DNA from: Anaeromyxobacter sp. Fw109-5
Lineage (GTDB): Bacteria; Myxococcota; Myxococcia; Myxococcales; Anaeromyxobacteraceae
DNA length: 64,000 nucleotides
Reading direction: 5' to 3'
NCBI RefSeq assembly: GCF_000017505.1
Contig: NC_009675.1
Coordinates: 2,108,001 to 2,172,000 of the forward strand
This document shows positions 1-64,000 of this stretch, in pieces (the first letter of the stretch is position 1; the number at the start of each line of letters is the position of its first letter). The translations under genes were made by a program, and so were the position numbers. The notes under the pieces are model-generated. The model made no database searches and was not told where the DNA came from. It saw only the letters and a list, made by a program, of their open reading frames with translations.

Positions 1-336
1 GCGGTCGCAGCCGATCGCACGCTGCTCGAGCGCGCAGTGGAGGCGCTGCTCGCCGTCGCCGGCAGCGAGGGTACTCCAGTGCGCGTGGTCGTCCGGCCCG
101 ACGGGGAGGGGCGGGTGTCGCTCTGGTTCTCCGGACACGCGCCGGGACCGGCCGGCCTCGAAGACCCGCGCAAGGGCTCGCCCAGCGATCCGAAGGGAAG
201 GGCGCTCGCCCTGCCGGTCGCGCGACGGGTGGCGGCGGTGCTGCGCGGCGCGCTCGCGGTGTCCGAAGGGGACTACGTCCTCACGCTCCCGCGGGCGGCA
301 TATACTGCCGCGCCGGAACCCTCCTTGGAGCCATGA
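1..336 (+). CDS. C-terminal end of a histidine-kinase-like protein (5' end outside window)
   Basis: The frame is open from the first base and stops at TGA 334-336. The visible 111 residues look like the end of a GHKL/HATPase domain. There is a D-R-T-L-L-E-R-A-V stretch where the N-box helix would be, a degenerate G-R-A-L-A-L-P-V-A-R-R resembling the G2 box (GxGLGLxxAR), and a final beta strand ending in LTLPRA. The usual GxG glycines are partly missing, so ATP binding is doubtful. The stop overlaps the ATG of the next gene (ATGA at 333-336), so the two are translationally coupled. A kinase followed by a lone receiver is a natural pair. The domain call is inference because most of the protein is outside the window. 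Confidence 0.6.
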   Translation, partial: AVAADRTLLERAVEALLAVAGSEGTPVRVVVRPDGEGRVSLWFSGHAPGPAGLEDPRKGSPSDPKGRALALPVARRVAAVLRGALAVSEGDYVLTLPRAAYTAAPEPSLEP

Positions 337-713
337 GCCTGCCCCTCGTGCTGGTCGTCGATGACGACCCGGACATCCTCGAAGCGATCTGCGACATCCT
401 CGAAGGCGAGGGTTATCGCGTGGCGCGCGCCCGTCACGGCGGCGAGGCGCTCGAGCGGGTCGCGGCCGAAGAACCCGCCATCATCCTCCTGGACCTGATG
501 ATGCCGGTGATGGACGGGCTCGCCTTCGCCCAGGCGCTCCGGCAGCTTCCGGAAGGGCAGCGGATTCCCATCGTCGTCATCTCCGCCGACGGGAACCCGC
601 AGCGCGCCGCCTCGATCGGAGCCGTCGGCTATCTCGCCAAGCCCTTCGACATCGACGCCCTGCTCGCGCAGGTGGCGCAGACCACCTCGGCGTGCGCCTC
701 GGCGGGAGCGTAG
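333..713 (+). CDS. Single-domain response regulator (CheY-like receiver)
   Basis: A 126-residue protein consisting of one receiver domain and nothing else. The acidic pocket is D10-D11-D12, the phospho-acceptor is D54 in LLDLMMP, the switch Ser is S84 and the conserved Lys is K103 in LAKPFD, so all catalytic residues are present. There is no output domain, so it probably acts by protein-protein contact or as a phosphorelay intermediate. Its ATG overlaps the stop of the preceding kinase-like gene, which is the likely partner. The short Ala-rich C-terminus after residue 115 is not part of the fold. Its target cannot be deduced from this window. Confidence 0.9.
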   Translation: MSLPLVLVVDDDPDILEAICDILEGEGYRVARARHGGEALERVAAEEPAIILLDLMMPVMDGLAFAQALRQLPEGQRIPIVVISADGNPQRAASIGAVGYLAKPFDIDALLAQVAQTTSACASAGA

Positions 714-796
714 GGAAAGCCGCTCCTCCCGCGCGGTCTGGCGAATGAGAGCGGGAGCGAGGGCGCCCGAAACCCCCGGCAGTTCGCGGTGTTCGC

Positions 797-825
797 TTGA
801 CTTCCCGCGCCGGCGCGGGTAGAAA
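797..825 (+). promoter_or_regulatory. Predicted sigma-70 promoter of rplC
   Basis: TTGACT at 797-802 and TAGAAA at 820-825 are separated by exactly 17 bases, about 70 bases before the rplC start. The match to the -35 hexamer is 5 of 6. It separates rplC from the two-component genes upstream. Confidence 0.6.
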
Positions 826-894
826 CCGCCCCTTTCCAACGGCACGTCCTCCGCGGCCAGACGCGACGCGCGGCGGACCAATGCGAGGTGACAC

Positions 895-1605
895 ATGGCG
901 ACTGGGCTTCTCGCGAAGAAGCTGGGCATGACGCAGATCTTCACCGCCGAGGGCGACTGCATCCCGGTGACGGTGCTCGAGGCGGGCCCCTGCACGGTGG
1001 TGCGCCGCAAGACGGCGGAGAAGGACGGCTACGACGCCGTCGTGATCGGCTGGGGCGAGGTGGACGAGAAGCACGCCCACCGGCTCACGAAGCCCGAGGT
1101 CGGGGTCTTCAAGAAGGCCGGCACCCCGGTCTTCCGGCACGTGAAGGAGATCCGCGTCAAGGACGCGAAGCTCCTCGGCGAGCTCAAGGCGGGCGACGTC
1201 CTCACCGTCGACAAGGTCTTCAAGCAGGACCAGCGCATCGACGTGGCCGGCGTGACGAAGGGCCGCGGGTTCACCGGCGTCATGAAGCGCTGGAACATGC
1301 ACGGCGCCGCGCGCGACTCGTCGACGACGCACGAGCACCACCGCCACGTCGGCGCGATCGGTCAGCGCAAGACGCCCGGCAAGGTGTGGAAGGGCAAGCA
1401 CCTCCCCGGCCACTACGGCGTCGACAACGTCACCATCCAGAACCTCACCATCGTCGGCGTGGAGGCGGACAAGAACCTCCTCCTCGTGAAGGGCGCGGTC
1501 CCGGGCCACAACGACGGGCTCCTCTTCGTGAACACGGCCGTGAAGGGCCAGCCGCGCGTGAAGAAGGTGCAGGAGGTCCGCGCGCGCGCCAAGCCGAAGG
1601 TCTAG
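895..1605 (+). CDS. rplC: 50S ribosomal protein L3 (stand-alone copy)
   Basis: 236 residues, against about 209 in E. coli. It begins with the L3 signature GLLAKKLGMTQIF and keeps the central loop (KGRGFTGVMKRWN) that reaches towards the peptidyl-transferase centre, plus the closing LLLVKGAVPG block. L3 is an early-assembly protein of the large subunit. The methylated Gln of E. coli L3 (Gln150, PrmB target) aligns with Lys in GQRKTPG, so PrmB-type methylation is not expected here. The ATG at 895 has GAGGTGA just upstream; an overlapping ATG at 888 opens another, non-homologous frame. Unusually, no rpsJ, rplD, rplW or other S10-operon genes flank it: it has its own promoter and terminator. Whether a second rplC exists elsewhere cannot be seen. 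Confidence 0.95.
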   Translation: MATGLLAKKLGMTQIFTAEGDCIPVTVLEAGPCTVVRRKTAEKDGYDAVVIGWGEVDEKHAHRLTKPEVGVFKKAGTPVFRHVKEIRVKDAKLLGELKAGDVLTVDKVFKQDQRIDVAGVTKGRGFTGVMKRWNMHGAARDSSTTHEHHRHVGAIGQRKTPGKVWKGKHLPGHYGVDNVTIQNLTIVGVEADKNLLLVKGAVPGHNDGLLFVNTAVKGQPRVKKVQEVRARAKPKV

Positions 1606-1639
1606 CCGACCTCCGCGGCTCGCACGGGCCTGGAACACG

Positions 1640-1685
1640 AACGCCGCTCCGGGGAACCGGGGCGGCGTTTCCATTTCGCTTCGGC
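1640..1685 (+). terminator. Intrinsic terminator of rplC
   Basis: A 13-bp stem (1640-1652 with 1657-1669, one G-T pair) closes a GGAA tetraloop and is followed by a T-rich stretch (TTTCCATTTCGCTT). It lies 35 bases after the rplC stop, so rplC is a one-gene transcript. Confidence 0.75.
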
Positions 1686-1734
1686 AGCCTGCGTGACTCG
1701 CGCTCGAGGCCGGTTAACACCTCGTGAGGCGAGT

Positions 1735-3306
1735 TCAGCGGGAAGAGTCGACTCGATACAGCCACCACATCCCGGAGCGCGCCTCCAGGCGTACCGGTTT
1801 CGTCGCATCGTGAAACAGGGATCGGCCCATGTCGGTGGGCGAGCGGACGATGAAGTAGTCGTACCATCCGTCACGCTCCCAATTGAACGAGTCGGGCTGC
1901 AACGCGAGCGCCTCGGTCGCGATCGGGCGGCTTGCCGTCGGGGCGTGTCGCGCGAGCTCCGGGTAGCAGCTCGCGAAGGAGTACCCGAAGGCTCCCCCTT
2001 TCTCGGCTTGGTACCACGCTGCCATGTGCTGGTGAGGCGCTGCGGGGACGGCGGCGCTCGCGCCAGAGAACATGAGGCCAAGTACGTTCCGCCGCGGCTC
2101 CATCCGCGCCAGGAGGTCGTCGATCCCCGCCGCTTCCTCGTCGAAGGCGTGGAACCGCGCGGTCAGGACGACCATCCATCCCACGACGAGCGCGACGAGG
2201 GCCGCGTGCCCCCATCGCGAGCGCCTGGGGTTGGCCGCTCCATTCACCGCAAATAGACAAAAGGGCACGAGGAACATCGCGAAGCGCTCCGCCACCAGGG
2301 CGATGTCGGCTACCCGCGTCGGCCCGAGCTGGACCACCGCGAGCGCTGCGACGCCCGGTACCCATCGAGCGGGGTCACGGGAGAGGCGAGGACGAGTCGC
2401 CACCACCGCAGCGAGCATCAGCAGCAGGGCTGCCACTTCCAGCCAAGAAACGCTCAGACGGATCGGCGGACGAGGACCGAGAACCAACATCGGGAACTGG
2501 AAGAGCCGATGGAGATCGACTCCCCACGCGTGCGGCCAGTTGGACTGCGGCTCGCGCGAGTGAGTCCAGGCGGCCCAACAGAGCGCGACCATCAGCGCTG
2601 CGGCGAGCGGCACGGCGCGACGAACGAACCCGTGCAGGCCCCGCGCTCGTAACGCGATCATTCCGGCTGCCGTCGCGCCGCAGATCCCGAAGACGAGCGC
2701 ATGCGCGAAGAACAGGAGGACGGCGGATGCGCCGACGGCGATGCCGAGACTCCGCGTCGGAAAGCTCGCGTACTCGTAGGCCAGCGCGACGAATAGGATT
2801 CCGAGCGGCACAGCCACCAGGAAGTTCAGGAATCCCCAGTAGAACGCGAACCCGAACGCCGCGGGGAACCCCAGCAGCGCCCAGTAGCGGTCGCCACCAG
2901 TTCGGCCGAGCAGTACGTGCATCGAGAGCGGGATCGCCAGCACCGCCGCGGTCACAACCAGCTTGATCGCGTTGAGGACGCCCGTGAACTCCGCCAGGCA
3001 TCGCGCCAGGGCATATCCAACGAGATAGGGAGTGAACCAGTTGAGCTCGTACTCTTTCGCGAAGCCGTAGCTCGGGTCGTCCAGGTGCATCCAGATCGAG
3101 ATCTGCGCCGCATGCTGCGGCAGATCCGTCATCGGGAGGTACTTGACGCTCCAGAGCGGAACGAGCGCCGCTGCGGTACACGCCGCGAAAGCGATCCAGT
3201 ATGCGGAGATCCGCCTCGGGGACGAAGCCGGGAGCTCTCGCGGCGGACGAGGGTCGTCCGGTGTGCGGGAAGGGATTGGTTCGAGAGCTGCGGAGCTAGG
3301 GCGCAC
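1735..3306 (-). CDS. Polytopic membrane protein, possibly a GT-C-like glycosyltransferase relative
   Basis: 523 residues with about ten hydrophobic segments spread from residue ~35 to ~380, then a soluble C-terminal tail of about 130 residues rich in aromatic residues and His. The overall plan (an acidic, aromatic first loop after TM1 containing M-T-D-L-P-Q-H, many TMs, a C-terminal soluble part) is like that of GT-C lipid-sugar-dependent glycosyltransferases, but I see no decisive motif, so the function is unassigned. The first ~30 residues are Pro/Arg-rich and may not be translated; a later start is possible. Base composition is visibly lower in GC than in the neighbours, which may indicate transfer. 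It is convergent with rplC and read in the same direction as typA, with its stop about 50 bases from the rplC terminator. Confidence 0.6.
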   Translation of the reverse strand: MRPSSAALEPIPSRTPDDPRPPRELPASSPRRISAYWIAFAACTAAALVPLWSVKYLPMTDLPQHAAQISIWMHLDDPSYGFAKEYELNWFTPYLVGYALARCLAEFTGVLNAIKLVVTAAVLAIPLSMHVLLGRTGGDRYWALLGFPAAFGFAFYWGFLNFLVAVPLGILFVALAYEYASFPTRSLGIAVGASAVLLFFAHALVFGICGATAAGMIALRARGLHGFVRRAVPLAAALMVALCWAAWTHSREPQSNWPHAWGVDLHRLFQFPMLVLGPRPPIRLSVSWLEVAALLLMLAAVVATRPRLSRDPARWVPGVAALAVVQLGPTRVADIALVAERFAMFLVPFCLFAVNGAANPRRSRWGHAALVALVVGWMVVLTARFHAFDEEAAGIDDLLARMEPRRNVLGLMFSGASAAVPAAPHQHMAAWYQAEKGGAFGYSFASCYPELARHAPTASRPIATEALALQPDSFNWERDGWYDYFIVRSPTDMGRSLFHDATKPVRLEARSGMWWLYRVDSSR

Positions 3307-3407
3307 CGCGCGACACTAGCACGCGCCCGATCGGCAGCCACTCGGGCCTGCTCCGCGTCAAATGATCTGGCGCCGAACGCCCTGCCCGTAGGCCGGAAAC
3401 AAGAAGC

Positions 3408-5258
<1,851 letters not shown>

Positions 5259-5286
5259 GTAGGACTCTTTGCGTAAAAGGCCGGGA

Positions 5287-5316
5287 CTTATAGTCGTTTC
5301 GCGACGCGCAGGGCAA
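5287..5316 (-). promoter_or_regulatory. Predicted promoter of typA
   Basis: Read on the minus strand, TTGCCC (5316-5311) and TATAAG (5292-5287) are 18 bases apart, about 30 bases before the typA ATG. It lies in the divergent region shared with the hybrid kinase gene. Confidence 0.5.
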
Positions 5317-5427
5317 GCGAAACCGCGATGTCGGGCGATAGCGGATAAATCGGACGCTCGCCTGCCGCGTGGTAGGATGGCGGCGGTTCAGCAACTTTTT
5401 CTCCTCGCCGGGGGGCGCGGTCAGGGA

Positions 5428-8400
5428 ATGCCGCACGTCATCCTCTTCGTGGACGACGAGCCGGAGGTCCTCGGCCTCCTGCGGCGCACGTTCTCGCCGC
5501 AGGACGGCTACGAGGCGCTGACGGCTGGCGGCGCGGAGGAGGCGCTGCGGATCCTCGCCGAGCGCGAGGTCGATCTCCTCGTCACCGACCAGCGGATGCC
5601 CGGCATGACGGGCGTCGAGCTGATCGCCGAGGCGCGCCGGCGGCGGCATGACCTCTGCGCCATCCTCCTCACGGCGTACACCGAGCCGGAGGAGCTCGTC
5701 GACGCGATCAACCGCGGCGAGGTCTACCGCTACCTCGTGAAGCCGTGGGAGAGCGCCGATCTCCGCCAGACGGTGGTCCGCGCGCTCGAGCAGGTCCAGC
5801 TGAAGCGCGAGCACGCCCGGGCCCTCGCCGAGGCGGAGCGCCGGCTGCAGACCCTCGAGGTCGCGGCGGAGGTCGCCCGCGACGCGAGCACCGCCGAGAG
5901 CCACACCCGGCTGCTCGAGCAGGTGGTCGAGCGGCTGCCGCGCGTCGTACCGTGCGACGTCGCCGCCGCGCTGTTCGCGCCGGCCGGGACCGCCCCGGTC
6001 CTCCTCCTCCGCCCCGTCGCCCGGCTCTCCGATTCGGCGCTCCTCCAGGTGAAGGAGGACGCGCTCGCCGCGTACGCCGAGCACGCCGGCAACCGGCTCG
6101 CGGAGTCCACGCTCCAGATCCGCGTCCTCGGCTCCGCCGGGCGGGCCAGCACGTTCGGCTCGCGGCTCGCCGTGCCGCTCCAGGTCGACGGCGTGACGGC
6201 AGGGGTGGTCCTCCTGCAGAGCATGGCGACCGGCGCGTTCGGGCCCGGCGACGCGCGCGTGCTGGACGTGTTCGTGAACGAGCTCGGCGCGGCGCTCCGG
6301 GCCTTCGGCGCCAAGCACGCGGGCGAGCGCCACCGGCTCGAGCGGGTGGTCGAGTGCATGGCCGACGGGCTGCTGTTCGCCGCCACCGGGTCGGACGAGG
6401 TGATCGCGAACCCCGCGGCGCGCCGCATGCTCGGCGCTGCGCTCGATGGGCCGCTCCCGGTGCGCTGGCTGAAGGACGCGCTCGGCTTCTACCCGTTCGA
6501 CCTGGTGCGCGGCATCGAGCCGGATCCTTCGGGCCGCGCCTTCGTCCAGGAGGAGGTGCATCTCCTCGACCGGACCCTCTCGTCGATCGTGTCCCCCGTC
6601 GCGGAGGCCGACGGGCGGCTCGCCGGCGTGGCCATCGCGCTGCGCGACGTCACCGAGCAGAAGCGGCTGGAGGAGCGGAAGGAGGAGTTCGTCCAGGTGA
6701 TGAGCCACGAGCTGCGCTCGCCGCTGACGTCCGTCACCGGCGCGCTCGACCTCGTGCTCTCCGGCCTGGCGGGGCAGCTCGAGCCGAAGCAGGCGCGGTA
6801 CCTGCGCATGGCCCGCGAGTCCACCGAGAAGCTGAACGGCCTCGTCGACGACCTCCTCGATCTCGCCCGGCTCGCGAAGGGCAAGCTGCAGATGGAGCCC
6901 GAGGTGACGAGCCTCGACGAGCTCGTGCGGGCCACGGTCGAGCGCTACCAGCCCGCCGCGGCGGAGCGGGGCCAGGAGGTGGCCGTCGAGACGCCGCCGG
7001 CCTCCGTCCGGATGGTGGCCGATCCGGCCCGCGTCGGCCAGGTGCTCTCGAACCTGCTCACGAACGCCATCAAGTTCGCGCCGGAGAACAGCGTCATCCG
7101 CGTGCGGCTCTTCCGCTCGCCGGCGCTGCCCGGGATGCTCGGGCTCTCGGTGTGGAACGCGGGCGAGGCGATCTCCGAGCCCGACCTGGAGCGCATCTTC
7201 GAGAAGTTCGAGCAGGCGCGCAGCGATCGCAACCGGCGCGTGCGCGGCACCGGGCTCGGGCTCTCGATCTGCCGCGGCATCGTGGAGGCGCACGGCGGCG
7301 CGATCTGGGCGGAGAGCCCGGGCGACGGCGTGCGGTTCGTGGTGGTGCTCCCCGAGGAGGCGCCGGCCGCCCCCGCCGAGCGCGCTCCCCTGTCCCCCGA
7401 GGCGCCGCTGGTCCTCGTCGTCGACGAGCCGGACGCGGCCACGCTCGCGCGCGGCGTCCTCGAGGCGCGCGGCATGCGCTGCCACGCCACGAGCGATCCC
7501 CACGAGGCGCTCGCCCAGGCCCGCCGCCGCCGCCCGCGCCTCGTCGTCTACGATCCGCGCGTGGTCGCGCTCGCGGGGGTGCCGCTCGCCGACATCCTCC
7601 GGCACGACGCGGAGACGCGGCAGGCGGCGGTGCTCGCCTTCGCCGACCCCACCCAGCGCGAGGCGGCGTTCCGCGCCGGCGCCGAGGCGTTCGTGCCGAA
7701 GCCGTCCCCGCCGTCCGTGTTCGCCGCGTCCGCCGAGCCGCTGCTGCGACGCGGCCGGCCGGCCGGGGGCCGCGTCCTCGTCGTGGACGACGACCCGGGC
7801 ACCCGCGCGATCTCCGCCGAGGTGCTCGCGAGCCAGGGCTACGAGGTCCTGGAGGCGGACACGGCCGCCGGCGCCCGCCGCCTCGTCCAGGAGAAGCGGC
7901 CGCAGCTCCTCCTCGTGGACGTGCAGCTCCCGGACGCCAACGCCTTCTCGCTCCTCGAGGGGCTCGCCGAGGAGCGCGCCTCCGATCCCTTCGCCGTCGT
8001 GTTCCTCTCGGCCCGGGGCGAGACGGCCGACAAGGTCCGGGCGCTGCGGCTCGGGGCGGACGACTACCTCACGAAGCCGTTCGACGCCCAGGAGCTGGTC
8101 GCCCGCATCGACGCGGTGCTGCGCCGGCGCGAGGCCACGCTCCACGCCTCCCCGATGACGCGCCTGCCGGGAGGCCGCGCGATCGATCAGGAGGTGGAGC
8201 GCCGCCTCGGGGGCCGCATCCCGTTCGCGCTCACCTACGTCGATCTCGACAACCTGAAGGCCTTCAACGACACGTACGGCTACGCGAAGGCGGACGGCGT
8301 CATCGTCCAGACGGCCGGGATCCTCCGCCACGCGGTCGCCGAGCACGGCGGCGAGGGCGCCTTCCTCGGGCACATCGGCGGTGACGACTTCGTGGTGCTC

Positions 8401-8763
8401 ACCGCGCCGGAGCGCGCCCAGTCGGTCGCCCGCGAGGTGATCACCACCTTCGATCGGGTGATCCCGCTGTACTACGACCGCGAGGACCGGGAGCGCGGCT
8501 TCATCGAGGCGGCCGATCGCTACGGCACCCCGCGCAAGTTCCCGATCCTCTCGGTCTCGATCGCGACCGTGACGGCGCCGCCGGGACGCTGGGGCGCGCA
8601 CGTCGACCTGGCGCGGGCGGCCTCCGAGCTGAAGGAGAAGGCGAAGCGCACGGCGGGCAGCGTCCACCTCGCCGACGACGGCGTCGTCGCAGCCGGTGAG
8701 CCCGGCCCGCGTCCGCTGCTGACTCCGGTCGCGGGCGGCGGTGGAGGCGGAGCGGCGGCATGA
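5428..8763 (+). CDS. Hybrid sensor histidine kinase: REC-GAF-PAS-HisKA-HATPase-REC-REC-GGDEF
   Basis: 1111 residues from the ATG at 5428, chosen because the receiver fold starts immediately there; the frame is open further upstream. Domain order: receiver 1 (D9-D10, phospho-acceptor D54, Lys in YLVKPW), a GAF-like region (~170-310), a PAS-like region (~320-410), HisKA with H427 in MSHELRSP, and HATPase with N-box (LLTNAIKFAP) and GTGLGLS. The G1 box has Asn for the usual Asp (VWNAGEA). A poorly conserved receiver (VYDP, FVPKPS) and an intact receiver (LLVDVQLPD, YLTKPFD) follow, then a GGDEF-like domain with G-G-D-D-F at 984-988 and a Gly/Ala tail. It has no transmembrane segment, so it is cytoplasmic. 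GGDDF departs from GG(D/E)EF, so diguanylate cyclase activity is uncertain. It overlaps the next kinase by ATGA. Confidence 0.9.
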   Translation: MPHVILFVDDEPEVLGLLRRTFSPQDGYEALTAGGAEEALRILAEREVDLLVTDQRMPGMTGVELIAEARRRRHDLCAILLTAYTEPEELVDAINRGEVYRYLVKPWESADLRQTVVRALEQVQLKREHARALAEAERRLQTLEVAAEVARDASTAESHTRLLEQVVERLPRVVPCDVAAALFAPAGTAPVLLLRPVARLSDSALLQVKEDALAAYAEHAGNRLAESTLQIRVLGSAGRASTFGSRLAVPLQVDGVTAGVVLLQSMATGAFGPGDARVLDVFVNELGAALRAFGAKHAGERHRLERVVECMADGLLFAATGSDEVIANPAARRMLGAALDGPLPVRWLKDALGFYPFDLVRGIEPDPSGRAFVQEEVHLLDRTLSSIVSPVAEADGRLAGVAIALRDVTEQKRLEERKEEFVQVMSHELRSPLTSVTGALDLVLSGLAGQLEPKQARYLRMARESTEKLNGLVDDLLDLARLAKGKLQMEPEVTSLDELVRATVERYQPAAAERGQEVAVETPPASVRMVADPARVGQVLSNLLTNAIKFAPENSVIRVRLFRSPALPGMLGLSVWNAGEAISEPDLERIFEKFEQARSDRNRRVRGTGLGLSICRGIVEAHGGAIWAESPGDGVRFVVVLPEEAPAAPAERAPLSPEAPLVLVVDEPDAATLARGVLEARGMRCHATSDPHEALAQARRRRPRLVVYDPRVVALAGVPLADILRHDAETRQAAVLAFADPTQREAAFRAGAEAFVPKPSPPSVFAASAEPLLRRGRPAGGRVLVVDDDPGTRAISAEVLASQGYEVLEADTAAGARRLVQEKRPQLLLVDVQLPDANAFSLLEGLAEERASDPFAVVFLSARGETADKVRALRLGADDYLTKPFDAQELVARIDAVLRRREATLHASPMTRLPGGRAIDQEVERRLGGRIPFALTYVDLDNLKAFNDTYGYAKADGVIVQTAGILRHAVAEHGGEGAFLGHIGGDDFVVLTAPERAQSVAREVITTFDRVIPLYYDREDRERGFIEAADRYGTPRKFPILSVSIATVTAPPGRWGAHVDLARAASELKEKAKRTAGSVHLADDGVVAAGEPGPRPLLTPVAGGGGGGAAA

Positions 8764-10562
8764 CGCTGCAGCGGAAGCTCGCGCTCTTCCTCCTGGCAGC
8801 GTCGCTCGCACCGGTGGTCGGAGTCGGCTTTCCCATCCTCGGGTGGGCGCAGCGGGAGCTCGGCCGGCGCGCCTCCGCCGAGCACCTCGCGCGCGCCCGC
8901 TCGGGCGCAGCGAGCATCTCCGCCGATCTCGCGCAGGTGGACGCGACGCTCTCGACCGTCGCCGAGAGCTGGCGGCCCGATCGCCTCGACGAGGCGGACC
9001 GGCGCGGGCTGCTGCTCGTCCTCTCGCGCCAGCTCCCCGCGGTCGAGGCGAGCGCGATCGTGGACGGCGAAGGGACGACCCGCGCCCTGCTCTCGACCCG
9101 CGGCGGCGCGGCGGAGGAGGGATTCCTCGCGGCCGTGCGCGCGGCGCGCGAGGGCACGGGACGCGGCCTCTCGCTGCACGCCTACGAGGAGGCGGGAGGC
9201 GGCGTGCGGCTCGCCGCGGTGCGAGCGATCCCGGCGGCGGACGGGGGGCGGTGGCTCGTCGCCGTGCGGCTCGGGACCTCGGTCGTGCAGCGGCGGCTCG
9301 ACGCGGCGGTCCCCGAGGACGGCGCCGCCTACCTCGCGAGCGGCACGCGCCTGCTCGTCACGTCCGTACGGGCGGAGCCGCTGACGGAGGCGGCCCGGGG
9401 CGAGCTCGCCGAGCGGATCGACCGGAAGCGCGCGGGCGCGCTGCTGGGCAGGAGCTCCCTCGCGGCCTGGGCACCGCTCGCGGCGGCGCCGGGATGGAGC
9501 GTCGTCGTCGGGGTCCCGGCCGAGGTGGCCTACGCGCCGATCGTCGGGCTGAGGCACGCCGCCCTCACGGCGTGCGCGCTCGTGGCGCTCGGGGTGCTCG
9601 CCCTCTCGGCGCTCCTCGCGCGGCGGATCAGCGCGCGGGTCGCCCGCATCGACGCGGCGGTGCGCGCCCTCGGCGAGGGGGAGGTCGAGGTCCGGCTTCC
9701 GGAGGAGGGGCGCGACGAGATCGCGGCGGTGTCCCGGACGTTCAACGCCATGGCGGAGGAGCTCGGGTCCGCCCGGGCGCGCCTGGAGCGCTGGAACGAC
9801 GACCTGCAGCGCGAGGTCGACGCGCGCACGCGCGAGCTCCGCGAGGCGCAGGCGCAGCTCCTCGAGGCGCAGAAGCTCGCCGCGATCGGTCAGCTCGGCG
9901 CCGGCGCGGCCCACGAGATCAACAACCCGCTGACCGGGATCCTCGGCAACGCCCAGCTCCTGCTCGAGGCGATGCCGCGGAGCAACCCGGATCGCGAGTC
10001 GGTCGAAAAGATCGAGGCGCTCGCGCGCCGCTGCCGGGACATCACCCAGAAGCTGATCCGATTCAGCCAGCAGCGCGCCGAGCCCGACTTCCGGGAGCTC
10101 GACGCGAACCGGGTCGTCGCGGAGGCGCTCGCGCTCGTGGACGGGCACCTCCGCGCCGGGGGCATCCCCCTCGACGTCTCGCTCGCCGAGCCCTCCCCCC
10201 GCGTGAAGGGCGACCCCGGCCACCTCGCCCAGGTCGTGCTGAATCTGCTGTCGAACGCGCGGACGGCGTGCGCCGGCAGGCCCGGCGCCGGGATCCGGAT
10301 CGCGACGCGGCGCGCCGGGGGCGACGTCGAGATCGTGGTGAGCGATGGAGGTAAGGGGATCGCCCCGGAGCACCTGCCCCGCATCTTCGAGCCGTTCTTC
10401 ACGACGAAGGACCAGTGGAGCAACGTCGGGCTGGGGCTCTCGGTGTCGTACCGGATCGTCGCGGAGCACGGCGGCCGGATCGACGTGGAGAGCCGCGCGG
10501 GGGAGGGGAGCACGTTCACGGTGCGGCTGCCGGCGGCGTCCGCGGCGGCGACGGCGGCATAG
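8760..10562 (+). CDS. Membrane sensor histidine kinase with periplasmic sensor and HAMP domain
   Basis: 600 residues. TM1 is at about 7-30, followed by a ~240-residue extracytoplasmic sensor region (Cache-like by size and position, not proven), then TM2 around 265-290. A HAMP domain, a coiled coil (LQREVDARTRELREAQAQL) and HisKA with H385 in AAHEINNPLTG come next. The ATP domain has NLLSNA, a G1-like DGGKGI and GLGLSVS. The H-E-I-N-N-P-L form of the H box is typical of NtrB/HPK4-type kinases. The ATG lies inside the stop of the hybrid kinase (ATGA, 8760-8763), so the pair is translationally coupled. With three receivers next door, this kinase may feed phosphate into that protein. There is no DNA-binding regulator in the unit. 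Confidence 0.92.
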   Translation: MTLQRKLALFLLAASLAPVVGVGFPILGWAQRELGRRASAEHLARARSGAASISADLAQVDATLSTVAESWRPDRLDEADRRGLLLVLSRQLPAVEASAIVDGEGTTRALLSTRGGAAEEGFLAAVRAAREGTGRGLSLHAYEEAGGGVRLAAVRAIPAADGGRWLVAVRLGTSVVQRRLDAAVPEDGAAYLASGTRLLVTSVRAEPLTEAARGELAERIDRKRAGALLGRSSLAAWAPLAAAPGWSVVVGVPAEVAYAPIVGLRHAALTACALVALGVLALSALLARRISARVARIDAAVRALGEGEVEVRLPEEGRDEIAAVSRTFNAMAEELGSARARLERWNDDLQREVDARTRELREAQAQLLEAQKLAAIGQLGAGAAHEINNPLTGILGNAQLLLEAMPRSNPDRESVEKIEALARRCRDITQKLIRFSQQRAEPDFRELDANRVVAEALALVDGHLRAGGIPLDVSLAEPSPRVKGDPGHLAQVVLNLLSNARTACAGRPGAGIRIATRRAGGDVEIVVSDGGKGIAPEHLPRIFEPFFTTKDQWSNVGLGLSVSYRIVAEHGGRIDVESRAGEGSTFTVRLPAASAAATAA

Positions 10563-10565
10563 GCC

Positions 10566-11513
10566 ATGGACGAGCGGCGCGATCGGATTCGGTTCTGGGC
10601 GATCGTCGCGGCGCTCCTCGCCGCGGTGGGCGCGGCGTACGCGCTGATCCTGGGGCCGCCTCCGGGCGAAGGCGAGGCGGTCGTGATCCTCGCCGACGAC
10701 CCGTCCCCCGCGCCCGTGGCGCCAGGCGCCGCACCGGCAGCGCCGCTCAGGCTCGCCGTCCTGGCGGTCGACGGCGACGTGTCGCTGGTCCGCAACGGCG
10801 CCGCCGTGCCTGCGCGGGCGGGCGATCCGCTGCACGAGGGGGACGCCGTCGTCACCGGCGCGGTCGCGCGCGTGGAGGTCGCAGGCGCGACCTACACCGC
10901 GGAGCTCGAGGAGCTCGGGCGGCTCGAGGTCGGCGCCTCGTCGGCGGGGCTCTGCCGGCTCCGGCTCGAGGGCGGGCTCCTGTCGGCGCGCATCGCGCAG
11001 GCGGCGCTCGAGGTCGCGGGACCGCCGGGCGCGACGGTCCGGAGCGAGGGCGGCGCGCTCTCCGTCGGGCGGGATGGGGAGTCGATGTCCGTCGCCGTGA
11101 AGGAGGGCGGCGCCGCGCTGCGTGCCGCCGGCATCGCGGTCACGCTGGGCGCGGGGCAGCGGTCGATGGCGGCCGGCGGCCATCCACCGGCGGCTCCCGC
11201 GCCGGTCGCCTCGCAGCTGTCGCTGGAGGTGGAGTGGCCTGCGGCGGGGCGGACGAAGGAGGCGCGACCGGTCGTGACGGGCCGCACGGCGCAGGGCGCG
11301 ATGGTGGTGCTGGGCGCCGAGCGCGTGAAGGTGGAGCCGGACGGGAGCTTCGCGCACCCGGTGGTGCTGCGCGAGGGCGAGCAGCGCCTGAGCGTGCGCG
11401 CCCGTGACGTCGGCGGCCTCGAGGCGAGCGCGGAGAGCCCCGTGCTGATCCTCGACACGCGCGCCCCCGCGGCGAGGTTCGACACGCGCGGGCTGTGGAA
11501 GAGGAAGCGCTGA
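10566..11513 (+). CDS. FecR-like membrane-anchored protein with C-terminal Ig-like domain
   Basis: 315 residues. One N-terminal hydrophobic helix (about residues 8-28) is followed by a Pro/Ala linker and a FecR-type beta region (VDGDVSLVRNGAAVPARAGDPLHEGDAVVTG pattern, residues ~65-110). A C-terminal Ig-like region of the glucodextranase-B type (PVVTGRTAQG ... VKVEPDGSF ... V-x-A-R-D) follows, ending in a basic tail. Topology suggests an anchor in the inner membrane with the rest in the periplasm. It starts three bases after the sensor kinase stop, so it belongs to the same operon and probably modulates signal sensing or links it to the envelope. No sigma factor gene is nearby, unlike the classical FecI-FecR pair. 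Confidence 0.75.
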   Translation: MDERRDRIRFWAIVAALLAAVGAAYALILGPPPGEGEAVVILADDPSPAPVAPGAAPAAPLRLAVLAVDGDVSLVRNGAAVPARAGDPLHEGDAVVTGAVARVEVAGATYTAELEELGRLEVGASSAGLCRLRLEGGLLSARIAQAALEVAGPPGATVRSEGGALSVGRDGESMSVAVKEGGAALRAAGIAVTLGAGQRSMAAGGHPPAAPAPVASQLSLEVEWPAAGRTKEARPVVTGRTAQGAMVVLGAERVKVEPDGSFAHPVVLREGEQRLSVRARDVGGLEASAESPVLILDTRAPAARFDTRGLWKRKR

Positions 11514-11529
11514 AGCGGCATTCACCGAT

Positions 11530-11562
11530 CCGCTCGCCCTGAGCCTGTCGAAGGGCGAGCGG
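11530..11562. repeat. REP-like palindromic repeat, copy 1
   Basis: An 11-bp stem (11530-11540 with 11552-11562) flanks the core GAGCCTGTCGA. The same core and stem layout recur at 30159-30187, and the bare core also occurs at 30030-30040-like distance from corA (27030-27040). It sits between the ends of the FecR-like gene and the convergent cytochrome gene, the usual location of REP elements. Confidence 0.7.
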
Positions 11563-11592
11563 AATCGGGCTCGAGCCGAGCGATCACGACCA

Positions 11593-13794
11593 TCAGCACC
11601 ACGGATCGCCGGCGAAGACCCCGAACGTCCCGGCCGGCGACCAGTCGGACACGGCGCCCTGCGCATCGCGCGCCCGGACGCGCCAGTAGTAGACGTTCGG
11701 GACGTAGTCCCCGCAGTCGTCCTGGGGGATGTTGGTCAGCGTCGCCGGGTAGCTCAGCGCGGGCTGGCCGCCGTACGTCGCCGGAGTGCCGCTCACCCAG
11801 CCGGAGTCGCCGACGGACGAGCCCGGGATCCCCGGCCCAGCCAGGGAGCCGTTCACGAGGTAGGTGAAGGCGGGATCGGAGGCGAGCTGGACCTCGTACT
11901 GGAGGGTAGTGCCGGACGGCGAGGTCACCGGAGTCCAGACGAGGGAGGCGGTCGTCGTGTGCGTGCCCACGCGGACGCCCGCGTACACCGGGGCGAGGTC
12001 GGGCACCGGAACGCCCGCCGCCGCCGTCGTGGTGAACGTCTGCAGCGCCGTCTCCGTCACGTTCCGGAAGCGGTCGCTCGAGCGGACGCGCCAGACGTAG
12101 GTCGTCCCCGGGGTGAGCCCCGACAGCGTCACCGCGTGCGCGCTCACGAACCCGTCGTCTCCAGCGACGAACCCGGCGCTGCCGACGCCGTACTCGACGT
12201 AGGTGGTGGCCGGCTCGCCCGTCGTCCACGAGACGGTGACGCTCGTCGCGGAGATCCCCGAGACCGCGGGGGTCGACGACAGGACGGGAGCGACGTACTC
12301 CGTCGCCGGCGGCGCCCAGCCGCTGTGGCAATGGGAGCACTGGGGCTGAGCCTTGCTCTGTCCACCCATCCGGAACGGGTGGCCGGAGGCGGGGTACGCC
12401 GGAGAGGAGACCGCCATGAAGCGGATGCCCTCGTGGCCGTGGCAGTAGAAGCAGGCGCTGCCGTCCGGCGCGGGATCGGCGGGCGCGCCCTCGAACCACG
12501 AGTACTCGCCGTCGCTCAGCCACAGCTCCTTGTGGCAGCTCTTGCAGACCTCGTGACGCTCGCCCTCGTGGCACGCGTTGCAGAGCGCCTGCGCTCCGAC
12601 GCCGGCGCGGTCGATGGTGGCCGCCGGGAGGGCGACGCCGTTCACCGTCGACGCGAGCAGGAAGGCGTTCGCGCTGGAGTGGAAGTCGTGGCAGCTCGCG
12701 CACGCGACGGCGCTCTGTCCTCGGGCGAACGGAGCCGAGAGCGACCCGCCGAAGCCGCGCGTCACCCAGGTGGTGGGGTAGCAGCCCGTCGGGATCTGCG
12801 GGTTGTTGCAGGAGGAGTTCAGGAACGTACCCGCGGGGCACGGCTGGCGCGTCAGGATCGCGCCGATCCGGTTTCCGGCGGCGTCGACCGTCTCGAGGTC
12901 GCACGTCCACGCCCACGGGCCGGAGAGGCCGCTCGCGTACCACCAGCGAGAGGTGATGCGCAGCGCGTTCGGGAGGTCCGGCTGCCCGGCAGGGCACTCG
13001 AGCGCGCCCGTCCCGATCGTCTTCAGCCCGGAGCGGTCCAGCCGGTCGAACCGGCACGTCCCCTCGCGGTCGCCGTGGAAGTCGCCGCCGCCCAGGTCGT
13101 CCCAGCCGACGAGCAGCGGCGGGGTCTGGCCTCCGAGGGTCTCGCCCTGGCCGCTGTGGCACCCCACGCAGGTGCTGCTCGTGGTCGTTCCGTCGCCACC
13201 GGCGAGGATGACCTGACCCGTCATGTGCTGCGAGACGTCGTGGCACGACTCGCAGGTCGCGCTCGGGTCGGCGGGGTTCACGAGGTGCGAGGAGAGCACC
13301 GCGCTCGGATCGATCGTGGAGATGTTCGAGTGGCAGGAGGTGCACTCGAGGGGCCCCGCGTTCCAGGCGATCGTCTGCGAGGGCGCGCCGAGCGGGGTGT
13401 GGCACCCGACGGAGCAGGTCGTGGTCCCGCCGTCCCTCGTCATCGTGCCCCCGGCGGTGGTGGCTCCGCCCGGGAAGGTGACCTCGCCGAAGGCGAGCCC
13501 GCCCGCGCACGCGTGGCAGACGGCGCAGTCGAACCCGGAGGCCGCGTGCGCGCCGTGCGCGCCCGTGGGGACGCAGGCGTTCACCGCCTCGGTCGTCGCA
13601 GCGCCGTAGGCGGACGCGGTCACCCGGGAGGAGGTACCGGCCGCACCGGTCTCTCCGAGCGAGGCGTCTCCTCCGCCGCAGCCCGCGAGGAGCGTCGCGA
13701 GGAGACCCGAGGTGACACATACCATCAGTGAATGACGGGTGGTGCCCTCGATCGCTACGCGTGAAGCCGCGCTTCGATACCCCGCCTTCCTCAT
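11593..13794 (-). CDS. Multihaem c-type cytochrome lipoprotein with fibronectin type III domains
   Basis: 733 residues. The N-terminus ends in a lipobox-like LLAGC (Cys39), so it is predicted to be lipid-anchored. Between residues ~90 and ~500 there are nine CXXCH haem motifs (CAVCH, CTSCH, CESCH, CVGCH, CASCH, CNACH, CKSCH, CFYCH, CSHCH) plus one longer CSVGCH. From ~505 onward two fibronectin-III-like modules follow (S-V-T-V-S-W-T-T-G-E-P and Y-x-W-R-V-R-S/A motifs), with no further haem sites. Such proteins carry electrons across or outside the envelope in metal-reducing bacteria. The FN3 part may bind surface polymer or partner proteins. The gene is monocistronic, and the frame opposite it is an antisense shadow. 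A downstream start at residue 24 would leave a very short signal, so the longer start is preferred. Confidence 0.9.
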   Translation of the reverse strand: MRKAGYRSAASRVAIEGTTRHSLMVCVTSGLLATLLAGCGGGDASLGETGAAGTSSRVTASAYGAATTEAVNACVPTGAHGAHAASGFDCAVCHACAGGLAFGEVTFPGGATTAGGTMTRDGGTTTCSVGCHTPLGAPSQTIAWNAGPLECTSCHSNISTIDPSAVLSSHLVNPADPSATCESCHDVSQHMTGQVILAGGDGTTTSSTCVGCHSGQGETLGGQTPPLLVGWDDLGGGDFHGDREGTCRFDRLDRSGLKTIGTGALECPAGQPDLPNALRITSRWWYASGLSGPWAWTCDLETVDAAGNRIGAILTRQPCPAGTFLNSSCNNPQIPTGCYPTTWVTRGFGGSLSAPFARGQSAVACASCHDFHSSANAFLLASTVNGVALPAATIDRAGVGAQALCNACHEGERHEVCKSCHKELWLSDGEYSWFEGAPADPAPDGSACFYCHGHEGIRFMAVSSPAYPASGHPFRMGGQSKAQPQCSHCHSGWAPPATEYVAPVLSSTPAVSGISATSVTVSWTTGEPATTYVEYGVGSAGFVAGDDGFVSAHAVTLSGLTPGTTYVWRVRSSDRFRNVTETALQTFTTTAAAGVPVPDLAPVYAGVRVGTHTTTASLVWTPVTSPSGTTLQYEVQLASDPAFTYLVNGSLAGPGIPGSSVGDSGWVSGTPATYGGQPALSYPATLTNIPQDDCGDYVPNVYYWRVRARDAQGAVSDWSPAGTFGVFAGDPWC

Positions 13795-14565
13795 GGCGCC
13801 CCCCGACGCAGAGCGCGTCCTTCCGCGCTCGTTTGCGCACTGTACGGGTCGCTCGTGCGTTCGGGGATTGAGTCAAATTGCTGCAAGCCCATTGCTGCGT
13901 CGGTCGAACCGCGTAGCTGGTGCGGTGGTCACCGGCGGAAGGGACCTCGCCGTGCGTGCGGACGCGGTCCGTCGGGCGCGCGGACGGAAGCGAGCTCGTG
14001 CCGCCGAGCGTCAGCGGGCGCCGGCGGAGGTTCGATCGCGGCGAGACATCAGGCACGGCCGTCCCCTGTGCACGGGACGACCGTTGCGAGCCTCTACTGT
14101 GCCTTCACGCGCAGTGTGCAGCGGGCCGACGCGTTCGGGCTCGCCGCGCAGCCGCCGAGCGACCCGGCGGAACCCGGAGTTCAGGAACTGGATGGACCGT
14201 GAGAACGTTCAGATCCGCTCTGGCAGCTTCTCGCTCGGAGATCCGTACGGTTGGGCCGACCAGAATTCGCACGGTGCGATAAACAGGGACTCGCCGTTCC
14301 CTGACGATCGCCGTCGAGATCTCTGGCATCGGATGGCTGTCGAGGGCGCGAGGAAGGAAACACGCGAGGCCGTCCAGACGGGACGGGCGTTCGGGGGTGC
14401 CGATCGCGCTTCCCTCGTTCGCCCTCCGGAGCGCAAATCAATGACGCGAATCGCTCTCGTCGTAGGTGCCTGGGCCGCGATGGTCTTGCCTGGAGTCTGG
14501 CCGCGATGGTTTTGAGCCGCGAGTGCAAACCAGGTTCCGTCTTGAAGACCGCCTGACTGGCCGTC
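13795..14565. other. Intergenic region, no convincing gene
   Basis: Upstream of the minus-strand cytochrome gene. Several short frames are open but none shows recognisable motifs or the strong G/C third-position bias of real genes here. Composition is lower in GC than the surroundings, especially from about 14160 to 14520. Together with the broken gene that follows, this looks like decayed or rearranged sequence. It must contain the promoter of the cytochrome gene, but I could not place one with confidence. Confidence 0.5.
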
Positions 14566-15436
14566 GTGCTCGCTTCGCTTGCGGTCTCGATTGCCGTCGC
14601 GAGGAGGGGGCGCGCGTTGGCCCTGGTGGCTCTCGCCGCATCCCTCGCGGTCGGGTCGGAGTTCCTGCTCCTGTACGTGTGCCAGGCGCGCTGGGCAGAC
14701 GAGGTCGGCATCTTGGAGTGGACGCCGATGGTGAACGCGCCGCCCCGCGAACAGTCGTCGCGGGCCACGTCACCGCGCTGGTGCGCCTCCTCGGCGACGA
14801 CGTCCCTGCGGACCAGCGCCTCGCCACGTTCGAGGGCGGTGAGCTCGGCGTCGCTGACGCAGGGGCGACGATCTCCGGCATCCCCGACCCGTCGCACCGC
14901 CGCGCCGCGGTCGAGCAGCTCGTCCGCGTGCGGCTCCTGGCGCAGGACGCGGAGCCGCGGGGCTCCATCGTACGCCGGAGGTCCTTGGTCGGTACGCGGA
15001 AGAGCTGGCTCGGCTCCAGATCGAGAAGGCGTTCGAGGAGCCGTTCAAGAAGCAGCTCCCGACCGACGACGAGGTGCGGACGTTCTTCGAGGACAACCGG
15101 GCGAAGCTCGGCCGCCCCGAGCGCATGCGCGTGGCCCACGTCGCGCTGCTCGCGCCCGCCGCCGATCCCGCCGCGCGCGCTGAAGCGATCCGCGGGCGAT
15201 TCCGCTACGGCGGCGCCCAGGCGGCGTGCGGCCAGGGGCTGTACGACGACCACGATGATGTCGCGTTCGCGGTCGAGTACACGCCGAACGCCGCGTACGA
15301 CGCGAAGCTGAAGGCGCCCGCCTGCGCGGGCGCGGGCGTTCACCGAATCGTCCTCGCCGTCGGCGCCTGGGCGAGAAAGTCCACTCATCTCACCTTTCCC
15401 TACGCGCCCTGGGTCACGGGGGTGGGTTGGGGGTGA
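14566..15436 (+). pseudogene. Frameshifted remnants: membrane segment plus PpiC-type peptidyl-prolyl isomerase fragment
   Basis: Three pieces lie in different frames. From 14566 frame 1 reads two hydrophobic helices (VALAASLAVGSEFLLLYV) and then loses sense near 14750. From about 14752 frame 3 reads a stretch containing DPSHRRAAVEQLVRVRLLAQ, as in the N-terminal part of SurA/PpiC-type isomerases. Near 14970 the sense moves to frame 2 and continues with YAEELARLQIEKAFEEPF and PTDDEVRTFFEDNRAKLG, then RVAHVALLAP. These blocks are in the expected order for one isomerase, so at least one frameshift separates them. The catalytic parvulin domain is missing: after about 15200 the sequence is not recognisable. 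The homology is from pattern memory only. Confidence 0.55.
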
Positions 15437-15478
15437 CAGGGTGCCGCGATATCGTCCGGTATCCACGTCGGGGGAAGC

Positions 15479-17068
15479 TTGCTCACTCGCAGCCACATGG
15501 CCGCGCTCGCGCTGGCGCTCGTCGCGCCTTACGTCGCGCGCGCCACGCCCATCGGAACGTTCACCTGGATCGCGTCGGGGCCGGGCGACCAGACGGATCC
15601 CGCCATCGACGGGCGCTACGTGCTGTACGCCGACGGCACGCGCGGCAGCCTCGATGTGCTCGCGCGCGATCTCGCGACCGGCGAGACGCGGGTGGTCGCG
15701 GCCGGTCCGGACGACGAGGACAGCCCGGACCTCGCGCGCTCGGTGGTCGCGTACCGCACCGACGCCGGCATCACCGTGGCGTACCTCGCGACGGGGACGC
15801 TCCTCCGTCCTCCGGCGGAGCCCGGGGCGCGTGCGCCGGCGGTGTCCACCTCCGCCGCGGTCTGGGAGGTCGGGCGCGATGGCGCTCGCGACCTCGGATG
15901 GTTCCTGTTCGGGAGCGGAGCGCCGCGGAGCGGCGTCGTCGCCGCCCCTGGCGATCAGCGCGCGCCGGCGGTGAGCGGGACCACCGTCGCGTACGTGGAC
16001 GCGGCGGCCGGCGGCGCCGTCCGGCTGCTCGATCTCGCGCGCGGCGAGGCCCGCGTCGTCTCGCCCGGCGGCGCCACGGGGGTGGCGATCGACGGCGGAC
16101 CGGGCGCGCTGCGCGTCGCGGTCACGCGCGCCGTCGCGGACACCTCGACCGACGTCGAGGTCTACGACGGCGCGGGCCAGCTCCTCGCCGCGCTGCCGCT
16201 CCCGGGCGAGCAGCGGCGCCCGCGCCTCTCGGGCGAATGGGTCGCCTTCGAGGACCTGTCGTCGGGCCGCTCGCAGGTCGTCCTGTGGGCGTGGCGCAGC
16301 GGGCTCGTCCACGCGCCGCGCCCGTACGCAGGCGAGCAGCTCCTGGGCGACCTCGCCGCGGACGACGACGCCGTCAGGGTGGCGTTCTCGGAGCGAACCT
16401 CGGGAGGGCTGGACGTCGGCCTCTACACGCTGCCGCTCCCCGTCGCGGACGATGGAGCGAGCGGCATTCGCTGCGACTCTCCGGGGGCCCTGGTCCTCGC
16501 GGAGCTGACGCTCACGCGCGGCACGGGCGCAGTGACCACGGGCGCGGTGGCGTTCGCCGGCGGCGACGGCGCCGACCTGCCCATCCTGGTGTGCATCGAC
16601 GCCGCGAAGGTCTCCTCTGCCTGGGCCACGCTCGACGGCGCGGCGCTGGCCGTCCCGGGGGACTTCGCCTCCGGCAGCGCGCACCTCGAGCTCCGTCGGA
16701 TCGCGCGGGGAGGCGAGGGGCTCCTCGAGGCGGGAGTGGAAGGGAAGCGCGGCGCGTCCCTGCGCGTGCGCGTGCTCGCGGAGCCCGTGCCCGACGGTGG
16801 CCAGGACCCGGGGGCGCCGCCCGACGATCCGGGCCAGGGGCCCGGCGACGGCGGGCCTGGCGGTGACGACGACGGCGACGACGGCTCCGACGAGGAGCCA
16901 ACGCCTACGGTTCCTGGCGACGGTGACGACGACGCGCCCGGCGGCGAGGACGAGCAAGACGGACCGACGCTTCCCGGGCGAGGCGGCTGCGCGAGCGGCG
17001 GCGCCGATGGGCTGGCGATCGCCGGCGCGCTGGCGCTGCTGCGGCTGCGCCGGCGCACCCGGGCCTAG
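15479..17068 (+). CDS. Exported beta-propeller-like protein with MYXO-CTERM-type sorting tail
   Basis: 529 residues. Signal peptide at ~1-22 (MAALALALVAPYVARA). Residues ~25-330 contain repeated blades with D-P-A-I-D-G-R-Y-V-L-Y and P-A-V-S-G-T-T-V-A-Y-V type motifs, as in TolB/WD40-like propellers. A beta-rich region follows, then a long Asp/Gly/Pro-rich linker (~440-500), the motif GGCASGG, a short hydrophobic helix and a basic end (LRLRRRTRA). That last arrangement is the MYXO-CTERM plan of myxobacterial surface proteins. The linker contains calcium-binding-like D/G runs but no canonical repeat. It is the first gene of a four-gene unit with 8-base, overlapping and 2-base junctions. Function unknown; probably surface-exposed. 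The TTG at 15479 is used as start; ATG at residue 7 is an alternative. Confidence 0.75.
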   Translation: MLTRSHMAALALALVAPYVARATPIGTFTWIASGPGDQTDPAIDGRYVLYADGTRGSLDVLARDLATGETRVVAAGPDDEDSPDLARSVVAYRTDAGITVAYLATGTLLRPPAEPGARAPAVSTSAAVWEVGRDGARDLGWFLFGSGAPRSGVVAAPGDQRAPAVSGTTVAYVDAAAGGAVRLLDLARGEARVVSPGGATGVAIDGGPGALRVAVTRAVADTSTDVEVYDGAGQLLAALPLPGEQRRPRLSGEWVAFEDLSSGRSQVVLWAWRSGLVHAPRPYAGEQLLGDLAADDDAVRVAFSERTSGGLDVGLYTLPLPVADDGASGIRCDSPGALVLAELTLTRGTGAVTTGAVAFAGGDGADLPILVCIDAAKVSSAWATLDGAALAVPGDFASGSAHLELRRIARGGEGLLEAGVEGKRGASLRVRVLAEPVPDGGQDPGAPPDDPGQGPGDGGPGGDDDGDDGSDEEPTPTVPGDGDDDAPGGEDEQDGPTLPGRGGCASGGADGLAIAGALALLRLRRRTRA

Positions 17069-17076
17069 GGGATGCC

Positions 17077-18858
17077 GTGACGGCCGCGCTCCTCGCGCTC
17101 GCGCTCACCGCGGGGGAGATCTTCCTCCCACCCTGGCCGCTCTCGGCGGATGGCGAGCTCGTCGCGGTGAGCGGGGGCGCCGAGCTCACCGCGAGCGACG
17201 CCGCCGTGGAGCGGGTCGCGCCGGGACTCTTTCGCGTCACGCCGGCGACGGGGGCGCAGCGCGTGGCGCTCGCCGCGGGCGAGGCGCGCGCCGAGGCGGA
17301 GGTGGAGCCGCCCCCCGGCGAGATCGTCATCACCACCGACCCCTTGCTGCCGGTGAAGGGCGAGCACGGAGCGGTCACCTTGTCCCTCGAGGTCCGGCGC
17401 CCGAACGGCGCTCCGGACGAGGCGGCGCCACCCCCCGTGCTCGTCGCGTCGCCGGGACGCGTCTCCGCGCCGGCGGCCGCCGGCCCCGGCCGCTGGCGCG
17501 CGACCTACGAGCCGGCCGCGGGTTCGCGGCCGGAGGTCGCCGCCGTCCTCGCGCTGTCGCCGCGCTGTCCCCTCTGCCCGACGCCTCGCGCGGTGGGCGG
17601 CCTGGCGCTCCCCGTCGCGGCCTCCGTCGAGCTCCCCGGCGCTGCCGATCCCGGAGCGCGGACGACCATCGTGGTCGGGGCGCGAGCCTTCGGGCCGGCG
17701 CGCGCGGACCGGCGGGGCCGGTTCAGCGTGCCGATCGTCGTGCCGCCCGGCGTCCGCAAGGCGCGGGCGATCACGCGGGACCGGGCGGGAAACCGGAGCG
17801 CGACGGAGCTCGATCTCGGCCTCCCCTGGGAGGCGCGGCTCGCCTGCATCGCGTTCCCGCCGGCCCTGCCGGCCGACGGCCGGAGCGAGGCGCTCCTCCA
17901 CTGCCTCGCCGCGAACCCGCGAGGCGAGCCGGATCCGGAGGCGCCGCTCGAGGGCTTCGCGAAGGCGGGCAGCGCCGGCCCCCTCGAGCCGTGGCGCGGT
18001 CCGCTCCAGCGGGCGCGGTACCGGGCGCCGAAGGGAGGCGCGGAGAAGGACGACGTGGTGGCGGTGCGGCTCGCCGCGGTGGCGGAGATCGAGGTGCCGC
18101 TGGCGCTCGCCGCAGGGGCGCCCGATCGTGTCGACTTCGCGCTCTCGCGCGAGCCCCTGCCGCTCGGCGCGACGGCCGCGGCCGAGGCGCCGGTGCGCGA
18201 CGCCCGCGGCGACCTGCTCGGGAGCGCGACGGCTCCCCCCGGCGCCGACGCGGGGCTCCTCGTGGCGGATCGCTTCGTGGCGCCCCGCGCCGCCCGCGGG
18301 TGGCGCTTCACGGCTCCGCTCCGGTTCGCGCTCACGCCGGGCGCCGAGGCGGCGACCGTGACCCTGCGTCGCGAGGGGAGCCGCTGGATCGCAGCCGCGC
18401 GGACGGTGGACGCGCGTCCGGCCGCGGGCGTTGCGCTGCGCTTCGGCTCGGGGGCGCAGGCGCTGACCGACGACCGGGGCGAGGCGAGCGTCCCGGCGCG
18501 AGGCGCTACCGAGACGGTGGTGGCCGCGGGCGGCGCGCGCGCGGCGGGCTGGGAGGGGATCGCGCCTCCGGTACCGCCGATCGCCATCGGCCGCGAGGTC
18601 GAGGTGGCGCTCCGCCCCGCCTCGCCGGTGGACGTCGTGGCGCGACTCGAAGGACGGACGGTGCTCTGGCGCGTGGAGGACGCGGACGGGCGGCCATTGC
18701 CCGGCCGTCGCGTCGTGCTGCGCGCCCGCGGGATCGCGGTCGGACCCGCGGAGCTCGCGGGCGACGGGGGGCGGGCCCCGCTCGGGCAGGGCGCCGGCGT
18801 CGTCGCGGTGGTGGACGCGGAGACCGGCGTCGCCGCGGTGCTCGAGGTCGCGAGGTGA
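17077..18858 (+). CDS. Exported protein with Ig-like (invasin/Big-type) beta domains
   Basis: 593 residues from a GTG start eight bases after the previous stop. A short hydrophobic N-terminus (TAALLALALTAG) may be a signal peptide. The rest is almost wholly beta-strand-like, with blocks such as GEHGAVTLSLEVRRPNG and RADRRGRFSVPIVVPPG, and late repeats V-x-L-R-F-G-S-G-x-Q-A-L-T-D-D-R-G-E-A resembling bacterial Ig-like domains. Only a few cysteines are present (a CPLC pair near residue 165). It has no MYXO-CTERM tail and no membrane segment, so it is likely periplasmic or a partner of the large outer-membrane protein whose ATG overlaps its stop (TGATG at 18856-18860). I do not recognise a named family. 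Confidence 0.65.
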   Translation: MTAALLALALTAGEIFLPPWPLSADGELVAVSGGAELTASDAAVERVAPGLFRVTPATGAQRVALAAGEARAEAEVEPPPGEIVITTDPLLPVKGEHGAVTLSLEVRRPNGAPDEAAPPPVLVASPGRVSAPAAAGPGRWRATYEPAAGSRPEVAAVLALSPRCPLCPTPRAVGGLALPVAASVELPGAADPGARTTIVVGARAFGPARADRRGRFSVPIVVPPGVRKARAITRDRAGNRSATELDLGLPWEARLACIAFPPALPADGRSEALLHCLAANPRGEPDPEAPLEGFAKAGSAGPLEPWRGPLQRARYRAPKGGAEKDDVVAVRLAAVAEIEVPLALAAGAPDRVDFALSREPLPLGATAAAEAPVRDARGDLLGSATAPPGADAGLLVADRFVAPRAARGWRFTAPLRFALTPGAEAATVTLRREGSRWIAAARTVDARPAAGVALRFGSGAQALTDDRGEASVPARGATETVVAAGGARAAGWEGIAPPVPPIAIGREVEVALRPASPVDVVARLEGRTVLWRVEDADGRPLPGRRVVLRARGIAVGPAELAGDGGRAPLGQGAGVVAVVDAETGVAAVLEVAR

Positions 18859-21800
18859 TGATGAAGCGCGCGCTGCTCTGGCTCGTCACGGTCGCGCCTG
18901 CCGCCGCGCTGGCGCAGGCGGTGAGCCTCGGCGCGGAGCGGGAGCCTTCCGGCACCGTGCTCGGGCGCGTGTGCCTGGACCTCGACGGCGACGGCCGCTG
19001 CGGTGCGCACGAGCCGGGCGTCGCCGGCGCCCGCGTCGTGGGAGAGGACGGGAGCCTCTCGCTCGCGGACGGTCGCGGGCGCTACCACCTGCTGGAGCGG
19101 ACCGGTCGCATCGTCCTGCGCGATCGGACCGCCTATGGCGGGCACGTGGTCGCCGTGGAGGGGTTGGGGGTGCGCCGCGCCTTCGAGCTCGCCCCCGGCG
19201 GTGCCGCGGGCGTCGACCTCGCCGTCGCGCCGCCGCGCGCCAGTCCGCCCGCGCTGGCGGAGGCGGAGCCTGCGGAGGGCGCGGCGACTGCGCCGGCGCC
19301 GCGCGAGGATGGGCGCCTCGGCTGGGCGCTGGCGGCCCGCGTCGCGCCGGGCGCGAGCGTCACCGTCGCAGGCGCTCCGGCGGAGGTCGCGACGGATGGG
19401 ACCTTCCGGGCCGAGGTCGGCCTCGCGCCAGGGGACAACGTGTTCCCGCTGGTGGTGGTCGCGGCCGACGGCGGGCTCGCCGTCTACTCGTGGAGGGTGC
19501 ACCGCGCTTCGCGGGCGCGCGGAGGCGAGCTGATCGTGCCCGCGACGCCCGTGCGCGTCATCGGCTTGACGACCTCTGCCGCGGCGGGCGGCGGCGCGCT
19601 CGTGCACGGCGAGGCACCGGCGGGGGCCCGCGTGCGGCTCGCGGGGCTCGCGCCAATGCCGACCGCCTCCGGCGCCTTCGCGGCGTTCGTCCCGCCGGGC
19701 GCGGAGGACGCGGCGCTGGAGCTGCTAGCGGCGGACGCCACGCCGCTCGCCGTGAAGCTGCCGCTCCCGCGGGCGCACGGCCTCCGCGTCGCGACGGGCG
19801 TCGCCGAGCTGGAGCTCTCGCTCGGCGGCGACGCAGGCTTCCTCGTGACGGCGCGCGGCGCCGCGACCGCGGCGGGAAAGGCGGGGTCCGTCGAGTACGC
19901 CGCCGGCGTGGACGTGGACGATCGCGAGCGATCCTTCGCGGATCTGGCGCGGCCGCGCGACGCCCTCGTCGCCGAGCACGCGCTCGATCCGGAGGGGAGC
20001 TTCCTCGCCAGCGGCGACGACGCCGCCGCCGGGGATCGCAACCCTGGCCGGGGCCGGCTGTGGGCGCGGGTGGAGGCGCCCGGCGCGAGGCTCGATCTCG
20101 GCAACGCCCGCGCCGGCCTCACGGGTGCGGAGCTCGGTCGCTACGACCGGCCCCTCTTCGGCGCGAAGGCCCGCGGCGAGCGCGACCTCGGGCCGGTGCG
20201 GCTCGAGGCCAGCGCGTTCGGCGCGACGATCCGCACCGACGCCGCCGGGAACGCACCTCCGCGCGTCGCCCACGACGTGCTCACCGCGACGGGGGGCGCC
20301 TTCTTCTGGCTCTCGCACGGCGAGGTCGTGCCCGGCAGCGAGAGCGTGCGGATCGAGTGGCGCGATCCGTGGACCGGGCGCGCGAGCGACGGTCGCGTGC
20401 TGGTGCGCGGCGAGGACTACGAGGTGGACTGGGTGAGCGGCCGGATCGTGCTCGCGCGGCCGCTCTCGTCCGCGGCGGCGCCGCCGGTGCTCGCCACGGG
20501 CGAGCCCTTCGCCGCTCAGCGCGCGGTCGTCGTGGTCGACTACCAGCACGCCGCGACCGGTCCCGACGGAGAGGACCTCGCCGGCGGTCGGATCGGCGCG
20601 ACGGTCGGACCGCTGTCGCTCTCCGCGCACGGCGCAAACGAGGAGCGGGAGCAGGGCTACCGGCTCGGGGCGGCGACGGCGTCGCTCGACCTCGGCGCGC
20701 CGTTCCTGCTGCGCGCGGAGGCGGCCCACAGCCGGGGCACGCCGTACGGCACCGGAGCGGCGAGCGCCTTCGGCCGGAGCCCCGACGGCGGGGTCGGCTT
20801 CGCGCCACTGGAGGTGGACGGCGGCGAGGCGGGCGCGGTGCACGTCGAGGCGAGCGGCGCGCTCGGGCCGGCGCGCTACGCCGCGTGGTGGCGGGAGCGC
20901 GAGGCGGGCTATGCCGACTTCGAGTTCGCCGAGCCCGTCGCGGCGCGGGAGCGCGGCGTCGAGGCGGGCGGGAGCGCCCGGAGCGTCACCGCCTCCGCCA
21001 CCTACGCCGAGCGCGAGGGCGCTGGCCCAGCCGAGGAGGGCGGGGTGACGCCTTCGGAGGCGCGGCGGCTCACCGGTCGCGTGACGACGCGCGCGGGGCG
21101 GCTGTCGCTCACGGGGGAAGCCGCGCACGCGCGGCTGGTCGCGCCCGAGGCGGGCGAGGAGTCCTCCGCGGGCGTTCGCGCCGACTGGCGGGCCGCGCCA
21201 GGCCTCTCCCTCGATCTCTCGCACCACCAGGGCCTCGCCGTCTCCGGCGCCGGCCGCGATCCCACGTTCGCCGCCGCGGGCGCGACGATGCGGAGCCGGG
21301 ATGGGCGGCTCTCGGTGCGGGGCGGCTGGGGGCCGGAGCTCGGCCCGCGCGTGCTGCTCTCCGGCGAGCGCGGCCGCGAGGGCGAGGCGATCTACTGGAC
21401 GTACACGGTGGATCCCGACGCGCCTTCCGCTTTCCGTTCCTCGGGGAGCGCGCTCGGCGCCCGCTCGCGCGCCGGAGCCGCCGAGGTGTTCACCGAGGAG
21501 CAGCTCGAGCGCGACGCGTTCGGGCTGCGCGCCGCGCGCGTGGTGGGCGCGAGCGTCTCGCCGCTGCGCGGGCTCACCCTGACGGTCACCGCCGAGCGCG
21601 GCGCTCGCCTGCGGCCGGACGGCGACGACGTCGAGCGCACGGGCGCGGCCGGCGCGGCGGCGCTCGTCCGCGGGCCGCTCCGCCTGGCGCTCCGGGGCGA
21701 GGCTCGGCGCGAGGGCGACGACGCGCAGGTCGCGACGGGCGGGTCCGCCGAGTGGCGCGCTGCCGAGCGGCTCACCCTGTCGACGCGCGCGACGTGGGCG

Positions 21801-22289
21801 CACGCCGGCGGCCCGCGCGAGGCGCTCGCCTTCGAGGCCGCCGCCGGCGCGGCGCTCCGGCTCGAGGGCGGCGCGCTGCTCGCGACGGTGGCGAGGATCG
21901 CCGAGCAGCGGCCGGACGCAGAGCACCGCGACGCCCTCGTCGCCCGCCTCGCGGCGACGGCGGACGTCGCGTCGCGGCTCGCGCTCGGTGCGGCGGCGGC
22001 GATCGGGTGGCAGGAGGCGGCGGGGGAGCGCGACGATCGGATCGCCGCGAGCGTCCGCGCCGAGGTGCGCGTCATGGGGCCGGTGGACGTCGCCGCGGAG
22101 TACGCCCGGCGCTCCCCGCTCGCGGGACGGCCCCTCGGCGACCTCGACGCCGTCCGCGGCGAGGCCGGCGTGCGCGCCGGCCAGAGCCGGATCGCGCTCG
22201 GCTACACGTTCCTCGGGTTCTCCGGAGACGGGATCGCCCCCGACGAGGACGACGGGCGCGTGTTCCTGCGCGCCCAGCTCGCCTACTGA
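18858..22289 (+). CDS. Large predicted outer-membrane beta protein with SdrD-B-like N-terminal domain
   Basis: 1143 residues, starting at ATG 18858 or 18861 inside the preceding stop. Signal peptide MMKRALLWLVTVAPAAALAQA. Residues ~30-120 form an SdrD-B/carboxypeptidase-regulatory-like module (VCLDLDGDGRCGAHEPGVAG, G-R-Y-H-L-L). Two Ig-like modules follow. Around residue 520 the motif GEDYEVDWVSGRIVLARPL appears, as in large outer-membrane proteins of the 'conserved repeat' type. From about 560 to the end there is alternating polar/hydrophobic sequence typical of a beta barrel, ending in FLRAQLAY with a terminal aromatic residue, as in many outer-membrane barrels. A role as a surface channel, secretion pore or adhesin scaffold is inference. 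It has no metal or enzyme motifs. Confidence 0.7.
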   Translation: MMKRALLWLVTVAPAAALAQAVSLGAEREPSGTVLGRVCLDLDGDGRCGAHEPGVAGARVVGEDGSLSLADGRGRYHLLERTGRIVLRDRTAYGGHVVAVEGLGVRRAFELAPGGAAGVDLAVAPPRASPPALAEAEPAEGAATAPAPREDGRLGWALAARVAPGASVTVAGAPAEVATDGTFRAEVGLAPGDNVFPLVVVAADGGLAVYSWRVHRASRARGGELIVPATPVRVIGLTTSAAAGGGALVHGEAPAGARVRLAGLAPMPTASGAFAAFVPPGAEDAALELLAADATPLAVKLPLPRAHGLRVATGVAELELSLGGDAGFLVTARGAATAAGKAGSVEYAAGVDVDDRERSFADLARPRDALVAEHALDPEGSFLASGDDAAAGDRNPGRGRLWARVEAPGARLDLGNARAGLTGAELGRYDRPLFGAKARGERDLGPVRLEASAFGATIRTDAAGNAPPRVAHDVLTATGGAFFWLSHGEVVPGSESVRIEWRDPWTGRASDGRVLVRGEDYEVDWVSGRIVLARPLSSAAAPPVLATGEPFAAQRAVVVVDYQHAATGPDGEDLAGGRIGATVGPLSLSAHGANEEREQGYRLGAATASLDLGAPFLLRAEAAHSRGTPYGTGAASAFGRSPDGGVGFAPLEVDGGEAGAVHVEASGALGPARYAAWWREREAGYADFEFAEPVAARERGVEAGGSARSVTASATYAEREGAGPAEEGGVTPSEARRLTGRVTTRAGRLSLTGEAAHARLVAPEAGEESSAGVRADWRAAPGLSLDLSHHQGLAVSGAGRDPTFAAAGATMRSRDGRLSVRGGWGPELGPRVLLSGERGREGEAIYWTYTVDPDAPSAFRSSGSALGARSRAGAAEVFTEEQLERDAFGLRAARVVGASVSPLRGLTLTVTAERGARLRPDGDDVERTGAAGAAALVRGPLRLALRGEARREGDDAQVATGGSAEWRAAERLTLSTRATWAHAGGPREALAFEAAAGAALRLEGGALLATVARIAEQRPDAEHRDALVARLAATADVASRLALGAAAAIGWQEAAGERDDRIAASVRAEVRVMGPVDVAAEYARRSPLAGRPLGDLDAVRGEAGVRAGQSRIALGYTFLGFSGDGIAPDEDDGRVFLRAQLAY

Positions 22290-22291
22290 CC

Positions 22292-24601
22292 ATGCCGCGC
22301 CCGATCCTCGCCGCCTTCTTCGTCCTCGGCCTCGCCGCCCCTGCCCGTGCGCAGCTGCGGGCCGACCCGATGCGCCTCTCGCTCGTGCAGCGGGCGGAGC
22401 TGCTCGCCGCGCCGATCGCCGGCGACGCCCCGGCGGCCGACGTCCTGCTGCTCTCGTCCACCGGCGCGGGGGCAGAGTTGCGGCCGCACCGGCGCCTCGC
22501 CGCCGCGGCCTCGCCAGGGCGCTTCATCGACGCGAGCGCCCGCGACGTCGCCGCCGCGTTCCTCGGGGATCCGGCCGCGGCGCGGGCCGATCTCGTATTC
22601 GCCCGGGCCGACGGGGTGTCGGTGTCGTGGGCCGCGTCGCCGGGCGCGCTCTGCGTCGTGGGCGGGCTCTTCCCGGGCGGCGCCCCCACCGTCACCGCGG
22701 CGCGGCTCCGCCCGGGCGGCGACGTGATCGTGGCGCCCGTCGGAACGGGAGGCTCGACGGCCGGGGCGGTGCAGGCGGTGGATCTCCGCGGCTGCCAGAG
22801 CGCCGACGCGGCGCGCTGGACCATCGAGCCCGTGTTCTCGCGCGTCGGGCTCGCCGACCAGGTGTACCCGCTGCGGCTCGGCGCCACCGCCCGCGCGCTC
22901 GGGCTCGACGATCTCGCCCTGCCCGGGCTGGGCGAGGTTCAGCTCCTCGTGCACGCGAGCCCTCCGGACGCGGGCGCCGGGCTCGGGGGCGTCCACCTCA
23001 CCGCGGTGAAGGTCGGCGAGCACGTCCTCGAGGCGCATCCGGCGTGGCTGCCGGCCGGGGTCCGGCAGGGGGATGTTCACGGCGTCGCCGCGGTGGACGT
23101 GGACCTGGACGGCGTCCCCGACCTCGTCTTCTCGCTGGCGGTCTCGACGGTGCTCCCCGACGTGAACGGCGCGCTCGTCTCGATCCGGAACGGCGGTGAT
23201 CCGCTCGCCCTGGACCTGACGCCCTGGTCGAACCTCACCCGTCACCTCGACCTCCAGCCGCTCGTCGATCCGGTGACGCTGCGCGGGGTGTCGGTCGGCG
23301 GATCGCCCGGAGCCGCCGTCTGGGACCGCGATCTCGGCGAGGTCGTCGTCTTCTGGCCGGAGGGCGCGCGCCTCGCCACCTGGCGCGGAGACGCGCTCGG
23401 GCTCTCCATCCGGGAGCTCGTCGCGGCGGACGTGGTCGGCTCCACCGCGCCCGATCTCGTCGCCCTGGCGGAGGACCCGACCACCGGCGCGAGCGTGCTG
23501 CTCGTCTACCCGGATCTCGACGACGGCTCGCCCACGATCGCGTGGACGGCGGGGAGCCCCGGGGAAGCGGAGCGCGGGGCGGACCACGCGATGGCGGTCG
23601 AGGCGCGGGATCCGGAGGGGCCGGTCACGGTCGAGTGGTTCGTGGGCGCGGCGGCGACGCCCGCGGGGCTCGGGCCGGCGGTCACGATCCCGGGCGCGCT
23701 CCTGTGCGGACCCGGAGGCGACGTTCCGGTGGTCGCCCGCGCCACGGACGCGGAGGGCGTCTTCCGCGAGGTGGCGGGCGCGGTGAAGGTGCGGCTCGCG
23801 CCGCCGAGGCTCGCCCTCGTGGGCGGAGCGCCACCGGGGACGCTCGCGCTCCCGCCGGGCGGGACCAGCGCCGTGCTCGAGGGCGAGGCGTGGACGGGGT
23901 GCGGAACCCAGGTGGCGTTCCAGTGGTCCGCGAGCGGCGTTCCCGCGGGAGCGCTCGCTGCGCCCGAGGAGAGCGCAGGGCACTCGCGGCGCGCGCTCGC
24001 GCTGCCCGAGGCGAGCTATCCGGAGCTCCTCGCCGGAAGGCCGTCCGTGACGCTCGTCGCGTCGGACGCGAGCGGGCTCACGAGCCCGCCTGCCACCCTC
24101 GCGCTCGCCCTCGACGCGACGGCGCTCGTCGACGTGGCGCACGAGTCGGACGAGGTGGCGCTCGGGGCAGGCGAGGTCGCCCTCCTGCGCACGCGGCTGC
24201 GGAGCCGCCTCGGGACGGCGCTCCCGCGAGTGAGGATTCAGCACCGCCTCGACGGCGTCACCCCCGCCGGCACGGCGCGCGTCCACGGCGCGACCGTGCT
24301 CGAGGTTCGCGCGGACGGCGCCGAGCTCGTCCTCGAAACGCTGCCTCCCGCAGGTTCCGAGGTGACGATCGAGCTCCCCGTGCGCGGCACCGGCGGCCCG
24401 GGCGCCTCGGCCGTGCAGGTCCGCTCCGAGGGCGACCACCTCCTCGGCCCCGCCGCCGAGGCGCGGGGCGGGGGTGCGCCGCTGCCCGGGCACGGCTGTG
24501 CGTCGGGCGGGCCCGGCGCCGGGGCGTGGCTCCCGCTCGTCGTCGTGGCGCTGGCGGCGGCGCGGCGGGCTGCCCGGCGGCGCGCCAGCGCCCTCACATG
24601 A
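22292..24601 (+). CDS. Exported FG-GAP/VCBS-like protein with MYXO-CTERM-type sorting tail
   Basis: 769 residues from ATG 22292, two bases after the preceding stop. Signal peptide MPRPILAAFFVLGLAAPARA. The first ~400 residues contain propeller-like motifs, notably VAAVDVDLDGVPDLVFSLAV, which is the FG-GAP/VCBS calcium-loop pattern DxDxDGxxD. Ig-like beta domains follow (~430-690), then GHGCASGG, a hydrophobic helix (WLPLVVVALAAA) and an Arg-rich end. The tail matches that of the first gene of this operon (GGCASGG), so both are probably handled by the same sorting system. The 3' end overlaps the convergent regulator gene by eight bases. Confidence 0.75.
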   Translation: MPRPILAAFFVLGLAAPARAQLRADPMRLSLVQRAELLAAPIAGDAPAADVLLLSSTGAGAELRPHRRLAAAASPGRFIDASARDVAAAFLGDPAAARADLVFARADGVSVSWAASPGALCVVGGLFPGGAPTVTAARLRPGGDVIVAPVGTGGSTAGAVQAVDLRGCQSADAARWTIEPVFSRVGLADQVYPLRLGATARALGLDDLALPGLGEVQLLVHASPPDAGAGLGGVHLTAVKVGEHVLEAHPAWLPAGVRQGDVHGVAAVDVDLDGVPDLVFSLAVSTVLPDVNGALVSIRNGGDPLALDLTPWSNLTRHLDLQPLVDPVTLRGVSVGGSPGAAVWDRDLGEVVVFWPEGARLATWRGDALGLSIRELVAADVVGSTAPDLVALAEDPTTGASVLLVYPDLDDGSPTIAWTAGSPGEAERGADHAMAVEARDPEGPVTVEWFVGAAATPAGLGPAVTIPGALLCGPGGDVPVVARATDAEGVFREVAGAVKVRLAPPRLALVGGAPPGTLALPPGGTSAVLEGEAWTGCGTQVAFQWSASGVPAGALAAPEESAGHSRRALALPEASYPELLAGRPSVTLVASDASGLTSPPATLALALDATALVDVAHESDEVALGAGEVALLRTRLRSRLGTALPRVRIQHRLDGVTPAGTARVHGATVLEVRADGAELVLETLPPAGSEVTIELPVRGTGGPGASAVQVRSEGDHLLGPAAEARGGGAPLPGHGCASGGPGAGAWLPLVVVALAAARRAARRRASALT

Positions 24602-25889
24602 AGCCGATGCGGCGCGTGCCCGCGAGCAGGCGCTCCACCTCGTCGAGCACGCGCATCACCCGGCATGCCTGGAGGAACGCGAGCGCGTCGCGCTCCGGGA
24701 CCTCCGACAGCCGCACCAGGTCCGACACGCCCTTCGTGCCGTCGGCGAGGGCGAGGAGCTTCGCCTCCTCGCGCCGGAGCTTGAGGGCGTAGAGCTCGAA
24801 CGCGGGATCGGGCGAGGGCGCGAGGTGCGCGTGCGCGGGGAGCTCCGCGCGCAGGCACGGCAGGGTCGAGGCGCGCCGCATGCCCTCCAGGACCAGGTCC
24901 GCCATCGGGAGCCGCAGGTCGACGCGGCCCTCGGGCGGCCGGCCCGGCTGGAAGGCGTACCGTCCCTCGCGCCACTCGAACGTGGACCAGACGATGGCGC
25001 GCACCTGGGCCTGAACGAGCGCCACACGGCGCTCCGCCGTCATGAGCCCGCGCGCCACCAGGGCGTCGCCGAGCCGCTCATCCGGGGCCGCGCGGGACAT
25101 CGTCTCGACCGCCTCGGGCGTCACCTCGCCACGCCGCACGCAGATCGTGGAGAACCGCTCCGCCGCGACGTTCGAGGCGGCGTACACCGGCACGCCGCGC
25201 TCGACGAGGAGGAGCTTGCGCACGGGGCCGCGCTCCAGCGTGAGCGCGCCCGTCGCCTGGCCGACGTGGAGCGCGACGCAGAGCCTCGGGACGCTCGCCT
25301 CGCCGAGCTCGCCGGCGGGGCGGGGCGGAGCGTCGAGGGACGGAGCGTGGCCGGAGCGCGCCGCCGGGAGGGGCAGGGCGAGCCCGGCGACCGGCGCCGG
25401 AGCCACGTCCGCGTCCTGGCCCGCGAAGGAGGCGGCCACCGCGTCGGGGATCTCGTCGCGCTCGAGCGGCCGCCCCCCGGTGACCTCGTCCGGGGCCTCG
25501 GCGAGCGGGGGCGCCTCGGCGCCTATCGCGCGGGCGACGGCGGCGACCACCGCCTCCACCTCGAAGGGCTTCTCGAAGAAGTCGTGCGCCCCGAGCCGGC
25601 GGACCTCCTCGAAGGCGCGGGCGCCGCGGTGCACGCCCGACACGACGATGGGCGCCACCCCCGCCCGGAGGAGCGCCTCGAGCAGCTCGCTGCCGCGGAC
25701 GTCCGGCAGCGGCAGGTCGAGCACGGCGGCGTCGGGGGCGCGCGCGGCCACGGCCGCGAGGGCGGCCCGCCCGCTCTTCACGCCCGAGACCTCGGCGCCG
25801 AGGCGCGCGGCGGCGCCGGCGATCACGGCGGCGAGCTCGCGGTCCTCGGCGACGAGCAGGAGTCGCTTGCCGGAGAGGGGGGGCCGCAC
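24594..25889 (-). CDS. Receiver-domain protein with C-terminal DUF4388/PATAN-like region
   Basis: 431 residues. The N-terminal receiver (1-120) has E-D in VAEDREL as the acidic pair, phospho-acceptor Asp in AVLDLPLPD and Lys in FFEKPFE, so phosphorylation is plausible. After a Pro/Ala linker, residues ~200-425 look like the DUF4388 (PATAN) module common in myxobacteria and Geobacter: GALTLERGPVRKLLLVERGVPVYA, LGDALVARGLMT, and YAFQPGRPPEG. Such proteins act in motility and signalling through protein contacts; no DNA-binding domain is seen. It is convergent with the surface operon, overlapping it by eight bases, and about 70 bases downstream of corA on the same strand, so it could be co-transcribed with corA. 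Confidence 0.75.
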   Translation of the reverse strand: MRPPLSGKRLLLVAEDRELAAVIAGAAARLGAEVSGVKSGRAALAAVAARAPDAAVLDLPLPDVRGSELLEALLRAGVAPIVVSGVHRGARAFEEVRRLGAHDFFEKPFEVEAVVAAVARAIGAEAPPLAEAPDEVTGGRPLERDEIPDAVAASFAGQDADVAPAPVAGLALPLPAARSGHAPSLDAPPRPAGELGEASVPRLCVALHVGQATGALTLERGPVRKLLLVERGVPVYAASNVAAERFSTICVRRGEVTPEAVETMSRAAPDERLGDALVARGLMTAERRVALVQAQVRAIVWSTFEWREGRYAFQPGRPPEGRVDLRLPMADLVLEGMRRASTLPCLRAELPAHAHLAPSPDPAFELYALKLRREEAKLLALADGTKGVSDLVRLSEVPERDALAFLQACRVMRVLDEVERLLAGTRRIGFM

Positions 25890-25956
25890 GGGGACGGCAA
25901 TCTACCACGGTCGCCGAGGAGTTCGCTCGTACCACGAGGCGATGCTGCTGCCTCCG

Positions 25957-26943
25957 TCACAGCCAGCCGGCGCGGCGGAAGCGGAAGAACAGGTAGACGT
26001 CGATGGCCACCATCGCGAAGACCGTGATCGGATAGCCGAGCTCCCAGTGCAGCTCCGGCATCTGCTCGAAGTTCATCCCGTACAGCCCCGCGACGAGCGT
26101 GGGGACGGCGACGAGGGCGGCGTAGGCGGCGAGACGCTTCGTGGTCTCGTTCTCCTGGAGCGAGATGAGCGACAGGTTCACGGACGTCGCGGTGTTGACC
26201 ATCTCTCGCAGGCTGTCGATCGACTGGTTGATGCGCTGGAGGTGATCGTAGACGTCGCGGTAGTACTCCTGCGTGCGCGAGCAGACGGACGGCACGCGCG
26301 CGCCGAAGAGCTTGCCGGTGGCCTCGAGCATCGGGCGCGTCGCGTGCTGGAGGGCCGTCAGCTTCTGCTTGAGCCCGTAGAGCGCCTCCACGCTCGCCCG
26401 CACGGGGGCGCCCGCGAAGATCTGCTGCTCCACGCGCTCGAGCTCGGACTCGATCTCCTCGACGACCGGGAAGTAGCGGTCGACGATCGCGTCCATGAGC
26501 GCGTACAGCACGAACCCCGAGCCGTGCTTCAGGAGGTCCGGCTCGCGCTCGCAGCGGGCGCGGACGTCCGCGAACCCCAGCCTCGCGCGGCTGCGGACCG
26601 ACAGCACGTAGTTCGCCCCGACGAACACGTCGACCTCTCCGAGGGAGATCGCCCCGCGCTCGAGCTCGACGGTGTGCAGCACGAAGAAGAGCGAGTCGCC
26701 GTACTCCTCCAGCTTGGGGCGCTGGTGGCCGTGCTGGGCGTCCTCGACCGCGAGCTCGTGGAGGTGGAACTCCTGCTGCATCGCCAGGAGCTCGGCGGGC
26801 TCGGGGTCCTTGAGCGCGACCCAGACGAAGCACTCGGGCCTGCTCACGTAGCGGCCGATCTCTTCCACGGGGATGTCGGCGAGCTTCTTCCCGTTCTGGT
26901 ACGCCACGCAGTTCACGAGCATCGGTGGCTCCGGTGAGGGCAT
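25957..26943 (-). CDS. corA: CorA-type divalent cation transporter
   Basis: 328 residues, usual length for CorA. The N-terminal alpha/beta cytoplasmic domain is followed by a long helical region (FPVVEEIESELERVEQQI) and two C-terminal transmembrane helices. The first ends in the family signature Gly-Met-Asn (LYGMNFEQMPEL). The pore is a homopentamer in the inner membrane importing Mg2+ and, in some members, Co2+ or Ni2+. The positively charged end (FRFRRAGWL) stays cytoplasmic. The ATG at residue 8 (MLVNCVAY) is an equally good start and would remove a Pro-rich heptapeptide. There is no sign of an M-box or other leader in the short upstream region. Confidence 0.95.
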   Translation of the reverse strand: MPSPEPPMLVNCVAYQNGKKLADIPVEEIGRYVSRPECFVWVALKDPEPAELLAMQQEFHLHELAVEDAQHGHQRPKLEEYGDSLFFVLHTVELERGAISLGEVDVFVGANYVLSVRSRARLGFADVRARCEREPDLLKHGSGFVLYALMDAIVDRYFPVVEEIESELERVEQQIFAGAPVRASVEALYGLKQKLTALQHATRPMLEATGKLFGARVPSVCSRTQEYYRDVYDHLQRINQSIDSLREMVNTATSVNLSLISLQENETTKRLAAYAALVAVPTLVAGLYGMNFEQMPELHWELGYPITVFAMVAIDVYLFFRFRRAGWL

Positions 26944-27098
26944 CGACCGGGAGATGGTAACGCCGCTGCGCGCGCTGGGCGTTCGGCACGCGGGGTGCGG
27001 GATCCCGGTGCTCGTCGGCGCCGCACGGCGAGCCTGTCGAGCGAGAGCGGCCGGTCGCGGCGTGGCATCGCGCCCGACCCGGCGCTACCCTGGGCCCC

Positions 27099-27491
27099 GT
27101 GCCGCTCGCCTTCCACCACGTCGCCGTCCAGTGCGCGGACCTCGAGCGCTGCGAGGCCTTCTACCGCGAGGTCCTGGGCCTCCCCGTCCTGAAGCGCTGG
27201 CCGCGCGACGGCGGGGGCGACAGGAGCGTCTGGCTCTCGCTGGGAGACGGCGAGGGCGCGTTCCTCGCGCTGGAGCGGGCCGAGGAGCCGCCGGAGCGGC
27301 GGCCGTGGAAGGACGGCCGGGCGGGGCTGCACCTGCTCTCCCTGCGCATCGCCCCGTCCGAGCGGGGTGCCTGGGAGGACCGCCTCGACGCCGCGGGCGT
27401 CCGGGTCGTGCACCGCACCCGCTGGACCGTCTACTTCCACGATCCGGAGGGGAACCGGATCGGGCTCTCGCACTACCCGCACGACGTCTGA
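27099..27491 (+). CDS. VOC-family protein (glyoxalase I-like)
   Basis: 130 residues from a GTG start. The protein has two beta-alpha-beta-beta-beta modules. FHHVAVQCADLERCEAFYREVLGL is the typical opening with a metal-ligand His, and WTVYFHDPEGNRIGL is the closing motif with the second metal-site Glu. This matches the vicinal oxygen chelate superfamily, which includes glyoxalase I, dioxygenases and fosfomycin/bleomycin resistance proteins. The next gene, 33 bases downstream, is glyoxalase II-like, so a two-step 2-oxoaldehyde detoxification is attractive but unproven; at 130 residues it is within the range of bacterial glyoxalase I. The upstream 155 bases contain the bare core of the REP-like repeat. 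Confidence 0.75.
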   Translation: MPLAFHHVAVQCADLERCEAFYREVLGLPVLKRWPRDGGGDRSVWLSLGDGEGAFLALERAEEPPERRPWKDGRAGLHLLSLRIAPSERGAWEDRLDAAGVRVVHRTRWTVYFHDPEGNRIGLSHYPHDV

Positions 27492-27523
27492 CACGGGCGG
27501 GCGGGCCGCGGTAGGAGAGGGGC

Positions 27524-28291
27524 GTGATCTTCGACCGCCGCCGGTACCACCGCGACAACTACGTGTACCTGCTCGCCGAGGGAGAGGACTCGGTCCTCGT
27601 CGATCCCGGCGACGCGGCCGTGGCGCTCGCCCTTGCGGCGGACCACGCCGTGCGGCCGCGCTTCGTCCTCCACACCCACGGCCACCTCGACCACTCGGGC
27701 GGCTCGGCGGAGGTGCGGGCCGCGCTCGGCGCCGAGGTGCTCGGCCACGCGGCGGACGCGGCCTGGTTCGCGCCGGACCGGGACGTCGCCGGTCACCGGA
27801 CGCTCGCCCTCGGCGCGCTGCGCGTCGCCGTGCACGAGGTGCCGGGGCACACCCCGGGCTCCGTCCTGTTCGCCTGGCGCGGCAAGCTCCTCACCGGCGA
27901 CACGCTCTTCTGGGGAGGCTGCGGCAACTGCCGCCACGGCGGCGATCCCGCGCGGCTCGCGCAGAGCTTCCTCGGGCCCATCGCGGCGCTCGATGGAGCG
28001 CTCGAGGTCCATCCCGGCCACGACTACGCGGAGGCGAACCTGCCGTTCGCGCTCGCGCTCGAGCCTGGGAACGCGGCCGCCCGCGCGAGGCTCGAGGTGG
28101 TCGAGCGGGCGCGCGCGGCCGGGGCGGAGCCGCCCGCGTCCACGCTCGCGGAGGAGCGCGAGGTGAACCCGTTCCTCCGCGTGGCGAAGCCTTCCATCCG
28201 GGACGCGATCGCCGCCCGCTCGCCGGAGGGGGGCGAGCTCACCGACGCAGCGCGATTCGTGGCCCTCCGCGCGCTCCGGGACCGGCTCTGA
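27524..28291 (+). CDS. Metallo-beta-lactamase-fold hydrolase, glyoxalase II-like
   Basis: 255 residues from GTG 27524 with AGGAGAGG upstream. All metal ligands of the fold are visible: THGHLDH (residues ~50-56), GHTPGS, the bridging Asp in LTGDTLFWGGCGN, and the final His in VHPGHDY. The glyoxalase II C-terminal region is recognisable (EREVNPFLRV, as in the N-P-F-L-R block of HAGH). The expected reaction is hydrolysis of S-lactoylglutathione or a similar thioester in the cytoplasm. It follows a VOC protein in the same direction, supporting a shared pathway. Whether the organism uses glutathione cannot be judged from here. Confidence 0.85.
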   Translation: MIFDRRRYHRDNYVYLLAEGEDSVLVDPGDAAVALALAADHAVRPRFVLHTHGHLDHSGGSAEVRAALGAEVLGHAADAAWFAPDRDVAGHRTLALGALRVAVHEVPGHTPGSVLFAWRGKLLTGDTLFWGGCGNCRHGGDPARLAQSFLGPIAALDGALEVHPGHDYAEANLPFALALEPGNAAARARLEVVERARAAGAEPPASTLAEEREVNPFLRVAKPSIRDAIAARSPEGGELTDAARFVALRALRDRL

Positions 28292-28302
28292 CGGAGCGGC
28301 GA

Positions 28303-28905
28303 GTGCGAGACGACGTCGAGCGGGGAGGGGAGCCCGGCGAGCGCGAGCCCGGGCCGTACACGCTCGCCAACGGGCTGACCGCGCTCCGCATCGTGCTCGC
28401 GCCGGTGTTCCTCGTCCTGTACGTGAGCGGGGATCGGCTGCGGGCGCTCGCCGCGTTCGCGGCGGCCGCGGCGACCGATGTCCTCGACGGGCTCGTCGCG
28501 CGCGCTCTCCGCCAGCACACCCGGCTCGGCGCCATCCTCGACCCCCTCGCCGACAAGCTCCTCGCCGCGTGCGCCCTCATCGCGCTCGCCGCCACCGGGC
28601 GCCTGCCGTGGTGGCTCCCGGTGGTCGTGGTCTCGCGGGACGCCCTGCAGATCTCCGGGGCCGTGCTGCTACGGACCACCCGCCACCCGGTGCCGATCGC
28701 CCCCACCCGGATCGGCAAGTACGCCACGTTCGGGGTCGCCGCGACCGTCGTGTTCGCGCTCGCCGGCGAGTACGGCGGCTACCCCGCCGCGGTGGCCGCC
28801 CCTTATGTGGCGGCGTGGGCGCTCCTGACCGCGGAGTGCGTCGCGGTGTCGTTCGGTCAGTATTTCCTGCTCTTCGTCCGGGCGCTGCGCGCCCCATCTC
28901 GGTGA
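28303..28905 (+). CDS. CDP-alcohol phosphatidyltransferase family membrane protein
   Basis: 200 residues from GTG 28303, 11 bases after the previous stop. The catalytic motif DGx2ARx8Gx3Dx3D is complete in DVLDGLVARALRQHTRLGAILDPLADKL (key residues D-G, A-R, G, D, D). About four to five transmembrane helices follow. Family members join CDP-diacylglycerol and glycerol-3-phosphate (PgsA) or inositol, serine and others; the sequence T-L-A-N-G-L-T-A-L-R-I near the N-terminus resembles PgsA (TLPNxLTLLRI). The acceptor alcohol is therefore probably, but not certainly, glycerol phosphate. The N-terminal ~22 charged residues may be untranslated. Confidence 0.85.
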   Translation: MRDDVERGGEPGEREPGPYTLANGLTALRIVLAPVFLVLYVSGDRLRALAAFAAAAATDVLDGLVARALRQHTRLGAILDPLADKLLAACALIALAATGRLPWWLPVVVVSRDALQISGAVLLRTTRHPVPIAPTRIGKYATFGVAATVVFALAGEYGGYPAAVAAPYVAAWALLTAECVAVSFGQYFLLFVRALRAPSR

Positions 28906-28959
28906 GCGATAGCGGCTGCCGGTCGCTTCCCGGACGAGCGGACATGAATAAGTTACCGG

Positions 28960-30039
28960 GTGATGGCCCCCCGGAAGCTCAAGCTCGTCGTCTCGGATTT
29001 CCACCTCGGCAAGGGCCCCTACCGCGAGGACGGCTCGGTGAACGTGTTCGAGGACTTCCGGCACGACGGGAAGTTCGCGGAGTTCCTCGACTACCACCGC
29101 GAGGGGGAGTTCGCGGGCGCGGAGATCGAGCTGGTCGTCAACGGCGACTTCTTCAACCTGCTCTCCGTGGATCTGGACGGGCGCCTGCAGGAGGCGATCA
29201 CCGAGCGCGTGGCGGTGGAGAAGACCGACGCCATCCTGCGCGGCCACCCCCTCGTCTTCGACGCGCTCGAGCGCTTCGCCGGGGATCCGCGGCGGAGCGT
29301 GACGTTCATCATGGGGAACCACGATCCCGGCCTGCTGTTCGCCGGGGTCCGGGAGATCATCGCGCGCCGGGTGGGCGGCGCCCACCGCTTCCTCCTCGAC
29401 AGCTACGACTTCGACGGCGTCCACGTCGAGCACGGCATGCAGCGCGAGCCGATGAACGCCTTCAACCCGAACCGCTACTTCCGGGAGCGCAACGGCGAGC
29501 TGTTCCTCAACCTGCCGCTGGGCTCGCGCTACATCATCTCCGTCTTGAACGAGGAGAAGGCGCAGCGGCCATACATCGACAAGGTCGCGCCGTTCGCCAG
29601 CTACTACCGCTGGGCGATCCTCAACGATCCCGAGGCGGTGCTGCGGATCTCCCTGCGCTCCGTGGGCTTCGCCGCGGCGGCCGCGCTGAAGCGCATCCCG
29701 CACCTCGATCCCATGCCGCTCGCCGACCTCGCGAAGCGGCTCCTGCGCTACACGGCGTTCCCCACCCTCGAGCACGAGGCGCGGCACCTGCTCTCGCGCA
29801 AGGGCTACAACACCGTGATCATGGGCCACACGCACGTGCCGGTGTACCGCGAGTACGCGCGCGACAAGGTCTACGTGAACACCGGCACCTGGAACGCCAT
29901 GACCTCGCTCGACGTCGGCAACCTGGGCAGGACGGAGCAGCTCACGTACGCCCACGTCGAGTACGTCGACGGCCGCCCCCGCGCCCGGCTCCGCGAGTGG
30001 CGGGGGATCGCCCGGCCGACCGAGGACGTGTTCTTCTGA
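28960..30039 (+). CDS. Calcineurin-like metallophosphoesterase (LpxH-like group)
   Basis: 359 residues, start GTG 28960 or ATG 28963. The dimetal phosphoesterase motifs are in order: SDFHLG (residues ~12-17), NGDFF (~60), GNHDPG (~118), a middle His in V-E-H-G, and GHTHVP (~290). The spacing and the SDxHLG form resemble UDP-2,3-diacylglucosamine hydrolase (LpxH), but it is about 110 residues longer. The middle carries extra helices (NLPLGSRYIISVL and following), so the substrate may be different. It follows a phosphatidyltransferase gene by 54 bases, hinting at lipid metabolism. No membrane segment or signal is evident. Confidence 0.8.
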   Translation: MMAPRKLKLVVSDFHLGKGPYREDGSVNVFEDFRHDGKFAEFLDYHREGEFAGAEIELVVNGDFFNLLSVDLDGRLQEAITERVAVEKTDAILRGHPLVFDALERFAGDPRRSVTFIMGNHDPGLLFAGVREIIARRVGGAHRFLLDSYDFDGVHVEHGMQREPMNAFNPNRYFRERNGELFLNLPLGSRYIISVLNEEKAQRPYIDKVAPFASYYRWAILNDPEAVLRISLRSVGFAAAAALKRIPHLDPMPLADLAKRLLRYTAFPTLEHEARHLLSRKGYNTVIMGHTHVPVYREYARDKVYVNTGTWNAMTSLDVGNLGRTEQLTYAHVEYVDGRPRARLREWRGIARPTEDVFF

Positions 30040-30158
30040 CGGCTTCGGCGAGACGGGCGGCGCGATTGACCCGCTGACCCGGAGCCGTGGAGAGAGAATG
30101 GCGCGGGACGTTCCGCCCACCCCGAGCCTGCGGAGAGAACGGGGCCGCGCGATGACCC

Positions 30159-30187
30159 GCTCACCCTGAGCCTGTCGAAGGGTGAGC
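30159..30187. repeat. REP-like palindromic repeat, copy 2, within a small repeat patch
   Basis: A 9-bp stem (30159-30167 with 30179-30187) flanks the same GAGCCTGTCGA core as at 11530-11562. Just upstream (about 30060-30170) two imperfect direct copies of a GCGCGAT..GACCCGCT..ACCC..GAGCC unit occur, suggesting repeated insertion between the phosphoesterase gene and the tRNA. Confidence 0.65.
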
Positions 30188-30236
30188 TCCTGGAAGCGGG
30201 GGAATGCCGAGCCGCTCCGGACCGCCGAGCGACCAG

Positions 30237-30264
30237 TTGACTCCGGCCGGAAACCGGCTATAAA
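30237..30264 (+). promoter_or_regulatory. Predicted promoter of tRNA-Val
   Basis: TTGACT (30237-30242) and TATAAA (30259-30264) are 16 bases apart, ending 23 bases before the mature tRNA. This is one of the best promoter matches in the window. Confidence 0.75.
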
Positions 30265-30287
30265 CGCGCCTCGTTGTCGCGGACGAC

Positions 30288-30359
<72 letters not shown>

Positions 30360-30364
30360 TGAAG

Positions 30365-30401
30365 ACGGGAGCTCAGCCGCGCGCTGAGTTCCCGTTTTTT
30401 T
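30365..30401 (+). terminator. Intrinsic terminator after tRNA-Val
   Basis: A 12-bp stem (30365-30376 with 30384-30395, one G-T pair), a 7-base loop and a run of seven T at 30395-30401, six bases beyond the tRNA 3' end. Confidence 0.92.
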
Positions 30402-30625
30402 CCTTTGCGGGCTCCCCTGGGTAACCGGATGGGTAACGCGGTCAGCGCGACTGCTCCGCGAGCCACGCGTCGGGCGCCGCGGACGACCGCGGGACCTTCG
30501 CCGGGGACACATGGCCAGCCTCTCGGAACGCGAGAAGGGCCGCCCCGTCTCCGGAGCGGCCCCGTGCCGCCTGACCTGCGACTCAGCGGTTGTGGCGCGA
30601 GTGCGCCGATGTCATCGCTGCGAGA

Positions 30626-32059
30626 TCAAGGGACCGCGGTCAGCGTCAGGTAGTAGGGCAGCGCGCACCCCGTGGCCGCGGGGTCGGGAACGACGCGCAC
30701 CCAGTAATTCGTCCCTGGAGCGCGGCCGGACACCTCCGCTCGCCCGGTGCCGAACGCGATCCGCTCCTCCCCCGAACCTGCGTTCATCGCCCACAACTCG
30801 ACGGACAGTCCCGCATTGCTGGAGACGACGGTCAGTCCCGTGAAGTCCATGTGAGTCCCGATCACGTACATCCAGTCCTCGTCGTTCGGGACAGCCTCGA
30901 TCGTGGTGGTCGGCGCGGTGGGGACCGGCGTGTAGCCCCAGGCGGCGTTCGCAAGCGTGTTGTCCGTCTCGCGCATGTCGTCGCGGCAGATCGGCTCCAC
31001 GATGTTCACGGCGACCGTCATCGTGTCGGTGAGCCCCTCGTTCACGAGGCGCGCCGTCAGCATACAAACTGTAGGTGACGACGGGGCAGTCCAATAGAAG
31101 AGTCGCCAATAGTGGCCATCCGGTGCCGTCGGCAGAAGCTCGGTCTGCGGCGCAGCCTGGGACGTTTCCGTTCCGCCACAGTCGATCGACAGCGACGCGT
31201 CCGGATCGCTCGGTTGGGTCCCGACGTGGGCGAGATATTCAATCTGCAGATCCTGTCCCGTAGGCCAATCGATCTCGCACGACCAGTTTGCTCCGACCCT
31301 CCGGACGTTGCACACGTTGCTGGGGTTCGGGTTGCGGCGGTTCGCGACGGCAACATTCACGAAAGACGGGTTCGGAACGAAGTACCCGCTTATGTTTGCG
31401 GTGCCCAGGTCCGATACGACGATGACAAGGCTGATCGTGTCGGTCAGGGATCGCGACGACACGGTGAGTGTCAGCGTGCAGGCTCCCGCGGTGGTGGCCG
31501 ACCACTGGGTCGTGGCCGACGCCGGGGAGGAAAATGTACCAGAGCACCCCTCGCTCTGCGTCCAGGAGAACGTCACGGCGTCCGCGTCCGGGTCGACGGC
31601 CGCGGCTGTAAGCGTGATGGCCTCCGCGACGAACGGGCCCAAGTCGGAGATGGCGAGACTCGTGATGATCGGTCCGTGATCGCCCCCAGGGAGCGGGCCC
31701 GTGTCGTCCAGAATCTTGATGACGACCAGCGTGGAGTTGCCAGCCGTGATCGTCGCCTCGGTGGTGCCGGTGCCGACTAGCACCTCGTATGGCGGAGTGC
31801 CGGTATACGCGCGCGCCGTGAAGGAGTGCGTTCCGGCCGGTACCGATATTGCGCCGCCAAACGAACCGTCCGTGTTGAGCGTCAGATTGCTCACGATGTT
31901 CGCGGGCTGGATTTCAATCTCGACCCGCGAGAGAGTGGTCGTCGCGGTTGCGGCCTGCACGCGGATGTTTACCGATGGACTCGGCAATTCCGACTTCCGC
32001 GAACCGCATGCGAGTGCGACAAGTGCGCTACAGGCGACAGCGAGTGATCGAACGTTCAT
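30626..32059 (-). CDS. Putative lipoprotein with Ig/PKD-like domains
   Basis: 477 residues from ATG at 32059. A lipoprotein signal is visible: MNVRSLAVACSALVALAC with Cys18 as lipidation site. Residues ~35-110 form a carboxypeptidase-regulatory-like module (ITAGNSTLVVIKIL). A PKD/Ig-like domain follows (DPDADAVTFSWTQSEGCSGTF) with paired cysteines, then further beta-rich regions ending in TNYWVRVVPDP...YYLTLTAVP, like a pre-peptidase C-terminal domain. No enzyme motif is visible. The frame is open 330 bases further upstream, but that part is Arg/Pro-rich and lacks a signal. GC content and third-position bias are clearly lower than in neighbouring genes, and it sits next to a tRNA and repeats, so horizontal acquisition is plausible. 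Confidence 0.7.
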   Translation of the reverse strand: MNVRSLAVACSALVALACGSRKSELPSPSVNIRVQAATATTTLSRVEIEIQPANIVSNLTLNTDGSFGGAISVPAGTHSFTARAYTGTPPYEVLVGTGTTEATITAGNSTLVVIKILDDTGPLPGGDHGPIITSLAISDLGPFVAEAITLTAAAVDPDADAVTFSWTQSEGCSGTFSSPASATTQWSATTAGACTLTLTVSSRSLTDTISLVIVVSDLGTANISGYFVPNPSFVNVAVANRRNPNPSNVCNVRRVGANWSCEIDWPTGQDLQIEYLAHVGTQPSDPDASLSIDCGGTETSQAAPQTELLPTAPDGHYWRLFYWTAPSSPTVCMLTARLVNEGLTDTMTVAVNIVEPICRDDMRETDNTLANAAWGYTPVPTAPTTTIEAVPNDEDWMYVIGTHMDFTGLTVVSSNAGLSVELWAMNAGSGEERIAFGTGRAEVSGRAPGTNYWVRVVPDPAATGCALPYYLTLTAVP

Positions 32060-32432
32060 GCCGGCCCCCCAAGGCCCACCGGAGGGGGGTTCCGAGGGAC
32101 GTCCTCGGTGACGACCCACCAACGGCTTCGCGCCAGGCTGGCAGGGCGGCGCGCATGCGATCCACCGCTCGATGGGGTACTCGCGCTGAGCGTGAAGCGA
32201 GTCGGGCGTGGCGGCGCCAGCAACCCGTTGGCGCCTCGCGGGCAACTCCGTGCGGCGCGGCCCGGTTCGCTCCGGCGCCGAAAGTTTCCCGCAGAGGTTC
32301 CCTCGTGTACGGGAGCCGCCTCTTTTCCCAGCTCGACGCCGACGCGTGAGCTCGCGACCCGCGACCTGTGGCAATGAGCCACAGCGCAACCTCGTGAACG
32401 CAGGCGCTCGGCGTGATGGGATCGGGTGACTC
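32060..32432. other. Divergent intergenic region between lipoprotein and sensor-kinase genes
   Basis: 373 bases that must hold promoters for both flanking genes. A 7-bp hairpin with loop AATGA lies at 32366-32384 (CTGTGGC / GCCACAG), possibly an operator. No further gene or clear promoter could be assigned. Confidence 0.4.
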
Positions 32433-33821
32433 GTGGCCCGCCCGGAGGGGACACCTTCGCAGCTGCGCTGGCCGGGCCTTCCGGCGCGGATCGCGATCGG
32501 CTTCGGCGCCGCGCTCGTGAGCCTCGCCGCGGCTTCCGGCGCGTCTTACGTCGCGCTCTCGGCGCGCGACTCCGCGAGCGCGCTGGTCCGGCACACGGCC
32601 GAGGCGCAGCACGCGATCGAGGAGCTCGAGTCCGCCCTGCTCGTCTCGGACGTCGCGCTCAGGGCGCACGTGGAGGACCACGACCCGCGCCATCGAGACC
32701 TGTTTCAGAGCGGTTGGTCGAAGGTGCTGCCCGCGCTCGCGGACCTCCAGCGCATCTCCGAAGCGCACCCCGAGCAGAAGCCGCGCATCGCAAGGATCGC
32801 GGAGGCCGTGGACGAGATCCGCGCGGAGCAGGCCCGCCTCGTGGCGCTCGTCGACGCCGGCGATCTCCCCGGGGCTCGCGCCCTCGAGACGGCGAACGCC
32901 GCGAGGGAGGTCCTCGAGGGCGCGATGACCATGCTCGGTCGGATCGACGAGGACGAGCAACGCGCGCACGAGGGCCGCGAAGCCGCGTGGAAGCGGACCG
33001 TGCTCGTCTCCAACGCGGTGTTCGTCGCCGCGGTCGGCGTGCTCCTCGTGCTGATCCTCCTCGCCGCCCGGCTCGTGCGCGACGACATTCGCACGCGGGA
33101 GGCCGCGCGGGCGGACCGCGAGCGCACGCTCGTCGTGCAGCGGCGCCTCATGGCGGTGGTGAGCCACGACCTGCGGAACCCCCTCGGCGCCATCCTCACC
33201 GCGGCGTGGGCGCTCGCACGGCTCGAGCTACCGCCGAATGCGGGGGCGATGGTCCGGCGCATCGTCAGCTCGGGGCGGCGGATGGAGCGGCTGATCCGCG
33301 ATCTGCTGGACTGGAGCCGCTTGCAAGCCGGCGGCTCCGTCCCCATCGCCACCCGCGAGGCCGATCTGTTCGACGCGTGTCAGCGCATCACGGACGAGCT
33401 CCGGGATCGCGACGGGAAGCTCATCCACCTCGAGCGCGACGGTGACACGCGCGCCACGTTCGATCCGGAGCGCATCGAGCAGGTGGTCGGAAACCTGCTC
33501 TCGAACGCGCTCCGTTACGCGCCGCCCGGAACGACCGTGCTCGTGCGCGCAGTCGGCACCCCGCAGGAGGTCCGGCTCGAGGTGCACGACGAGGGTCCCG
33601 GGATCCCCTCCGAGGCGCAAGCCCGGATCTTCGAGCCGTTCCGGCAGGGGCCGAGCGGACACGGCACGGGGCTCGGCCTGGGGCTCTTCATCGTGCGATC
33701 GGTCGCCGAGGCGCACGGGGGCCGCGTCCACCTGGAGTCCGCGCCGGGCAAGACGTCGTTCGTCGTCCACCTCCCGCGGTGTGTCGCCGCCCTGGGAGGC
33801 GAGGGCGGCGCGACCCGCTGA
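32433..33821 (+). CDS. Sensor histidine kinase with CHASE3-like periplasmic domain
   Basis: 462 residues from GTG 32433. TM1 (~18-42) and TM2 (~188-210) enclose a helical, charged ~145-residue region with the look of a CHASE3 four-helix domain (RDSASALVRHTAEAQHAIEEL). HisKA follows, with H245 in VVSHDLRNPLG, then N-box NLLSNALRYAP, G1 DEGPGI, and GTGLGLGLFIV. All kinase residues are intact. There is no response regulator next to it, so it is an orphan kinase. It is transcribed towards the octahaem cytochrome gene 364 bases downstream, which makes a redox or respiratory signal an attractive guess, no more. Confidence 0.9.
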   Translation: MARPEGTPSQLRWPGLPARIAIGFGAALVSLAAASGASYVALSARDSASALVRHTAEAQHAIEELESALLVSDVALRAHVEDHDPRHRDLFQSGWSKVLPALADLQRISEAHPEQKPRIARIAEAVDEIRAEQARLVALVDAGDLPGARALETANAAREVLEGAMTMLGRIDEDEQRAHEGREAAWKRTVLVSNAVFVAAVGVLLVLILLAARLVRDDIRTREAARADRERTLVVQRRLMAVVSHDLRNPLGAILTAAWALARLELPPNAGAMVRRIVSSGRRMERLIRDLLDWSRLQAGGSVPIATREADLFDACQRITDELRDRDGKLIHLERDGDTRATFDPERIEQVVGNLLSNALRYAPPGTTVLVRAVGTPQEVRLEVHDEGPGIPSEAQARIFEPFRQGPSGHGTGLGLGLFIVRSVAEAHGGRVHLESAPGKTSFVVHLPRCVAALGGEGGATR

Positions 33822-34185
33822 CGGCCGAGGCCACGGATCCCCCGGCTGCGCGGGTGATCCGGTGGCCGATCCCGGAACGCTCCGTTAACGCGTTAGCACC
33901 CCACGTAACGCCGAAAAGTTAACACTCTCGGGAGGATGCGTGTCCCGTGGACGCGGGTCGCACCGCCGGGTGAGGCAGTTGCCCCACCTCGAGCGGCGAT
34001 GGGGGAATTCCCCCATCCTTCACTCATCGTGACCCGCCGGTCTTCCGGTTCGCCCGCGGTCCGACACGGCGCCGCTCCGGGCACGCGCCGTGCTCTCTCC
34101 CGCTCCGCGCGGATCGTGGTCTTCACGAACCGTGTCGAGAACCGGGACCAGGGCCGGCGTTTTGCCGGCTCCAACGGAGGGAGCA
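33822..34185. other. Intergenic region upstream of the octahaem cytochrome gene
   Basis: 364 bases without a coding frame of convincing quality. It contains AT-richer patches with repeated GTTAAC/GTTAGC-type words at 33882-33930 and the 20-bp palindrome at 33998-34017, and ends with GGAGGG, the ribosome-binding site of the cytochrome gene. I see no clean -35/-10 pair. Confidence 0.45.
33998..34017. promoter_or_regulatory. Perfect 20-bp palindrome, candidate operator
   Basis: GATGGGGGAATTCCCCCATC reads identically on both strands. It has no loop, so it suits a dimeric DNA-binding protein better than an RNA hairpin, and it lies 168 bases before the cytochrome start. The binding protein is unknown. 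Confidence 0.45.
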
Positions 34186-37158
34186 GTGAACACACACGTT
34201 AACGCTCGGATGCGGACGGCGATCGCCGTCCTCGCCGCGCTGGGCTTCGCGTGCCTCGGGGAGCTGCCCGAGCCGCCGCAGACCGGCGAGAAGCAGAAGT
34301 CCACCTACCACTCGTCCGACGCGAACGGCGCCATCCCGCTGCGCGACGCGGCGGGCGCCACCATCGCCCGCGGCTCGACCACGCCGTTCAGCCCCGAGCA
34401 GACCTGCGGCGGCTGCCACGACACCGCGGTGATCACGCGCGGCTACCACTTCCAGCAGGGACGCACCGGTCCGGACAACAACTTGCTCGTCTCCGACAGC
34501 TACAACCCGCAGAAGCCGTGGCTGCTGTCGCCCGGCATGTACGGCAAGACTTGACCCCCGTCGTCTGACTCGAGCCAGTTGGCTCGAAAGAGCAACACCA
34601 GCACGACGGCGATGGACAAGACCTCCTACTTCTTCACCTTCCAGTGCGGCATCTGCCACCCGGGCGGCGGCCCCACGCAGTACGACCGCGACGGCCGCAA
34701 GTACTTCGACGGCACGAACTTCGGCTACGGCGGCGGCGTGGCCGCGCTTCCCCCCGAGGCCAAGCTGGACGGCGACTACGGCTTCATCGTCCCCAAGGAC
34801 TCGGCGGACGGTACCGTCCTCGCCGGCACCCCGGTGCTCGCGAACGGCTGGAAGAAGAACGGCGTCCTCGAGCCCGACTGCCTCCTCTGCCACCTGAGCG
34901 GCTACAGCTGGAAGAACCGCGCGGCGACGCTCGTCGGCGGCCAGGGGATCACCGGCGTCGCGGCGTTCAAGGTCGCGCCGGCCATGGGCGCGGGCTTCGG
35001 CAGCGTCACCGTGGCGGCCGCTCCGGCCTTCCCGCCCACGGCCTCCGCGGTCGGTCCGGTCGACTACGAGCTCGGCATCGCAGCGGGTACGCTCGAGGTG
35101 AACGGGAGCAACCAGCTGCAGATCAGGCTCGGCAAGGTCGGTCCCACGCCCGAGGCGAACTGCCGGGGCTGCCACTCGACCCCCGACACCAAGAAGTCTG
35201 GCCGCACGCTCCTCGATGCGACCGACGTGCACAAGCTGAACGCGGTGAACTGCACGGCCTGTCACACGAATGCCGGTAACGCGCTCGAGCACCAGTTCGG
35301 CAAGGGCGACGTGACCATCGGCTCGGTCCGGGACGACCTCGACAACACCGTCCGGTCCTGCGCGGACTGCCACCTGAACGGCGCCGCCCCCGCTGGGCTC
35401 ATCGCGCCGGATCCCACGCGTGCCCACGCCTCCATCCCGAGCCTCCACTTCTCGGCGATGAAGTGCCAGGTCTGCCACATCCGCTACATGGAGGACGATC
35501 CCGTGACCGCCGGGATGCAGGTCCCCGAGCTCATCGTCGAGATGTCGACGAACGGCACGCAGACCATCTCGACCTGGGAGAAGTACTTCAAGACGAACCC
35601 GCTCGATCCGTCGCAGAACGACGCCGCCCTGTCGGCCGTGACGAGCACGTACCGCTGGTACCCCGCGATCCGCTGGTACAAGGGGAAGCTCCAGACGGTG
35701 AAGCCGCTCCTCACCGCCTACTACGGCGACTGGATCAGCGGCACGGGCGACACCGCCATCATCCGGCCGATCCCGCTGCGCATGGTGCGCAAGGCGCTCG
35801 GCGACAAGTACGGCGTCGGCACGCCGCGTCTCGGCACGCTGCCGGTCACGCCCGGCGGCCTGGACCCGGCGAACCCGATCCCGTTCAAGAAGGCCGAGAT
35901 CAAGGCGCTGCTCGAGGCCATCGGGAACGCGAACGACACGGCGAACCCGGATCCTGCGGCGAACAACGACATCGCCGTCCGGCCGGTGCTCATCCGCGCG
36001 GAGAAGGTCTACTACCTGAACGACGTGGGCGAGGTGGAGTTCTTCGAGAGCGCGGTGGCCGAGTCGCACGACTTCGCCATCAACCACAACGTCGTGCCGA
36101 AGCGTGACCCGGCGAACCCGATCCTCAAGCCCGGTCCGTACGGCGCGGGTGGCTGCACCGACTGCCACTCCCCCAGCTCGACGTTCTTCTTCGGCAAGCA
36201 GCTGATCGAGCCCGCCGAGTACGAGTTCCTCGACGAGCACGGCACGCAGCCGAACCCGAACGCGGGCAAGCCGCACTACGTCCCGCACTACGTGGCGATG
36301 GGCTACAGCGACTACAAGGTCGCGAGCCTCACGGGCGACCGCATCGCGGTCAACGTGCGCGTCCTCGGCTGGGGTCCGGGCAGCACCGTCACCGGTGACG
36401 GCCTCGACTGCGGCTTCGGCGGCGGCCTGTGCGTCACCACCGTGGCCGAGAGCGGCACCCTCGCGCTGACGGCCAACCCCGGCGTCGGTGCGACCGTGAG
36501 CTCCTGGGACGGCTGCGCGCCGTCGGCGGACAAGCTCACCTGTTCGCTCTCCGTCGGCGGCGCGTCCGGCCTGGGCTCGACGAAGGTCGTGGTCGTGACC
36601 TTCGGTCAGCCGGCGTCCACGCCGATGCCGACCAGCTCGGGCGTCGCCCTGAGCGTGATCGGCTCCGGCTGGGGCAACGTGAGCGGCGCGGGCCTCAACT
36701 GCAACATCGGCTCGCAGGGCGCCTGCGGCGCCGAGCTCGCGAACGGCACGCTCGTGACGCTCGTCGCGACGCCTGACCGGTACACCTGGGTCGAGAGCTG
36801 GACGGGCTGCACGCCGGACGCGGTCGATCCCAACAAGTGCACCGTCAGCGTGAGCGGCGTGAACGCCGTCAGCGCGCTCCTGTCGAACGGCTCCGGCGGC
36901 GGCCCTTACTCGCCGACCCAGTCGCTCATGGTGCGCGTGTTCGGACCGGGGACCATCACGGGCCCCGGGCTCAGCTGCCGCGCCGAGAACGGCGGCTGCC
37001 GCATCGACGTGCCCACCGGTGACACGGTGACGCTGACGGCGACCGGCGACTCCGGCGCCACGTTCGCCGGGTTCGCGGGGTGCACCTCGACCACGGGGAG
37101 CACCTGCAGCATCACGATGACGGAGCCGTCCGCCGTCGTCGGCGAGTTCACGCGGTGA
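34186..37158 (+). CDS. Octahaem c-type cytochrome with probable selenocysteine at in-frame TGA
   Basis: Reading the TGA at 34552-34554 as selenocysteine gives one 990-residue protein with Sec123. GTG 34186 follows GGAGGG at ideal spacing. The N-terminus is hydrophobic and ends in FACLGE, a possible though non-ideal lipobox. CXXCH motifs: CGGCH before the TGA, then CGICH, CLLCH, CRGCH, CTACH, CADCH, CQVCH and CTDCH after it, eight in all. The frame is the same on both sides of the TGA, and the junction ([19 protein letters not shown]) is continuous with no second ribosome-binding site. From ~720 onward come three tandem ~75-residue repeats, each with four cysteines (G-x-V-x-G-x-G-L-x-C ... W-x-G-C). 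The family serves extracellular or periplasmic electron transfer. Alternatives: a nonsense mutation, or a second protein starting at TTG 34579; that would lack a signal peptide and hence haem attachment. Confidence 0.8.
34552..34587 (+). promoter_or_regulatory. TGA codon with SECIS-like hairpin
   Basis: TGA 34552-34554 is followed after 15 bases by a perfect 7-bp stem (34570-34576 with 34581-34587) closing the tetraloop AGTT. The loop starts 22 bases after the TGA and has G as its second base, which agrees with the published bacterial SECIS model as I recall it (loop 16-37 bases downstream, G in the first two loop positions). Codons here include ACT, TCT, GCT and CGA, rare elsewhere in this gene, as expected if RNA pairing constrains the sequence. 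Confidence 0.65.
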
Positions 37159-37202
37159 GGTGATCGCTAGGGCGCCGCCTCCGGGCGGCGCTCCTCTTCA
37201 GG

Positions 37203-37234
37203 GCCCGGCCGGCATCCGCCGGCCGGGCTTTTTT
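37203..37234 (+). terminator. Intrinsic terminator of the cytochrome gene
   Basis: An 11-bp perfect stem (37203-37213 with 37218-37228), loop ATCC and six T at 37229-37234. It isolates the cytochrome gene from thrS. Confidence 0.92.
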
Positions 37235-37381
37235 CGTGCGCCGCGCCTCGGCGCGCCGCGGGCGGCGCCGTGTGCAGCGAGAACCCCCTCCCTTCCGGTG
37301 GCCCGTTGCGTTAGAACACGCGACGTTTTCGCGGTGCGCTCGGCGGTCGCCCGCCGGCCCCACGCTCGAGGGAAGGAACGC

Positions 37382-39343
37382 ATGTCCGATCTCGTGAAGG
37401 TGACGCTCCCAGACGGCAGCCAGAAGGAGGCGGCGCGCGGCACCACCGTGCTCGACTTCGTGAAGACGGCCATCGGGCCGGGGCTCGCCAAGGCGGCGTA
37501 CTTCGCCAAGCTCGACGGCGAGCCGGTCGACCTCTCGCGCCCGCTCGACCGCGACGCGAAGCTCGAGGTCGTGACGACGAAGAGCCCGGAGGCGCTCGAG
37601 GTGGCGCGCCACGACGCCGCGCACGTGATGGCGTCGGTCGTCCAGAAGCTCTATCCGGGCACCCAGGTCACCATCGGCCCCGCCATCGAGGACGGCTTCT
37701 ACTACGACTTCGCGCGCGAGACGCCCTTCACGCCGGAGGACCTCGAGAAGATCGAGAAGGCGACGAACGAGGCCATCGCGGCGGACCTGCCCTTCGTGCG
37801 CGACGAGATCTCGATGGACGCCGCGCTCGGGCTCTTCGAGGGCCTGGGCGAGAAGTACAAGGTCGAGATCGTGAAGGACATCGCCGCGCGCGGGGCGAAG
37901 ACGCTCACCCTGTACCGCCACGGCGACTGGGTGGACTTCTGCCTCGGGCCGCACGGCCCGTCCACGAAGCGCATCGGCGTGGTGAAGCTCCTCAGCGTCG
38001 CCGGCGCCTACTGGCGCGGCGACTCGCGCAACGCGATGCTGCAGCGGATCTACGGCACCGCCTTCTTCGACAAGAAGGAGCTGGAGGCGCACCTCGCCAG
38101 GATGGAGGAGGTGAGGAAGCGCGACCACCGCAAGCTCGGCCCCGCGCTCGGCCTCTTCGCCTTCCACGAGGTGGCCCCCGGCGCGGCGTTCTGGCTGCCG
38201 AACGGCACCACCCTCTACAACGTCCTCGAGGACGCGATGCGCCGCCTCGTCTCGAAGGGCGGGTACCAGGAGGTGAAGACGCCGCTGCTCTTCAACAAGC
38301 GGCTGTGGGAGCAGAGCGGCCACTGGGGCGTCTACCGCGAGAACATGTTCCTCGTGTTCGACAAGGAGTCCGACCCGGCGCTCCCCGTGGACGAGCGGCT
38401 CTCGATGAGCCTGAAGCCGATGAACTGCCCGTCGCACCACCTCATCTACAAGATGGGGAAGCGCTCCTACCGCGACCTGCCCATCCGCTACTTCACGGTG
38501 GACACCCTGCACCGGAACGAGCTCTCCGGCTCGCTCGGCGGCCTCACCCGCGTCCGGCAGTTCGCGCAGGACGACGCGCACCTCTACCTCATGGAGTCGC
38601 AGATCCCGGAGGAGGTGAGCCGCATCGTCGAGCTGATGAAGACGGTCTACGGCGCGTTCGGCCTCGAGTTCTCGCTCCTCTTCTCGACCCGCCCCGTGAA
38701 GCCGGAGGACCGCATCGGCGACGACGCGCTCTGGGACAAGGCGGAGGGGGCGCTGCGGGCCGCGCTCGACCGCATCGGCCTGCCGTGGCAGCTCAACCCG
38801 GGCGACGGCGCCTTTTACGGCCCCAAGATCGACTTCGTCGTCACCGACTCCCTCGGCCGGAAGTGGCAGACCTGCACGATCCAGCTCGACTACGCGGCGC
38901 CCGAGCGGTTCGACCTCACCTACGTCGGTGACGACAACCACGAGCACCGCCCGGTGGTGATCCACCGCGCGGTGTACGGCTCGTTCGAGCGCTTCATCGC
39001 CATCCTCACCGAGCACTACGCGGGCGCCTTCCCGGCCTGGCTCGCGCCGGTGCAGGCGCGCGTGGTGACGGTGTCGGATCGCTTCGAGGGCTGGGCGCGC
39101 GAGGTCCAGGCGAAGCTGGCGACCGCCGGCTGGCGCGTGGAGCTCGACGAGTCCTCGGACAAGCTCGGCGCCAAGATCCGCAACGCCCAGCTCGCCAAGA
39201 TCCCCTTCGCGCTCGTCATCGGCGAGAAGGAGGTCGAGGCGCAGGGCGTCGCGCCGCGGCGGCACGGCGGCGAGGATCTCAAGACCATGCCGCTCGACGC
39301 CTTCGAGGCGCTGCTGCGCCGCGAGGGGACGCCGCCGTATTAG
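37382..39343 (+). CDS. thrS: Threonine--tRNA ligase
   Basis: 653 residues from ATG 37382; GGAAGGAA upstream serves as ribosome-binding site. The frame is open before this but has no homology there. Domains: TGS (1-65), the editing/second additional domain with H-x3-H (HDAAH near residue 78), the class II catalytic core with motif 2 ([23 protein letters not shown]), and the C-terminal anticodon-binding domain. The three zinc ligands are visible (Cys in MNCPSHH, His in QDDAH, His in VIHRAV). It charges tRNA-Thr in the cytoplasm. In many bacteria thrS is directly followed by infC; here the leu-ilv genes lie between them, and a 441-base gap with its own promoter and attenuator follows. Confidence 0.97.
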
Positions 39344-39582
39344 GGATCGGTCACCCCGAGCGCAGGTCCCGCGAAGCGGGGCCGGAGCCGAGGGGCGCCG
39401 CCGAGGCGGGTGGGCCGCTGCCGCCGCGGGTTGACTCGCGAATCGGGCGCTGCCGCGACGGACAGTGAAGTCCCGCGCCGCGGTCGCGTCCTCCCGCGTC
39501 TCGCCACGGCCGCTCGCCGGCCCTGCGCTCGCCCCTCCGGAGGGGAGCGGGGCTGTCGCGGTGCGTCCACGTGCGTCCCCGC
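39344..39582. other. Intergenic region after thrS
   Basis: 239 bases between the thrS stop and the leuA promoter; no gene or T-tailed terminator is seen. A hairpin-like GGTCCCGCGAAGCGGGGCC (about 39366-39384) may end thrS transcription. Confidence 0.35.
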
Positions 39583-39612
39583 TTGACAGGTTCGCTCGCG
39601 GATCGCTAGGCT
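39583..39612 (+). promoter_or_regulatory. Predicted promoter of the leu-ilv leader
   Basis: TTGACA (39583-39588) and TAGGCT (39607-39612) with 18 bases between. Transcription would begin about 39619, just before the leader ATG at 39623, so the leader peptide would be read from an almost leaderless mRNA. Confidence 0.6.
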
Positions 39613-39622
39613 CCCGCTTCCG

Positions 39623-39685
39623 ATGTTCTTCGTACGCGCGCAACGACTTCTTCGCCTGGCGGGAGAGGTATCCCGGCCAGGCTAG
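39623..39685 (+). CDS. leuL: Putative leucine leader peptide (20 residues)
   Basis: MFFVRAQRLLRLAGEVSRPG, stop TAG 39683-39685. Leu codons 9 and 10 are both CTT, a codon hardly used in this GC-rich genome, and codon 12 is CTG; CTT would make ribosomes pause when charged tRNA-Leu is short. The Leu codons (39647-39658) end where pairing segment 1 begins, as in classical attenuators. No strong ribosome-binding site precedes the ATG, consistent with a near-leaderless start. Valine and phenylalanine codons are also present, but there is no Ile codon. Confidence 0.6.
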   Translation: MFFVRAQRLLRLAGEVSRPG

Positions 39686-39758
39686 CTGCCGCGCCGCGAC
39701 CTCTCTCGCCGAAACCGGCCGGAGAGGTTGCCCCCCGACAGGCGACGCCACTCCGGCC
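39658..39758 (+). promoter_or_regulatory. Attenuator-like region with four alternating pairing segments
   Basis: Segment 1 (39658-39669, GGCGGGAGAGGT), segment 2 (39699-39710, ACCTCTCTCGCC), segment 3 (39717-39728, GGCCGGAGAGGT) and segment 4 (39751-39758, CTCCGGCC). 1:2 pair over 12 bp with one G-U; 2:3 pair over 11 of 12; 3:4 pair over 8 perfect bp. A ribosome stalled on the Leu codons covers segment 1 and leaves 2:3, preventing 3:4. There is no T run after 3:4, so control may use Rho or hinder translation of leuA (start 26 bases further on). Confidence 0.6.
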
Positions 39759-39784
39759 CCAGTGAACAGGAGCCAGGAGACCGC

Positions 39785-41482
39785 ATGTCGACACAGCCGC
39801 CCGCCAGCCCCACCGCATCGAACGTAGCCTCCGGGAGTTCATTCACCGCCAGTTCCGAACGCAGCCCGGATCCGCGCCAGCCCCGTTCCCAGCACGACGG
39901 AGAAAGCGTTGCCGTGAGAGACGCCGACAGGGTCATCATCTTCGACACCACGCTGCGCGACGGCGAGCAGTCGCCCGGCGCGTCGATGAACCTCGGCCAG
40001 AAGCTCCAGGTGGCGCGCGCGCTGCGTGAGCTCGGGGTGGACGTGATCGAGGCGGGCTTCGCCGCCGCGTCCCCCGGCGACCTCGAGGCGATCCAGGCGG
40101 TCGGCCGCGAGATCGAGGGACCGACCATCGCGAGCCTCGCCCGCTGCACCAAGGGCGACATCGGAGCGGCCTGGCAGGCGCTCGAGGGCGCGCCGCGCCG
40201 CCGCTGCCACGTGTTCCTGGCCACCTCGCCCATCCACCGCGACTTCAAGCTGAAGCTCGCGAAGGACGAGATCATCCGGCGGGCGGTGGACGGCGTGAAG
40301 CTCGCGCGCGAGCGCTTCGACGACGTCGAGTTCTCCACCGAGGACTCCGCCCGCACCGAGCTCGAGTTCCTCGCCGAGGTGGTCGAGCGGGTGATCGAGG
40401 CCGGCGCCGGCACCGTCAACATCCCCGACACGGTCGGCTACGCGCTGCCGTCGACCTACGCGGAGACCATCCGCTACCTCAAGCAGCACGTCCGCGGCAT
40501 CGACGGCGTGGTCGTCTCGGTGCACTGCCACAACGACCTCGGCCTCGCCGTCGCGAACAGCCTGGCGGGCGTGATGGCCGGGGCGCGTCAGGTGGAGTGC
40601 ACCATCAACGGCATCGGCGAGCGCGCCGGGAACGCCTCGCTCGAGGAGATCGTCATGGCGTTCCGCACGCGCCACGACGTCCTCGGGGTGCGCACGGGCG
40701 TGAAGACCGAGCGGCTCTACCCGACGAGCCGCCTCGTCTCGCAGGTCACCGGGCTGCACGTCCAGCGGAACAAGGCCATCGTCGGGCAGAACGCCTTCGC
40801 GCACGAGGCCGGCATCCACCAGCACGGGATGCTCACCCACCGCGAGACCTACGAGATCATGCGGCCGGAGGAGGTCGGCTTCGCGAAGAGCCAGCTCGTG
40901 CTCGGCAAGCACTCCGGGCGCCACGCGCTGAAGGAGCGGCTGGTCGCCCTCGGCTACGGGCTCGACGACCCGACGATCGACAAGGTGTTCCAGGACTTCA
41001 AGGTCCTCGCCGACAAGAAGAAGGACATCTACGACGCCGACATCGAGGCGCTCGTGGTCCACGGGCAGATCCTCGCCCAGGGCGGTCGCGCCTGGGAGCT
41101 CGACGCGCTCTCCACCACCTCCGGCACCGGGACGCTCCCGGTCGCCTCGGTCGCCCTCCGCTCGCGCGACGGCGAGCAGCACCGCGACGCCGCCACCGGC
41201 GACGGCCCGGTCGACGCCGTGTACCGCGCCATCGAGAAGATCACCGGCATCCCGGTGAAGCTCCGCGACTACCAGATCGTGAGCGTCTCGACCGGCGAGG
41301 ACGCGCAGGGGGAGGTCTCCATCGAGGTCGAGCACGCGACCGGCGTCTACCGGGGCCGCGCGCTCTCGACCGACATCGTCGAGGGGTCGGCGCGCGCGTT
41401 CCTCGACGTGGTGAACCGCATCGCGCTGAAGAGCACGCCGGCGGCCGACGAGGCCCGCCGCGAGGAGATGGGTACCGTCTGA
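39785..41482 (+). CDS. leuA: 2-isopropylmalate synthase
   Basis: 565 residues from ATG 39785 with AGGAGA seven bases upstream. The first ~45 residues are Ser/Pro-rich and disordered, an extension over the usual ~515; a GTG within V-A-V-R-D-A-D-R could be an inner start. The TIM-barrel catalytic domain opens with [13 protein letters not shown], has the metal ligands HCHNDLG and the signature [12 protein letters not shown]. The C-terminal LeuA allosteric domain (about 430-550: [13 protein letters not shown] to [13 protein letters not shown]) is present, so leucine feedback inhibition is expected. It condenses acetyl-CoA with 2-oxoisovalerate, the first committed step to leucine. Its stop overlaps the leuC ATG (TGATG). 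Confidence 0.96.
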
Positions 41483-42918
41483 TGAGCGCCACCGACCCGC
41501 GCCCCGCGCGCACGCTGTTCGAGAAGGTCTGGGACGCGCACGTCGTCCGGGCGGAGACGCCCGAGACGCCCGCCGTCCTCTACATCGATCTCCACCTCAT
41601 GCACGAGGTGACGAGCCCGCAGGCGTTCTCGATGCTGCGCGAGCGCGGCCTGAAGGTCCGGCGCCCGGACCGGACGCTCGCCACCACCGACCACTCCACG
41701 CCGACGCTGCCGCGGCTCCCCGACGGCCGCTGGCCGTTCTTCGACGCCCAGAACGAGGCGCAGGTCGCCCAGATCGAGAAGAACGCCCGCGACTTCGGGG
41801 TGGAGCTCCACGGCCTCGGCGACCCGCAGCAGGGCGTCGTGCACGTCTTCGGCCCGGAGATGGGCGCGACGCAGCCCGGGATGACGGTGGTCTGCGGCGA
41901 CAGCCACACCGCCACGCACGGCGCGTTCGGCGCGCTCGCCTTCGGGATCGGGACGTCCGAGGTCGGCCACGTCCTCGCGACCCAGTGCCTGCTCCAGCGC
42001 AAGCCGCGCTCGCTCGCCATCCGGGTGGACGGGGCGCTGCAGCCGGGCGTCACGGCGAAGGACCTGATCCTCGCCATCATCGCCCAGATCGGCGTCGGCG
42101 GCGGCACCGGCCACGTGATGGAGTTCACCGGTCCGGCGGTCCGCGCCCTCACCATGGAAGGGCGCATGACCCTCTGCAACATGGCGATCGAGGGCGGCGC
42201 CCGGGCCGGAATGATCGCGCCCGACGACGTCACCTTCCAGTGGCTCGCCGGGAAGCCGCGGGTGCCGCAGGGCGCCGCGTTCGACGCGGCGGTCGCGAGG
42301 TGGCGTGAGCTGCCGACGGACGCCGGCGCGCGCTACGACCGCGAGGTGACGGTCGACGTGTCGCGGCTCGAGCCCATGGTCACCTTCGGCACCAACCCGG
42401 CGCAGGGGATCCCGGTGACCGGGCGCATCCCCGATCCGGGCGCCGAGAAGGACCCCTCGGCGCGCGCGACGCTCGAGAGCGCGCTCCGCTACATGGCGCT
42501 CGCTCCCGGCAAGCCCATCCTCGGCCAGAAGGTGGACGTCGTGTTCGTGGGCAGCTGCACGAACGGCCGGCTCGAGGACCTGCGCGAGGCGGCGAGGGTG
42601 ATGCGCGGCCGCAAGGTGAAGACGCGCACGCTCGTCGTGGCGGGCTCTCACGCCGTGAAGAAGGCGGCGGAGGCGGAGGGGCTCGACCGCATCTTCCGCG
42701 AGGCGGGCGCCGAGTGGCGCGAGCCGGGCTGCTCGATGTGCCTCGCCATGAACGGCGACATGCTCGAGCCCGGGCAGTACTGCGTCTCGACGTCGAACCG
42801 GAACTTCGAGGGCCGCCAGGGGCCCGGCGGGCGCACGCTGCTCGCGAGCCCGGCGACGGCGGCGGCGGCGGCCGTCTCGGGCGCGGTCGCGGACCCGCGC
42901 CGGCTGGTGGAGGGCTAG
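41482..42918 (+). CDS. leuC: 3-isopropylmalate dehydratase large subunit
   Basis: 478 residues from ATG 41482, overlapping the leuA stop by one base. Aconitase-fold signatures are clear: [20 protein letters not shown], the [4Fe-4S] ligands Cys in FVGSCTNGR and the CxxC in [11 protein letters not shown], and [11 protein letters not shown]. With LeuD it isomerises 2-isopropylmalate to 3-isopropylmalate. Length agrees with bacterial LeuC (~466). The cluster makes it oxygen-sensitive. The Ala-rich C-terminal segment is normal for the family. Confidence 0.97.
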
Positions 42919-42922
42919 GCCA

Positions 42923-43501
42923 ATGGAACCGATCCGGACCATCGAGAGCCGCACGGTCGTCATCCCGCGCGAGAACATCGACACCGACCAGATCATCCCG
43001 GGGCGCTTCCTCAAGGTCACCGACAAGAAGGGGCTCGGGAAGGCGCTCTTCTCGGACTGGCGCTACGACGCCGGCGGGGGGCCGCGCGCCGACTTCGTCC
43101 TCAACGGGCCGGCGGCGGAGGGCTGCACCGTGCTGGTCGCGGGCGACAACTTCGGCTGCGGCTCGTCCCGCGAGCACGCGCCGTGGGCGCTCGTCGACTA
43201 CGGCATCCGCGCCGTCGTCTCGACGCGCGTCGCCGACATCTTCCGCAACAACGCCCTGAAGAACGGGCTCCTCCCGATCGTGCTCGACCCCGCGAGCCAC
43301 GCGAAGCTCCTCGCGGCGCCCGGCGCGAGCGTCCGCATCGATCTCGCCTCGCAGACGATCTCGCTCCCCGACGGCTCGACCGCCTCGTTCCCGCTGGACG
43401 GGTTCGCCAAGTACTGCCTCATGAACGGCGTCGACGAGCTGGGCTTCCTGCTCTCGCAGGAGGAGTCGATCGCCGCGTTCGAGACCCGGTCGAAGGTATA
43501 G
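42923..43501 (+). CDS. leuD: 3-isopropylmalate dehydratase small subunit
   Basis: 192 residues, four bases after leuC. Swivelling-domain signatures: [18 protein letters not shown] and the substrate-binding loop [15 protein letters not shown], then [15 protein letters not shown]. It forms the heterodimer with LeuC. A strong hairpin directly after the stop (43503-43551: outer 7 bp, inner 9 bp CCCCGCCCC/GGGGCGGGG, loop of about 13) lacks a T run, so it may stabilise or trim the mRNA rather than end it. leuB is not present in this operon. Confidence 0.96.
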
Positions 43502-43610
43502 CGGCGGGCGCCCCGCCCCTCGCGCGCGCGATGGGGCGGGGAGGGCCCGCCGTCGTCCTTGCGGCAACCGCGAACTGGCACGGAACCCCAGCACGCTTCA
43601 CGAGGTACAC

Positions 43611-45323
43611 ATGGCCAAGGAGAGAATCACGGGCGCGACGGCCGTTCGACGCGCGCTCGAGGCCGAGGGCGTCGAGTACGTCTTCGGCATGCCCGGCGGG
43701 ACGATCCTGCCGATCTACGACGCGCTGTGGGGCTGCGAGCGCCCGAAGCAGGTGCTCATCCGCCACGAGCAGGTGGGCGGCCACGCGGCGGAGGGGTTCG
43801 CCCACGCCACCGGGAAGGTGGGCGTGTGCTTCGGCACGTCCGGCCCCGGCGCGACGAACCTCGTCACCGCCATCGCCGACGCGTACATGGACTCGGTGCC
43901 GCTCGTCGCCATCACCGGGAACGTCGCGACCTCGCTCATCGGGTCCGACGCCTTCCAGGAGGCGGACATCACGGGCATCACGATGCCCATCACGAAGCAC
44001 AACTGGCTCGTGACCGACGTCCACGACCTCCCGCGCATCCTGAAGGAGGCGTTCTACGTCGCCCGGACCGGCCGCCCGGGCCCGGTGCTCGTGGACATCC
44101 CGAAGGACATCCAGAACACCGAGTTCGAGTTCGAGTACCCGGAGACGGTGGACATCCCCGGCTACCACCCGCCGGTCCGCGAGGAGCCGCGCCTCAAGGA
44201 CGCCGCGCTCCTCGTCCGCAGCGCCACGCGCCCGATCATCTACCTGGGCGGCGGCGTCCGCATCTCCGAGGCGCACAAGGAGGTCTCCGCGTTCGCCGAG
44301 CTCGTCGGCGCGCCGGTGGTCACCACCGTGCACGGGAAGGGCGCGTTCCCCGAGACGAGCCCGCAGTGCCTCGGCATGTTCGGCATGCACGGCTCGCGCT
44401 ACGCGAACTACGCCGTCCAGAACTCCGACCTGATCATCGCCCTGGGCGCGCGCTTCGACGACCGCGTCACCGGCAAGCTGTCGACGTTCGCGCCCGAGGC
44501 GAAGATCGTCCACCTCGACATCGATCCCGCCGAGATCTCCAAGCTCGTCACCGCCACGGTCCCGCTGGTCGGCGACCTGAAGCTGCTGCTGCCGCAGCTC
44601 ACCGAGGAGGTGCGGCGCGCCGAGGCCGCGCACGGGAAGCCCGACGTCTCGGGGTGGTGGAAGCGCATCGACGACTGGCGGAAGAAGTACCCGCTCAAGT
44701 ACGAGCAGGAGGGGCAGAAGTACCTCCTCCCGCAGTACGTCATCGACACGCTCTGGAAGAAGACCGGCGGGAAGGCCATCGTCACCACCGGCGTCGGCGA
44801 GCACCAGATGTTCGCGGCGCAGTGGTGGAGGACGTCCGAGCCGCGCCAGTTCATCACCTCGGGCGGCCTCGGGACCATGGGCTTCTGCCTCCCGTCGGCC
44901 ATCGGGATCCAGCTCGGCCGGCCGGGCGAGCTCGTCATCGGCATCGACGGCGACGGCTCGTTCCAGATGACCCTCCAGGACCTCGCGACGGCGGTGGACC
45001 TCGAGCTGCCCATCAAGATCTTCGTCCTGAACAACCTGTTCCTCGGCATGGTCCGGCAGTGGCAGGAGCTCTTCTACGAGCGGCGCTTCGCGCAGACGCC
45101 GCTCACCGACCGCCCGGATCTCGTGAAGCTCGCCGACGCCTACGGCTGCCTCGGGCTCCGCGCCCGCACGCCGGAGGAGCTCGACCAGGTCATCGACCAG
45201 GCCCTCGCGAACTCGAAGGGCCCCACCATCGTGGACGTCCGCGTGCGCCGCCAGGAGAAGGTCTTCCCGATGGTGCCCGCCGGCGCGCCCCTGAACGACA
45301 TGATCGACGGCGGAGGTGACTAG
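43611..45323 (+). CDS. ilvB: Acetolactate synthase large subunit
   Basis: 570 residues, starting 109 bases after leuD. Signatures: the ThDP-activating Glu in IRHEQVGGHAAEG, FAD-binding region (LGARFDDRVTGKL), and the ThDP/Mg motif GDGSFQMTLQDLATAVDLEL...NN. It makes 2-acetolactate from two pyruvates, or 2-aceto-2-hydroxybutyrate for isoleucine. The next gene is the regulatory subunit. The unit order leuACD-ilvBNC joins leucine and the common branched-chain pathway under one leader. Confidence 0.97.
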   Translation: MAKERITGATAVRRALEAEGVEYVFGMPGGTILPIYDALWGCERPKQVLIRHEQVGGHAAEGFAHATGKVGVCFGTSGPGATNLVTAIADAYMDSVPLVAITGNVATSLIGSDAFQEADITGITMPITKHNWLVTDVHDLPRILKEAFYVARTGRPGPVLVDIPKDIQNTEFEFEYPETVDIPGYHPPVREEPRLKDAALLVRSATRPIIYLGGGVRISEAHKEVSAFAELVGAPVVTTVHGKGAFPETSPQCLGMFGMHGSRYANYAVQNSDLIIALGARFDDRVTGKLSTFAPEAKIVHLDIDPAEISKLVTATVPLVGDLKLLLPQLTEEVRRAEAAHGKPDVSGWWKRIDDWRKKYPLKYEQEGQKYLLPQYVIDTLWKKTGGKAIVTTGVGEHQMFAAQWWRTSEPRQFITSGGLGTMGFCLPSAIGIQLGRPGELVIGIDGDGSFQMTLQDLATAVDLELPIKIFVLNNLFLGMVRQWQELFYERRFAQTPLTDRPDLVKLADAYGCLGLRARTPEELDQVIDQALANSKGPTIVDVRVRRQEKVFPMVPAGAPLNDMIDGGGD

Positions 45324-45324
45324 G

Positions 45325-45858
45325 ATGGAACGCACCGAAGAGAAGCCCAACGGGTCCACCCACACCATCAGCCTCCTCGTCGAGAACAAGCCGGGCGTGC
45401 TCCACCGCATCGCCGGCCTCTTCTCCCGGCGCGGCTACAACATCGCGAGCCTCACCGTCGGCCCGACCGAGCGGCAGGAGTACTCGCGCATGACCATCGT
45501 GGTGCGGCTGGGCTCGAAGACGGTCGAGCAGGTCGTCCGCCAGGTCCAGAAGCTCGTCCCCGTCGTCGAGGTGCGGGAGCTCTCGGCGTCGGACCTCATC
45601 GAGCGCGAGCTCATGCTCGTGAAGATCCACACCCCGGAGCGCAACCACGCCGAGCTCCGGGCCCTCGCCGAGACGTACGAGGCGACCATCGTGGACGTCT
45701 CGCCCGACGCGCTGGTCGTCGAGGCGAGCGGCAACGCCGGGAAGCTCGACGCGCTCGAGGACCGGCTGCGCCCCTTCGGCATCCAGGAGATCTGCCGCTC
45801 CGGTCGCATCGCCCTCGAGCGCGGGTTCAAGACGCTCGCCCCCCCCAGTCTGAAGTAG
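45325..45858 (+). CDS. ilvN: Acetolactate synthase small (regulatory) subunit
   Basis: 177 residues from ATG 45325, one base after the ilvB stop and behind GGAGGTGA; a GTG at 45316 would add three residues. The N-terminal ACT domain (HTISLLVENKPGVLHRIAGLFSRRGYNI) and the C-terminal ALS_ss_C domain (ELMLVKIHTPERNHAE ...) are complete, as in the ~160-residue IlvH type. It confers valine feedback on IlvB and raises its activity. Confidence 0.97.
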   Translation: MERTEEKPNGSTHTISLLVENKPGVLHRIAGLFSRRGYNIASLTVGPTERQEYSRMTIVVRLGSKTVEQVVRQVQKLVPVVEVRELSASDLIERELMLVKIHTPERNHAELRALAETYEATIVDVSPDALVVEASGNAGKLDALEDRLRPFGIQEICRSGRIALERGFKTLAPPSLK

Positions 45859-45873
45859 GAGAGGACCACCGAA

Positions 45874-46902
45874 ATGGCTGCCACCATCTATTACGACAAG
45901 GACGCGAACCTCGAGCTGCTCAAGAAGCGGAAGGTCGCGGTGATCGGGTACGGCTCGCAGGGCCACGCCCACGCGCTGAACCTCCGCGACTCCGGCGTGG
46001 ACGTCCGCGTCGGCCTCGGGCCGGGCTCGCGCTCGAAGGCGAAGGCGGAGGGCGCGGGGCTGCGCGTCGTCTCCGTCTCGGACGCCGCCCGCGAGGCGGA
46101 CGTCATCATGGTCCTCATCCCGGACCAGACGCAGAAGAAGGTCTACGACGAGGAGATCGCGCCCCACATGACGAAGGGGAAGGCGCTCCTCTTCGCGCAC
46201 GGCTTCAACGTGCACTTCGGCCAGATCCGCGCCGCCGAGGGCGTGGACGTGCTCCTCGTCGCGCCGAAGGGCCCCGGCCACATGGTGCGCCGCCAGTACC
46301 AGGACGGCCGCGGCATCCCCGGCCTCGTCGCGGTCCACCAGGACGCGACCGGCCAGGCGAAGCAGGTCGGGCTCGCGTACGCGCGCGGCATCGGCTGCAC
46401 CCGCGCGGGCGTCCTCGAGACCACGTTCAAGGAGGAGACGGAGACCGACCTGTTCGGCGAGCAGGCGGTCCTCTGCGGCGGCGCCTCGGCGCTCGTGAAG
46501 GCGGGCTTCGAGGTGCTCGTCGAGGCGGGCTACCAGCCGGAGAGCGCCTACTTCGAGTGCCTCCACGAGCTGAAGCTCATCGTGGATCTCATGTACGAAG
46601 GCGGCCTCGCCTGGATGCGCCACTCCATCTCCGACACGGCCGAGTACGGCGACTACACGCGCGGCCCCCGGGTGGTGACGAGCCAGACCAAGGACGAGAT
46701 GCGGAAGATCCTGCGCGAGATCCAGACCGGGCAGTTCGCGAAGGAGTTCATCATCGAGAACTCGGTCGGCCGGCCGATGTTCGACAAGATGCGCGAGGCG
46801 GAGGCCCAGCATCCCATCGAGGAGGTGGGCAAGCGCCTGCGCGACATGATGAGCTGGATCCGCGAGGCCAAGAAGGACTCGTCGGATCCCAACGCGAGGT
46901 AG
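45874..46902 (+). CDS. ilvC: Ketol-acid reductoisomerase (short, class I)
   Basis: 342 residues, class I length. The Rossmann motif [20 protein letters not shown] is followed by a loop with R and S residues ([15 protein letters not shown]) that suggests NADPH use. The KARI C-terminal knot has the Mg-binding acidic residues ([48 protein letters not shown]). It converts acetolactate to dihydroxyisovalerate. It is last in the leu-ilv operon: a large hairpin after the stop (about 46907-46963, inner stem CGAGGGG/CCCCTCG) without T run, followed by a new promoter, marks the end. Confidence 0.97.
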
Positions 46903-46970
46903 GGGAGGGTGCGCGCCGGGCCCGCCCGAGGGGTCCTCCCCTCGGCGGCGCGCCCGGCGCACCGTCCCGT

Positions 46971-46998
46971 TTGACTTCGCTCGTGAAATCCTTATCCT
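46971..46998 (+). promoter_or_regulatory. Predicted promoter of the infC operon
   Basis: TTGACT (46971-46976) and TATCCT (46993-46998) with 16 bases between. The 80-base leader that follows can form a stem (GGCCCC...GGGGCC at about 47015-47032); bacterial infC-rpmI-rplT leaders are often L20-controlled, but I cannot show that here. Confidence 0.65.
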
Positions 46999-47082
46999 AC
47001 AGCGTCTTTTCCATGGCCCCGCAACCGGGGCCTCGTGTTTTGAGGCCTTCTGCGGAGCGAAGGCGACCGTAGTCGGAGGATC

Positions 47083-47772
<690 letters not shown>

Positions 47773-47859
47773 CCGTCAGGAGATCCGTGCTCGACCGGCT
47801 CCGCGGGACCGGACGGTCCGACGGCCGGGCACGATGAACGAAGGAAGAACGAGAAGAAA

Positions 47860-48063
47860 ATGCCCAAGCTGAAGACGAAGAGCGGCGCGAAGAAGCGCTT
47901 CATCCCGAAGAAGAGCGGCAAGGTGAAGTTCCGCCGCGCCGGCGTCCGCCACCTCGCGACGTTCGGGAAGACGAAGAAGCAGAAGCGGCACCTCCGGGGC
48001 ACGGATCACCTCGCCCCGATGGATGCGAAGAAGATCAAGGAGTGCTTCCCGTACGCCCGCTAG
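47860..48063 (+). CDS. rpmI: 50S ribosomal protein L35
   Basis: 67 residues, basic throughout, with the family opening MPKLKTKSGAKKRF and the R-x-A-G-x-R-H-L-x-x-x-K-x-x-K-x-x-R-x-L-R-G core. Length is typical (about 65). It lies 87 bases after infC in the conserved infC-rpmI-rplT order. Confidence 0.97.
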   Translation: MPKLKTKSGAKKRFIPKKSGKVKFRRAGVRHLATFGKTKKQKRHLRGTDHLAPMDAKKIKECFPYAR

Positions 48064-48163
48064 GGCGACGGGAGCCGTAACGCCCAAGCGGGGTCCACAA
48101 GAGTGCACGGCGCGTCACCGACGGTGACGGGTCGCGGCGCCTCCCGCCGGCAGGAGAAGGAAG

Positions 48164-49598
<1,435 letters not shown>

Positions 49599-49607
49599 GC
49601 GCCCCGA

Positions 49608-52010
49608 ATGCGGATCTCTCTCAAGTGGCTGTCCGAGTACGTGGAGCTCCCGGCCGCCGACGAGGTCGCGCGGCGCCTCACCGCCGTCGGCTTCGAGGTG
49701 GAGGCGATCGAGCGCGTCGGCCAGGGGCTCGCGGGCGTCGTGGCGGCGCGGATCCTCGCCTCCGAGAAGCACCCCAACGCCGAGAAGCTCTCGGTCACGA
49801 AGATCGACGCCGGCGAGGGCGAGCCGCTCCAGGTCGTCTGCGGCGCCAAGAACTACCAGGTGGGCGACGTGGTCCCGCTCGCCACCGTCGGCGCCACGCT
49901 GCCGGGCGGCACGAGGATCGAGAAGGCCAAGCTCCGCGGCGTCGAGTCCTACGGGATGCTCTGCTCCGCCCGCGAGCTCGGGCTCGCCGAGGACGCGAGC
50001 GGCCTCCTGATCTTGGACCGCGGCATCGCGCCGGGCACGCCCATCGCCGAGGCGCTGGGGCTCGAGGACGTGCTCCTCGAGGTGAACGTCACGCCGAACC
50101 GCCCCGACGCCCTGTCGCACGTGGGCCTGGCGCGCGAGGTCGCGGCGCTCCTCGGCCAGCAGGTGAGGCTGCCGCGCCCGGCGCTCCGCGAGGCCGGCGC
50201 GCCCGCGGCCGAGGCGGTGAAGGTCCGCATCGAGGCGCCGGAGAAGTGCGCCCGCTACGCCGCGCGCGTCGTCGAGGGCGTGAAGATCGGCCCCTCCCCG
50301 CTGTGGCTCGCGCGCCGGCTCGAGGCGTGCGGCGTCCGCTCGATCTCGAACGTCGTCGACGCGACGAACTTCGTGCTGCTCGAGCTCGGCCATCCGCTCC
50401 ACGCGTTCGACCTCGACGAGGTGGCGGGCCACGAGATCGTGGTGCGCACCGCGCGCCCGGGCGAGAAGCTCGTGACGCTCGACGGCAAGGAGCGCGCGCT
50501 CGAGCCGGACGACCTGCTCATCGCGGACCGCGAGCGGGGAAGCGCGCTGGCGGGCGTCATGGGCGGGGACGTCTCCGAGATCTCGGCCGGGACGACGCGG
50601 GTGCTCCTCGAGTCCGCCTGGTTCACGCCGGGCGGGATCCGCCGCACCTCGCGCCGGCACGGGCTCAAGACCGAGGCGTCCTATCGCTTCGAGCGGGGGG
50701 CCGATCCCGGCATGGTGATCGCCGCGGTCGATCGCTGCGCGGCGCTGATCGCGGAGCTCGCCGGCGGGACCGTCCGGCCCGGGATCGTGGACGCCCACCC
50801 GCGTCCCCACCGCGCGCCGGAGGTGCACCTCCGCTGGCGCCGGCCCGGCGAGCTGCTGGGGATCGACGTGCCCCGCGAGGAGGCGCGCCGGATCCTCGGC
50901 GGCCTCGGCTTCGAGGAGCGCGCGAGCGACGCCGAGGGCGCCGCGTTCGCCGTGCCGAGCTGGCGCGTCGACGTCTCGCTCGAGGAGGATCTCGTCGAGG
51001 AGATCGTCCGCACGAAGGGCTACGACGCCATCCCCGAGACGCTGCCGGCCACCGCCGTGCGCACGCCCGTCGAGGCCGCGGACGCGCAGGTGACCGCGCG
51101 CGCCCGGGAGGCGCTCGAGGGGGCGGGCTTCTCGGAGGCGGTGAACTTCAGCTTCGTCGCCGAGCGCGAGCTCGCCCCGCTCGCGGATCCCGCCGCCGCC
51201 GTGCTGCGGCCCATCGCGCTCAAGAACCCCATCAGCGCGGACCTGGCGGTGATGCGCACGAGCCTCGTGCCGTCGCTCCTGCGCAACGCCTCGACGAACC
51301 GGCGCCAGCGCGTGGACGACGTGCGGCTCTACGAGATCGCGCGCGTCTACCGGCCGGCGCCCGCCGGTTCGGGCGCGCCGGCCGCCGAGGCGGGAGAGCT
51401 CGCCGGCGTGCTCGTCGGCCGCCGGAGCCCCACCGGCTGGGCGGCGGCGTCGGACCCCGTCGACTTCTACGACGCGAAGGCCGCGGTGGCGGCGGTGCTC
51501 GAGGCGCTCGGCATCGACGGGCGCTGGCGCGCGCGCGGCGGCGCGTGGCTCCACCCGCGGATCTCCGCCGAGGTGCTCGCCCAGGACGGCGAGGTCCTCG
51601 GCGAGGTCGGCGAGCTCCACCCGCGCGTCGCGGCCGCGTTCGAGCTTCCGCGCGGCGTGTTCGCGTTCCAGCTCTCCGGGGCCGCGCTCGTCCGGAGCGC
51701 GCGGCTCGTCCCGCGCTACGGCGGCATCCCACGGTTCCCGGCCGTGCTGCGCGACCTGGCCGTCGTGGTCGCGGAGGACGTCGAGGCGGGGGCGGTGCTC
51801 GCCGCCGTGCGGGAGGAGCCGCTCGTCGAGGACGCGACCCTGTTCGACGTCTACCGCGGGGCCCCCATCCCGGCGGGCAAGAAGAACCTCGCGCTCGCCA
51901 TCCGCTATCGCGCCGGCGATCGGACCCTCACCGACGCGGAGGCGGACGCGGCCCACGCGCGCATCGTGGGGCGGCTGCGCGAGGCGCTCGGCGCGGAGCT
52001 GCGGGGCTAG
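49608..52010 (+). CDS. pheT: Phenylalanine--tRNA ligase beta subunit
   Basis: 800 residues, typical length. It has the N-terminal tRNA-binding (EMAP-like) domain (SEKHPNAEKLSVTKIDAGEG), the B3/B4 editing domain, B5 with NRPDALSHVG nearby, the catalytic-like domain, and the C-terminal FDX-ACB anticodon domain (FPAVLRDLAVVVAED ... DRTLTDAEADAAHARIV). The ATG lies nine bases after the pheS stop. The beta subunit hydrolyses mischarged Tyr-tRNA-Phe. Confidence 0.97.
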   Translation: MRISLKWLSEYVELPAADEVARRLTAVGFEVEAIERVGQGLAGVVAARILASEKHPNAEKLSVTKIDAGEGEPLQVVCGAKNYQVGDVVPLATVGATLPGGTRIEKAKLRGVESYGMLCSARELGLAEDASGLLILDRGIAPGTPIAEALGLEDVLLEVNVTPNRPDALSHVGLAREVAALLGQQVRLPRPALREAGAPAAEAVKVRIEAPEKCARYAARVVEGVKIGPSPLWLARRLEACGVRSISNVVDATNFVLLELGHPLHAFDLDEVAGHEIVVRTARPGEKLVTLDGKERALEPDDLLIADRERGSALAGVMGGDVSEISAGTTRVLLESAWFTPGGIRRTSRRHGLKTEASYRFERGADPGMVIAAVDRCAALIAELAGGTVRPGIVDAHPRPHRAPEVHLRWRRPGELLGIDVPREEARRILGGLGFEERASDAEGAAFAVPSWRVDVSLEEDLVEEIVRTKGYDAIPETLPATAVRTPVEAADAQVTARAREALEGAGFSEAVNFSFVAERELAPLADPAAAVLRPIALKNPISADLAVMRTSLVPSLLRNASTNRRQRVDDVRLYEIARVYRPAPAGSGAPAAEAGELAGVLVGRRSPTGWAAASDPVDFYDAKAAVAAVLEALGIDGRWRARGGAWLHPRISAEVLAQDGEVLGEVGELHPRVAAAFELPRGVFAFQLSGAALVRSARLVPRYGGIPRFPAVLRDLAVVVAEDVEAGAVLAAVREEPLVEDATLFDVYRGAPIPAGKKNLALAIRYRAGDRTLTDAEADAAHARIVGRLREALGAELRG

Positions 52011-52012
52011 CG

Positions 52013-52459
52013 GTGACCGCGGCCCGCCGGCTGCCCTTCGCGGCGCTCGGGTTCGCGGTCGCGGCCGCGCTCTCCTCCTGGAACCCGCTCTCGGCGCCGT
52101 TCGCCGTGGTGGTAGGGCTCGCTGCGGCCGTCCTGGCCGTCCGCGCAGCGGTCGAGGAACGGCGCCGCCCCGTGGCGCTCACGGCGCTCGGCCTGGCGCT
52201 CGCTGCCGCGGCCGTCGGCGGGCTGGTGCTCGCCCGGACTGCAGGTCTCGGCCGTCGCGGCCCTGGGGAAAGCCTCATCGCGCCCCCATCTGGGGAGACC
52301 GTCGAGCGCGACCTGGATGACGCTGCCGGCCGGACGCGCGCGGCGCGCGAGCGGGCGCTCGAGGAGCTGAAGGGAGTCGAGGAAGGGCAGACGCGGGCGA
52401 AGCCGCCGCCGGGCGAGCGCGATGCGGTCCGCCCACCGAACGGAGCGGGTCAGCGGTGA
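52013..52459 (+). CDS. Small hypothetical membrane protein between pheT and ihfA
   Basis: 148 residues from GTG 52013, two bases after the pheT stop, so co-translated with it. Three hydrophobic helices span residues ~5-80 (AALGFAVAAALSSW, APFAVVVGLAAAVLAV, ALTALGLALAAAAVGGLVLA). A soluble, charged C-terminal half then contains a short coiled coil (RTRAARERALEELKG). No motif identifies a function. Its placement in a translation operon is unusual and may be only transcriptional convenience. Confidence 0.65.
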   Translation: MTAARRLPFAALGFAVAAALSSWNPLSAPFAVVVGLAAAVLAVRAAVEERRRPVALTALGLALAAAAVGGLVLARTAGLGRRGPGESLIAPPSGETVERDLDDAAGRTRAARERALEELKGVEEGQTRAKPPPGERDAVRPPNGAGQR

Positions 52460-52472
52460 AGGTGCGTGGCGT

Positions 52473-52501
52473 TTGACAGGGTTTCCGAAATCAGCTAACG
52501 A
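52473..52501 (+). promoter_or_regulatory. Predicted promoter of ihfA
   Basis: TTGACA (52473-52478), 17 bases, TAACGA (52496-52501), 37 bases before the ihfA start. A perfect -35 and optimal spacing. Confidence 0.65.
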
Positions 52502-52538
52502 AATCGACACTTAGCCGACCCGGGAGCGGGAGCGCGAC

Positions 52539-52838
52539 GTGACCAAGGCCGATATCATCGAGAGCGTCTACGAGAAGGTTGGCTTCTCCAAGAAGGAGGC
52601 CGCCGAGATCGTCGAGATGGTGTTCGACACCATCAAGGAGACGCTCGAGCGCGGCGAGAAGATCAAGATCAGCGGCTTCGGGAACTTCATCGTTCGCGAG
52701 AAGAAGTCCCGCGTCGGCCGCAATCCGCAGACCGGCGAGGAGATCGAGATCAGCGCCCGGCGCGTGCTCACCTTCCGGCCGAGCCAGGTCCTGAAGAACG
52801 CGCTCAACCTGAGCGACATGGTCCAGCCGCCGGTCTAG
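52539..52838 (+). CDS. ihfA: Integration host factor alpha subunit
   Basis: 99 residues from GTG 52539. HU/IHF fold with the alpha-subunit signature GFGNFIVREKKSRVGRNPQTGEEIEISARRVLTFRPSQVLKNALN; the intercalating Pro lies in R-N-P-Q-T-G. It bends DNA as a heterodimer with IhfB and helps form nucleoprotein complexes at sigma-54 promoters and replication or recombination sites. The gene follows pheST as in E. coli but has its own promoter. The C-terminus (SDMVQPPV) is normal. Confidence 0.96.
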   Translation: MTKADIIESVYEKVGFSKKEAAEIVEMVFDTIKETLERGEKIKISGFGNFIVREKKSRVGRNPQTGEEIEISARRVLTFRPSQVLKNALNLSDMVQPPV

Positions 52839-52900
52839 CGTCGCCGCAGGCTGCCTCCGGAGCCGCCGGGCGCTCTCCAGAAACGTCCTCACGACCTTCT

Positions 52901-52929
52901 CTCGGCCTGCCGGCAGACGGCAGGCCGAG
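52901..52929 (+). terminator. Strong hairpin after ihfA
   Basis: Perfect 12-bp stem (52901-52912 with 52918-52929) and 5-base loop, 63 bases after ihfA, with no T run. It may end the transcript in a Rho-assisted way or protect its 3' end. Confidence 0.4.
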
Positions 52930-53039
52930 CACGCGCCCATGGGCCGGAGGGGTCAGCCTCGCCATGAACGGGTTCTCCCGCTGCGGGGCCCCCCAGGCCT
53001 AGCTTCCTGGCGAGCGCCACGGCGCGTGAGAGGCATTCA

Positions 53040-53267
53040 ATGGACCGTTGTGCATGCTGTGGAGGCACCCTGGGGCCTCACCCCGTGGGGCTCAAGTATC
53101 GCGGACGCGAGACCACCTTCTGCTCGTTCGGCTGCGCGGTCGTGCAGGCGGCGCCGGCGTGCTACGCGTGCGGCGCCAAGGTGCTCGGGCGCGGTCACGT
53201 GGTCGGCGACCGGACGTACTGCTCGACCGACTGCGTCCCGGCGCGGCTGACGGCGAGCGCGAGGTGA
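53040..53267 (+). CDS. Small Cys-rich, probably zinc-binding protein
   Basis: 75 residues with nine or more cysteines in pairs: CACC near the start, FCSFGC, CYAC and YCSTDC. The first half (C-x2-C ... HPVGLKYRGRETTFCSFGC) resembles a TRASH-like metal-binding unit, and the second half repeats a treble-clef-like pattern (C-Y-A-C-G-A-K-V ... T-Y-C-S-T-D-C). Two zinc sites are likely. There are no other domains. Such small proteins serve as metal sensors or protein adaptors; no target can be named. Third-position GC fits a real gene. Confidence 0.7.
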   Translation: MDRCACCGGTLGPHPVGLKYRGRETTFCSFGCAVVQAAPACYACGAKVLGRGHVVGDRTYCSTDCVPARLTASAR

Positions 53268-53421
53268 GCGGAGAGGCTACGGGCCAAAGGCTCCAGGCTT
53301 CGGGAATGCCCCTGGCTTGCAAGCCTCTCCTGTTGCCCGCAGCCTGAAGCCCTCCCCGTGTCCCGCCGCGCGCGGCCGAGACGCATGCGCCCCCGAGCTC
53401 AGCTGGAGCTATAAGGGGGGT

Positions 53422-53811
53422 ATGGCAGCGATCGACTACACGGACGGCCGCCGCATGCGGCTCGACGTCGAGTTCTACTTCGCGGCGGCCCACCGTCTTC
53501 CCCGCTACGAGGGCCCGTGCTTCCGCATGCACGGGCACAACTACCGGTTCTTCGTGGCGCTCGAGGGAGACGTCGACCCGCGCACCGGGATGATCGCCGA
53601 CTTCGGCGAGGTGAAGCGCATCGTGCAGGAGCAGGTCCTGGCGCGCCTCGATCACCGGACGCTGAACGACGTGCTCGAGAACCCGACGGCCGAGAACATC
53701 GCGCGCTGGATCTGGGAGGTGCTCGAGCCGCACGTGCCGGGCCTCGCGGAGGTCCGGCTGTTCGAGATCCCCGACTCCTGCGTGACGTACCGAGGGGGCC
53801 GTGGCCGTTAG
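53422..53811 (+). CDS. queD: 6-carboxytetrahydropterin/6-pyruvoyltetrahydropterin synthase family protein
   Basis: 129 residues from ATG 53422 behind AAGGGGGG. Zinc-binding His residues are in FAAAHRLPRYEG and MHGHNY, and the catalytic Cys sits in C-F-R-M-H-G-H (CxxxHGH), the QueD arrangement. D-x-L-D-H-R-T-L-N-D and P-T-A-E-N-I-A complete the T-fold. It acts on 7,8-dihydroneopterin triphosphate, for queuosine (QueD) or tetrahydrobiopterin (PTPS). Its 3' end overlaps folE by 11 bases, so the enzyme making its substrate is translated with it. There is no queC or queE in the window. Confidence 0.85.
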   Translation: MAAIDYTDGRRMRLDVEFYFAAAHRLPRYEGPCFRMHGHNYRFFVALEGDVDPRTGMIADFGEVKRIVQEQVLARLDHRTLNDVLENPTAENIARWIWEVLEPHVPGLAEVRLFEIPDSCVTYRGGRGR

Positions 53812-54460
53812 GCCCCTCCGCTCCGCGCGCGCGCGCGGCTCGAGCGCGGCGCCGGACGCCGCCGCCGCGGCGGAGGCGGTGGAGCGGTTCCTCGACGCGC
53901 TCGGATTGCCTCCGCAGGTCCGCGCCTCGCCGGATCTGCAGGGGACCCACCGCAGGGTGGCGCAGGCGTGGCTCGAGGACCTCGTGGACGGGTACCGGCG
54001 CGATCCCGCCGAGATCCTCGCCGACGCGATCCCCTCGCCGAGCCGCGATCTCGTGGCCGTGACCGGGATCGCGTTCCACTCCGTCTGCCCGCACCACCTC
54101 CTCCCTTCGCGCGGCGTCGCGCACGTCGCGTACCTGCCCGGTGGCAGGGTGGTGGGCTTCGGTCAGCTCGTCCGGCTCGTGGACGCCCTCGCGCACCGGC
54201 TGGTGCTCCAGGAGGATCTGGCCCACGGGATCGCCGACGCGCTCGTCACGCACCTGGGCGCGCGCGGCGCGGCGTGCCTGCTGGACGCGGAGCAGCTCTG
54301 CATGACGGTCCGCGGCGAGAAGCGCGGCGCGGCCCGCGCCCACGCGGACGCCTGGCTCGGCGCCCTCGCGCGCGGGGCGTCGCGGCAGCGCTTCCTCGAC
54401 CTCGCCGGGCGCGCCGGCGCGACGCGCCGCCGGCCGGGCGCGGGGAGGCGCCGGAGGTGA
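53801..54460 (+). CDS. folE: GTP cyclohydrolase I
   Basis: 219 residues from GTG 53801, inside the end of queD. The FolE core is clear: HRRVAQAWLEDL, then FHSVCPHHLLPSRGVAHVAYLP with the zinc ligands Cys and His, VVGFGQLVRLVDALAHRLVLQEDL, and AEQLCMTVRG with the second zinc Cys. It converts GTP to dihydroneopterin triphosphate. The family usually has G-I-E-H-L-C-M near the last motif; here it is A-E-Q-L-C-M, still with the Cys. N- and C-terminal ends are Ala/Arg-rich extensions. It belongs to the chain queD-folE-SDR-FAD oxidase with 4-base overlaps. Confidence 0.93.
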   Translation: MAVRPLRSARARGSSAAPDAAAAAEAVERFLDALGLPPQVRASPDLQGTHRRVAQAWLEDLVDGYRRDPAEILADAIPSPSRDLVAVTGIAFHSVCPHHLLPSRGVAHVAYLPGGRVVGFGQLVRLVDALAHRLVLQEDLAHGIADALVTHLGARGAACLLDAEQLCMTVRGEKRGAARAHADAWLGALARGASRQRFLDLAGRAGATRRRPGAGRRRR

Positions 54461-55131
54461 GCGCTCGCACCGCCATCGTGACCGGCGGGGGGCGCGGGAT
54501 CGGCGCCGCGATCGCGCGCGCGCTCACCGCCCGCGGCGTCGCGGTGACGGTGTTCGCGCGGACCGCGGCCGAGCTGGAGCGGGTCGTCGCCGGCGGTGGG
54601 GCCGCGCTCGCGGTGGCGGGGGACGTCTCCCGCGAGGCCGACGTGGGGCGCCTGGTCGAGGCCCACGAGCGCGCCCTCGGCCCGGCGGATCTGCTCGTGA
54701 ACAACGCCGGCGTGCTGGCGCGCGGACTCGCCGAGGAGCTCTCGCCCGCCGCGTTCCGCGCGGTGCTCGAGGTGAACCTCACCGGCGCGTTCCTCTGCGC
54801 GCGCGCCGTGATCCCAGGCATGAAGGCGCGCCGGCGCGGGCGCATCGTGAACGTCGCGTCGATCTCCGGGACGATCGGCACGGAGGCGGCGAGCGCCTAC
54901 AACGCCTCGAAGTGGGGGCTCATCGGGCTCACCAAGTGCCTCGCCGAGGAGCTCCGGCCGCACGCGGTGCAGTGCGTGGCGGTGTCGCCCGGCAGCACCG
55001 ACACGGACCTGCTGAGGGCCACGCCCTTCGCGCCCGCCATGACGCCCGAGGACGTCGCGCGGGTGGTGGTGTTCGCGGCCCTCGACGCGCCCGCCGCCAT
55101 CACCGCGGCGAACCTGGAGGTCTACGGATGA
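54457..55131 (+). CDS. Short-chain dehydrogenase/reductase
   Basis: 224 residues from GTG 54457 overlapping the folE stop. Classical SDR: cofactor motif TGGGRGIG, NNAG, catalytic Ser in VASISG, Y-x3-K in AYNASKWG, and PGSTDTDLL. The position after GTP cyclohydrolase and a PTPS-type enzyme suggests a sepiapterin-reductase-like step, but the sequence also fits 3-oxoacyl-ACP reductases, so the substrate is open. Arg at the end of the first beta-strand region (FARTAAE) suggests NADPH. Confidence 0.88.
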   Translation: MSARTAIVTGGGRGIGAAIARALTARGVAVTVFARTAAELERVVAGGGAALAVAGDVSREADVGRLVEAHERALGPADLLVNNAGVLARGLAEELSPAAFRAVLEVNLTGAFLCARAVIPGMKARRRGRIVNVASISGTIGTEAASAYNASKWGLIGLTKCLAEELRPHAVQCVAVSPGSTDTDLLRATPFAPAMTPEDVARVVVFAALDAPAAITAANLEVYG

Positions 55132-56513
55132 CCGCCCCCGTCGCCGCCGCGCTGGAAGACCTCGCGCGGGCGTTCCCCGCCGAGCGGCTCGCGCGCGATC
55201 CCGAGCGGCTCGAGGCGTACGGGCGCGACGAGTCCGACCTCGGCTCCTACCCGCCGGACGTCGCCGTGCTCGTCGAGTCCGCCGAGGAGGTCCGGGAGGT
55301 GTTCCGCATCGCCAGCGCGCACCGCGTGCCCGTGGTGCCGGTCGCGGCGCGCAGCGGCAAGTCGGGCGGGGTGCTCGCGCTGCACGGGGGGATCGCGGTC
55401 TCGCTCGAGCGGCTGAACCGGATCCTGGAGATCTCGCCCGAGGACCTCGTCGCCCGGGTCGAGCCCGGGGTGATCACCGGCCAGCTGCAGGCGGCGGTCG
55501 AGCAGCACGGGCTGTTCTACCCGCCGGACCCGAACTCGCTCGAGATGTGCACCATCGGCGGGAACGTCGCCGAGAACGCGGGCGGCCCTCGCGCGCTCAA
55601 GTACGGCGTCACCCGCGAGTACGTGCTCGGGCTCACCGCGGTCGTGCCGACGGGCGAGATCGTGAAGGCCGGACACCGGAGCATCAAGGGCGTCGCCGGC
55701 TACGATCTGACCGGCCTGTTCGTCGGCAGCGAGGGCACGCTCGGGATCGTGACCGAGGTGACGCTGAAGCTCCTGCCCCGGCCGCGGCACGTCTCGACGG
55801 CGCTCGTGGTGTTCGACTCCGTCGCCACCGCCGCGCGCGCCGTCTCGCGCGTGCTGGCGCAGGGGGTGATCCCGCGCTGCCTCGAGCTCCTCGACGACGT
55901 GTCGCTGGCGGCGGCGGCGAAGACCTCGCCGTTCCGCTTCCCCGCCGGCGCCGGCGCGGCGCTCCTCGTCGAGACCGACGGCAACGACGAGGAGGGCGTG
56001 TTCGCCGAGATCGTCCGCGTCGCGGAGATCGTGCAGGGCGACGCCTCGGGCGAGGTCATCGTCGCGCAGAACGAGGCGCAGCGGCGCGACGTATGGGAGA
56101 CGCGCCGCTATCTCTCCGTGAACCTGAAGGCGCTCCACCCGAAGAAGCTCTCGGAGGACATCGCGGTGCCGCGCTCGCGCATCCCGGAGATGGTGGAGCG
56201 CGCGAAGGGCATCGGCGCGCGCCGCGGCCTCGTCGTGGCGACCTACGGCCACGCCGGCGACGGAAACCTCCACTGCAACGTCCTCTTCGACCGCGAGGAC
56301 CAGCGGCCGCAGGTGGACCTCGCGGTGGCGGAGATCCTGCGCGCGGCGGTCGACCTGGGCGGCACCATCACCGGCGAGCACGGGGTGGGGCTCGCGAAGC
56401 GGGACTTCCTCGAGTACGAGCAGGGCCGGGAGCTCGTCGCCCTCCAGCGCCGCCTCAAGGCGGTGTTCGATCCGCTGGGAATCCTGAATCCCGGGAAGAT
56501 CTTCCCGGGCTGA
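55128..56513 (+). CDS. FAD-linked oxidase, glycolate/D-lactate dehydrogenase type
   Basis: 461 residues; the ATG overlaps the SDR stop by four bases. The PCMH-type FAD domain (PVVPVAARSGKSGG, CTIGGNVAENAGGPRALKYGVTREYVLGL) and the C-terminal oxidase domain (YGHAGDGNLHCNVLF, TGEHGVGLAKRDFL) are both complete, as in GlcD and D-lactate dehydrogenases. It oxidises a 2-hydroxy acid and passes electrons to quinone or a partner Fe-S subunit. No glcE/glcF-like genes lie next to it, so it may work alone or with a distant partner. It is the last gene of the pterin-type chain, followed by a short terminator. Confidence 0.88.
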   Translation: MTAPVAAALEDLARAFPAERLARDPERLEAYGRDESDLGSYPPDVAVLVESAEEVREVFRIASAHRVPVVPVAARSGKSGGVLALHGGIAVSLERLNRILEISPEDLVARVEPGVITGQLQAAVEQHGLFYPPDPNSLEMCTIGGNVAENAGGPRALKYGVTREYVLGLTAVVPTGEIVKAGHRSIKGVAGYDLTGLFVGSEGTLGIVTEVTLKLLPRPRHVSTALVVFDSVATAARAVSRVLAQGVIPRCLELLDDVSLAAAAKTSPFRFPAGAGAALLVETDGNDEEGVFAEIVRVAEIVQGDASGEVIVAQNEAQRRDVWETRRYLSVNLKALHPKKLSEDIAVPRSRIPEMVERAKGIGARRGLVVATYGHAGDGNLHCNVLFDREDQRPQVDLAVAEILRAAVDLGGTITGEHGVGLAKRDFLEYEQGRELVALQRRLKAVFDPLGILNPGKIFPG

Positions 56514-56659
56514 GCGCGTTCCGGACGGCGAGATCCGATCTCCTGATCAGATTGATTGGGGACAAGCCTGGTCCACAATCCACGCGTCATTTCAGGGGGT
56601 TAGGTTTGACTTCGCCGCTCCAGTCCGGCATGTAGTCAAGACCTGTCCTGGCTCAAGTA

Positions 56660-56680
56660 ACGGCCGGGGCCGTTTTTTTT
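56660..56680 (+). terminator. Short intrinsic terminator before korA
   Basis: A 5-bp stem (ACGGC/GCCGT) with loop CGGG and eight T (56673-56680), 36 bases before the korA ATG. A weak TTGACT at 56606-56611 lies upstream, so the hairpin might instead act as a leader attenuator of korA; a terminator of the preceding chain is simpler. Confidence 0.6.
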
Positions 56681-56715
56681 CACGCCGCACCCTTCAGACA
56701 GAACGAAAGGACGAC

Positions 56716-58581
56716 ATGTCCACGCAAGTCTCCGTGGCAAAGCACAAGGTCGAGCAGGTCGAGACCGTCACCATCCGGTTCGTCGGCGACTCCGGCGACG
56801 GCATGCAGCTGACGGGGACCGAGTTCACGCGCGCGAGCGCCCTCGCCGGCAACGACCTCGCCACCTTCCCGGACTACCCCGCGGAGATCCGTGCGCCCGC
56901 CGGCTCGCTCGCCGGCGTGTCGGGCTACCAGGTGAACTTCGGGTCGCGGGAGATCCACACCCCCGGTGATGCCCCCGACGTCCTCGTGGCCATGAACCCG
57001 GCCGCGCTGAAGACGAACCTGGCGGACCTGAAGCCGGGTGGCATGCTGCTCGTGAACGTGGGCGCGTTCACCCCGGGCAACCTCGAGAAGGCCGGCTACA
57101 AGACGAACCCGCTCGAGGACGCGGCGCTCAAGCAGAGCTACAAGATCTTCCCGGTCGACATGAACAAGCTGACCGAGATGGCGCTGGCCGGCTCGGGGCT
57201 GTCGTCGAAGGAGGTCGCGCGCTGCAAGAACTACTTCGCGCTCGGCCTCATGTACTGGCTCTACAGCCGCCCCATCGAGGCGCAGCTCGAGTCGATCCAG
57301 CGGAAGTTCGCGAAGAAGCCGGAGTTCGCCGCGGCCAACGCCGCCGTCTTCAAGGCGGGCCACGCCTACGGCGAGACGTCCGAGGTGTTCTTCCAGCGCT
57401 ACGAGGTGCCGAAGTCGAAGCTCGCGCCCGGCACCTACCGCAGCGTGACCGGCAACTTCGCCACCGCCCTCGGCTTCGCCACGGTGGCGCGGCTCACGGG
57501 CAGGCAGGTGTTCCTCGGCAGCTACCCCATCACGCCCGCCACCGAGATCCTCCAGGAGATGTCGTACTTCAAGGAGCACGGGGTGGTGACGTACCAGGCC
57601 GAGGACGAGATCGCCGGCATCGGCTCCGCCATCGGCGCCGCCTTCGGCGGCGCGCTCGCCTGCACCACCACCTCCGGCCCCGGCCTCGCCCTCAAGACCG
57701 AGATGATGGGGCTCGCGGTGATCACCGAGCTGCCCCTCGTGGTCGTGAACGTGCAGCGCGGCGGCCCGTCGACGGGCATGCCGACCAAGACCGAGCAGGC
57801 GGACCTGCTCATGGCGCTCTTCGGCCGTCACGGCGAGGCGCCCATGCCGGTCATCGCGGCGCAGAGCCCCGCGGACTGCTTCTGGGCGGCGATCGAGGCG
57901 ATGAAGATCGCCACCAAGTGGATGACGCCGGTGCTGCTGCTCACCGACGGCTACCTGGGCAACGGGTCCGAGCCGTTCAAGATCCCGAGCCTCGACGAGC
58001 TGCCGAAGCTGAAGGTGAGCTACCAGACCTCGCCCAACTACGCGGACGGCACGCAGTACATGCCGTACCTGCGCGACGACAAGCTCGTGCGCCCCTGGGC
58101 GATCCCGGGCACGCCGGGGCTCGAGCACCGCGTGGGCGGGCTCGAGAAGGACTCGCTCTCGGGCATGGTGTCCTACGACGGCATGAACCACGAGCGGATG
58201 GTGAAGACCCGCGCGCAGAAGATCCGCAACGTGGTGGAGGACGTGCCGGACGTCGAGACCTTCGGCGCGGCGAGCGGCGACCTCCTGCTCGTCTCCTGGG
58301 GCGGCACCTTCGGCGCGGTGCGCGGCGCCGCCGAGGAGCTGCAGGCGCGCGGCAAGGCGGTGGGCCACGTGCACCTGCGCTGGCTGAACCCGCTCCCGAA
58401 GAACCTGGGCGAGGTGCTGAAGGGGTTCAAGAAGGTGTTCGTGCCGGAGGTGAACGACGGGCAGCTCGCCTTCTACCTGCGCGGCAAGTTCCCGGGCGTG
58501 GATCCGCTGCAGTTCAACCGGATCAACGGCAAGCCCATCAAGATCAGCGAGCTCGTGGGCAAGGTCCTCGAGGTCCTGTAG
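56716..58581 (+). CDS. korA: 2-oxoacid:ferredoxin oxidoreductase, fused gamma-alpha subunit (KorA, two-subunit type)
   Basis: 621 residues. The N-terminal gamma domain (~15-200, VGDSGDGMQLTGTEFTRAS) is fused to the alpha domain, with GSYPITPATEILQEM, the activating-Glu region YQAEDEIAGIGSAIGAAFGG, TTTSGPG, and RGGPSTGMPTKTEQADL. The closing domain lies in SWGGTFGAVRGAAEEL. With the next gene it forms the alpha-beta type of 2-oxoglutarate:ferredoxin oxidoreductase, as in Mycobacterium KorAB, which lacks a separate delta ferredoxin subunit and tolerates oxygen better. The reaction is oxidative decarboxylation of 2-oxoglutarate (or another 2-oxoacid) to the acyl-CoA with reduction of ferredoxin, or the reverse. 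Confidence 0.93.
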   Translation: MSTQVSVAKHKVEQVETVTIRFVGDSGDGMQLTGTEFTRASALAGNDLATFPDYPAEIRAPAGSLAGVSGYQVNFGSREIHTPGDAPDVLVAMNPAALKTNLADLKPGGMLLVNVGAFTPGNLEKAGYKTNPLEDAALKQSYKIFPVDMNKLTEMALAGSGLSSKEVARCKNYFALGLMYWLYSRPIEAQLESIQRKFAKKPEFAAANAAVFKAGHAYGETSEVFFQRYEVPKSKLAPGTYRSVTGNFATALGFATVARLTGRQVFLGSYPITPATEILQEMSYFKEHGVVTYQAEDEIAGIGSAIGAAFGGALACTTTSGPGLALKTEMMGLAVITELPLVVVNVQRGGPSTGMPTKTEQADLLMALFGRHGEAPMPVIAAQSPADCFWAAIEAMKIATKWMTPVLLLTDGYLGNGSEPFKIPSLDELPKLKVSYQTSPNYADGTQYMPYLRDDKLVRPWAIPGTPGLEHRVGGLEKDSLSGMVSYDGMNHERMVKTRAQKIRNVVEDVPDVETFGAASGDLLLVSWGGTFGAVRGAAEELQARGKAVGHVHLRWLNPLPKNLGEVLKGFKKVFVPEVNDGQLAFYLRGKFPGVDPLQFNRINGKPIKISELVGKVLEVL

Positions 58582-58603
58582 CGAGACGGAAAGGACTACT
58601 CAC

Positions 58604-59653
58604 ATGAGCACGACGAACACGACCGTGAACACCGCCCTCCCGACCTACACGAAGAAGGACTTCGAGTCCGGCGTCGACCCGCGCTGGTGCCCGGGCTGCG
58701 GCGACTACTCGATCATCAACCAGGTGCAGCGGGCGCTGCCCGCCGTCGGGGTGAAGCGCGAGAACATCGTCTTCATCTCCGGCATCGGCTGCTCCTCGCG
58801 CTTCCCGTACTACATGAACAACTACGGGATGCACACGCTGCACGGCCGCGCGCCCTCGTTCGCCTCGGGCCTCAAGGTGTCGCGGCCCGAGCTGCAGGTG
58901 TGGATCGTGACCGGCGACGGCGACGCGCTCGCCATCGGCGGCAACCACTTCATCCACGCGATGCGGCGCAACCTCGACCTGAAGATGCTGCTGTTCAACA
59001 ACCGCATCTACGGGCTCACGAAGGGCCAGGTCTCCCCGACCTCCGAGCTCGGCAAGAAGACGAAGACCACGCCGCACGGCTCGCCGGACTACCCGTTCAA
59101 CCCGCCGGCGCTCGCGCTCGGCTCCGGCGCCACCTTCGTCGCGCGCACCGTCGACGTCGAGGGCGCGCACATGGGCGCGGTCATCAAGGCCGCGGCCGAG
59201 CACAAGGGCAGCACGCTCGTCGAGATCTTCCAGAACTGCCCGGTGTTCAACGACGGCGCCTACGACTTCCTCACCGACAAGGCGGTGAAGGCGGACGCGC
59301 TGCTGCGGATGGAGCAGGGCAAGCCGCTCCTCTTCGGGAAGGACTCGAAGAAGGGGATCCGCTTCAACCCGCAGAGCGCCGAGCTCGAGGTGGTCACCCT
59401 CGGCGAGGACGGCGTGACCGAGAAGGACATCCTCGTCCACGACGCGAAGCGCGAGGACCCGACCATCGCCTTCATGCTGGCGAACCTCTCGACGCGCCCG
59501 GGCTTCCCCACGCCCATCGGCGTGTTCCGCGACGTCAGCCTGCCGACGTGCGAGGAGCTGACGTGGAAGCTCATCGACGGCGCGAAGGCGAAGAAGCCGG
59601 ACGCGTCGCTCGAGAAGCTGCTCGACGGCGGCGACACCTGGACGATCGGCTAG
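58604..59653 (+). CDS. korB: 2-oxoacid:ferredoxin oxidoreductase beta subunit (KorB, two-subunit type)
   Basis: 349 residues, 22 bases after korA. It carries the [4Fe-4S] ligands in RWCPGCGDY and SGIGCSSRF and a further Cys in FQNCPVFNDGAY, plus the ThDP/Mg motif GDGDALAIGGNHFIHAMRRN...NNRIYGLTKGQVSPTS. The extended C-terminal part (after ~250) distinguishes it from the shorter beta subunit of the four-gene cluster downstream. It provides the ThDP active site and the cluster that reduces ferredoxin. Confidence 0.95.
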   Translation: MSTTNTTVNTALPTYTKKDFESGVDPRWCPGCGDYSIINQVQRALPAVGVKRENIVFISGIGCSSRFPYYMNNYGMHTLHGRAPSFASGLKVSRPELQVWIVTGDGDALAIGGNHFIHAMRRNLDLKMLLFNNRIYGLTKGQVSPTSELGKKTKTTPHGSPDYPFNPPALALGSGATFVARTVDVEGAHMGAVIKAAAEHKGSTLVEIFQNCPVFNDGAYDFLTDKAVKADALLRMEQGKPLLFGKDSKKGIRFNPQSAELEVVTLGEDGVTEKDILVHDAKREDPTIAFMLANLSTRPGFPTPIGVFRDVSLPTCEELTWKLIDGAKAKKPDASLEKLLDGGDTWTIG

Positions 59654-59726
59654 TCCGCGGCGCGCTCGCCCTCCGGCACGCCCGGGGCGAGCCGGCGTGG
59701 TCGACGGCCCGCCGCGCGCGGCCAGT

Positions 59727-59764
59727 GGGCCCTTCCCCGCGACGGGGGAGGGCCCTCGTCTTTT
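59727..59764 (+). terminator. Intrinsic terminator after korB
   Basis: A 12-bp stem (59727-59738 with 59744-59755, one G-T pair), loop GCGAC and a T-rich end TCGTCTTTT. It separates the two oxidoreductase operons. Confidence 0.8.
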
Positions 59765-60009
59765 CGCGCCCCTGCGGCGCCCGGGCGCGCCCGCGGGCGC
59801 TCCCGTCGCCGCTCCGGCGAGGATCGTGGAGGCGCCGAGTCGATCAAACGTCGAGCAAATGGGTCGATGAAATGCGCAATCGATTCGCGGGGAAATCTCG
59901 GCTCGATTGATCTGCGTCCAGGCACCCAAGTGCGGCGACGTAGTACTGAGCGCGGCACTCTCCCAGCGTGACCGGTCCATGGCGGCCCGGACGCTCCAGA
60001 GGAGCGCTA
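59765..60009. other. Regulatory region before korD
   Basis: Part of a 356-base gap. AT-richer sequence at 59835-59915 contains four TCGAT words (59840, 59864, 59880, 59903); their spacing is irregular. AGAGGAG before 60010 is the ribosome-binding site of korD. No clear promoter hexamers or FNR box were found. Confidence 0.4.
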
Positions 60010-60282
60010 ATGACGACAGCAGCTGCACCTGCGGCGAAGAAGGACAAGAAGTTCAAAGGCGTCGTGGTCGTGAACCGCGAGAACTGCAAGGGCTGTGGGT
60101 TCTGCGTCGAGTTCTGCCCGCTGCACGCCCTCGAGCTCGAGAAGGGCTACAACGCGAAGGGATATCACCCGCCTTTCCTCGCAAAGCCGGAGCTCTGCAA
60201 TGGCTGCGACATGTGCGGGCTCTTCTGCCCCGACTTCTCGATCTACGGCTACCGCGAGAAGCTCGACTCGGCCGCCGCCTAG
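60010..60282 (+). CDS. korD: 2-oxoacid:ferredoxin oxidoreductase delta (ferredoxin) subunit
   Basis: 90 residues from ATG 60010, chosen for its AGAGGAG site and because the frame upstream lacks homology. Two [4Fe-4S] motifs: CKGCGFCVEFCP and CNGCDMCGLFCPD. It carries electrons from KorB to free ferredoxin. The Lys/Ala-rich N-terminus (AAPAAKKDKKFKG) is typical. First gene of korDABC. Confidence 0.95.
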   Translation: MTTAAAPAAKKDKKFKGVVVVNRENCKGCGFCVEFCPLHALELEKGYNAKGYHPPFLAKPELCNGCDMCGLFCPDFSIYGYREKLDSAAA

Positions 60283-60291
60283 GAGCCACGA

Positions 60292-61455
60292 ATGTCAAAC
60301 GCGACCTCTTCCGGAACCCTCACTGGCAGCCACTACCTGGACGGCGATCACGCCTGCAGCGAAGGCGCCATCGCCGCCGGCTGCCGGTTCGCCGCCGGCT
60401 ACCCCATCACGCCCTCGACCGAGGTGGTCGAGCGGCTCGCGCAGCGCTTCCCGCTCGTCGGCGGCCGCTTCCTCCAGTTCGAGGACGAGCTCGCCGCGTC
60501 GATCGCGCTGCTCGGCGGCGCCTGGGGCGGCGCCAAGGCCTGCACCGTCACGTCGGGCCCCGGCTTCTCGCTCATGATGGAGCACATCGGCCTCGCCGCG
60601 ATCACCGAGACGCCGTGCGTGTTCTTCGACGTGCAGCGCGCCGGCCCGTCGACCGGTCTCCCCACGCAGCCCGCCCAGGGCGACATGATGCAGGCGCGGT
60701 TCGGGTCGCACGGCGACTACCGCCTCATCGCGCTCTGCCCGAACTCGCCGCAGGAGTGCTTCGACCTCACCGTCGACGCCTTCAACATGGCCGAGGAGTA
60801 CCGCGTCCCGGTCCTCGTGATGCTCGACGAGGTCGTCGGGCACATGACCGAGAAGGTGGTCATCCCGGACGACTCGAAGCTCAAGATCACCGAGCGGCGC
60901 TGGACGAAGAAGCCTCCGGGCGAGTTCAAGCTCTTCGCGCCCGCCGAGGGCAGCCTCGTCCCCGAGATGGTGAAGCCGGGTGACGGCTACCGCATCCACG
61001 TCACGGGCCTCACGCACGACGAGCGCGGCTACCCGAAGATGACGGTCCCCGAGCACGAGAAGATGCAGATGCGGCTCTGGGACAAGATCGTCCTCAACGC
61101 CGACAAGATCGTGAAGTACGAGGCGAAGGACCTGGACGACGCCGAGGTGGTGGTCGTCTCCTACGGCATCACCTCCCGCATCGCCGAGCGCGCCATCCAG
61201 CAGGCGCGCGCCGCGGGCGTGAAGGTGGGCTCGTTCCGCCTCATCACCGCCTGGCCCTTCCCGGAGAAGGAGATCCTCCAGCTCTCCAAGAAGGTGAAGG
61301 CGTTCGTCGTCCCCGAGCTGAACCTCGGCCAGATGGTGCTCGAGGTGCAGCGCATCGTCGAGGGCCGGACCAAGGTGGTCCCGGTCCCGCACGTGGGCGG
61401 CACCGTTCACGATCCGCAGGTCATCACCAACGCCATTGTGGGAGCCGTTCGATGA
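60292..61455 (+). CDS. korA: 2-oxoacid:ferredoxin oxidoreductase alpha subunit (four-subunit type)
   Basis: 387 residues, nine bases after korD. It carries the pyrimidine-binding domain motifs AAGYPITPSTEVVERL, FEDELAASIALLGGAWGG, TSGPGFSLM and RAGPSTGLPTQPAQGDM. The C-terminal domain II (VVVSYGITSRIAERAI) is present. Unlike the korA upstream it lacks the fused gamma domain. It resembles KorA of archaea and delta-proteobacteria. It overlaps korB by ATGA. Confidence 0.95.
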   Translation: MSNATSSGTLTGSHYLDGDHACSEGAIAAGCRFAAGYPITPSTEVVERLAQRFPLVGGRFLQFEDELAASIALLGGAWGGAKACTVTSGPGFSLMMEHIGLAAITETPCVFFDVQRAGPSTGLPTQPAQGDMMQARFGSHGDYRLIALCPNSPQECFDLTVDAFNMAEEYRVPVLVMLDEVVGHMTEKVVIPDDSKLKITERRWTKKPPGEFKLFAPAEGSLVPEMVKPGDGYRIHVTGLTHDERGYPKMTVPEHEKMQMRLWDKIVLNADKIVKYEAKDLDDAEVVVVSYGITSRIAERAIQQARAAGVKVGSFRLITAWPFPEKEILQLSKKVKAFVVPELNLGQMVLEVQRIVEGRTKVVPVPHVGGTVHDPQVITNAIVGAVR

Positions 61456-62348
61456 GCGCGCCGGTCAAGGAGAACCCCGTCAACAAGTACCTGCGCATGG
61501 AGCGCATGCCGTCCATCTGGTGCCCCGGCTGCGGCATCGGCACGACGGTGAACTGCTTCGCGCGCGCGCTCGACGAGTCCAAGATCCCGCTCGACAACCT
61601 GGCGGTCGTCTCGGGCATCGGCTGCACCGGCCGCGTGGCGGGCTACATGAACGTGGACTCGTTCCACACGACGCACGGGCGCGCCATCCCGTTCGCGACG
61701 GGCCTGCAGCTCGCCCGCCCCGACCTGAAGGTGGTCGTGTACTCCGGTGACGGCGACCTGTCCGCCATCGGCGGCAACCACTTCATCCACGCGGCCCGCC
61801 GGAACGCCGACCTCCTCGTGGTCATGGTGAACAACTTCACCTACGGCATGACGGGCGGCCAGGTGACGCCGACCACGTTCCGCCCGGCGGTCGCCTCGAC
61901 CACGCCGTACGGCGCGTTCGAGCAGACGTTCAACATGCCGATGCTCGCCGACTCCTGCGGCGCGGTGTACGTCGCCCGGTGGACGGCGTACCACGTGAAG
62001 CAGCTCGCCAAGTCGATGGCCGAGGCCATCAACAAGCGCGGCTTCCGCTTCATCGAGATCGCGGCGCCGTGCCCCACGCTGTACCTCCGCCGCAACAAGC
62101 TCGGCGAGGGGCTCGACGAGATGAAGTTCTACAAGGAGAAGAGCGTCATCCGGAACGGCGTCGACACGCGCGAGGTCGCGCTCGACTACCGCAAGGAGAT
62201 CACGGTCGGCAAGTTCGTCGACCGCGAGCGGCCGACGCTCGAGGACGCGATGGAGCAGCGCTACAAGGAGGCGCTCGGCGCGAAGTACGTGCCGTACGTC
62301 TCGCCCGGCGCGAAGGCGCCCGCCACGGCCGAGAAGCCGGCCGCGTAG
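61452..62348 (+). CDS. korB: 2-oxoacid:ferredoxin oxidoreductase beta subunit (four-subunit type)
   Basis: 298 residues, overlapping korA by four bases. [4Fe-4S] and ThDP motifs: IWCPGCGIGTTVNC, SGIGCTGRVAGY, YSGDGDLSAIGGNHFIHAARRN, NNFTYGMTGGQVTPTT. CPTLYLRRNK lies near the expected fourth Cys. It forms the catalytic core with KorA. The last 15 residues are an Ala/Pro tail. Confidence 0.95.
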   Translation: MSAPVKENPVNKYLRMERMPSIWCPGCGIGTTVNCFARALDESKIPLDNLAVVSGIGCTGRVAGYMNVDSFHTTHGRAIPFATGLQLARPDLKVVVYSGDGDLSAIGGNHFIHAARRNADLLVVMVNNFTYGMTGGQVTPTTFRPAVASTTPYGAFEQTFNMPMLADSCGAVYVARWTAYHVKQLAKSMAEAINKRGFRFIEIAAPCPTLYLRRNKLGEGLDEMKFYKEKSVIRNGVDTREVALDYRKEITVGKFVDRERPTLEDAMEQRYKEALGAKYVPYVSPGAKAPATAEKPAA

Positions 62349-62365
62349 CTCAGGAGAACAAGGAC

Positions 62366-62917
62366 ATGGGTCCCACGGAGATCAAGATCGGCGGGCTGGG
62401 CGGCCAGGGCGTCATCCTGGGCGGCATCATCATCGGCAAGGCGGCGGCGCTGTTCGACAGCAAGCACTCGTGCCTCACGCAGGCCTTCGGCCCCGAGGCG
62501 CGCGGGTCTGCCTGCAGCGCACAGGTGGTCGTCGACAGCGAGCCGATCCTCTACCCGTACGTGCAGAAGCCGCACATCATGGTGGCGATGTCGCAGGACG
62601 CGTTCGCGAAGTTCTCGCCCGAGCTCCGGCCGGACGGGACGCTCCTCATCGAGGAGGAGCTCGTCAAGCCCAACGGCCTGCCGAGCACGGTGAAGGTGTT
62701 CTCGGTCCCGGCGACGCGCATCGCCGAGGAGCTCGGCAGGAAGATGGTGATGAACATCGTCATGGTCGGGTTCTTCACCGCCGTGACGGGCCTCGTGAGC
62801 GAGGAGGCGGCGCGGGAGGCGGTCAAGGACTCCGTCCCGCCGGCCACCATCGACCTGAACATGAAGGCGTTCCAGCGCGGCTTCGATCACGGCAAGAAGC
62901 TCGTCGCCAAGGCGTAA
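62366..62917 (+). CDS. korC: 2-oxoacid:ferredoxin oxidoreductase gamma subunit
   Basis: 183 residues from ATG 62366 behind AGGAGAAC. Gamma-subunit motifs: IKIGGLGGQGVILGGIIIGKAAAL, the loop Q-A-F-G-P-E-A-R-G-S-A, and VPATRIAEELGRKMVMNIVMVGFF. It binds coenzyme A in this family. It completes korDABC, and a terminator follows 21 bases later. Confidence 0.95.
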   Translation: MGPTEIKIGGLGGQGVILGGIIIGKAAALFDSKHSCLTQAFGPEARGSACSAQVVVDSEPILYPYVQKPHIMVAMSQDAFAKFSPELRPDGTLLIEEELVKPNGLPSTVKVFSVPATRIAEELGRKMVMNIVMVGFFTAVTGLVSEEAAREAVKDSVPPATIDLNMKAFQRGFDHGKKLVAKA

Positions 62918-62938
62918 GCCACCGCCTCTCACGTCTCG

Positions 62939-62977
62939 CGGCCGCACCGGGCGCTCCGGTGCGGCCGTTTCACTTTC
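62939..62977 (+). terminator. Intrinsic terminator of korDABC
   Basis: A perfect 12-bp stem (62939-62950 with 62956-62967), loop GCGCT, then TTTCACTTTC. It could also serve the convergent TPR gene, whose stop is at 62993. Confidence 0.75.
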
Positions 62978-62992
62978 TCTATCGGCGCGCCC

Positions 62993-63799
62993 TCACTCGC
63001 AGGCGCGGGCGCCGCGCAGGCTCGTCCGGCAGGCGTCCGCGCCGGGCGACACCTCCAGGCAACGCTCGCACGCCCGGACCGCCTCGTCGCATCGCGCGAG
63101 CCGCACGAGCGAGACGCAGAGCCCGTGCAGCGCCTCGTGCGAGCCGGGCTCCAGCTCCGCGGCGCGCCGGTAGCCCGCCTCCGCCCGTTCGAAGCGCCCC
63201 TCCACGTAGTCCATGAAGGCGAGGTCGTGGTGCGCCGCGGCGCGATCGGGCGCCGCCTCGAGCAGGTGCAGGTACTCGCGGCGGGCCTCGGCCCAGCGCG
63301 CGCCGCGATCGGGCGAGTCCAGGCCGTGGCGGAGGAGGGCGCGGGCGAGGTTCTGGCGGGCGTCGGCGAGGTCGGGATCGATGCGCAACGCGGCGCGGAG
63401 CGCGTCGGTGCCGCCACCCTCGCGCCCCGCCGCGAGCAGCGTCTCTCCCAGGTTCGCGTGCCCCTCGGCGAAGTCGGGCGCGAGCCGCACCGCCCGCTCG
63501 AACCGCCGCCGCGCGGTGTCGAGGTCTCCCTCGCGGCGAGCGACGATCCCGAGGCCGTTCAGCGCCTCCGGGAAGTCGGGATCGAACTCCAGCGCGTGCG
63601 AGAAGGCGACGGTCGCGCGCTCCGGGTCGGCCGCCTCCAGGTACGCGTAGCCGCGCCGGACCTCCTCCGCCGCGCGCGGGTGCACGGCGGCGCGCCCGGC
63701 GCACGCGGCGGCGCAGCCGAGGACGAGTACGAGAGGGAGACGGAGAGCGAAGGGCCGGGACGAGGGGAGGGGGGCGTCGGGCGGGCGAGGCGCGGGCAT
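62993..63799 (-). CDS. TPR-repeat lipoprotein
   Basis: 268 residues. Lipoprotein signal with lipobox LVLG-C (Cys29); Cys33 is a second possibility. From residue ~40 there are about five tetratricopeptide repeats (AYLEAADPERATVAFSHALE, ALNGLGIVARREGDLDTARR, GHANLGETLLAAG, ARQNLARALLRHG, ALHGLCVSLVRLARCDEAV). The last repeats carry several cysteines (CDEAVRACERC ... DACRTSLRGARACE). Outer-membrane TPR lipoproteins serve as assembly platforms for pili, secretion or motility. No partner genes are adjacent. It is convergent with korDABC. Confidence 0.8.
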   Translation of the reverse strand: MPAPRPPDAPLPSSRPFALRLPLVLVLGCAAACAGRAAVHPRAAEEVRRGYAYLEAADPERATVAFSHALEFDPDFPEALNGLGIVARREGDLDTARRRFERAVRLAPDFAEGHANLGETLLAAGREGGGTDALRAALRIDPDLADARQNLARALLRHGLDSPDRGARWAEARREYLHLLEAAPDRAAAHHDLAFMDYVEGRFERAEAGYRRAAELEPGSHEALHGLCVSLVRLARCDEAVRACERCLEVSPGADACRTSLRGARACE

Positions 63800-63928
63800 G
63801 TCCGCCTTCCTTGCCGCGCGCGTGCCGCACGAAACGCCGGCGGCACAGTCGCCCGCGCCGTGCGCGCCGGCCGTGGCCGAGCCGTCCGGCCGCGCGACGG
63901 CCGTCCGCGGGCTCGGGGCGTCATGGGC

Positions 63929-64000
63929 TCAGCGCTCCGGCGCGCCGGCCTCGACCCCGTCCGGCCTGCCGTCACGGTCGGTGTCGCGCTCGACGCTCAC
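63929..64000 (-). CDS. C-terminal end of an Asp-rich repeat protein (5' end outside window)
   Basis: 24 codons are open to the window edge and stop at 63931-63929. The residues VERDTDRDGRPDGVEAGAPER contain D-x-D-x-D-G-x-x-D-G, the pattern of calcium-binding thrombospondin-type-3-like or EF-hand-like repeats common in myxobacterial surface proteins. Too short for a firm call. Confidence 0.4.
   Translation of the reverse strand: MSVERDTDRDGRPDGVEAGAPER

Follow-up and report, generated by a model that had tools for sequence, protein, structure and literature searches.

A probable selenocysteine-containing octahaem cytochrome of Anaeromyxobacter sp. Fw109-5, distantly related to octahaem tetrathionate reductase

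The first proposal of selenocysteine (Sec) for a multihaem cytochrome dates from 2007 and concerns ExtKL, no SECIS being detected at the time (PMC1914089), and the in-frame UGA of this multihaem c-type cytochrome has been described elsewhere (PMC5877670). A 2026 review lists ExtKL, the GSU2204 family, UshA-like proteins and one GenBank-annotated octahaem selenoprotein of the TIGR04315 type, WP_331457571.1 (PMC13188914), the last of which could be a close cousin of the family that is the subject of this work. The presence of Sec in multihaem cytochromes as such is, therefore, an earlier prediction. The octahaem protein of Anaeromyxobacter sp. Fw109-5 considered here is described by no NCBIfam model, its group is absent from the family models and listings that were searched, and a literature search, outside which most subscription journals lay, found no paper naming the family as a selenoprotein; the sub-family appears to be unlisted.

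The gene, its internal UGA and its surroundings

The gene lies in a 64-kb stretch of DNA that was analysed as a whole (the window; all coordinates are counted from its first nucleotide). From the GTG at 34186 to 37158 the frame codes for 990 residues, with a single internal TGA (34552, codon 123), the start, the frame and the position of the TGA being exactly those given by a previous, sequence-only reading of the window. That reading had also placed one haem motif before the TGA and motifs 2-8 after it, which is borne out by the distribution of the eight CxxCH motifs (one and seven), and had claimed that there is no second ribosome-binding site; indeed, the first start codon past the TGA, the TTG at 34579, has no Shine-Dalgarno sequence and lies within the loop of the hairpin listed below. 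The true stop codon of the gene is also TGA, and is an internal control in that TGA does terminate translation in this gene. The features are the following:

34176..34183, + strand: strong Shine-Dalgarno sequence, GGAGGGAG, for the GTG start (from the sequence)
34186..37158, + strand: coding sequence of 990 amino acids with predicted Sec123, comprising signal peptide, octahaem core (about residues 46-717) and C-terminal beta-repeat region
34405..34419, + strand: haem motif 1, CGGCH, residues 74-78
34552..34554, + strand: UGA, predicted Sec123 (from the same column in homologues)
34570..34587, + strand: predicted SECIS hairpin, UCGAGCC-AGUU-GGCUCGA (from comparison of homologues)
34645..34659, + strand: haem motif 2, CGICH, which by analogy with octahaem tetrathionate reductase (OTR) would bind the catalytic haem
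34879..34893, + strand: haem motif 3
35161..35175, + strand: haem motif 4
35185..35196, + strand: D334-T-K-K337, K337 aligning with OTR Lys153 (profile-profile alignment)
35251..35265, + strand: haem motif 5
35359..35373, + strand: haem motif 6
35464..35478, + strand: haem motif 7
36154..36168, + strand: haem motif 8
36340..37155, + strand: C-terminal repeats, the last a divergent InlB B-repeat (PF18998)
37156..37158, + strand: true stop codon, TGA
37203..37234, + strand: GC-rich inverted repeat followed by a T-run, terminator-like (from the sequence)

A histidine kinase gene is found upstream and thrS downstream, with no ars or thiol genes adjoining. The Sec gene and the kinase gene, of the CHASE3 type, together occupy 30288-37158 of the window, between tRNA-Val and thrS, and the Sec gene is absent from most other genomes of the genus Anaeromyxobacter. 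Other, different histidine-kinase-like ORFs adjoin the Sec octahaem gene at two further loci (L046 and L159).

Conservation of the UGA and of its hairpin

When one genome per species was scanned, 23 loci were obtained. In the alignment column of residue 123, 12 distinct loci have the TGA (the window, L012, L013/L046, L041, L042, L047, L048, L050, L054, L055, L057 and L058), the hosts being Anaeromyxobacteraceae, Geomonas, Citrifermentans and bins named Deferrisomatales, Clostridiales, Deltaproteobacteria, Desulfobulbaceae, Syntrophobacterales and Eisenbacteria. In a further scan of 141 Geobacterales genomes, all loci examined (L097-L118) have the TGA, in a GxWU/GKWU-type motif. After removal of duplicates, the residue-123 column holds TGA in at least 34 genes of 32 genomes, i.e. 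the window gene, two homologues from its own bacterial family, and 31 others found in Geobacterales and in further phyla (among them, from the Geobacterales scan, L098, L100-L118 and two further paralogues beside them). The nearest homologues with TGA at this place belong to G011 (same family, 69% identical) and to Anaeromyxobacter soli (G006; same genus, 54%), and the protein sequence is conserved both N- and C-terminal of the TGA. No homologue was found among plasmid records. Because the TGA recurs in independently sequenced genomes, it is not a sequencing error, which the sequence-only reading had named as a ground for refutation. The expectation of Cys or TGA at residue 123 of homologues held in part: besides the TGA members, four have Cys (L053, L060, L063 and L067), but ten have S, Q, Y, F, L or A, so that the fold does not depend on Sec, and catalysis may not involve it in every member.

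In a tree of 30 members, six changes of the Sec label are needed. The window protein forms one group with Sec proteins from Anaeromyxobacteraceae and from Geobacteraceae (support 100/99), and the nesting of the latter inside a group containing the former suggests transfer. Most of the deep branches contain Sec, so that the simplest reading would be that the ancestor had it and that it was lost several times. Gene clusters of Geobacterales (L130, L131 and L132) carry up to two different Sec octahaem genes, of the types GSWUPPSARQLA and GKWU[SP]PSLRQVA, beside 8- or 12-haem cytochromes.

The hairpin begins 15 nt past the TGA and has a 7-bp stem and an AGUU loop that starts at 22 nt, just as had been described. 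Considered in one genome alone it is weak: its fold z-score in Fw109-5 is -1.67, and of the 1020 TGA trinucleotides in the 64-kb window, 8 are followed by a 7-bp stem whose loop has G as its first or second base, which makes it a roughly 1-in-100 feature that is not convincing. What lifts it above chance is that TGA and hairpin alike are conserved in the at least 34 genes. The hairpin is present in all Sec members. Its loop reads AGUU, or in a few of them AGGU, and starts 22 or 16 nt past the TGA; the shorter spacing occurs where two codons are deleted, the hairpin being 6 nt closer, yet kept. The same stem, with a 5-nt loop, is found in L050. Among 21 distinct hairpins, 89% of cells pair and double changes occur in five of the seven stem pairs (GAC-AGUU-GUC replaces GCC-AGUU-GGC in L118); the covariation score is 0.396 versus a shuffled mean of 0.122, with none of 500 shuffles as high, and does not exceed 0.186 when the hairpin partner is slid. 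Homologues without TGA have no hairpin. The RNA signal tracks the TGA and not the protein. The unusual codons remarked on earlier are real, in that TTG (2 of 68 Leu codons in the whole gene), GCT (4 of 101 Ala) and CGA (1 of 33 Arg, that of the hairpin being the only one) are rare, and are found here because the RNA structure demands them. An Rfam search of the region returned chance matches only, none at E<=1.

The Fw109-5 genome (5.28 Mb, one contig) was searched for the Sec machinery. Matches were found for selA (545 bits), selB (325 bits) and selD (397 bits), the last of which itself contains an in-frame TGA. A tRNA-Sec (selC) with anticodon UCA was recognized with ARAGORN as well as with the Rfam model (75 bits), so that all four genes to which the sequence-only reading had pointed are present. 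SelA is found in all nine further Sec-member genomes tested, and also in the three non-Sec genomes tested. On this computational evidence, the insertion of Sec at UGA 123 is very probable.

Two other fates of the UGA have to be weighed. A nonsense mutation or pseudogene, or a two-gene operon with TTG 34579 as the second start, would agree with the in-frame position of the TGA and with the fact that the gene also ends in a TGA that does stop translation; this is very improbable when the same TGA is found in genes of several phyla with protein conservation on both sides of it, and when the second product, begun in a hairpin loop with no Shine-Dalgarno sequence, would consist of haem motifs deprived of a signal peptide. 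UGA readthrough occurs to some extent in bacteria, and a near-cognate tRNA (e.g. that for Trp or Cys) might insert its amino acid in place of Sec, but a covarying hairpin at SECIS distance, confined to TGA members, the complete machinery in the genome and SelA in every Sec-member genome tested leave this reading with scarcely any probability. The earlier interpretation of the gene as encoding a Sec octahaem cytochrome is supported, none of the three grounds for its refutation (missing sel genes, a sequencing error, homologues with neither Cys nor TGA) having refuted it, and is extended here by the likeness to OTR, the wide spread of Sec in the family and the sisters fused to a quinol-type cytochrome b.

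Kinship with OTR and the place of Sec

The window protein scores 19.2 bits with TIGR04315 against a cut-off of 375 bits, which makes it a distant OTR homologue and not a member of TIGR04315. Its own structure model (pLDDT 62) gave no fold match, and the relative L057 was placed first for AlphaFold in its stead (pLDDT 73.6, pTM 0.76), the structure models being of middling quality and holding no haems. For the L057 model, 1sp3 (OTR) is the only significant Foldseek match in the PDB (E 8.3e-5); the VIA comparison with 1sp3 gives Z 8.7 over 316 aligned residues with rmsd 4.6, the next match having Z 4.3, and no multihaem fold besides OTR is in the VIA match list, which leaves room for others outside it. 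At the sequence level, hhalign of the family profile against 25 TIGR04315 members (99.4%, E 9.9e-22) covers haems 2-7 only, so that Sec and the OTR active-site loop are matched by position and not residue by residue. OTR D150 and K153 are aligned to D334 and K337, and K337 is nearly invariant in the family; Lys153 of OTR is reportedly an unusual ligand of the active-site haem. A profile search of PDB sequences gave NrfA-type and similar matches only, at the haem motifs. Fold and profile together make a distant homology between the octahaem core and OTR highly probable. A residue-level match of Sec123 with the active-site Cys of OTR was tried by hand and by profile and rejected, the haem 1-2 segments being too different in length. 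None of the Geobacterales OTR matches listed has an internal stop. Haem motif 1 of L047 is CxxxxCH (CGLSGCH) instead of CxxCH, and is similar in L067 and several Geobacterales members.

The PF18998-type repeat region is also present in other large proteins of the same genome, and the A. soli homologue ends with a GGCG-hydrophobic-Arg tail, which matches sorting models below cut-off only. The InlB-type repeats and this tail suggest surface display, and the Fw109-5 protein probably resides on the outer surface of the cell or else in the periplasm.

Several relatives are larger assemblies or stand in other gene settings. L057 contains a TIGR01583 domain (134.9 bits; cut-off 115.85) and PF01292 is found in L057 and L062. 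In L051 (9418-11691), the octahaem core, with Phe at the Sec position, carries a C-terminal thioredoxin domain and is followed by a ResA/DsbE-like gene, while L048 (814-5253) has 16 haem motifs, i.e. a Sec octahaem module and a second, OTR-like one (TIGR04315 110 bits, below cut-off). The surroundings of three octahaem genes form a possible metalloid gene set: ArsR-octahaem-ArsP-methyltransferase-SBF/ACR3-like-DsbD in L053 (9486-15757; Cys), ArsR, LMWPc and DsbD in L054 (6460-14828; Sec), and Trx-like, DsbD-like and ArsP-like ORFs, so named by resemblance only, in L063 (115-4230; Cys). This context is that of a different clade from the window gene, which stands alone. For the relatives, the fusions and the ars/thiol neighbours point to a possible enzyme that reduces a chalcogen or metalloid compound with electrons from quinol.

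A mechanism can be proposed in which UGA 123 would be decoded as Sec by SelB and tRNA-Sec through the hairpin 15 nt downstream, giving one exported octahaem c-type cytochrome. Sec123, on the loop that joins haem 1 to haem 2, would sit within or next to the pocket of a catalytic haem that would have Lys as ligand, in the manner of the OTR active-site loop; we lean slightly towards this catalytic placement. There, a single selenolate would bind or reduce the substrate with electrons supplied by the haems, and, since no partner Cys is near Sec, a lone selenolate acting with haem is likelier than a selenenylsulfide switch. In several relatives, the formate-dehydrogenase-gamma-type cytochrome b would link the core to the quinone pool. 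Our best guess for the substrate is sulfur, selenium or arsenic compounds. The explanation as a whole, namely an exported octahaem protein decoded with Sec, with an OTR-like core and Sec by the catalytic haem, is held with good confidence. More tentative, and put at somewhat less than an even chance, is that these proteins represent a new class of selenoenzyme, an OTR-like octahaem reductase with Sec working at or ligating a c-type haem, which a broad family of anaerobes would have inherited from its ancestor, with repeated losses of Sec and an expansion in Geobacterales.

Sec123 could have a different role. Only six His residues outside CxxCH, together with Lys135 and Lys337, are (nearly) invariant for eight haems, and thiolate-ligated haems are found in TsdA and SoxA, so that Sec might be the axial ligand of a selenolate-ligated haem c, tuning its potential instead of facing a substrate; the F, L or A found at position 123 in relatives that keep the haem motifs makes this improbable. 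The protein might also be an electron conduit to extracellular metal oxides, where Sec would merely anchor metals or mineral surfaces. Several hosts are metal reducers, surface-type repeats are found at the C-terminus of both the window protein and the Geomonas proteins, and Sec paralogues adjoin 12-haem cytochromes in Geobacterales, but the OTR-type fold with a conserved Lys aligned to that of the OTR active site, and relatives fused to cytochrome b or thioredoxin or set among ars/thiol genes, speak against this, and a conduit role is judged unlikely.

If Sec does act at the catalytic haem, its chemistry and that of haem c would be united within a single active site, a pairing new to respiratory reductases. 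In Geobacterales and Anaeromyxobacteraceae, which are model metal reducers, the genes of this Sec cytochrome family are likely annotated as truncated gene pairs, so that the family may have been overlooked or misinterpreted when the cytochromes of these organisms were catalogued and their mutants screened, and part of their respiration may be constrained by the availability of selenium. The covarying hairpin, in turn, offers a clean natural set for learning the requirements of bacterial SECIS elements.

Comparison with known systems

ExtKL (NF040886; GSU2937-2936 of Geobacter) resembles the window protein in being a multihaem c-type cytochrome with an in-frame UGA, but has five haems and its Sec follows all of them, in IPDGUPTPNR. 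Membership was considered and rejected: the window protein has no NF040886 match at E<=0.1, whereas a true Citrifermentans ExtKL scores 580 bits, and BLAST between ExtKL and the window protein (E 0.017) aligns haem motifs only. An ext-like cluster (rhodanese, porin, 12-haem, 10-haem) is found in Geomonas limicola (L096, 3467-9323), with no extKL between the porin and 12-haem genes. The UshA-like (NF041198) and GSU2204 (NF041027) families are listed selenoproteins with CxxCH or related motifs; the former matches the window protein with 17.2 bits versus 275, over the CxxCH stretch only, and for the latter no match was reported. The gamma subunit of formate dehydrogenase (FdnI; TIGR01583) corresponds to the C-terminal domain of relatives such as L057 and is absent from the window protein. 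There is, finally, a likeness with Shewanella OTR (PDB 1sp3), which shares the predicted fold over the whole core, the order of haems 2-7, the Asp-x-x-Lys after haem 4 and the distal His pattern, including an NHxVAP-type motif before haem 8, and from which the window family differs in its CHPGGG haem-2 motif, its longer haem 1-2 segment and the GxWU loop with Sec.
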